Virus record (IMG/VR): IMGVR_UViG_3300029286_001043
Span: 1-28,227 of that record
Source: a virus
Direction: 5' to 3' (one strand)
Length of the DNA: 28,227 nt
The notes under the pieces are model-generated. The model saw nothing but the letters and a program-made list of their open reading frames with translations. It had not been told where the DNA came from and searched no databases. Position 1 is the stretch's first letter. Every line of letters begins with the position of its first letter. The translations under genes were made by a program, and so were the position numbers. Of this stretch, positions 1 to 28,227 are shown one piece after another.

Positions 1-46
1 GATACGGAAACATTAAGATTGCTATTGCTAAAATAATTTTAATCAT
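1..46 (-). CDS. Start of a small hydrophobic protein, cut by window edge
   Basis: An ATG at 46 opens a frame that stays open to the window edge, giving 15 residues (MIKIILAIAILMFPY). They are almost entirely hydrophobic after one lysine, which looks like the start of a signal peptide or membrane anchor. A GAGAT purine stretch lies a suitable distance upstream, and the frame begins just after the stop of the preceding baseplate-like gene. An earlier ATG at 56 is followed at once by a stop and cannot be the gene. Function is unknown because only the N-terminus is visible. A holin, spanin or membrane-anchored protein would all fit. Confidence 0.45.
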   Translation of the reverse strand, partial: MIKIILAIAILMFPY

Positions 47-56
47 GTTATCTCAT

Positions 57-407
57 TTATGAACCTAATGGTATCCAATAAACAGACTTTGTTCCAATTG
101 CTCCTTCTATAATCGTATAAACATTACCATCGGCTGTCTTCATCTGACAGTCGTAATAGTACATACCGACTAAATCATTCATTTCAGAAGCTGGAATAGT
201 TAGTGTGTAAATACCCAATTCTGGGCTAGGAATACTTGTAATAGTTTTACTGATAACTGCATCACTATCCCCGTCACTCTTGTTCTTCTTTATAGTAAAG
301 AATAGAGTCCAACCGGTAATGTCAATTGCAACATTATCAGTATCCTCAAAAATAAACTGTTCACTGAATGTATCGCCCCTGTAAACTGTGAAATTGGTCT
401 CTTGCAT
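57..407 (-). CDS. BppU N-terminal-like baseplate/tail protein
   Basis: This 116-residue protein has the pattern of the N-terminal beta domain of baseplate upper proteins of Gram-positive siphophages (BppU_N, DUF2479). It opens with a YRGDTF motif near residue 9, followed by a DITGW motif near 29 and an FTIKK strand. Further on come a G-x-Y-T-L-T-I-P segment and a GMYYYD-x-Q strand near 82-88, then an acidic-glycine strand close to the C-terminus. The family is linked to attachment of receptor-binding parts to the baseplate. The start at 407 follows a GAGGG ribosome binding site inside the end of the preceding radical SAM gene, so the two genes are probably translated together. Its place after the enzymes embeds them in the tail/baseplate module. 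The assignment rests on motif resemblance. Confidence 0.55.
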   Translation of the reverse strand: MQETNFTVYRGDTFSEQFIFEDTDNVAIDITGWTLFFTIKKNKSDGDSDAVISKTITSIPSPELGIYTLTIPASEMNDLVGMYYYDCQMKTADGNVYTIIEGAIGTKSVYWIPLGS

Positions 408-408
408 A

Positions 409-1575
409 TTATCCCTCTTTTTCTTTAGTACTTATTAATAATGATAGTTTTAAAACATCTTCCTGAATGGATGCTACCTCTTCAGTCAAATCAGCCAAAA
501 CATGAGATAGAGCATCGAACTTTCTATCCTGAATATCATTTAACTCTGTAGGTAGATACTCCAAAGCTAAATAATTCTCGGCTTTACAGATATTACAATA
601 CTTCTTGATAGGTTCGTAAAGACTTCCATTTACTAAGTAATGGGTAATAATACAAGAATGACAAGTCTTTGCTGCTGGGCAATTGCCATAACACTTCGTT
701 TGATCCTTATCAATCTGTAAGAACATACCCCGTATTATAGGTTCCCCAGTAAGTAAATTACCCAACTTAAATATTCTATTGCTCGCGGCTCTATGGCAAG
801 GGTAAATCTCACCGTTAGGTAACACAGCGATGTAATCCCGACCTGCTCCACAAAAGGCTAAATCAGGTTCTATCTCGCCATTTAGGGTCTTTAAACACTT
901 GTCTACAAAGGCAATATTAATCAGCCGACCTCTCTTTAAAAGAAATCTGCGATAGTTGTAAACTAACTTCAATTGATTGGCATATGTATTTACAGAAGCA
1001 TCGTCCCAATCTGCTTCCATAACTGCATGATGCATTATGTTCCTTACTCCTAATGATATTATAAATTTAATGTTCTCATATAGCCTAGCCACAGATTTAG
1101 GAGTATAGGTCATACGTATATTCGTATCAGGAAATAACTTAAGGATACCTATAGTATTCTGGATTATCACATCAAAGTTACTACCTAATCTATACTGAAG
1201 TGTTGTATCTCTATCTCCATCTATACTTACCTGCATACGAAAACCTAATTCTTTATATCTTTTAAACATCTCCTCATCAAAATAGGTACCGTTAGTAGAG
1301 ATGTAAAATTTAACTTTATCTGCCCATAATATTTTAGCATACTCAGCTAGTTCTAATACTAATTGAGGGTACAATAAAGGCTCACCGCCAAAGAATGTCA
1401 AAGAGAAGCCTTCCGGATTGATCTCATGTAGTTTATCTAGTATCAATTTGCCGTCGGCAGAGGTCAATGTCATTGGCGATTGCTTGTGAAAACAATACAA
1501 ACATTTAAGATTGCATTCTTCAGTGATAAAAATATCAGCGCTGTTTAACGAATAATCCTCAACTAGTAAATTCAT
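409..1575 (-). CDS. Radical SAM/SPASM protein (third of three)
   Basis: A 388-residue radical SAM enzyme. The CxxxCxxC cluster motif is C21, C25 and C28, GGEP is at 63-66 and the canonical SIDG strand is at 117-120. A SPASM-type auxiliary cluster region follows: C242 and C260 in the expected C-x12-G-x4-C spacing, then C295, C299, C305, C308 and a late CxxC at 327/330. SPASM enzymes usually modify peptides or proteins, for example by thioether cross-linking or sulfatase maturation. About 55 residues after the last CxxC form a predicted helical tail not seen in the two neighbouring enzymes. A strong AAGGAG site precedes the start, and the frame overlaps the upstream enzyme gene by 17 bases. It is more divergent than the other two, so it may do a different step. 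The substrate is unknown; the Cys-rich protein upstream is the natural candidate. Confidence 0.9.
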   Translation of the reverse strand: MNLLVEDYSLNSADIFITEECNLKCLYCFHKQSPMTLTSADGKLILDKLHEINPEGFSLTFFGGEPLLYPQLVLELAEYAKILWADKVKFYISTNGTYFDEEMFKRYKELGFRMQVSIDGDRDTTLQYRLGSNFDVIIQNTIGILKLFPDTNIRMTYTPKSVARLYENIKFIISLGVRNIMHHAVMEADWDDASVNTYANQLKLVYNYRRFLLKRGRLINIAFVDKCLKTLNGEIEPDLAFCGAGRDYIAVLPNGEIYPCHRAASNRIFKLGNLLTGEPIIRGMFLQIDKDQTKCYGNCPAAKTCHSCIITHYLVNGSLYEPIKKYCNICKAENYLALEYLPTELNDIQDRKFDALSHVLADLTEEVASIQEDVLKLSLLISTKEKEG

Positions 1576-2584
1576 AGCTCTCCTTATATTTGTTGAACAT
1601 TCTTATTAATCCCTTATTCATACTACAAAAACCGGGGTATGGTTTGAAGTAACCACCAGTCTTTCGATAATTACCAGCTAAACATTTTGTATTTGGGCAA
1701 ATGTATCTAATATTACATCCTTTACAATACTTAAACATATACTCGTCTTTATTTGACTGTACCTGTTTCATTAAATCTAATTTATTCCAATCTATTCCTT
1801 TATAAATATCACCTAATTGATTATCTTTATTTGTATACCAACCATCACATTGCCAGATGCCGCCTTCTGGATCTATTGCTAATCGCTCTAATCCACATCC
1901 ACAAAACTTCCTTGTTTCATATGGACTACCACAACCACCGTTCCAAAAGGAACTCTGTAATACCTTGTAATCTAATCTAAACTCCTTTATTATCTCTAAA
2001 TATCCGGTAATGTATTTCTCTATCTCTTCAGGAGTAAAATCATAATGCTGTTTGTAGTAACAATTTATATTAATGAATCCTAAATTAGCCAGATATCTGT
2101 AATCCTCTACCATATTATCGTAGTTTGTTACTAGGAAATTTATGCTTCCTTGCTTCTCTAAAAATAACTTCTTGGTGAATGGTTGTGCTTCGACTTTATT
2201 ACATATGCTTCCGTACTTCTCATATGCATCCCCCATCGACCAAACTAAACGATAGTTGTTATTCTTAATCAAGTAGTTATATACATCTTCAGTTATCAAA
2301 GAACCATTTGTGTTCGAATGAAACATCACCTGTGGGTACTTTTCAATGGCATACTTAGTAACATCAAAATTTAAGAATGGCTCACCGCCCCACAAGAATA
2401 TGTAAAAATTAGGTGTTACTTTTAAATTACTATAGATGAACTTAATTGAATCTATAATAACTTCTTTAGACATACTCTGTTTGTTCCTGGAACCTTTACT
2501 GTAGCAGAAAGAACAATCTGAGTTACAATCATTAGTCAGGACTAAATAAACTGACTTGTACCTAGTTTGGCTTTGAGTATCCAT
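1559..2584 (-). CDS. Radical SAM/SPASM protein (second of three)
   Basis: A 341-residue radical SAM enzyme with C20, C24 and C27 as the CxxxCxxC motif and GGEP at 66-69. The usual SIDG strand reads SMGD (116-119). The SPASM region has C228 and C230, then C246, followed by C287, C290, C296, C301 and C320. It closely parallels the preceding enzyme: both share GGEP followed by L-N-F and a K-Y-A-[IV]-E-K-Y helix, an S-M-G segment followed by K/R-Y-G, and a C-terminal C-L-x-x-N-Y-R ... F-K-P-x-P-x-x-C segment. The two are probably paralogues from a duplication. The gene starts inside the end of the upstream enzyme gene (23-base overlap) with only a weak GGA site, which suggests translational coupling. 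Reaction and substrate are not determinable from sequence. Confidence 0.9.
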   Translation of the reverse strand: MDTQSQTRYKSVYLVLTNDCNSDCSFCYSKGSRNKQSMSKEVIIDSIKFIYSNLKVTPNFYIFLWGGEPFLNFDVTKYAIEKYPQVMFHSNTNGSLITEDVYNYLIKNNNYRLVWSMGDAYEKYGSICNKVEAQPFTKKLFLEKQGSINFLVTNYDNMVEDYRYLANLGFININCYYKQHYDFTPEEIEKYITGYLEIIKEFRLDYKVLQSSFWNGGCGSPYETRKFCGCGLERLAIDPEGGIWQCDGWYTNKDNQLGDIYKGIDWNKLDLMKQVQSNKDEYMFKYCKGCNIRYICPNTKCLAGNYRKTGGYFKPYPGFCSMNKGLIRMFNKYKESYEFTS

Positions 2585-3659
2585 ACTTGTCCAATATATA
2601 CGTATAAGTGGCTGATTCTATTGCTCTTAAGTTACACACTTCTGGAGTCGGTTTAAACAAATTATGGTTAAATCTGTAATTCTCACCTAAACAAAGGGCA
2701 TTAGTACATAACTCTTTATTTCCTAAAGGACAATCTGTGCAATACTTAGTAAGTTCGGTATTCCAGTTCGGGATGTCTTTGAATATTCTATCCTTATCAA
2801 TATCGGTATAAATCGTTCCAATCTTAAACTCCGGGTAAACTATAAAGTAATCACATGGAAAGATATTACCTTCCCAATCAACCGCTAGATAATGAAACCC
2901 AGAACCACAAAACAACCCTAATGGAACTGTGGGCAATCCTTGTCGTTTCCTTGCTATGTTACTTCTAAAGGCAGTATCTAACGTACTAGTAACATGCTTA
3001 TAGGAATATACAATATCGACTATCTTCTGAAATAATTTGATGTACTCGTCCTTATGCTCCATGGCATATTTGCTCTGTTTGGGAGCATTGAACCTTAGAT
3101 TCCTTATTCCAGTCTTGCATAGATATTCAACATCTTTAAGTGTACTTTCATCTATAGTCTCAACAACATAATGTACATCACCTTTAGTATGCTTAACTAA
3201 ATCGAGTATTGGCTGTACCGTTTCTGCCAACTTATCTCCATACCTAGTTTTCAAAGAACCCATACTAAAACTTACAACTAAATTGTTCTTGTGCTTAAAA
3301 CACCACTCTCTAATTTCAGGGTTCTCAAGAAGTATCAATCCGTTAGTCACTAACATAAATCTGTGCATTGAATACTTCTCTACTGCATACTTAACTGCTT
3401 CAAAGTTTAAGAGTGGTTCTCCTCCAAACAATACAAATAGTAGTTTCTGATCCTTAATCTTTTTAGACATAAAAACAATTGTATCGTCTAAAACCTTAGT
3501 TGACATCATTGTGTCTTTTCTGAAACCTTCTGGCTGATAACAATAAGAACAACTCAAATTGCAACCTTGTGAAAGTATCAAATTAACATTCACAAAATCA
3601 CGATGTAGATTATCCGATGTCAAATCTTGTAACTCTAAGGCCATGTGTACGGGTTGCAT
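2562..3659 (-). CDS. Radical SAM/SPASM protein (first of three)
   Basis: A 365-residue radical SAM enzyme. The iron-sulfur motif is C33, C37 and C40, GGEP is at 79-82, and the SIDG position reads SMGS (132-135). The SPASM region comprises C251 and C269 (C-x12-G-x4-C), then C307, C310, C318, C323 and C342. The Cys number and order fit a SPASM enzyme binding auxiliary 4Fe-4S clusters. The start at 3659 overlaps the end of the Cys-rich protein gene by 25 bases. No strong ribosome binding site is visible at M1 or at M6, so coupling to the upstream gene is likely and the exact start is uncertain. No PqqD/RRE-type recognition domain is recognisable at its N-terminus. Tight linkage suggests the upstream Cys-rich protein as substrate or partner (inference). 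Confidence 0.9.
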   Translation of the reverse strand: MQPVHMALELQDLTSDNLHRDFVNVNLILSQGCNLSCSYCYQPEGFRKDTMMSTKVLDDTIVFMSKKIKDQKLLFVLFGGEPLLNFEAVKYAVEKYSMHRFMLVTNGLILLENPEIREWCFKHKNNLVVSFSMGSLKTRYGDKLAETVQPILDLVKHTKGDVHYVVETIDESTLKDVEYLCKTGIRNLRFNAPKQSKYAMEHKDEYIKLFQKIVDIVYSYKHVTSTLDTAFRSNIARKRQGLPTVPLGLFCGSGFHYLAVDWEGNIFPCDYFIVYPEFKIGTIYTDIDKDRIFKDIPNWNTELTKYCTDCPLGNKELCTNALCLGENYRFNHNLFKPTPEVCNLRAIESATYTYILDKYGYSKPN

Positions 3660-4432
3660 TTACAGTTCCATGCTGAATGGTCATGGGCTCCTTGATACTC
3701 ACAAGTTCCCCAATTGGAACCTGGAGGTGTATAATTACACATATTCCATGGTACAGTATTGTCTCCAGGTGTTATCGTACCACCGAAAGAACAATCATTA
3801 CAACCACTTGGATAATTACACGTTCCAGTATAGACCTTATAAGGATAAGTTGTTGCTGAACTTAAGTTAATACTTGCGCATCGATAAGCATGAACAAAAT
3901 AATTACAACCACATCCTTGGTCGTCGTCACAAGCAACACTAGGTGTGTAGTATGTAAAATCAAAACCACAGTCCTGGCAATACTGACATTGTTCTGCTTC
4001 ACAAATACAAGAAGCCATCAAGGCCTGTAACGTGGATCTTAATTCGGATATATGAGAACCTTTTTGTTTAGTGTCATGTTCAGTAATTGTAGGGTCTGTC
4101 CAACTAATCGCTGCTGTACTATCTTGAGGACAATAGTAGGAATCTGCCGCACAATCTCCTTCTTTAATACCATCATCTATGGCCGCTCTTAGTTCATCTA
4201 TATGTATCTTCCTAATTTTAGTTGAACGAGCAGTAATTGTCGAATCTGTGAATGTTACGTTTGTAATACCACGCCGTGTCAATTCCGCGTTTACCGCCGT
4301 CCTTAACTCATCTATATGAACTTTCCTATGTTTAGTACCATGGGCAGTTAATGTTGGGTCAGTAAAGGCTATAGTGTTAGCAGCACATTGCTTCGGCGCG
4401 TTAGTATGTGGATTTCCGTATGTTTTAGCCAT
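3635..4432 (-). CDS. ELR-repeat, Cys-rich tail-tip protein; candidate substrate
   Basis: A 265-residue protein in two halves. Residues 23-141 hold three copies of a repeat beginning [FW]-T-D-[PS]-T-[LI]-T and ending H-I-x-E-L-R (about 23-55, 61-93 and 111-141). To my knowledge similar ELR-type repeats occur in some bacterial secreted or surface proteins. Residues 142-259 hold 16 of the 19 cysteines, several as C-N-Y or T-C-[NE]-Y, with many Tyr, Trp, Gly and Pro. No lysine follows 199 except K258. There is no signal peptide. A good AGGAG site precedes the start at 4432. It lies directly after two tail fibre/baseplate genes and overlaps the first of three radical SAM/SPASM genes. It may be a receptor-binding tip whose cysteines are cross-linked by those enzymes, or a zinc/disulfide-rich adhesin unrelated to them. 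Existence is secure; function is inferred. Confidence 0.8.
   Translation of the reverse strand: MAKTYGNPHTNAPKQCAANTIAFTDPTLTAHGTKHRKVHIDELRTAVNAELTRRGITNVTFTDSTITARSTKIRKIHIDELRAAIDDGIKEGDCAADSYYCPQDSTAAISWTDPTITEHDTKQKGSHISELRSTLQALMASCICEAEQCQYCQDCGFDFTYYTPSVACDDDQGCGCNYFVHAYRCASINLSSATTYPYKVYTGTCNYPSGCNDCSFGGTITPGDNTVPWNMCNYTPPGSNWGTCEYQGAHDHSAWNCKCNPYTWP
4010..4366 (-). repeat. Three-copy ELR-type protein repeat
   Basis: Coding repeat within the Cys-rich protein gene: three units of about 33 residues at roughly 4268-4366, 4154-4252 and 4010-4102. All keep T-D-x-T-x-T and H-I-x-E-L-R. Copies one and two are the closest (K-x-R-K-[VI]-H-I-D-E-L-R). Copy three is more diverged, and two cysteines lie in the linker before it. 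Confidence 0.8.
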
Positions 4433-4446
4433 TCTATTCTCCTATA

Positions 4447-5286
4447 TTAAGCACCGTATGTAACATCATCCCAGCTAGCTGTTGTACCATTTGATACCAA
4501 AGCATACCCGGATTTACCTGATTGTGCAGGAAGTAATCCAGTTAAGGTTACACCGCTAGTAACAAAACTACGTACATCTTTAATACTTGAAGCTGTTATT
4601 GTTGTTTGACCTACAGTTAAAGTAATTTCTGCTAATGTAACTAACCCACCATAACTAGGAGGAGTAGTTGCATTTAAAGTAGCAATTACTGCACCAGCAG
4701 CATTAACTTGTATAGCATAAACATTTGTTCCGGCCACAGGCGCGGCCATTAACGGTGTTAATTGATCTACAATATCATAATTTGCAGTTCCATAGTTAAC
4801 TCTACCCGCTCTTACCCTACAATACATACTTGCTGCAACTGTAGGTTCTACTTTTAAAAATAAATCCATTATTTGAGGATTTGATCTTAAAGTATAAACA
4901 AATCCTTGAAGTGTAGATCCAGAATAAGAACACACACCAACAATTAAATCATTAGCTTGAAGACTTCCTGCCGCTATACCTAATATTTCCATGTAATCAA
5001 CCGCCGCACTTCCAGTATATGTCCAGCGTAATACAACATACGTTAAAGTAGAACTTACAGTAACAGTAGCTGCAGTAGTTGTCCTAATTCTTTCCTGATG
5101 AGTTCCATCTGTTATTTCACAAGATAATGCAGATAAACTTACACTTACATCAGATACTTTAGTTAGATAACCACCAGAATAAATCCCGGTTTTTCTAACA
5201 TCTTTTCCTATTCTATTTACTATCGAAGAATCTACTGGGTCGAAGTAAGCTACTGTACGTTCCTGAACACCTATATCATTAGGCAT
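4447..5286 (-). CDS. Tail fibre or baseplate-attached adhesin
   Basis: A 279-residue beta-rich protein, high in Thr, Ser, Val and Ala. The C-terminal 35 residues carry a segment (LPAQSGKSG, then ALVSNGTTASWDD) of the kind often found in phage tail fibres and collar proteins, where it joins repeated fibre modules. Residues 75-130 read as alternating strands with aromatic and acidic positions. The first 40 residues (DIGVQERTVAYFDP) are polar and may be the attachment part. A strong AAGGAGG site precedes the start. It sits between a gpI-like baseplate protein and the Cys-rich protein, the usual place for host-recognition parts. No enzymatic motif is visible. A fibre role is likely, but which piece of the fibre it forms is unknown. 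Confidence 0.6.
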   Translation of the reverse strand: MPNDIGVQERTVAYFDPVDSSIVNRIGKDVRKTGIYSGGYLTKVSDVSVSLSALSCEITDGTHQERIRTTTAATVTVSSTLTYVVLRWTYTGSAAVDYMEILGIAAGSLQANDLIVGVCSYSGSTLQGFVYTLRSNPQIMDLFLKVEPTVAASMYCRVRAGRVNYGTANYDIVDQLTPLMAAPVAGTNVYAIQVNAAGAVIATLNATTPPSYGGLVTLAEITLTVGQTTITASSIKDVRSFVTSGVTLTGLLPAQSGKSGYALVSNGTTASWDDVTYGA

Positions 5287-5306
5287 TTTGTACCTCCTTA
5301 TTATTT

Positions 5307-6584
5307 TTATACATAAATTGTAAAAACTACTCTCAATGCGATTCCGGCTACTTTCGCTATACTCGGAAAAGTTGCTTCAGCTACCATTGTTGTTCCATCA
5401 TTTAAAAATAAACCTAATTCAGTAATACCAGCTTGAACCACAGTGGTATCAATATTTAATGTAAATTCTATTCGATCAGAATAAACAGTATATGTAACAC
5501 CACTACCTGATATTACTGGGGTTTCAAGTTGAATATCTGCCTCATTAGGAAGAGTATTAATTCGTCCGGTTCCTAATTGGTATTTAGTAATCCCATCCAA
5601 AAATGAAGTCTTAGTATAGTCAAAAAATGCGTGAGTAGGCTGAATTACCGCATTAGAATCAAAATATAAATCACTACTATCATCAAAGTATTTTCGAGTA
5701 AACTCCCAATCCCTATTTACACAAGCATTTACATTGCCCAGGCTGGTATAAACTTCGCCGCTTTCAGTAGTAATTGGATTTAAAAACATAGAATAATTAA
5801 CTACTACATTTACAGGACGAACCGACTCAACATATTCAGTTAAATCAGTCTTCATTCCGGCTATAAATAGATAATCATCAGAGGCGTCGCCGAATGACTT
5901 ATTAAGAACTATCTCTACACCGATATGTGGAGACTTATAATAAGAAGCAGACAACCCAACTGGATTTTCATTTTCATGTCCAGTAAACCATTCTTCTTGA
6001 GTAAAAGTAGCATAATCCGAAGTATACATATCCCAAATATTCAAATTAAATCCTAATACATACGCAATATGACTAAGAGAAGTATAAGTACCTTTCTCCT
6101 TATACCAATCTATAACTTGAATTAATTGTCTTCTCTTTTCATCTATAGTAGCAGTATCTGCTCTAATTATCTGATACCCGACCAGATCAGCTAGGTATTG
6201 AATATAATCCGTCCCAACATTATATTTATCTAATAACTTTTCTATATCATTTATATTTCCGATCCACGTCCCGGTTAAAATACCACATTCTTCTAAAAAC
6301 TCTTGAAGAACAGTGGAATCTCGGAACTTAAGTGGTACCAATTCCATTAAATCTACATATTTTGCATAGTTTTCACCCTCACTAAATACTGATGTGATAG
6401 TCAAATCTAAAACTTCAGCAGCAATATATTTTTCTTGAGCTAAAGTTATAGTAGCCGTACTAACAATCTGAATATTTCCTTCAGAATCAAAATTCAAATC
6501 GATAACATCGTCGAAATTTATCCCAGTACTTATGCCTTTACCTAATTCATCAAAATAAAGTTTATCAAATCTAAAAGTTGACAT
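5307..6584 (-). CDS. P2 gpI-like baseplate tail protein
   Basis: A 425-residue protein whose middle resembles phage tail protein I (P2 gpI, the functional counterpart of part of T4 gp7). Residues about 95-185 contain an L-x-x-x-x-x-x-G-x-D-Y-I-Q-Y-L-A-D-L-V-G-Y segment, then a helix with RRQLI and the turn KEKGTYTSL leading to AYVLGFN. That KxKGT turn is characteristic of the family. gpI proteins bridge the baseplate wedge and the tail fibres. The C-terminal 150 residues are beta-rich and may carry a fibre-docking domain. The gene follows two genes after a baseplate J-like gene, as gpJ-gpI pairs do in P2-like phages. The start lies one base past the upstream stop, with no close ribosome site, so coupling is likely. 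Confidence 0.65.
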   Translation of the reverse strand: MSTFRFDKLYFDELGKGISTGINFDDVIDLNFDSEGNIQIVSTATITLAQEKYIAAEVLDLTITSVFSEGENYAKYVDLMELVPLKFRDSTVLQEFLEECGILTGTWIGNINDIEKLLDKYNVGTDYIQYLADLVGYQIIRADTATIDEKRRQLIQVIDWYKEKGTYTSLSHIAYVLGFNLNIWDMYTSDYATFTQEEWFTGHENENPVGLSASYYKSPHIGVEIVLNKSFGDASDDYLFIAGMKTDLTEYVESVRPVNVVVNYSMFLNPITTESGEVYTSLGNVNACVNRDWEFTRKYFDDSSDLYFDSNAVIQPTHAFFDYTKTSFLDGITKYQLGTGRINTLPNEADIQLETPVISGSGVTYTVYSDRIEFTLNIDTTVVQAGITELGLFLNDGTTMVAEATFPSIAKVAGIALRVVFTIYV

Positions 6585-6585
6585 C

Positions 6586-7083
6586 TTATTGTAGTTTTAT
6601 CCTCATTTGAACTACCATCGAATCCCCAGATAAAATTGTCCTAGTCATAGCTAAATCTACAAATGCAATCAATTTACCTGAATTATCAGAAGTCGTTGCC
6701 AAATAGGCGGTAGTTACTGGACCTATATTTCCAGCGACCGCCGTAAATGTCAACTCTTTACTGACTATTCGATAATCTGTCGCATCTAATTCTTTAGTCG
6801 GAAATCCAACAGTCGACCGCTCTAATGTTTGAGCTGAATACCCATTTCCACTCATTTCATTCTGTATCGTAATCAGAGTATCCGTTTCGACTAATGTATC
6901 ATTGCAAAGACGAACATAGAATCCGGCGGGAGTATACGCTGCCTCGCCTCTGAAAAAACTCTCCAAAATAGATTCTTCCCCTTGATCAACGAGTGAATTT
7001 TTTTTGTCCATACCCCAAATTTCTTTACCGTCTCTAATATGTCTTATTGTCCACCACGAATCATAAAATTTGTGTCTGCCCAT
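6586..7083 (-). CDS. Small virion protein, probably baseplate/fibre linker
   Basis: A 165-residue protein between the baseplate J-like and gpI-like genes. It starts with basic and Trp-rich residues (GRHKFYDSWWTIRHIRDG), followed by a beta-rich body. The end (RTILSGDSMVVQMRIKL) resembles small phage virion proteins whose C-terminus reads L-x-G-D-x-L-x-V-x-[YF]-x-I-x-L. A strong AAGGAGG site precedes the start. No enzymatic motifs, cysteine pairs or membrane segments are present. From context it is a structural part of the baseplate or of fibre attachment; I cannot name the protein. Confidence 0.5.
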   Translation of the reverse strand: MGRHKFYDSWWTIRHIRDGKEIWGMDKKNSLVDQGEESILESFFRGEAAYTPAGFYVRLCNDTLVETDTLITIQNEMSGNGYSAQTLERSTVGFPTKELDATDYRIVSKELTFTAVAGNIGPVTTAYLATTSDNSGKLIAFVDLAMTRTILSGDSMVVQMRIKLQ

Positions 7084-7097
7084 TAAATCCTCCTTAA

Positions 7098-8786
7098 CTA
7101 TGCTACATACCCTATTAGTGTAACATCAACCTCTAATAATTTAGCAATCTGATCTTGATTCAAAACTATATCACCATCTTCATTTTGTTTATACCTTACA
7201 TAAATTTCGTCACTAGGCCCTAAAGCCGGAGAAATATCTAATGATACTTCGCCATTTACATAATTAATTGTACCATTGGTAATAGTATAAGTAGAATCTA
7301 TATCTACAAACGCCCCTGCTCCATCATCAGTTGCTACAATCTCGTCATTAACATAGAGATTTACTGATCCTTCTAATATCGGAAGTACGGATAAATTCTC
7401 TCCCCAATCGTGCAACGAATTGTGGGTAGCATCGAGATCTTTTCTGATCTGAAATTCTGAATGACTATAAGATACCCCACTTACACTTTCAATAGTAGAT
7501 ACTAAATCTCCAATCCTCTTATCTGTCCCTAATTTAGTCGTAGTCCCTAATACAAATTCGTCGGCAATCGCAGTTTCAACAGCCGATTGCATATCAGATA
7601 ACGTTCGTCCTTTAATAACCTTCAAATCTAGAGTAGGTACAACATCAATTACTTCAGGATCAACATAAGAATATCGTACCGTCATTAATGATTTAGTATA
7701 TAAATATTCAGATAAATCAGCTTCAAAGGTGGCAGAAGGTAATTCCCAATTCTGAAGTATTACACATAATTTAACTTGGTTATACATATCATAATTAGGA
7801 GGAGTCTCTTCCGCTTCCCCCCAAACATTTGAATCTGCGACGCCAGCATAATTGTTTATTATCGAAACAAAATCAGCTTTAGTTACAGCTCTATCTCCAG
7901 TAGCAAAAACGCTTGGAGCTTCAGCCCTAATTTCCTCCAACGATTCTGCATCATCTCCGCCTAAGAATACGGTAGTATTAGTAACTGTACAAGCTTTAGA
8001 AGTTCCTAACGTATCATAAATAGCATCATTAAGAGTAGTAACTCGAGCTAATTCATAAACATTTCCGCTTAGTCCTTCAGATTTAACATATTTAATCTCA
8101 ATAACATCTCCTAAATCTGGAGCTTTACCGAAGACGTCATTGCCAAATAGAATTGTAACATTATCATCTAATTCGGGTCTTAGAACATAATGAAGCGAAG
8201 TTGTAGTAGAATCGATAAAAGAAGTTACTTTAGTCCATTCAACACCATTTACTGATACTGTCAAATTAGTATTTTCTATGGAGTCATCATCAATTAGATA
8301 TTCCTGATCAGTATTTCCAGTTGAAGTATAATCTAAAGTTATTAACTCGCCCTGTAACGCCTCTGCATCGACATACGTCTGCCCAACCATAATTGCTACA
8401 TCATCAGCCACTAAATATTTAATTCCACTGCTCGTTTGACATTCAGTATATTTAGGAATAAAAACAATTTGAGTATGTGCTCCGCCAGTTAAAGTAAATC
8501 TAAGAGTACCAGTAGCAGACACTTTTCGTTTTGGAATATAATTCAATAACCTAACTAAGTTAATAATACTAGATTTGTTCTTAGCTGTCATTATGTATGA
8601 TTCTTCGGCTCTTCTTTCAACATAATACAATACTAAGTTTGCAACTGCCGCAAACAATTCGATCAGCATAGACCCAGTTGAAGAACGATAAGTATCTTTC
8701 CACGCCCCACGCTCTTTAAGCCTATTGGTAAGCTGTGTTACCAGATCATCAAAATCATAATCTACAAAAGAAAGCTGATTGCTCAT
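7098..8786 (-). CDS. Baseplate wedge protein, gp6/baseplate J-like
   Basis: A 562-residue protein with the hallmark start of the baseplate J/T4 gp6 family: a helical N-terminal third with GSMLIELFAAVANL followed by YYVERRAEESYI (residues about 43-68) and LVRLLNYIPKRKVSATG just after. A long beta-rich body follows, with the usual tail-wedge features such as a V-T-K-A-D-F segment near residue 300. The family forms the wedge ring that holds the central hub and, in contractile systems, triggers sheath contraction. It follows the gp25-like gene by 8 bases, the standard gp25-gp6 order. An AGGGGG site precedes the start. The C-terminal 80 residues include an extra beta segment (VNLYVNDEIV) not expected in the shortest family members. 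Confidence 0.85.
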   Translation of the reverse strand: MSNQLSFVDYDFDDLVTQLTNRLKERGAWKDTYRSSTGSMLIELFAAVANLVLYYVERRAEESYIMTAKNKSSIINLVRLLNYIPKRKVSATGTLRFTLTGGAHTQIVFIPKYTECQTSSGIKYLVADDVAIMVGQTYVDAEALQGELITLDYTSTGNTDQEYLIDDDSIENTNLTVSVNGVEWTKVTSFIDSTTTSLHYVLRPELDDNVTILFGNDVFGKAPDLGDVIEIKYVKSEGLSGNVYELARVTTLNDAIYDTLGTSKACTVTNTTVFLGGDDAESLEEIRAEAPSVFATGDRAVTKADFVSIINNYAGVADSNVWGEAEETPPNYDMYNQVKLCVILQNWELPSATFEADLSEYLYTKSLMTVRYSYVDPEVIDVVPTLDLKVIKGRTLSDMQSAVETAIADEFVLGTTTKLGTDKRIGDLVSTIESVSGVSYSHSEFQIRKDLDATHNSLHDWGENLSVLPILEGSVNLYVNDEIVATDDGAGAFVDIDSTYTITNGTINYVNGEVSLDISPALGPSDEIYVRYKQNEDGDIVLNQDQIAKLLEVDVTLIGYVA

Positions 8787-8794
8787 ATTACCCC

Positions 8795-9184
8795 CTAAGA
8801 ATTCGTTACTACTGTATGATTAAAGGTCTCATAATATCCTCTAATCCGAAACGTTAAATTTACATATACTGTACTATAATCCGGATCGGACTTAAATTCA
8901 ACTGCATCTATTAAAACACGATCATCCCAGGCTTCAATAGAAGCCTTAACCGAATCAGAAAGTCTATTTAATAGCCTATCGTTAATTGGCTCAAATAAAA
9001 GATTGCGAAGCCCTAAAGCAAATGTGGGTAAAAATATACGTTCACCTGGACTAGTTCTCAATATATTATCGATAGAACCTTTTACTGCTTCAACATTCTC
9101 ATCTAACTTCAGTTTCCCCTGAGTATCAGTAACCAATTGAGGATTTAAATCCGACCATACAACTAATTTTTGTTTAACAGCCAT
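8795..9184 (-). CDS. Baseplate wedge protein gp25 (GPW/gp25 family)
   Basis: A 129-residue protein of the GPW/gp25 family. The core motif lies at about 34-68: a V-x-x-S-I-x-N-I-L-x-T-x-x-G-E-R segment, then P-T-F-x-x-G-L, then N-L-L-F-E-P. A strand with D-P-D-Y-S-T-V-Y-V-N-L-T-F near 102 completes the fold. The protein is a component of the wedge and helps dock the sheath on the baseplate in T4 and related injection systems. Length matches T4 gp25 (132 aa). AAGGAG precedes the start, and it lies directly before the gp6-like gene in the transcript. Confident. Confidence 0.9.
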   Translation of the reverse strand: MAVKQKLVVWSDLNPQLVTDTQGKLKLDENVEAVKGSIDNILRTSPGERIFLPTFALGLRNLLFEPINDRLLNRLSDSVKASIEAWDDRVLIDAVEFKSDPDYSTVYVNLTFRIRGYYETFNHTVVTNS

Positions 9185-9194
9185 ATTAACTCCT

Positions 9195-10334
9195 TTACCA
9201 TTCTATTAGAACAAACCCACCTGTTCCTGCCCCACCTATGTATGAACCAGTATTACCTTCACTAGAACCACTACCGCCACCACCATATCCAACCCCTGGA
9301 TTTCCATTACCCGCTGCACTAGTTCCAGCACCACCTGTACCAAAATTCGACCCTCCACCTGCCCCACTATAGTTGCCATTAGCATCAGCAGTAGCTCCAT
9401 TCCCACCACCAAATCCAGTTCCGGGTAAAGAAGGTATGCCTGCAAGTCCATCCTTACTTCCCGAGTACCTATCGCCTCCTAATCCACCTGCTTCACCATA
9501 TTCTTTAGAAATTGCAGTTCCACCACGACCACCACCAGTTACACTATCCCCATTAAAAGTAGTGTTTCCTCCAGCTGTGGGATTTTGAACTGACCATCTA
9601 CCACCCTGTCCTCCAGCTCCAACTACATAAGCATAGTTATTACCTGGAGTAGTAGTTAAAGGAATCATTACTTTAGCACCACCTCCACCACCGCCACCAC
9701 CACCGTTGGTATCTGCTCCGCCTGCTCCTCCACCACCACCCGCTTGAATAGTATAAAGAATCTGTGTAACCCCTGTAGGGCAAAGCCAATTTCCAGTTCC
9801 TGAAGTATATAACTGTTTACCACTTGAATTTATACCTGAATATCCTGAAGTACCGATTCCAGAATAACCACTTCGCCCAGAATAACCTGAAACCCCAATT
9901 TGTCCACTATACCCAGAATACCCAGCTGGAGTGGTATAAATTAATTTAGTACCATTATAAGAAACAACTTTTCCATTACCAATATCAGTTTCATCTATTT
10001 CTTTCGTTCCTACTATCGACAGATCAGCAGTAGAAACTCCTGCACTGTAAAATATTCCACATTTACTCCCAGTTAAATGTTCTACTGCTGTAGTACTTTC
10101 TTTAGCTCTTGCTATTGTATAAACATTAGGGGCAGAATAACTCACCTCTACGAATTCTTTATTTGGATCATTGGCTGGATTAGCATAAATAACGCTATCC
10201 CAAATTAATACTATAAAGGTACCTGCCGAAGTAGGAAAATTATGTCCAGCAGTTAAAGTCATTGATAAAGCAACATCGGTAACTGTTGAAGCTAAATATG
10301 CATATCCAAAATTTACTCTTAAATATTTACTCAT
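9195..10334 (-). CDS. Glycine-rich tail fibre/adhesin with GYSG repeats
   Basis: A 379-residue fibre protein. Residues 1-130 are a beta-rich domain. Residues about 137-170 hold a short collagen-like tract of GYSG, VSG, RSG and GTSG units. Residues 180-379 form a glycine-rich domain with runs of up to nine Gly and many G-G-x-G stretches, ending in F-V-L-I-E-W. Poly-Gly adhesin domains with a hydrophobic C-terminal strand occur in phage receptor-binding proteins such as T-even gp38 and Gly-rich fibre tips. The start overlaps the stop of the PAAR gene (ATGA), so translation is coupled. Direct linkage to the spike tip hints that it is part of the central tip rather than a side fibre (inference). 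Very low-complexity DNA here can cause assembly or alignment artefacts. Confidence 0.7.
   Translation of the reverse strand: MSKYLRVNFGYAYLASTVTDVALSMTLTAGHNFPTSAGTFIVLIWDSVIYANPANDPNKEFVEVSYSAPNVYTIARAKESTTAVEHLTGSKCGIFYSAGVSTADLSIVGTKEIDETDIGNGKVVSYNGTKLIYTTPAGYSGYSGQIGVSGYSGRSGYSGIGTSGYSGINSSGKQLYTSGTGNWLCPTGVTQILYTIQAGGGGGAGGADTNGGGGGGGGGAKVMIPLTTTPGNNYAYVVGAGGQGGRWSVQNPTAGGNTTFNGDSVTGGGRGGTAISKEYGEAGGLGGDRYSGSKDGLAGIPSLPGTGFGGGNGATADANGNYSGAGGGSNFGTGGAGTSAAGNGNPGVGYGGGGSGSSEGNTGSYIGGAGTGGFVLIEW
9825..9926 (-). repeat. GYSG collagen-like coding repeat
   Basis: Thirty-four codons encoding irregular repeats of Gly-Tyr-Ser-Gly, Val-Ser-Gly and Thr-Ser-Gly, an extended flexible linker in the fibre protein gene. 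On the plus strand it shows as repeated CC(A/T)GAATA-like units. Confidence 0.7.
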
Positions 10335-10660
10335 TCTACATATACCTGTCTATCGATTGGAGTTATTACCGCACCACACCCTGCTTGGGCGCCTTCAGTT
10401 ATTATTAATTTACCATTAACATAACTTTTAATTATTATAGCAGTTACTTGTGTTACCCCATGAAGCGGAATAGGACAAGTATGATCACAACCTTCCGCAC
10501 ATACTTCTATTCCACCAACTAAAAATTTATTATCTTGATTAGTACTAGTCAAGGTTCCTCCGTGATTACTGCCATCACCTAAACATGCAATCTTTCTTCC
10601 TGTACCTATTGCTTCTAAACCTGATCCGCCAAATGGAAAACTACCGAATGTTTCACTCAT
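10331..10660 (-). CDS. PAAR-like spike-tip protein
   Basis: A 109-residue protein from the ATG at 10660. A longer frame reaches 10693, but those extra residues lie inside the gp5-like gene in another frame, and 10660 falls one base after its stop. The N-terminal half contains a G-D-G-x-x-H-G-G segment with H33. A Cys/His cluster (C54, C58, H60, C62, H67) and a late C95 in E-G-A-Q-A-G-C-G-A follow. This is the pattern of PAAR-type proteins, which cap the gp5/VgrG spike with a sharp cone holding a metal ion by His and Cys. The gene lies directly after the gp5-like gene, the usual order. The metal ligands are inferred, not mapped exactly. Confidence 0.75.
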   Translation of the reverse strand: MSETFGSFPFGGSGLEAIGTGRKIACLGDGSNHGGTLTSTNQDNKFLVGGIEVCAEGCDHTCPIPLHGVTQVTAIIIKSYVNGKLIITEGAQAGCGAVITPIDRQVYVE

Positions 10661-10661
10661 A

Positions 10662-11165
10662 TTAAACTGGATTAATTGATACTGTTGTACCATTAACTAT
10701 TACATTACCTAACGCATCTATAAATATCCTTGCGGTAACTGGGTGAACAACATCTATTGTCTTGGCCGTGTCATCTATAATTACTTTTATTCCGCTTGAA
10801 CTCTTAATTACTTTTCGATTCGGATAATTGGTAGTCCTATCACTCGGCAATCCTTTTACCGCATCAGGCGCTTCACCAATATAAACTGGCTGATAAATAT
10901 CTCCCATCTCAAACATTACAAATACATTCGTCCCAATATCCGGAACTGCAAAATATCCAATCCCAGTTCCGGCACCTTCCCATATCGGGTACATCGGAAC
11001 TGCCCAAGGAAGATTAGTGGTCTCTACATCCGCTAACATCGGATAAATCTTTACCTTAACACGGCCATACTGAAGCGGATCGACATTATCCATTACGGTT
11101 CCTCGGTATATACCTGGGAATTTGTCTGAATGAATCTTTAAATTTGTCTTTCCTATTTCAGCCAT
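10662..11165 (-). CDS. gp5/VgrG-like OB-fold spike protein
   Basis: A 167-residue protein with an OB-fold of the gp5/VgrG type at about residues 15-100: G-x-V-x-D-N-x-D-P-L-Q-Y-G-R-V-K-V near 22-38, W-A-V-P-M near 54, and a P-D-I-G-T-N-V-F-V-M-F-E-M-G-D segment near 75-90. A C-terminal stretch of short beta strands (KVIIDDTAKTIDVVHP) could begin a beta-helix. Unlike T4 gp5 there is no lysozyme domain, so any cell-wall-degrading activity of the tail must come from another protein. The start overlaps the hub gene stop (TAATG) after an AGAAGG site. It is followed by the PAAR gene. Role: central membrane-puncturing spike. Confidence 0.8.
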   Translation of the reverse strand: MAEIGKTNLKIHSDKFPGIYRGTVMDNVDPLQYGRVKVKIYPMLADVETTNLPWAVPMYPIWEGAGTGIGYFAVPDIGTNVFVMFEMGDIYQPVYIGEAPDAVKGLPSDRTTNYPNRKVIKSSSGIKVIIDDTAKTIDVVHPVTARIFIDALGNVIVNGTTVSINPV

Positions 11166-12385
11166 TATGCCTTCTTCTTTTTAGTTGCTCTCATCAAGGT
11201 ATTTTTAACGTCCGTGTCTATCCCCGTACGTGTAAGCAGAAGTTTAGTCAGATAAGTATCTCCAACCATCTGAACTACGCGTTCAACCAACCAATAACCG
11301 GAATATTGATATGAATACATCTTGTCTCCAATAATTCCCTGAGGAAAAAATATCTCGGCAGTATCTCCCGGACAAATGTTCGGCAATCCTTTAGTTGTAA
11401 TCCAAAGTTTAACCAAATTATTTACTCTATTTTGAAAACTTCCTTTTACTTGTCCATTGAAATTGCTAGTAAAATCATTACTTCTTCCAGTTTCCCAAAT
11501 ATACCCGCTTTCGTCAGTATCATTCTGATCGATCAGAAAAAAATCAGTAGTTGAAATAAATTCGCTGGCATCGTGTGATCCAGTTACAAATGTACTGGTA
11601 TCATAATTAAAATAAGCGTAATGTTGATCTCTGGAAGCGAATGTATTATAGATTTTATAATTATCTATAATTGAATAATTGTATATCTGGTATCTATCTT
11701 CGTATGGGGTATCTTTCAATATAAATTTATACTTTACGGACGAACTTATTAATTCATCCAAGCTCTTAAATAAAAAATACTTATTCTGCTTATAACATTT
11801 TACAAACGTCTTATACCCGCTCTCACCATTACTGCCTTCTAAATTATCAGCAAGATGATTTAAGAATTGAATATTAGACCATCTAGGTTGTAATACATTT
11901 TTAATATAGTCTAATGATTTTCCAATTTCAGTATTTAATATCTTCAATTCATTTACCGAAATATCAGTCAGGGTAGTACTAATACTCTGATTAAAACCTC
12001 GACAATAATCTGGCGAATACACCCCTTCAACATCGAGTAAACCGTTTATAGTATAAATGCCGTATGGCTGAGATTGATCTGATACCGGTTTTCTCCTGTA
12101 CACCATAAAATCCCAAGAGTTACGTATTTCAGATACGTAGTCATCAGCTAACTCGATATAAACTTTACTCATATTTCGGTCAAATGGGATAGTATGAATA
12201 AGGTCGCCGGTACCATCCACTAAAGACAAAGTAAACATCGGCAGAAAATGTTCTAAATCCTGAACAATAGTCAATTCCTTTAAAGTAGTAGGATTAGTAA
12301 ACATATCACTATCACCAAACTTTAATCTAAGGTGGTATCTTCCACTAGCTTCTACTTCTTTTTTATTACCGGTCTGAATTGACAT
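11165..12385 (-). CDS. gp27-like baseplate hub protein
   Basis: A 406-residue protein in hub position, with the length of T4 gp27 (391 aa). The first 120 residues form a beta-rich domain (T-I-V-Q-D-L-E-H-F-L-P-M-F-T-L-S-L-V-D) matching tube-like hub folds. Later come a helix with Y-I-K-N-V-L-Q-P and F-L-N-H-L-A-D-N (residues 160-185), as in gp27/VgrG hubs where helices connect the two tube-like domains, and a C-terminal beta domain containing P-G-D-T-A-E-I-F-F-P. The hub trimer connects the tail tube to the spike. Context is exact: wedge gp53-like before, spike OB-fold after. The ribosome site is weak, so coupling to the upstream gene is likely. Confidence 0.7.
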   Translation of the reverse strand: MSIQTGNKKEVEASGRYHLRLKFGDSDMFTNPTTLKELTIVQDLEHFLPMFTLSLVDGTGDLIHTIPFDRNMSKVYIELADDYVSEIRNSWDFMVYRRKPVSDQSQPYGIYTINGLLDVEGVYSPDYCRGFNQSISTTLTDISVNELKILNTEIGKSLDYIKNVLQPRWSNIQFLNHLADNLEGSNGESGYKTFVKCYKQNKYFLFKSLDELISSSVKYKFILKDTPYEDRYQIYNYSIIDNYKIYNTFASRDQHYAYFNYDTSTFVTGSHDASEFISTTDFFLIDQNDTDESGYIWETGRSNDFTSNFNGQVKGSFQNRVNNLVKLWITTKGLPNICPGDTAEIFFPQGIIGDKMYSYQYSGYWLVERVVQMVGDTYLTKLLLTRTGIDTDVKNTLMRATKKKKA

Positions 12386-12386
12386 A

Positions 12387-12695
12387 TTAAGTCCGAGCCG
12401 TCCACTTCTTCTTAAATGTATACATATCTAAAATATTAGGAATAACTAAAGTCAATCCTACTTCTAAATCGGTAAATATATCTTGTATACCATTTACCAT
12501 CATAATCAACCACCAGAAGCTTACACTTCCGTATAACTTATAGCTAATCATATCTGGCCGCATTAAATCGTCCTGTCTAACAACGTAATAGCCGGCAGGA
12601 TAGTCCATTTCAAATTTAGTCAAATTATTGTATAGATAATCAAGTTCCTCTACATCATCAATGGTATTTGTAAAATAAAATTTTGTTCTATCCAT
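12387..12695 (-). CDS. gp53-like baseplate wedge protein
   Basis: A 102-residue protein resembling T4 gp53 and its short LysM-like relatives: V-V-R-Q-D-D-L-M-R-P-D-M-I-S-Y-K-L-Y-G, then F-W-W-L-I-M-M-V-N-G-I-Q-D-I-F, then L-x-x-G-L-T-L-V-I-P. These are characteristic of the family, which helps assemble wedges around the hub. T4 gp53 is longer (196 aa), so this is a minimal form. Its ATG overlaps the upstream stop (TAATG) and follows AAAGGA. Confidence 0.75.
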   Translation of the reverse strand: MDRTKFYFTNTIDDVEELDYLYNNLTKFEMDYPAGYYVVRQDDLMRPDMISYKLYGSVSFWWLIMMVNGIQDIFTDLEVGLTLVIPNILDMYTFKKKWTART

Positions 12696-13540
12696 TATTT
12701 TTCCTTTTGAAATCCTAAATTATTATAAACCTTACCTAATTTTTGCTTGGTTAATACTTCATATGATTGCAAATTAACAGTTACTTCAGCAGCAACTGGG
12801 CCCTTTTCTGTCATTTTGGAATCAAATTTAACGGTTACATCATTTATTACTACCATATCTAAATAAAATCCACCATTGAATAAATCTATACTGATAATAT
12901 CGCCACTGCGTCCAAAGGATTGAGCAGCCTGATCGCTATTACCGAATACTTTACCTAATCCTTTATCTGCTCCTTTAGCAATATACATCTCATTCGGACC
13001 TGGCGGAATTAAAAATCCAGGAACAGGGCCATTGTAAAGTTTACCTAAATTTAATTCCATTTCGGCTGGCAAACACATCGATTGCAGTGCTTGACAGGCT
13101 TGAAGCACCTCTTTATCCGCATTATCATATGTACGAAATTTAAGTTTTAAAGTTGCCTGCAATGGATCAGAACCTGTCCATTTTCTTCTAGTCATTGCTA
13201 CATTATGTAAAGTTGCGCCGGTAGCTGCCTTCACACCAGAATTTATTATCCCTTCTCCGACTTTTGCTAGTTCATTAAGTCCCGGAATACTTATCAGCGA
13301 ATCCCAATGAGAACCGACTTTAAATTCAAAATCATCTTGAAGCCAGGCGTTAACCCGCCAGTGAGTATTCTCTATTACTACTCGGTATTTTTGATCTACA
13401 TATTGAAAAGCTGTCTCATTAAACCCGACAACCTTTCTACCATTTTGTGTTGGAGAGGTAAAACTTTTCTTAAAACTTATTCCAGTTAATGTTTCCGCAA
13501 TATCTTTAGTTTCGCCTTTTACCGTATCTATGAATGACAT
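12695..13540 (-). CDS. Baseplate/tube-adaptor protein next to tape measure
   Basis: A 281-residue protein directly after the tape measure gene and before the gp53-like gene. The N-terminal third contains FKKSFTSPTQNGRKVVGF and a strand pair (Y-R-V-V-I-E-N-T-H-W). The middle has Q-A-T-L-K-L-K-F-R-T-Y and an L-x-P-P-G-P-N motif (residues about 140-185). The C-terminus repeats strand patterns with P-V-A-A-E-V-T-V-N-L-Q-S-Y. Position and beta-rich composition fit the baseplate-tail tube adaptor role of T4 gp48/gp54 or an XkdP-like peptidoglycan-binding protein. No LysM motif is evident. A GGAG site precedes the start. The fold assignment is weak. Confidence 0.5.
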   Translation of the reverse strand: MSFIDTVKGETKDIAETLTGISFKKSFTSPTQNGRKVVGFNETAFQYVDQKYRVVIENTHWRVNAWLQDDFEFKVGSHWDSLISIPGLNELAKVGEGIINSGVKAATGATLHNVAMTRRKWTGSDPLQATLKLKFRTYDNADKEVLQACQALQSMCLPAEMELNLGKLYNGPVPGFLIPPGPNEMYIAKGADKGLGKVFGNSDQAAQSFGRSGDIISIDLFNGGFYLDMVVINDVTVKFDSKMTEKGPVAAEVTVNLQSYEVLTKQKLGKVYNNLGFQKEK

Positions 13541-13542
13541 AA

Positions 13543-15249
13543 TTACTCCACGTCTAGAGTTCCCATGCTCAAGGATTCGATCATAGGATCTCCGATAGTA
13601 GTAGCTTGAAAATTGCCAGATGAAGTTCCATTGCCTGTTTTTGCTGATTGTCCCAATTTACCAGTTAATCGGTCGATTGCCTCGGTTAATTTATTACTAC
13701 CTTCAATATTTAAAGATGATAATTCCTCAGCTGATTTCCGAACATGAATAACATCTAAATTCTCAGGTCTAATAGGATTTAAAATTTCATCATCAGGTTT
13801 AGTTTTTGCTTTCTCTAATGTTCCAGTTACCGCTCTGGTTGCATTTTGCAATCCCTGAGCAATTCTCTTTCCGCCAATTAATCCACCAGATAACCCAACA
13901 CCTGCGCCTACCGCTGCACCAATAGGACCGCCGACCATAAATCCAATTGCTGCCCCTTTAATCGTTCCCCAAAGCGCGTTCTTTGCTACATCCCCAACTG
14001 AAACACCCTTTTCGCCAACACCTGGTCCTGTACCGCCTAAAACTCCTCCTACTCCAGCAGCAATCTTTTGCCCACCGTGTAATTCCTCACCAGGTTTACC
14101 TAACCATCCTTTATCTTTAGCTGTTTTTTGAGCTTTAAAAGCGTCCCATACTCCCATTCCTAATCCGGCAATTCCGGCTAAAATAGGAGCGGCATTAGCC
14201 AGCATCGGACCTAATTTAGTTAATAACCCGCCAATACCTCCAGCTAATAATGATGAACCAATACCGGCTGAAGCGGTAGTACCAACTTGCTCTTTACCCT
14301 TTGTACCGGCAATCTTATTCAAAACATCCATCAAATCTTTTGTCCACTTCGTTCTATACGCGTCGTTTTGAAAGAAAGAAAACAAAGCATTACCAAGTCC
14401 GACAGAAGTAGTCTTTACCATTCCGCCTTGATCTTTACTGATTTGAGGTAAAGCCTTTTGAGATCGTGCCAGTCCTTCAGTAATCGTCCGACTCTTTTCA
14501 GCAACAGTTTCAGGAATCGGGTCTTTGCCTCCTGCAAATAATCTATCATGTGTTTTTCTTAACGATTCACTAGATTGTTCACTCTCAAGAGATAAATCAG
14601 AAGCCGCTGCCATATTTCCGACTGTAATTTTCTTTTGCCTCTGTTTCCGATATAAATCAAAAGCTTTAGTAGCTATTCCACCTAACGGACCTAACATAGC
14701 GCCGGCTACTCCTGCTCCAATACCTCCCAATCCCTTCATAGTTTCAGCCATTAACGGATGCTGCTTCTGAAATTGTTCCTGTTTAGTTCGGCCGACTGTC
14801 CTAGTTTTAGCCATCATCAATTCGGCAGATTTACCTAGTCGATCTAAACTTATTCCTGTCTTGCTCTCGGCTTCCTCAATCCTCTTCTGCATTGCAAATG
14901 AAAGCTTCTCTATTCCTTGTCCACGAAAGAATTTTATATTCTCGTCCAATTCATTAGTCAAATTAAATAGAGAATCAACTTCTTTTGCCGACGGCGTAGT
15001 CTTAGCATCTAATAATTTGTCAATCTGACTAACAATATCTTCAACCAAAGCAATACTCTTACCAGCCTTCTCTTGTTCAGCAGTCATCCTCTGACCTTGA
15101 TAAAGCGAAGATAATTTATCAAAGAATGAATGAAAGTCAGTATATTTAATTTGCATTTGTCGGAAAAGTTTTACCGACTTCTCATTGAATATAGAGAAAC
15201 CTTCTTTAGCAAATTGTTCTGACCATCCGAATGTTTTATTGTCCGACAT
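13543..15249 (-). CDS. Tape measure protein
   Basis: A 568-residue protein with helical, charged N-terminal 165 residues and Gly/Ala-rich hydrophobic segments at about 169-197, 326-368 and 397-465. This is the composition of a tape measure protein, which fills the tail tube and sets its length. T4 gp29 is 590 aa; at about 0.15 nm per residue this one would give a tail near 85 nm. It follows a chaperone gene with an overlapping second frame, the classical order upstream of tape measure genes. The start overlaps the end of that small frame by 14 bases and lacks a strong ribosome site. The hydrophobic segments may insert into the host membrane during DNA delivery. No peptidase or lysozyme motif was seen. 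Confidence 0.75.
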   Translation of the reverse strand: MSDNKTFGWSEQFAKEGFSIFNEKSVKLFRQMQIKYTDFHSFFDKLSSLYQGQRMTAEQEKAGKSIALVEDIVSQIDKLLDAKTTPSAKEVDSLFNLTNELDENIKFFRGQGIEKLSFAMQKRIEEAESKTGISLDRLGKSAELMMAKTRTVGRTKQEQFQKQHPLMAETMKGLGGIGAGVAGAMLGPLGGIATKAFDLYRKQRQKKITVGNMAAASDLSLESEQSSESLRKTHDRLFAGGKDPIPETVAEKSRTITEGLARSQKALPQISKDQGGMVKTTSVGLGNALFSFFQNDAYRTKWTKDLMDVLNKIAGTKGKEQVGTTASAGIGSSLLAGGIGGLLTKLGPMLANAAPILAGIAGLGMGVWDAFKAQKTAKDKGWLGKPGEELHGGQKIAAGVGGVLGGTGPGVGEKGVSVGDVAKNALWGTIKGAAIGFMVGGPIGAAVGAGVGLSGGLIGGKRIAQGLQNATRAVTGTLEKAKTKPDDEILNPIRPENLDVIHVRKSAEELSSLNIEGSNKLTEAIDRLTGKLGQSAKTGNGTSSGNFQATTIGDPMIESLSMGTLDVE

Positions 15250-15427
15250 TAGATTTTGCTTTCTTTTCGTCTTCTTTTTGTTTATTCAATCTAGAATACA
15301 TCCAATCTATATCTCTAATATCCATATTATCAAAATCTGAAACACTCATCTTTAAATAATACAATAATCTAAACTGAGTCTCCAAAATTTCTTGTAAGGG
15401 ACTCACCATATGGAAAAAGCATTTCAA
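15236..15427 (-). CDS. Tail assembly chaperone extension (overlapping frame)
   Basis: A frame of up to 63 codons overlapping the last 59 bases of the gp26-like gene. Its conserved-looking part begins LQEILETQFRLLYYL, then IDWMYSRLNKQKEDE. This resembles chaperone C-terminal extensions that sit just before tape measure genes. No good ribosome binding site precedes the possible ATGs at 15427 or 15409, and the first residues (MKCFFHMVSP) are an out-of-frame reading of the upstream gene. Joining to the gp26-like protein by a +1 (or -2) shift inside the overlap gives a sensible fusion ending in this domain. Independent initiation at 15409 (M7) is the alternative. The product probably chaperones the tape measure protein. 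Confidence 0.6.
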   Translation of the reverse strand: MKCFFHMVSPLQEILETQFRLLYYLKMSVSDFDNMDIRDIDWMYSRLNKQKEDEKKAKSNVGQ

Positions 15428-16103
15428 TTCGAAAGGGAACTGGCATCACACCAGTACCTCCGCATTCTGGGCATTCATACTTATATTCCATTTTTGGCCC
15501 GTGGAAAAATTTATCATGGAATGCGCGAATTATCGCTAAATCACTTACCGACAAATTTTCTAAATATTCTACTTTCTGAAAGCTGTTCAATTCTGGATAA
15601 GTAAGAGCTAATGCGTATCTATATAACCAGACATTCTGACCTGATTTATCCATCTCATCTACTTTAATCATGTCATTTACTGTCAACAGTCTTACTTTTA
15701 CCACATCACCACACTTCGGCAATTTTATTTCATATGGTTGTTTAAAATTGTCAGGAAGTTCAGTAACATCTAACTTAGATAAATCAACCACAAATTCAGA
15801 AGTCTTCCAACAGTGTTCACATTCATGCTTTAAAGTAAAATTAGGAGAATAAGAGTTCATTGCTTCCCATATTGCAACAAACAATCGGTCTCCTAAAGTA
15901 AGCTTCTCAACATCAACACCTTGAATAACACTTCTCAATACTGCGAGAAATTTCTTCTCGAAGTTATCTCCACTAATTTCAGATATTAGTTTTTCGTCTT
16001 TACCTTTGAGAGGACGGATAAGAATCTTGGACTTGTCTACACCTTCATAGGTTAGACACTTCGAGGGTAAATTAACAGGCAACCATTTCTCTTCAATGCT
16101 CAT
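15369..16103 (-). CDS. gp26-like tail assembly/baseplate hub chaperone
   Basis: A 244-residue protein resembling the T4 gp26 family (T4_baseplate). It has an N-terminal segment with L-P-S-K and an I-R-P-L-K-G-K-D-E strand, then a helical domain. Two Cys pairs, C95/C98 and C211/C214, may bind zinc. Near the C-terminus P-F-R-I-E-M-L-F-P is followed by a tail that another frame can replace. T4 gp26 is 208 aa. Position between tube and tape measure genes is that of tail assembly chaperones. A strong AAAGGAGGAG site precedes the start. It may be expressed both alone and as a frameshifted longer form. Confidence 0.7.
   Translation of the reverse strand: MSIEEKWLPVNLPSKCLTYEGVDKSKILIRPLKGKDEKLISEISGDNFEKKFLAVLRSVIQGVDVEKLTLGDRLFVAIWEAMNSYSPNFTLKHECEHCWKTSEFVVDLSKLDVTELPDNFKQPYEIKLPKCGDVVKVRLLTVNDMIKVDEMDKSGQNVWLYRYALALTYPELNSFQKVEYLENLSVSDLAIIRAFHDKFFHGPKMEYKYECPECGGTGVMPVPFRIEMLFPYGESLTRNFGDSV
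15396..15419 (-). other. Candidate +1 frameshift window
   Basis: Within the overlap, the minus strand reads CTTTTTCC and, 14 bases further on, TCCCTT. A +1 slip at either would leave the gp26-like frame for the small frame: TCC to CCC at 15401-15398, or a slip in the T5 run near 15419-15414. The first option makes a fusion reading ...YGES-LQEIL... I see no strong downstream hairpin or pseudoknot by eye. The direction differs from the common -1 shift, so this remains a hypothesis. Confidence 0.35.
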
Positions 16104-16135
16104 TGTGCTCCTCCTTTGTTTTTATTCGGAGTAAC

Positions 16136-16702
16136 TTAATACACGGTTTCAACTACATCAACACTCATATCAACATCAACACTAATAATAGTATTTGTTG
16201 CATAGTCTAAATTATACTTCGGCATTCCTAATGGAAATACTCCAGAAAATTTATACCGATTTACAGGAACCCCAGTTGTATCAAGAAACAGTAAATATAT
16301 CATCTTCGCATATTTTGTCTTAGGAGCGTAAAGACCAGATGGACTGATCATTGCTTTTCTCCATTGCGTAAAATATGTAGTAACTAAATCAGGTACTGTC
16401 TTTAGAAAGGTTAGTTTCATTGTTTCAATCTTCATCCCACCTGGATATTTAGCTTCAAATGCGCCAAATCGTGTAGTATCACTCTCTATTGTATAATCAC
16501 CGAATGAAATCTTTTGGCACATCTTGGATAAAAGTATTCCCGGCATCGGAACAAACCCGGCCATAAAAGTAGGCAAGACGATCTCCCACATATAATTCCG
16601 CTGAAAATGTATACCATTGAAATCGGTGGTAAACAATCCAGAAGGATTAAGTGATTGAAGAGCTGACTTGCCTACTTTCGAATAATCGCCGAGTACACTC
16701 AT
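16136..16702 (-). CDS. Second tail-tube-like protein
   Basis: A 188-residue protein with tube-like strand order: the N-terminal segment F-Q-R-N-Y-M-W-E-I-V-L-P matches the R-D-Y-L-W-E-V-I-I-P of its neighbour, and it ends with strands N-L-D-Y-A-T-N-T-I-I-S-V-D-V-D. It is longer by an N-terminal 30 residues and carries extra loops. Contractile phages need gp19-fold proteins that start the tube on the baseplate (T4 gp54/gp48), so this may be the tube initiator rather than the main tube. It follows the tube gene by two bases with a weak ribosome site. The alternative is a second tube subunit. Confidence 0.6.
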   Translation of the reverse strand: MSVLGDYSKVGKSALQSLNPSGLFTTDFNGIHFQRNYMWEIVLPTFMAGFVPMPGILLSKMCQKISFGDYTIESDTTRFGAFEAKYPGGMKIETMKLTFLKTVPDLVTTYFTQWRKAMISPSGLYAPKTKYAKMIYLLFLDTTGVPVNRYKFSGVFPLGMPKYNLDYATNTIISVDVDMSVDVVETVY

Positions 16703-16704
16703 TA

Positions 16705-17220
16705 TTAAGCGCTAACCTCAATATTGTCAACTGCAAATGTTATAGGATATTTAACAATCCCATTTGTCTCATAGCTTAAAGACACCTGTCCTAAAGATGA
16801 AGGATAGCATCCCTTAAGTTTAATTGTTCTTACTGTTGTTCCAGTAGTAGAAATTAAGGTCAACAGAATATCAGTCTTAATTGAAGAATCCCCTGCACCT
16901 AATCCTGTACCTAATGCTACAATCTCTTCCATCCAATCATTAACTGCATCATAAACTTTGTGATCCTCTCCCTCAATGAATGTACATTCGAAGGTATGAG
17001 CAATTGCAGCTTTACCTGGCACAACTATTCCAGGTGTTTGCTTATAAGGAATAGGAATTGACTCAAATGTCCTAGCAGGAATTTGGGCGGTCTGTGCTCT
17101 TAACTGATATGTTTCTACTTCCCCACCACCAATAGGCGTAGGGATTATTACTTCCCACAAATAATCTCGCTGTGGATTTGTGAGATTTGCTTTTAATGCA
17201 TCACTCGACATATTTGGCAT
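16705..17220 (-). CDS. Tail tube protein (gp19-like)
   Basis: A 171-residue protein, close to T4 gp19 (163 aa). R-D-Y-L-W-E-V-I-I-P at about 18-27, a Q-I-P-A-R-T-F-E-S-I-P-I-P-Y segment near 47-60, and a helix with V-Y-D-A-V-N-D-W-M-E-E-I are typical of the tube family. The last strands (I-K-L-K-G-C-Y-P-S-S-L-G) close the beta barrel. Hexamer rings of this protein form the inner tube for DNA passage. AAGGAG precedes the start. A homing endonuclease gene separates it from the sheath gene, which it usually follows directly. Confidence 0.85.
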   Translation of the reverse strand: MPNMSSDALKANLTNPQRDYLWEVIIPTPIGGGEVETYQLRAQTAQIPARTFESIPIPYKQTPGIVVPGKAAIAHTFECTFIEGEDHKVYDAVNDWMEEIVALGTGLGAGDSSIKTDILLTLISTTGTTVRTIKLKGCYPSSLGQVSLSYETNGIVKYPITFAVDNIEVSA

Positions 17221-17239
17221 CTTAATTTTCTCCTTTTAT

Positions 17240-17989
17240 TTAATGCTTACTATTTTCAAATACCGATTCAACATTTTTTATTTTTCTTAAACAATGATCT
17301 TCCCAATCTTTCTGAAATAAATCAGTATCATCTAAAAATACTACTCTCCATCCAAAATTATTAAATAGCCGGCTCCTTTCAGCTATATAACCTTCTACCC
17401 CATTTTTATGATATAGTCGTTTAAAAACTTCAGAAAATACTTCTATCACAACTTTAGAGCCGTTTACATTTACAAAATCAGGATTCAGATGTTTACCTTC
17501 TGACGTTATCCAAAAACTACCATTACCAGTATATTGATAAGGAAGAGAATATTTAGTAATCATATCTAGTATTTTAGTTTCATAAGATGTAATTTTATTT
17601 CTTCGACATGATTTTTTACTACTATTGTGCCCCCAAATATATTTTTTACTGCTTTTACTTCGGCAAACAAATGTTTCACCACATCCACAAGCACAAGTTC
17701 GTGTTTCTCGTTCTTGATAATTATGTGGTCTCTTACCTTTAAGATGAGCAAAACAACTTTCTCTTAAACCTGGATTTTTAATGAAAGATATTTGCGTGCC
17801 TTTAGAAATATTCTTACTTATTTCTTTAGCCCGTTCTGATCCATATCTCTCAATAAGTGTAAGACCTTTGTTATGAGGAGCTTTTCCCCGTTTACTCTCC
17901 CCATAACAAAGTCTTGAACAGTATTTAGCATTTGATCGATTTGGAGTAACTTTAAATTTCTTTTTACAAATCAAACAAACTTTTAACAT
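17240..17989 (-). CDS. Free-standing homing endonuclease, Vsr/EDxHD-like
   Basis: A 249-residue protein with two Cys-rich DNA-binding parts and a nuclease domain. The first part is a zinc knuckle (C5, C8, C24, C28). The second holds C-A-C-G-C-G-E-T-F (99-107) and K-Y-I-W-G-H-N ending at 122, a motif common in phage homing endonucleases. A helix near 44-63 resembles NUMOD motifs. The C-terminal domain (about 135-240) resembles the Vsr fold: S-Y-E-T-K-I-L with E137, N-P-D-F with D171, V-I-E-V-F with E183, then a helix with R205/R207 and the strand W-R-V-V-F-L. The start overlaps the sheath stop (TGATG) with a weak ribosome site. It is a mobile element in the tail cluster, probably promoting spread of its own locus. 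A PD-(D/E)xK nuclease is the wider alternative. Confidence 0.75.
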   Translation of the reverse strand: MLKVCLICKKKFKVTPNRSNAKYCSRLCYGESKRGKAPHNKGLTLIERYGSERAKEISKNISKGTQISFIKNPGLRESCFAHLKGKRPHNYQERETRTCACGCGETFVCRSKSSKKYIWGHNSSKKSCRRNKITSYETKILDMITKYSLPYQYTGNGSFWITSEGKHLNPDFVNVNGSKVVIEVFSEVFKRLYHKNGVEGYIAERSRLFNNFGWRVVFLDDTDLFQKDWEDHCLRKIKNVESVFENSKH

Positions 17990-19593
17990 CAGAGGTTCGC
18001 TCCACGACTAATTAATTCGGTAAAACTAGTACTTGTGTTTGTAATAATTACATTCAACTGAATAAACTCGGCCATTCTAATAGGCTTAATGAAAATATCA
18101 ACATGTAACTCATTCCTATCAATTGTAGCAGGAGTATTATTTGTAGTATCACAAACTACTTTATATCCTTTGTCTCCAGTTTCAGTTTGAAAAGCGCCTT
18201 TTGAACCTAATAAATCAAGGTACTCTTCGCACATCGCTGTAATTCTGAACCTAGTTAATTCACTATTCGGCTCAAATACAAAGAATCTTAAAGAAGCTGC
18301 AATAGCTTTTTCAAGAACAATCAGAAGTCTTCGAACATTCAATCGGTCCAAAGCCGATGGTTTAGTCTTCTCCATCTTCTGACCCCATATAACATTACCG
18401 TCACCCCTGAATGTCTGTAATGGGTTTAATTCTGCTTCATATAATGTATCTCTCTCGCCTTCAGTGAAGACCTGAGTTAATCCCAGTGCACTAGAAAGTA
18501 TACCCCTGTTGAGACCGGCCGGAGCAAACCATGGCTGGCCAACAAAATCGTTGTACGCGATCTGAGAACCGACAAATCCAGATGGAGGCAATTCAACAAT
18601 CTTATCATTATACTGGTCATACCATTTTATCCATGGAGTATATAATGCGCAATAGCTAGAGTTGAAATTCTGAGTACTGTCTCTCCAAGTAACCATTGAA
18701 GATACCGAAGTCAATTGAGTATAAGGCATATCAAGAATTGCAACACAATCTTTTCTTGATTCTGCTATTGTCTTCATTTTAGTTTGAACTGTTAACTGAT
18801 CACTATTACCTTCTCCACCACCACCTTGCAAAAGCATCCTTACATCTACATCATCAGGGTTGGCAAAGAAATCCCATCCAGTATCAATGTGAGTAGCAGT
18901 TACTGCTGAACCGTCCACTCCACCACCTAAGACTACAGCAACTGAATTGGTTTTAGGTAATACATCAGTACCTAATAAACTATCAGCGACATAAATATAA
19001 TCGCTATACCCATTGATTTTGTCTTCTAAATATTGCTGTCTGCCATATCCGTCAACCTGAGTTTTTCTAGACACTGTCCATGTCTCGGTTAACTGAGCAG
19101 TACCATCACTATCCAATACATATACCTGAATGTCAAATTCATAAGATGCTGCTACAACATTTGCAATCTTAATTGACACATTGGCATTCCATACTCCGGG
19201 ATCTTTTCCGAAAATCATGAATACATTGTCGCTATCGGAATCATCAACGAAAATCGGAGTTGATTTGCCGGTTCCTAAAGTAACATTAACTTCTGAACTA
19301 TCCGATTTCTTTACTTCCATGCCGCCATACAGCGCACCATTAACTACCCTCAAGCAATATAACCTATTACCGTTTTCAAGGAATGCTAATGCGGTATAGT
19401 GAAAATAATTGCCAGGAACTGGCTCACCATATTCATTAATGAAATCCTGAGTATTTGTAATTAATATTAACTGTGTAATATCTCCCTTAGCTGAATACCC
19501 TACTAAACCTGCAGTAGTAGTAGAAACGTTAGGAATTATATTGCTAAGATCGGTTTCTTTTGTATACACCCCGGGACTGATGGGAAAGCTCAT
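17989..19593 (-). CDS. Contractile tail sheath protein
   Basis: A 534-residue sheath protein. It begins with F-P-I-S-P-G-V-Y-T-K-E-T-D, the usual sheath N-terminus, then S-T-T-T-A-G-L-V-G-Y-S-A-K-G and F-I-N-E-Y-G-E-P. The middle contains C-V-A-I-L-D-M-P, and G-F-V-G-S-Q-I-A-Y-N-D with P-W-F-A-P-A-G-L-N-R-G near 355. The C-terminus has the conserved strand pairing domain (L-N-V-R-R-L-L-I-V-L-E-K-A, then F-E-P-N). Shorter than T4 gp18 (659 aa), it lacks some surface insertions. A strong AAGGAGGAG site precedes the start. This gene establishes that the phage is a myovirus. Confidence 0.95.
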   Translation of the reverse strand: MSFPISPGVYTKETDLSNIIPNVSTTTAGLVGYSAKGDITQLILITNTQDFINEYGEPVPGNYFHYTALAFLENGNRLYCLRVVNGALYGGMEVKKSDSSEVNVTLGTGKSTPIFVDDSDSDNVFMIFGKDPGVWNANVSIKIANVVAASYEFDIQVYVLDSDGTAQLTETWTVSRKTQVDGYGRQQYLEDKINGYSDYIYVADSLLGTDVLPKTNSVAVVLGGGVDGSAVTATHIDTGWDFFANPDDVDVRMLLQGGGGEGNSDQLTVQTKMKTIAESRKDCVAILDMPYTQLTSVSSMVTWRDSTQNFNSSYCALYTPWIKWYDQYNDKIVELPPSGFVGSQIAYNDFVGQPWFAPAGLNRGILSSALGLTQVFTEGERDTLYEAELNPLQTFRGDGNVIWGQKMEKTKPSALDRLNVRRLLIVLEKAIAASLRFFVFEPNSELTRFRITAMCEEYLDLLGSKGAFQTETGDKGYKVVCDTTNNTPATIDRNELHVDIFIKPIRMAEFIQLNVIITNTSTSFTELISRGANL

Positions 19594-19604
19594 ATTACTC
19601 CTCC

Positions 19605-20072
19605 TTATTTGTTATTAAAAAATTTTAACCATCCAAATAAACCTTTTTTCTGTACCTTATCTATTGCTTGCTGCAAATTACTTTTTAACTTTATCTCAAT
19701 ATCAAACTCCTCCTTACGATTTTTCCCTTCCATATCTTGATACCTTCTATAGAATATAAGACGATTTGTAGCTAACTGGTCTATATTCCAAAGCCCATAT
19801 AACTTATTTGCTTCAGCATTACCGACTTTATCCAAAAAGTAATCATTACTAACTACTCTTCCCTTTTGGCCGTTTTCTGGATCATTATGTTTTATCTCAA
19901 CGGTACCCCAAACGGTAAGTCTCAACAACCACGCTTCCAATGTTCCGTCAAAATCGCAAGGCCGCATATCTGGATGAGCTAGCATTTTACGCTCTTCTTC
20001 AGATTCTTCAGGAGTTAAGTTCTCCATTATTGATTCTTTTACCACACTTGATAATTCTTCAAATAATCCCAC
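19605..20072 (-). CDS. Unknown protein between gp15-like and sheath genes
   Basis: A 155-residue, mostly soluble protein that begins with GTG after a strong AAGGAGG site. The first 35 residues are acidic and helical (E-E-S-E-E-E-R-K). The middle is mixed alpha/beta with W-L-L-R-L-T-V-W-G-T-V-E-I and a Y-R-R-Y-Q-D segment. The C-terminal part is basic, with repeated Lys and a final K-K-G-L-F-G-W-L-K-F-F. No known domain is recognisable. Position between the sheath terminator and the sheath genes suggests a structural or assembly role in the tail. Confidence 0.75.
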   Translation of the reverse strand: MGLFEELSSVVKESIMENLTPEESEEERKMLAHPDMRPCDFDGTLEAWLLRLTVWGTVEIKHNDPENGQKGRVVSNDYFLDKVGNAEANKLYGLWNIDQLATNRLIFYRRYQDMEGKNRKEEFDIEIKLKSNLQQAIDKVQKKGLFGWLKFFNNK

Positions 20073-20081
20073 AGCTCCTCC

Positions 20082-20963
20082 TTAACTCTCGTCACTTGTT
20101 ACTACTGTATACGATGCCAGTAAAATAGAATTAGCAGTGGTCGTATAAACCAACCCGCTTGCTGAAGTACTAAAGGCTAAATCAACAGTAAGAGAAGTAT
20201 TGTTAGTTATTGTAACAATAATCCTCTCTCCTTCACCACTAACATATATTTTATCCCCGACTGTACGTGAAAGAAAATCGGTTCCTACGCCAGTTAAAGT
20301 AATTGTACCATTAGTAGTAACGGTCCCGACTCCAGTATTTACACCTGCAGTAGTTATATCATCGCTATACCAAACATCCATATAAATCTTGAGTATAGTT
20401 TTAAAATCTACAAGCGTTACTATCCACGCTTCTAAATCGAATGAAACTTTATAAACAAATAATGCACCTTTATTATATTGGTCTTCTAAATAAGTACTCT
20501 CATCAGTAACGCCTTTAAACTTTATATCCATCTGCATAGGATATAAATTGTTAAAACTTATAGAAAGATTTGGGTTAATATGAACCCAATTTAAATATGT
20601 CTCAATTGCTGCCATTACTTTATCCAAAGAACGAGACCAAAACCAAACATCATAACTGATTGTAGCAGGAACAGCCTTAGCCGTAACTATACTTGTATGA
20701 GTTCCGTCACTGTATTCCATCATAATCCCGCGTCTAGCGACCGGAGATCTCTGCCTTGCCCAATCAAAATCTATTCCCGTTCTCCAAAGACTAATGAATT
20801 CAGCTTGATTTGCCCCACGTTTTTCAGCAATTGTTCGTTGTGCAATTGATTTAGGAAAGAAAACCAGGTCAGTATTCTGAGTTGTCAGCCCCATATCGGT
20901 CTGAAACTTTGTAAATACTAGGGTTTTCATCGCGTCGTCAACTGTCTTTATGAAACTACTCAT
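20082..20963 (-). CDS. gp15-like tail sheath terminator
   Basis: A 293-residue protein. Residues about 95-185 resemble T4 gp15: A-T-I-S-Y-D-V-W-F-W-S-R, a helix D-K-V-M-A-A-I-E-T-Y-L, N-P-N-L-S-I-S-F-N, an M-D-I-K-F-K-G-V strand and S-F-D-L-E-A-W-I. T4 gp15 (272 aa) forms the hexamer that caps the sheath and tube and joins the tail to the head. Residues about 208-277 add a beta module (G-V-G-T-V-T-T-N-G-T-I-T-L, then V-G-D-K-I-Y-V-S-G-E-G) that looks like a small Ig-like or carbohydrate-binding-type domain, which I do not know in gp15. The start overlaps the upstream stop (TAATG). Confidence 0.65.
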   Translation of the reverse strand: MSSFIKTVDDAMKTLVFTKFQTDMGLTTQNTDLVFFPKSIAQRTIAEKRGANQAEFISLWRTGIDFDWARQRSPVARRGIMMEYSDGTHTSIVTAKAVPATISYDVWFWSRSLDKVMAAIETYLNWVHINPNLSISFNNLYPMQMDIKFKGVTDESTYLEDQYNKGALFVYKVSFDLEAWIVTLVDFKTILKIYMDVWYSDDITTAGVNTGVGTVTTNGTITLTGVGTDFLSRTVGDKIYVSGEGERIIVTITNNTSLTVDLAFSTSASGLVYTTTANSILLASYTVVTSDES

Positions 20964-21220
20964 TAGCTTTTAGCTTTCTCTATTAATAAATACATGAACT
21001 CATTCCAAAATGAATGCTCTTCTGCTTTATGTAAAGTAATATTAAGATTCTTCTTTATCCAGTCTTCTACAAAATGTTCAGGTTCAGTACATGGAAAAAC
21101 ACTTTGAGTTAATTTAAAATCTACAAACGCTTTATGAGCGAGTAATCTAAACGCCGCAAGTTTAAAACAATTTGTTGCTCCTACCATTTTCTTAGGTTTT
21201 GAAGTTCCACGCTTAGCCAT
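20963..21220 (-). CDS. Small unknown protein before gp15-like gene
   Basis: An 85-residue protein with a basic N-terminus (A-K-R-G-T-S-K-P-K-K) followed by helical regions (F-R-L-L-A-H-K-A-F) and a late F-W-N-E-F-M-Y-L-L-I segment. No Cys pairs or known motifs. AAAGGA precedes the start; its stop overlaps the next start (TAATG). It may be a neck or assembly factor by position only. Confidence 0.6.
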   Translation of the reverse strand: MAKRGTSKPKKMVGATNCFKLAAFRLLAHKAFVDFKLTQSVFPCTEPEHFVEDWIKKNLNITLHKAEEHSFWNEFMYLLIEKAKS

Positions 21221-21222
21221 AG

Positions 21223-21435
21223 TTAGTCCTTTAAATACTCTAATCCTTCGTTTACAGGAAGAACCTCACTTAAATCTAATTCTACTTCGACCAATCCATA
21301 TAAGGCTGAAAGATTGCATACTTCTCTATTCTCTATAATATCCCCAGGCCCTAAATATATAGTAGTGAATGCATCAATCTTAACAGGTATTTGAGCATTC
21401 GAAATATTCTTCAATTTACGAACAACTTTATGCAT
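21223..21435 (-). CDS. Small unknown protein
   Basis: A 70-residue protein with a basic start (H-K-V-V-R-K-L-K), a beta pattern with Y-L-G-P-G-D-I-I-E-N, and an acidic C-terminus. A G-P-G-D turn in a small virion-module protein is common in head-tail decoration proteins, but I cannot place it. It begins directly after the upstream stop. The ribosome site (AGAAAGAAAT) is weak. Confidence 0.6.
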   Translation of the reverse strand: MHKVVRKLKNISNAQIPVKIDAFTTIYLGPGDIIENREVCNLSALYGLVEVELDLSEVLPVNEGLEYLKD

Positions 21436-21873
21436 TTATTTCTTTCTGAGCGGTGCTAATTTAAACCATCTATAAGTTTCACTTGAATAAGTATTAGATA
21501 ACAAAATATCAACAATCTCGAAACAATCAGTATCATAAGTCCCGGGTATATATCTAACTGGAACTCTAATATAACTTCTGATCAATACTTCAGGAAAATT
21601 CTTGAAATAAGCAGTTATTGGTGCTTCACCTTCTGCAAATATTCCTAATTTCCTAAGTCTTTCTAAATCTTTTGCAAACCAGCGAATCCAAACCTTCTGT
21701 CCAGTATACTCTCTAAACGTTATATTAGAAGGATCAGTATACGCGTCATTAGGTTCCTGTGCAGTCAAATTTGTAGGAATATAAAGCGTACAATCAATAC
21801 CGTAAGTATCAACAGTAAGATCGTTGAAGGTCCGCAAGACGTCAATTGTACGATCTGGTATTATTCCACTCAT
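21436..21873 (-). CDS. Candidate neck/head-tail connector protein
   Basis: A 145-residue protein with I-D-C-T-L-Y-I-P-T-N-L, then I-W-F-like strands (K-V-W-I-R-W-F-A-K-D) and Y-I-R-V-P-V-R-Y-I-P-G near residue 101-111. It ends in basic residues (P-L-R-K-K). Position before the gp15-like gene suggests a neck or head-completion protein, comparable to T4 gp13/gp14 in location only. The start overlaps the upstream stop (ATGA). I do not recognise the family. Confidence 0.6.
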   Translation of the reverse strand: MSGIIPDRTIDVLRTFNDLTVDTYGIDCTLYIPTNLTAQEPNDAYTDPSNITFREYTGQKVWIRWFAKDLERLRKLGIFAEGEAPITAYFKNFPEVLIRSYIRVPVRYIPGTYDTDCFEIVDILLSNTYSSETYRWFKLAPLRKK

Positions 21874-22277
21874 TTGGTAATCGACATTCCTTCCTTCACC
21901 ATCTCTTCTACCAAAGCTTTAGTTTCTTTCTTCGAAAATTCCCGTGCATCTATAACTCTGGTTATTACAGTAACTACAGAAGTAACAATTATAATTGCTA
22001 TAGCTATCACACCTACAAAAGCCTTGATGTTTGCAATATTTACCTTATTACACCCGGTATCATCTTTAACTGCTTCCATTAATTTACGGCAATCAACACA
22101 TTGCTTGCTTACTTGTTCAACTATCTCTTTAGTAATACCATTATGAAGTCTAGTATTAATTTCTTTCATGGTCTCAGAAGCTGTTTCAAGAGAAGTAGTT
22201 ATCTTCTCTAAACTTACAGCCGTTTTACCCATTACTTCTACAAGCGTAAATACTTCTTCTTTTGAGAGTTCACTCAT
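21870..22277 (-). CDS. One-TM protein, holin- or XhlA-like
   Basis: A 135-residue protein: a helical, probably coiled-coil region (residues 5-75, with C60, C63 and C76), a single membrane segment at about 84-108 (I-K-A-F-V-G-V-I-A-I-A-I-I-I-V), then a charged tail. A single transmembrane helix following a coiled coil fits XhlA-type or class III holin-like proteins, which help cause lysis, but a virion or sensor protein is also possible. AGGAG precedes the start, inside the end of the GIY-YIG gene (8-base overlap). Confidence 0.5.
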   Translation of the reverse strand: MSELSKEEVFTLVEVMGKTAVSLEKITTSLETASETMKEINTRLHNGITKEIVEQVSKQCVDCRKLMEAVKDDTGCNKVNIANIKAFVGVIAIAIIIVTSVVTVITRVIDAREFSKKETKALVEEMVKEGMSITK

Positions 22278-22860
22278 TTTTACTCCTAGTAACTCCTAAA
22301 CTTATTAATTTTTTAGTATTTTCGGAATGTTTCCTACCGTACATAGGATTATCTTTTCCAAATCGGTGAATTCCAAACATAGGATTCTTCTCACCACTTC
22401 GATCTGCCCCATACATAGGATGATTTTCGCCAGAGGTTGCCTTGCTAATTTTTGCACGAGTTTCCAATGAATGCCTCTTTCCTAATCTTTTAATCCTTAT
22501 CTTCTGTTTAGTTTCTTCGGAATGTTTTCTCCCGTACATACCATTATTTTTACCATTAATATCTGCATAGTTTCCAGTATTACCGCCATCTCCGCCGTCA
22601 GATATATTATATAACCTGTTTTTATTAAATCTTTTTCTATACTCTGCTATGTATTGTTTTTCTAATGAATTAAGTTCAACTTTATTATTAGCATAGACTA
22701 CAACCTCAAGCCTAAATGAATCTTTACCGTGCTTATTTAATGCTCGTTGTAAAATTATACCACTTCCATAATAATCAGAATCGAAATTACCTTTGCGTTT
22801 TCCTATATAGATTCTATTATTGCGATTATTTATAGTTTTATATATGTAACCGTAATGCAT
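22270..22860 (-). CDS. GIY-YIG homing endonuclease with NUMOD3 motifs
   Basis: A 196-residue free-standing homing endonuclease. The GIY-YIG domain has G-Y-I-Y at 4-7, Y-I-G at 18-20, an R-A-L-N-K-H-G segment at 39-45 and catalytic E67 in L-E-K-Q-Y-I. From residue 105 several NUMOD3-type DNA-binding repeats follow: N-G-M-Y-G-R-K-H-S-E-E-T-K (106-118), and later H-P-M-Y-G, N-P-M-F-G and N-P-M-Y-G-R-K-H-S-E. These are typical of Seg-type endonucleases in T4-like phages, which cut sites in phages lacking the gene and so spread. It lies between a cupin and a holin-like gene and does not interrupt either. A second endonuclease is at 17240-17989. Confidence 0.85.
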   Translation of the reverse strand: MHYGYIYKTINNRNNRIYIGKRKGNFDSDYYGSGIILQRALNKHGKDSFRLEVVVYANNKVELNSLEKQYIAEYRKRFNKNRLYNISDGGDGGNTGNYADINGKNNGMYGRKHSEETKQKIRIKRLGKRHSLETRAKISKATSGENHPMYGADRSGEKNPMFGIHRFGKDNPMYGRKHSENTKKLISLGVTRSKNE

Positions 22861-22873
22861 TTATTTTTTCCAC

Positions 22874-23308
22874 TTACTTTTTATTATAACTTTTCTCGGC
22901 CGGCACACAAATAGTTGCACATTTTGAATTATCTTCCAAGGCGGTAACCGAATGTTCATGGCCCGCGGGTATAGAAACGCATTGTCCGGGTTCTATAATT
23001 CTAACAATTGTTTTGAAGCTATATAATTCTACAGCGAAACTACCTTTGACACAGATTAAATATTGATGAGACAGTTCATGAATATGATTAGGATATTTAT
23101 CCCCAGCCTTCATACCATACGCCATTGTAAAATTTGTATCATCATCTTCATACACCGTCTTATTTTCTATATCTAGCCCGAGTATATTACCGGGCTTTTT
23201 ATATTTAAACATACCTAATTTCAATAGGTTATCTATTGTCTTCAGTTTTGAATCTACTCGTTCTGAAACTTCAGCGAACTTCAGAAACTGCTCCTGTAAA
23301 AAAGTCAT
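22874..23308 (-). CDS. Cupin-domain protein
   Basis: A 144-residue protein with a single cupin. Motif 1 has H75 and H77 (N-H-I-H), then H81/Q82 in the usual acidic position, and G89. Motif 2 has P114, G116 and H119 (P-A-G-H-E-H). The two motifs can bind a metal such as Fe or Ni. A 50-residue helical N-terminus precedes. Cupins include dioxygenases, isomerases and small regulators, so the reaction is unknown. GGAGG precedes the start. It sits between a candidate cell-wall enzyme and a homing endonuclease, unusual for a structural cluster. It may be an auxiliary metabolic or modification gene, or a structural protein using the fold. Confidence 0.75.
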   Translation of the reverse strand: MTFLQEQFLKFAEVSERVDSKLKTIDNLLKLGMFKYKKPGNILGLDIENKTVYEDDDTNFTMAYGMKAGDKYPNHIHELSHQYLICVKGSFAVELYSFKTIVRIIEPGQCVSIPAGHEHSVTALEDNSKCATICVPAEKSYNKK

Positions 23309-23327
23309 TTATCAACCTCCACACCAT

Positions 23328-23825
23328 TTATCTCAAAATGATATTAGTTTCTATTCTAGCTAAAGGAATAAGAACTTTAGCCATATCGAGATCTTTAAGC
23401 TGAATGTCTGGAGATACCCCTAATTCTTTAGCAACGTATTCAGCTTGATAGTCTCCTTTTTTAGTTTTAAATACTCGCATGTATTCTCTTAGCGTTTCAT
23501 TAGGATTCTTTCTCTGATGATTTACTAAATTCTTCAAGCCCGCTCTAATCCCGTCCTCAAGAGATGCAAATATAGCATGACCGAACTTATCCTTACCTGT
23601 CATGCCTTTCCAATTGTCAAAGGCTTTTAAATTAATTGGATTGTTATTCTTCTGTCCTAAAGTCTGATGAATTGCAGCAGTAGGCTTTGCTTCAACTCCA
23701 CTTGGTGAACCGAAAGCAAGGGCAGCGGCAGTCAATCCAGTTGCAACTGCACCTTGCCAATTAAGTTCGCAGAGTTTCTGAACATCCTTATCTGCTACTA
23801 TATATTCATACAGCTTGTTATCCAT
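23328..23825 (-). CDS. Candidate peptidoglycan-active virion protein
   Basis: A 165-residue protein in three parts. Residues 1-14 are a tag (M-D-N-K-L-Y-E-Y-I) shared with two neighbouring genes. Residues 22-47 are small and hydrophobic, ending V-E-A-K, like a signal peptide or membrane insert. Residues 59-165 start N-N-N-P-I-N-L and continue W-K-G-M-T-G-K-D, F-x-x-F-like spacing, and D-G-I-R-A-G-L-K-N-L. That matches a family of phage virion and lysis proteins (the N-N-N-P-x-N-I and G-x-R-A pattern) often annotated as structural or lytic transglycosylase-like. With the gp5-like spike lacking lysozyme, this is the best candidate for wall degradation at entry or lysis. A signal-like segment is against purely cytoplasmic action. 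No catalytic residue is proven. Confidence 0.6.
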   Translation of the reverse strand: MDNKLYEYIVADKDVQKLCELNWQGAVATGLTAAALAFGSPSGVEAKPTAAIHQTLGQKNNNPINLKAFDNWKGMTGKDKFGHAIFASLEDGIRAGLKNLVNHQRKNPNETLREYMRVFKTKKGDYQAEYVAKELGVSPDIQLKDLDMAKVLIPLARIETNIILR

Positions 23826-23826
23826 A

Positions 23827-24315
23827 TTATTTCTTTACTTCCTCGGTCTTCTCCATTAAATCCTTACGATCTTTCTCATCATACTTTGCAGGATCAGCAG
23901 GAATCTTACCTTCCTCGGTTTTAACTTCAACTTTGGCTTCAGCAGCAACAGGCTCGTCAACTACCGGAGCTTCAGCGGCAGGACCTTCTTCGGCAGCAAC
24001 TTCATCTTCCTTCGCTAGCTCTTCTTCCATCAGTGCTAATGCAGCATAATAATCTTTACCTGGAAATTCGTTGATATGATCTAAAACAATCTTTCCAATT
24101 ATTGACATATCATTGTCAACTGATTCGGCATGCTCGATCTCAACTGATAATCCAGCTTCGAAAGCTGCCTTCTGCTCTTCAGATACTCCTAACTCCTCAA
24201 CTAATTCAGCAACTAACTCCGGTGTAATTTCAGGAAGAGCAGAAGCTTCATCCGCCATCGGATTAAAATCTTCAGCTACCACCTGCTTTATTCTCGCATA
24301 TAACGTGTTATCCAT
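23827..24315 (-). CDS. Acidic Ala/Glu-rich protein with N-terminal tag
   Basis: A 162-residue acidic protein. The first 16 residues (M-D-N-T-L-Y-A-R-I) match the tag of its neighbours. A helical body follows (residues 30-100). Residues 105-132 are Ala/Glu/Pro-rich, and residues 135-146 (E-G-K-I-P-A-D-P-A-K-Y-D) recur almost exactly in the next upstream gene. A final stretch is Lys/Glu-rich. Composition resembles phage head scaffold or core proteins, but no family is recognised. A strong GGGAGG site precedes the start. Head-core protein is inference. Confidence 0.65.
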   Translation of the reverse strand: MDNTLYARIKQVVAEDFNPMADEASALPEITPELVAELVEELGVSEEQKAAFEAGLSVEIEHAESVDNDMSIIGKIVLDHINEFPGKDYYAALALMEEELAKEDEVAAEEGPAAEAPVVDEPVAAEAKVEVKTEEGKIPADPAKYDEKDRKDLMEKTEEVKK

Positions 24316-24341
24316 TTGTTTCCTCCCTTTAGTTAATAAAA

Positions 24342-25760
24342 TTATTCCTTCGATTCAAGTAATATATTTAAAAATTTCTTCAGCGTTTCAACGTCCTTAT
24401 TTTCCATTGCAGTTTTAAGAGCATCAAGTCCGATCCTATCCATTGATTTCAACTTGCCCGCTACCCGCTCTAATGTAACATCAGTACCTAATAACGTCTT
24501 CAGCGAAGCTTTAACTGATTCAGCATATCCCCAAGTAAAGTCATCGGCCGATTCTTTAATTATCTCTTTAGACTCAGTAACCCCGAGTTTCTTAGCTACT
24601 TCTATCGCCTTTTGTAAAGCTAAAATAAATTCTTCAGTTTTAGCAATACTAGAAGTTCCTATTCCAGGCCAGTTGATACCTTTAGAACGTCCAGTACCTT
24701 TCATATTATAAACTGTAATCATTCGACTGCCATTTACTATAATATCAGCATAATCCTCGCCTTCACGATGATCTACTTCTATATTCTCATCTACCTTCTC
24801 CTCTTTCTTTGCTTCGATCGGTAACTCCTCTTCCTTAGGCTCTTCGCCTGCAACGGGTTCTTCAACTACCGGAACTTCAGCAGCAATCGGCACTACTTCA
24901 GTATTTATAGACGGAGTATCGAGTGTAGTAATCTGCGTTCCACCTTCAGTAGATACTATATTTACTTCTTTATCTTCAGTCTTAATCGTAACATCTACAT
25001 CTTCTTTAACTTGAACTTCTTCTTTCTTTTCCTCTTCTATTTCCTCTTCTTCTTTTGCAGTAGGTTCTGTCTCAGGTGCCGTAGGATTTTTCTCTAATGC
25101 TTCCTTACGCCTGGCCAATGCAGCCTTCAATCTGGTTTCCTGCTCTCCACTGATCTTTCCACTTGTAGCAGTCTTCTCTATATTGTTCATTATATCTTCT
25201 AATGCTGCAATATCTGCGGCCTTGTGGATCTTTCTTAATAAAGATGTAGCCATCTTAGTTACTGCGGCAGCGGCTTCGTCTTCTTTCTTTGATTCCTTCA
25301 TCGAAGTAACTACCCACTTCTTCGTTTCAGGATCTTGACTAACTGCACCTTTATTCGAGGTAGCAAAATTCTTAGCAACTTGCTCATCGCTGAACTCACC
25401 TAAAACAATTTCTTGCTTGTCGTCTTCAGTAAGTGTCTGCTTAGTTGTATCATCGACCTTTGCCGGTTCAGCAGGAATCTTGCCTTCATTCTTCTTTTCA
25501 GCTGCAGCTTTATTGATCTCGTCTTCTTTGCTTTTGTTTGCCGCACGTGTAGCCGCCTCTAAATCTGTATCCTTAGGCTCTTTAACTTCCTTAACCTTCT
25601 GCTCCAATTCATTAACCCGATCCTCTAATGTCTTCGGAATAATTACAGTATCAGCAACTTTAGTCTCTACAACTTTTTGTATTCCGGCTTTCTCAATTTC
25701 AGATTCAGAAACATTTTCTCTTATGTATTTATAAAGCCCGTCCATAATATTCTTACTCAT
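24342..25760 (-). CDS. Glu/Lys-rich scaffold-like protein
   Basis: A 472-residue, highly charged protein. Residues 6-16 (M-D-G-L-Y-K-Y-I-R-E-N) resemble the tag of the next two genes. Coiled-coil-like regions lie at 40-90 and 200-250, the latter with long E/K runs. Residues 92-103 and 290-305 (A-A-E-V-P-V-V-E-E-P-V-A) repeat in the 24315 gene. Two folded islands are likely: 119-152 (F-S-D-E-Q-V-A-K-N-F, K-K-W-V-V) and 335-400 (Y-A-D-I-I-V-N-G-S-R-M-I-T-V). The last 60 residues are helical. Composition fits a T4 gp22-like prohead scaffold or an internal protein, though it lies in a tail-rich region. AAAGGAG supports the start at 25760. Function unknown. Confidence 0.7.
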   Translation of the reverse strand: MSKNIMDGLYKYIRENVSESEIEKAGIQKVVETKVADTVIIPKTLEDRVNELEQKVKEVKEPKDTDLEAATRAANKSKEDEINKAAAEKKNEGKIPAEPAKVDDTTKQTLTEDDKQEIVLGEFSDEQVAKNFATSNKGAVSQDPETKKWVVTSMKESKKEDEAAAAVTKMATSLLRKIHKAADIAALEDIMNNIEKTATSGKISGEQETRLKAALARRKEALEKNPTAPETEPTAKEEEEIEEEKKEEVQVKEDVDVTIKTEDKEVNIVSTEGGTQITTLDTPSINTEVVPIAAEVPVVEEPVAGEEPKEEELPIEAKKEEKVDENIEVDHREGEDYADIIVNGSRMITVYNMKGTGRSKGINWPGIGTSSIAKTEEFILALQKAIEVAKKLGVTESKEIIKESADDFTWGYAESVKASLKTLLGTDVTLERVAGKLKSMDRIGLDALKTAMENKDVETLKKFLNILLESKE

Positions 25761-25777
25761 GCAATTCTCCTTTGCTT

Positions 25778-25791
25778 TGGTCCCCTAGACC
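25778..25791. repeat. Left arm of a 14/15-bp inverted repeat
   Basis: TGGTCCCCTAGACC in the 43-base gap before the 25760 gene. It is the inverted partner of 26379-26393, differing by one C in the run. In the minus-strand transcript it can fold as a GGTC/GACC hairpin about 10 bases before the AAAGGAG site of the next gene. Confidence 0.7.
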
Positions 25792-25803
25792 TTTAACTTG
25801 ATT

Positions 25804-26352
25804 TTAACGTAAGTTAACTATACTTCCATCTACTACATAAGTACCAATTGTTGAAAACTTGGCAACTGAACAATTAATTGGGACTGTCGTTAATGCACTA
25901 CATCCTAATGCTAATCCCGTGACATTTGAACCTGACCCACAATAGTGTATGTCATCTCCTGCGCCTTGAAACTGATTACCAAAAACTTTAGGCTGATATT
26001 CCTGCCAAGTTATAGCATATGGAAAATACCAAGGAGATCGATCTCTCTCAATTATTGTTTCCTTCTCCTTGATAATAATAACCACTGAGACCTTCTTTGC
26101 CTCTTCATCCTTTTCTTGTCTCTCGGCTATTCTGTCTAACCGTCCTTCTTTCATATCGTCTAGATCCATCCTTAAGATTTTTCGCTGATCCTCGAGCTCT
26201 TTAACTCGGTCTTTAGCTTTACTAATATCTTTTTCGACCTTATTAATTTTCTCTAGCGTCTTAAGAACGATCTGCTTTACTTCTTGTATCTGTTTTTCTT
26301 TTAAGGAATCCTCGGCTTCCTCAACGGCCTTTTTAACCATTTCACTTGTCAT
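25804..26352 (-). CDS. Coiled-coil protein with Cys/Gly-rich C-terminus
   Basis: A 182-residue protein. Residues 5-85 form a long Glu/Lys coiled coil. Residues 88-103 are a strand (V-S-V-V-I-I-I-K-E-K-E-T-I-I). From 106 the character changes: P-W-Y-F-P-Y-A-I-T-W, then D-D-I-H-Y-C-G-S-G-S with C138, C151 and C161 and a Val/Thr/Gly-rich end. Such a stalk plus small head may be a trimeric attachment or structural protein. An inverted repeat flanks the gene (25778-25791 and 26379-26393). A strong AAAAGGAG site precedes the start. No family is recognised. Confidence 0.65.
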   Translation of the reverse strand: MTSEMVKKAVEEAEDSLKEKQIQEVKQIVLKTLEKINKVEKDISKAKDRVKELEDQRKILRMDLDDMKEGRLDRIAERQEKDEEAKKVSVVIIIKEKETIIERDRSPWYFPYAITWQEYQPKVFGNQFQGAGDDIHYCGSGSNVTGLALGCSALTTVPINCSVAKFSTIGTYVVDGSIVNLR

Positions 26353-26378
26353 TTTACTTCTCCTTTTCCCTTGTTATT

Positions 26379-26393
26379 GGTCTAGGGGGACCA
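26379..26393. repeat. Right arm of the inverted repeat
   Basis: GGTCTAGGGGGACCA in the 43-base gap after the 26396 gene. It is the reverse complement of 25778-25791 apart from one extra base. On the transcript strand it forms a TTGGTC/GACCAA stem with loop CCCCTA, complementary to the TAGGGG loop of the other arm. Confidence 0.7.
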
Positions 26394-26395
26394 AA

Positions 26396-27103
26396 TTATT
26401 CTTCAATACGTAATTGTTGACCATCATATTTTAAACTCTTAATACTTCTAAGAAAAATCTTAGCGCTAGAAAAATCTAATTTACACACTGCTATATTCAA
26501 ATTCTTAGCTAATTCTTGCTCCTCAGTATCACACGGCTGTTTAGTCCACATATTTAACATCTTACTAAGCTTATCTGAATCTTCCTTCTGAGCTTTCTCT
26601 GGCGAATCGTCATAATGTAAAGTCTTAGCATCTAATGCCTGAAATAATCTTTCAAGCCTCTTAACCTTTTCCATTATGTAACCCATATCATTATATGACT
26701 TACTCAACTCTCTAAAAATATCGCCAGCACCTTCTAAATCATATCTAAAAGTAGACTTCCATTCTTTATGAACTAATACTTCTTGATTGGCTTCTTGATA
26801 GGATAATGGACTAGTAGATTCTTCTAATCCATACTCCTTGCGGATCTTGTTAACATGGTGCTTAACGAATGCTCCCATTGCCCAATCTCTTGTTACTTTA
26901 TATGCAGTCTTTACTTCCCCACTTCGCTTCAATATCTCTTGATAATATGCAGTAATCTTCTTAATTCTATCTGACCTTACTTCAGGCCCTAACGTCTCAA
27001 TCTCGTCTACAAATTCCTGAATCAACGGTTCGATCCCAGTCCCACGTTCTATACCTTCAATGATCTGCACACTTTTAATTATATAATCAATCATTTCAAT
27101 CAT
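26396..27103 (-). CDS. Unknown helical protein
   Basis: A 235-residue, soluble, mostly helical protein rich in Glu, Lys and Tyr. The N-terminus reads I-D-Y-I-I-K-S-V-Q-I-I-E-G-I-E. Regions with W-A-M-G-A-F-V-K-H-H-V-N-K-I-R (113-127) and Y-N-D-M-G-Y-I-M-E-K-V-K-R-L-E-R follow. It ends K-Y-D-G-Q-Q-L-R-I-E-E. No catalytic motif, zinc site or membrane segment is recognisable. The start overlaps the upstream stop (ATGA), so it is coupled; a second Met at residue 4 could also be used. A role cannot be assigned. Confidence 0.7.
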   Translation of the reverse strand: MIEMIDYIIKSVQIIEGIERGTGIEPLIQEFVDEIETLGPEVRSDRIKKITAYYQEILKRSGEVKTAYKVTRDWAMGAFVKHHVNKIRKEYGLEESTSPLSYQEANQEVLVHKEWKSTFRYDLEGAGDIFRELSKSYNDMGYIMEKVKRLERLFQALDAKTLHYDDSPEKAQKEDSDKLSKMLNMWTKQPCDTEEQELAKNLNIAVCKLDFSSAKIFLRSIKSLKYDGQQLRIEE

Positions 27104-27339
27104 AGTATTTTGCTATGTAATAATTCCTGAACCTTAGCCGGTACTGCCTTATCTGAATTTAAAATACCTTCTAAAACCTTCTGTACTTCGGTATCTTTAG
27201 ATATTACTTTCAATCCTTCGTTCATACATTTCTCTAGCAACGTGCTTACTGGAGTTCCTGGGAAATGCTGAACATAGTCATTCAATATAGGTAATAATAA
27301 CTTATATATATTTAAATCTCGCTGCTCATTAAGGTTCAT
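27100..27339 (-). CDS. Small unknown helical protein
   Basis: A 79-residue helical protein (L-N-I-Y-K-L-L-L-P-I-L-N-D-Y, then V-S-T-L-L-E-K-C-M-N-E-G and A-V-P-A-K-V-Q-E-L-L). No known domain. It overlaps the zinc-ribbon gene by 11 bases and the following gene by ATGA, so it belongs to a coupled chain. Confidence 0.65.
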   Translation of the reverse strand: MNLNEQRDLNIYKLLLPILNDYVQHFPGTPVSTLLEKCMNEGLKVISKDTEVQKVLEGILNSDKAVPAKVQELLHSKIL

Positions 27340-27595
27340 TTATATTAGGATTAATATTGTCTTTAAAATGTTTTGACGCTTCACCATTAGTAATCTTTTT
27401 TGCACTAACTATATCCCCGTCATTCTTTTTCTTCCATTCTGCAAAACATTTATCACAAAACCAAGCATGCGCCATTCCTTCAGCCCATTTAACTTCAATA
27501 GACGGCGGATTACTACAATTCATACACTTACTTCTACTATGACTTTCGTTAATTACCAAACTAAGTATTCCGATTAAATCTCGATTTTCGTTCAT
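27329..27595 (-). CDS. Small zinc-ribbon protein
   Basis: An 88-residue protein with two CxxC pairs, C24/C27 and C47/C50, separated by K-W-A-E-G-M-A-H-A-W-F. This spacing fits a structural zinc ribbon. Similar small proteins with CxxC, W-A-E-G-x-A and W-F-C-x-x-C are seen in many phages without a known role, to my recollection. A GTG at 27610 could start the same frame, but the ATG at 27595 has a better-placed GGGG sequence. The frame overlaps the small Trp-rich ORF upstream. Confidence 0.7.
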   Translation of the reverse strand: MNENRDLIGILSLVINESHSRSKCMNCSNPPSIEVKWAEGMAHAWFCDKCFAEWKKKNDGDIVSAKKITNGEASKHFKDNINPNINEP

Positions 27596-27713
27596 ATCGC
27601 CCGTCCCCACTATGACTATTTAACCATTTTAATATTGGCAACATCCAAGTCGGCTGTCCACAATCTACCCATATTGCCCACCAGATATAATGAAATGGCT
27701 TAAGTATTTCCAT
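27561..27713 (-). CDS. Possible small Trp-rich protein (50 aa)
   Basis: A short frame beginning at an ATG that overlaps the stop of the upstream gene (TAATG). It encodes 50 residues, with F-H-Y-I-W-W-A-I-W-V-D-C-G and W-M-L-P-I-L-K-W-L in the first 33 and a basic tail. Five tryptophans give it a membrane-interfacial look. It fills an otherwise 100-base gap, and its end runs 35 bases into the zinc-ribbon gene. Translational coupling favours it; its short length and overlap are against it. Confidence 0.4.
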   Translation of the reverse strand: MEILKPFHYIWWAIWVDCGQPTWMLPILKWLNSHSGDGRYERKSRFNRNT

Positions 27714-28227
27714 TACTTCTTTTTCTCTTCTTTCTTAACCTCGGGCGGCAGCGAGTCAATAGTATCTCGAATATTGCCGAAAAATCCATTGTTGAATATT
27801 CCTTGAATTGGATATACAACAGTACCAGCAATTCTGACTACTCGGGAATAATATCCCAATTCATTCAACAACTCGTCATCATCTACAATAATAAACTGAG
27901 TTACCCTAAAACTTAAATTTACGAAAGTATGAAGAGTCAATTCAATCCCTTCATATGTCGACTTCAATATATCCCCAACTATATATTCATATTGAGCTAA
28001 TGTTGGTACCATATTCAGTGAAGTCGTATTTTCAATTGCATCTACTAATAACTGCATATTACCTATTTCGCCAGACTCTTTCATCTGTTTTATTATCTTA
28101 TCTGAATCTCTTCTATAATTCAAAGAAGAGATTGCACATTTAGCATACTGCTCAGCAGTAGTACCTGGGAATTCTTGTCTCCATGCATTTACCGATCTCA
28201 ATATTACCTGTACTTGAGGAACCTTGA
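27713..28227 (-). CDS. Unknown protein, 5' end beyond the window
   Basis: At least 171 residues; the frame is still open at the window edge (reading K-V-P-Q-V-Q-V-I-L before the first possible start, a TTG at 28201), so the true start probably lies outside. The N-terminal part contains W-R-Q-E-F-P-G-T-T-A-E-Q-Y-A-K. Two strand-rich parts follow (L-T-L-H-T-F-V-N-L-S-F-R-V-T-Q-F-I-I-V), then a hydrophobic stretch (I-A-G-T-V-V-Y-P-I-Q-G-I-F) and a Lys/Glu-rich tail. No family is recognised. It may be a virion component, given its neighbours. Confidence 0.65.
   Translation of the reverse strand, partial: KVPQVQVILRSVNAWRQEFPGTTAEQYAKCAISSLNYRRDSDKIIKQMKESGEIGNMQLLVDAIENTTSLNMVPTLAQYEYIVGDILKSTYEGIELTLHTFVNLSFRVTQFIIVDDDELLNELGYYSRVVRIAGTVVYPIQGIFNNGFFGNIRDTIDSLPPEVKKEEKKK

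Follow-up and report, generated by a model that had tools for sequence, protein, structure and literature searches.

The window analyzed here is a stretch of 28,227 nucleotides of viral DNA (positions 1 to 28,227 of IMG/VR record IMGVR_UViG_3300029286_001043). It carries a block of four genes, one encoding a cysteine-rich protein, hereafter CysR, and three encoding radical SAM (rSAM) enzymes (table 1). Coordinates, strand, and gene order were confirmed on the DNA; CysR shares 25 nt with rSAM-1, and the overlaps between successive enzyme genes are 23 and 17 nt. An initial annotation, made from sequence alone, was right on the length of CysR, its cysteine number, and its overlap with the first rSAM gene, and also on the three consecutive rSAM genes with CxxxCxxC and SPASM-type cysteines, which are supported by Pfam and by invariant Cys. 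Its count of 16 Cys in the last 45% of CysR was slightly off: 14 lie there (residue 146 onward) and 16 from residue 142 on. The claimed placement between fiber/baseplate genes and a BppU-like gene held as well, with the reservation that the BppU_N match is below cut-off; the same gene matches phrog_3304 (L-shaped tail fiber protein assembly, 1e-7). On the other side, the Tail_P2_I match is only just under cut-off, and the tail-fiber-like gene next to CysR, for which profile searches gave no confident family match, lies outside the mobile cassette.

Table 1. Features of the four-gene block and of its neighbors (window coordinates)
Feature	Coordinates	Strand	Evidence
BppU_N-like / tail fiber assembly-like neighbor, downstream side	57..407	-	PF10651 E 6e-4, below cut-off
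rSAM-3, radical SAM/SPASM enzyme, 388 aa	409..1575	-	PF04055 2e-17; PapB-like NF047865 1e-51
rSAM-2, radical SAM/SPASM enzyme, 341 aa	1559..2584	-	PF04055 3e-9; PapB-like NF047865 1e-27
rSAM-1, radical SAM/SPASM enzyme, 365 aa	2562..3659	-	PF04055 2e-10; PapB-like NF047865 1e-36, below cut-off
CysR, putative substrate, Cys-rich protein, 265 aa	3635..4432	-	19 Cys
CysR C-terminal Cys-rich core, CICEAEQCQYCQDCG...WNCKCNPYTW	3641..4009	-	invariant Cys and other invariant residues
CysR N-terminal part, three HIxELR / ExxRR helical repeats	4010..4375	-	common to other rSAM-linked phage proteins
Tail-fiber-like neighbor, directly upstream of CysR	4447..5286	-	position; C-terminus like the L004 fiber-like gene at the same place
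Upstream tail genes: Tail_P2_I-like, Gp80-like, baseplate J	5307..8786	-	PF04865 2e-12; PF23140 2e-9; phrog_219 baseplate wedge 4e-70

All three enzymes score above the Pfam gathering threshold for Radical_SAM (PF04055) and keep the CX3CX2C motif, whose Cys triplet is invariant across relatives. In rSAM-1 and rSAM-2 all seven Cys of the SPASM pattern are present and do not vary over 11–12 relatives, and both enzymes pass the TIGR04085 (SPASM) cut-off; rSAM-3, 50–52% identical to its relatives, keeps eight further Cys and is the only one above the gathering score of PF13186 (SPASM), rSAM-1 falling marginally below. The best NCBIfam match of each is the PapB ranthipeptide maturase (NF047865), far under the equivalog cut-off (176, 97, and 127 bits for a required 340), and no curated maturase cut-off in NCBIfam is reached by any of them. 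The three enzymes have only 19–32 residues ahead of the first CX3CX2C Cys, too few to accommodate a fused RRE. Among solved structures, PDB 5wgg (E = 1.6e-20), which is CteB, comes closest to rSAM-3. Two other roles were rejected: sulfatase maturation, as no sulfatase was noticed, and viperin-like defense (33–55 bits vs. a cut-off of 180).

Among the 95 genes examined in the 92-kb record, all 100 aa or longer, CysR ranks first in Cys density. Thirteen of its Cys are invariant in 17 homologs, the distant L066 included, as are E147, Y151, D154, D169, W241, and W255, with W229 nearly so; its dN/dS of about 0.04–0.06 indicates the same purifying selection as on the enzymes. The PapB-preferred CX3D/E motif occurs nowhere in the CysR sequence, and Cys-acid pairs are found at other spacings (CICE, CEAE, CQD, CD). 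Profile–profile comparison matched the N-terminal part to the N-terminus of a wider family of Cys-rich proteins (probability 95%, E = 3.7e-8); these repeats are inferred to form a recognition or docking domain. The predicted structure of CysR was uninformative (pLDDT 35).

All 18 viral loci in which CysR was found have the three rSAM genes with it in an unchanged order, apart from those cut short by the end of the contig; prophages of Omnitrophota have this arrangement as well, Ca. Velamenicoccus archaeovorus with its closed genome being among the hosts. Since this order recurs in independent phages, the linkage is not due to chance; the window phage has nothing in common with L004, L017, L020, and L028 but the cassette genes. 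In Ca. Velamenicoccus archaeovorus, two sibling prophages have flanks that are 65–82% identical (tip protein J 75%, fiber 80%, lectin-like gene 77%) and cassettes that are different, the alternative one consisting of a different HIxELR protein with a CTCTCT... tail, a different SPASM enzyme, and a B12-type rSAM enzyme. The substrate candidate and the enzymes were thus exchanged as one unit while the flanking tail genes stayed. The HIxELR proteins of these two prophages lie at L028:6537-7274 and L055:6647-7222. In L055 and L062, part of the enzyme set gives way to a B12-binding rSAM enzyme weakly similar to methyltransferases. Searches of 384 Omnitrophota genomes gave CysR matches in four, one of them weak and inside a long reading frame, and P0007 matches in its own genome only; P0004 alone gave no match in viral contigs, and P0005 had none among named phages. 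The Omnitrophota cassettes contain an extra gene of 126 aa, whose model (pLDDT 77) has no PDB match at E ≤ 0.001; that it encodes an RRE is not shown, for want of a confident fold match.

A reverse search, with Cys-rich phage proteins alone as queries, gave 38 clusters, 35 of them long enough to judge, and a PapB-like rSAM gene lay within about 1 kb of the Cys-rich protein in 32 of these 35. Whether the enzymes regularly occur without the Cys-rich gene is a question on which these data favor the proposed pairing, the strict four-gene family being always together. From the enzyme side, ORFs reaching 10 Cys or more in 60 aa were counted: 30 of the 67 rSAM clusters of phages have one no farther than 2.5 kb away, and Cys-dense ORFs are concentrated near the rSAM genes (27/273 within 1 kb vs. 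3/375 beyond 2 kb; Fisher p = 3e-8). The other 37 clusters lack such an ORF nearby, and their enzymes therefore serve other purposes or substrates. No Cys-dense neighbor was seen beside the rSAM genes of Fusobacterium phiKSUM and of Phass-1, nor, at annotation level only, beside those of Campylobacter phage CPt10. Two gut "phage" hits (MT835472, H4; MT835702, H1), with rSAM beside SecD/SecF-like and other cellular genes, were excluded as bacterial sequence.

The window cassette is one form of this wider class, whose members have an N-terminal domain in common and variable cores in which Cys is the one constant, with CxxxC and CxxC spacing dominant and mostly Gly, Ser, and Thr otherwise. The largest reach 765 aa with 160 Cys, and the HIxELR partners in L003 are Cys-poor, being rich in Tyr, His, Ser, and Asn instead. 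Placement of the class in tail modules is supported by upstream neighbors matching tape-measure, tail-fiber, and baseplate families, and by L071, where a protein with matches to tail-fiber families has the Cys-rich stretch as its C-terminus. In six SPN3US-like jumbo phages, a virion structural protein and a radical SAM pair flank two Cys-rich ORFs that are conserved; these two ORFs were missed or mis-framed in annotation, their true frames (L142:3097-3489 and 3500-3904) never having been annotated, and we found no mention of them in the SPN3US literature searched. Next door in SPN3US, gp168–170 are likely tail-fiber/baseplate proteins by virion proteomics (PMC10052503). The earlier guess of a host living with little oxygen held in part: it fits the anaerobic Omnitrophota relatives, but strict anoxia is not required, because the class is also found in jumbo phages of Salmonella, Cronobacter, and Erwinia.

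These data show that the cassette genes are genuine, are kept by purifying selection, are linked whichever side the search starts from, move and are exchanged as a unit, and lie among tail genes. They also meet what is expected of a RiPP precursor encoded beside its enzymes, namely co-occurrence, joint exchange, and a common recognition part followed by variable cores. We propose, with a probability of roughly 0.73, a RiPP-like maturation of a tail-tip protein by co-encoded rSAM enzymes, of which the chemistry, the virion location, and the role are inferred. Within the phage tail module, the four genes would act together as a mobile cassette for maturation. The precursor would be CysR, whose N-terminal repeats would recruit the enzymes, dock the protein on the tail, or both, and the three PapB-like SPASM enzymes would act on its Cys-rich core before assembly. 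The modification we would place first is a set of thioether crosslinks from Cys to nearby residues, each bond costing 2 Da; this would yield a rigid element, stable to proteases and to redox change, at the receptor-binding tip or close to it. The inference that the enzymes mature CysR into a crosslinked tip, already made in the initial annotation, is supported by linkage; crosslinking, virion location, and receptor binding remain unproven. We regard it as very likely that CysR is the substrate and as probable that the product is present in the virion; for a C–S crosslink the balance tips only slightly in favor, and a role in host contact could as well be wrong as right. All four are inferred. 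A tail tip chemically remodeled by the virus itself is likewise a likely but inferred outcome, without mass spectrometry, complex model, or activity data.

PapB, the nearest curated enzyme, makes Cys-Asp/Glu thioethers and tolerates CXnD with n of 0–6 (PMC9413430). It resembles the phage system in its radical SAM and SPASM domains, its leader-bearing Cys-rich precursor, and its promiscuous Cys-acid spacing (PMC9413430). Unlike it, the phage cassette combines three different enzymes per substrate, lacks space for a fused RRE and a CX3D/E motif in CysR, and targets a large tail-module protein rather than a short peptide; the enzymes tested, relatives included, score 97–208 bits vs. 340. The SCIFF maturase CteB (TIGR03974; 5wgg) is also a thioether former on a Cys-rich peptide, but its substrate is unrelated and the phage enzymes score 72–95 bits vs. 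425. QhpD-type maturases are SPASM enzymes that make several Cys-acid thioethers inside a larger protein; the phage enzymes reach 57–79 bits vs. 453 for TIGR03906, no amine dehydrogenase genes were noticed in the window, and the QhpD-type crosslinks mentioned in the initial annotation are only one option among several. Maturases of CXXX-repeat or Cys-repeat RiPPs (TIGR04115, CefB, CcpM) share regularly spaced target Cys and one or more SPASM enzymes, but the phage enzymes are far under their cut-offs and those systems are bacterial clusters, not tail modules. The Omnitrophota cassettes, which sit between tip protein J/fiber and an Lcl_C gene, recall the lectin-like Lcl_C/DUF1566 receptor-binding modules of tail tips, with the difference that cassette diversity arises by swapping an enzyme–substrate unit.

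The enzymes might modify CysR by other chemistry, such as C–C or C–O bonds (cyclophanes on Trp/Tyr), epimerization, methylation, or thiol removal, with the Cys kept partly for disulfides. The conserved aromatic residues of CysR (Y151, W241, W255, and, less strictly, W229), the Cys-poor partners in L003, the B12-binding enzyme in L055/L062, and the position of the enzymes outside every curated chemistry family speak for this. We nevertheless consider it unlikely, since the wider-class cores offer few aromatic acceptors besides their constant Cys and every SPASM enzyme tested has PapB as its best match. It is also unlikely, in our view, that CysR serves in the tail by binding metal or Fe-S or by forming disulfides, with the enzymes acting on something else, be it the tail fiber, the host envelope, DNA, or a small molecule. 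In favor of this reading are the ability of CxxC and CxC pairs to bind metals, the lack of direct evidence on the substrate, and the many phage rSAM genes without a Cys-dense ORF nearby; against it stand the near-obligate pairing in both search directions and the joint exchange that leaves the fiber in place.

Least credible, and very unlikely, is the reading that the cassette makes a RiPP-type peptide, a bacteriocin or a signal, for secretion or release, its place in the late operon being incidental and its product outside the virion. The leader/core layout, the several enzymes, and the Cys-rich core do resemble bacterial RiPP clusters. However, no protease, exporter, or immunity gene was seen inside the cassette (one elsewhere in the genome remains possible), which is embedded among tail genes; the Cys-rich stretch of L071 is fused to a tail-fiber protein, and the largest class members are too large for usual RiPPs.

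Maturation of a tail-tip precursor remains our preferred reading. The known targets of radical SAM crosslinking are small bacterial peptides and some enzymes. In the openly licensed literature searched, we found neither a report of such a phage system, in keeping with the initial annotation, which knew of none, nor a description of such crosslinking on a virus particle. In a bolder reading, to which we give a narrow preference, this would be a phage-wide virion maturation, in which RiPP-like tail-tip precursors, made of a common ExxRR/HIxELR recognition domain and an interchangeable Cys-rich core, are radically crosslinked by co-encoded SPASM enzymes, the cassette being swapped between phages as a host-contact module in dozens of lineages, from Omnitrophota to Salmonella, with substrates partly hidden by mis-annotation. 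The idea is testable, as amber-mutant and virion-proteomics methods exist for SPN3US, and a proteome dataset, PXD025008 (PMC12583861), is public for Ca. Velamenicoccus archaeovorus, the host of two such prophages. If true, it would give a function to many phage "radical SAM domain" genes, those of SPN3US-like phages included, and to Cys-rich ORFs missed by annotation, and would provide many natural enzyme–substrate pairs for peptide crosslinking; phages would then build chemically hardened, swappable tail tips.

The virus record of which the window forms 28 kb comprises 92,227 bases. The putative substrate gene, encoding the Cys-rich protein CysR, overlaps the first of three adjoining radical SAM/SPASM genes (rSAM-1 to rSAM-3) by 25 nt, and the overlaps among the latter are 23 and 17 nt. 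This cassette is preceded by a tail-fibre-like gene and baseplate genes of T4/P2 type and followed by a BppU-like gene. The initial annotation had claimed a 265-aa, 19-Cys protein overlapping the first in a row of three radical SAM genes, CxxxCxxC and SPASM-type cysteines in all three enzymes, and a location between tail fibre/baseplate genes and a BppU-like gene; all three claims held. Its count of 16 cysteines in the last 45% of CysR was off (14 there, 16 from residue 142 onward). The enzymes are genuine radical SAM proteins, whose CX3CX2C and SPASM cysteines are invariant in relatives; their best curated family is the ranthipeptide maturase PapB (NCBIfam NF047865), at 97-176 bits versus a cut-off of 340. 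Putative fibre genes with collagen-like GYSGxSGYSG repeats occur in the window (9195-10334) and at L032:10748-11854.

Coordinates of the window cassette and of related Cys-rich genes
Feature	Position	Strand	Remark
CysR	window 3635-4432	-	265 aa, 19 Cys
rSAM-1	window 2562-3659	-	radical SAM gene, first of three
rSAM-2	window 1559-2584	-	radical SAM gene, second of three
rSAM-3	window 409-1575	-	radical SAM gene, third of three
SPN3US Cys-rich ORFs	L142:3097-3489, 3500-3904		same places in L145-L149
Reversed-order Cys-rich proteins	L195:7988-8755, L199:3515-4789		radical SAM gene immediately upstream

By using CysR and one homologue as queries, we retrieved 18 loci from viral contigs, and rSAM-3 gave six viral loci, on contigs partly overlapping this set, and four bacterial ones. 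The latter belong to three Omnitrophota genomes, among them that of Ca. Velamenicoccus archaeovorus (a closed chromosome), and to a bin labelled Ruminococcaceae, which should be treated cautiously; IMG/VR and other metagenomic contigs may likewise be fragmentary or mis-binned. The four genes co-occur in the order CysR, rSAM-1, rSAM-2, rSAM-3 in every sufficiently long locus of this strict family, in which no enzymes were found without the Cys-rich gene. Seventeen homologues, including the divergent L066, share 13 invariant cysteines as well as E147, Y151, D154, D169, W241 and W255, and the dN/dS of CysR (0.04-0.06) is similar to that of the enzymes. All relatives checked carry a gene of 126-131 aa between CysR and rSAM-1 (e.g., L012:9721-10101 and equivalents), which belongs to Omnitrophota-type cassettes and is absent from the window; the AlphaFold model of its product (pLDDT 77) had no confident PDB match. 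Structure prediction for CysR gave no usable model.

Whereas the baseplate genes of the window phage are of T4/P2 type, the Omnitrophota prophages carry lambda-type genes (portal, tail L, NlpC/P60 and tip protein J). As, in addition, BLAST detected no gene beyond the cassette common to the window and L004, L017, L020 or L028, the cassette travels as a unit. The second Velamenicoccus prophage (L055) retains the flanking tail genes of the first (identities of 75% for tip protein J, 80% for the fibre, 74% for the small gene 3' of the cassette and 77% for the Lcl_C lectin-like gene), while putative substrate and enzymes have been swapped jointly: between the conserved flanks lie a different protein, with three weak repeats of the helical HIxELR signature and the C-terminus CCECECTCTCTCTCTCTCTCTCTCQEQCCSECDCGD, a PapB-like enzyme distinct from those of the first prophage, and a radical SAM protein that binds B12. 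Viral contig L062 has the same second cassette type. This joint exchange is the strongest evidence that substrate and enzymes act on one another, an interaction that remains inferred, no chemistry having been shown. The B12-binding enzyme of this CTCTCT-type cassette (L055:4003-5355, minus strand; L062:7291-8640) is PhpK-like by a weak score; its presence suggests methylation or another second chemistry.

The association holds in a wider class as well. Searching with the enzymes gave 79 loci, or 67 clusters at 70% identity; in 30 of these clusters, an ORF with 10 or more Cys in a 60-aa stretch lies no farther than 2.5 kb from the radical SAM gene, and more than half of the phage clusters have no such partner nearby. 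These ORFs concentrate close to the enzymes (27/273 at <1 kb vs. 3/375 at >2 kb; Fisher p 3e-8), and their core repeats include CNCNFCTC, CDCNYCTC, CSGGCSG, TCDCQSRT and CQTECELNC. Conversely, four Cys-rich proteins used as sole queries gave 54 loci in 38 clusters: a PapB-like gene lies within about 1 kb in 32, three are truncated by the contig end and three lack one; of these last three, one (L203/L204) matches only weakly and another (L202) extends just 1.7 kb downstream. Linkage thus holds in both search directions. At L170:7326-8327 and L202:3275-3835, a Cys-rich protein is encoded and the available stretch contains no radical SAM gene. With two wider-class enzymes as tblastn queries, only 21 and 77 of 50,697 named phage records were hit. 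Two human faecal records, MT835472.1 and MT835702.1 ("Bacteriophage sp."), are probably not phage, as SecD/SecF-like bacterial housekeeping genes flank their SCIFF-type maturase.

Six jumbo phages, SPN3US and STsAS (Salmonella), CR5 (Cronobacter), and Asesino, Phobos and SNUABM_29 (Erwinia), each carry a tandem pair of Cys-rich ORFs, 127-134 aa long and containing 20-21 Cys, flanked on one side by the gene for a virion structural protein and on the other by two radical SAM genes. These are unannotated, or annotated in another frame (e.g., SPN3US_0166), and are real genes because dN/dS in the Cys-rich frame is 0.04-0.15 where computable. In SPN3US, they are followed by a third short ORF (L142:3920-4126), whose Cys motif is of this type. 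The neighbouring gp168-170 were judged likely tail-fibre/baseplate proteins by a published study of the virion (PMC10052503); gp163-167 and the Cys-rich ORFs are not discussed in the main texts of accessible SPN3US papers.

When profiles were compared, that of HIxELR matched the one built on the N-terminal part of the wider family (95% probability, E 3.7e-8, from one comparison between two small alignments); for a third group the probability was 87%. The ExxRR signature is present in 55/77 Cys-rich proteins versus 54/827 other ORFs, and two proteins (L195, L199) have the reversed order, Cys core first and ExxRR part last. Cys-rich repeats are fused to the C-terminus of a larger protein matching tail-fibre families in L071 (2994-4349) and of a 931-aa protein without PHROG match in L106 (620-3415). 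An L032 reading frame (17917-19998; about 45.9-48.0 kb of the virus record) contains CLRGNTKISLLDGTEPTIEEMAEK, possibly resembling an intein start.

In the mechanism that we consider most likely, the repeat domain of CysR would recruit the enzymes and/or fix the protein on the tail, and the enzymes would cross-link the Cys-rich core into a stiff, stable tip. The thioethers that PapB makes join Cys to Asp or Glu, with 0-6 intervening residues tolerated (PMC9413430). CysR lacks CX3D/E, the motif that PapB prefers; it does contain conserved pairs in which Cys and the acidic residue stand closer together (CICE, CEAE, CQD, CD). Cys in wider-class cores is flanked mainly by Gly, Ser and Thr, so acceptors other than Asp/Glu are likely there. 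A 96-kb viral contig encodes two short HIxELR proteins followed by two radical SAM genes (L003:8001-8387, 8400-8720); these cores are rich in Tyr, His, Ser and Asn and poor in Cys, and the chemistry there is therefore not based on Cys alone.

Gene reality, linkage, unit exchange, tail-module position and the L071 fusion are shown. The initial observation is thus confirmed and its interpretation supported at the genomic level, chemistry, virion presence and receptor role being inferred. At that level, the system resembles RiPP maturation in how it works and falls outside every curated RiPP family tested. The literature searched covered no bioRxiv preprints and left out most subscription journals, and novelty is thus provisional: SPASM maturation is of a known kind, and the phage tail module would be a new kind of target.
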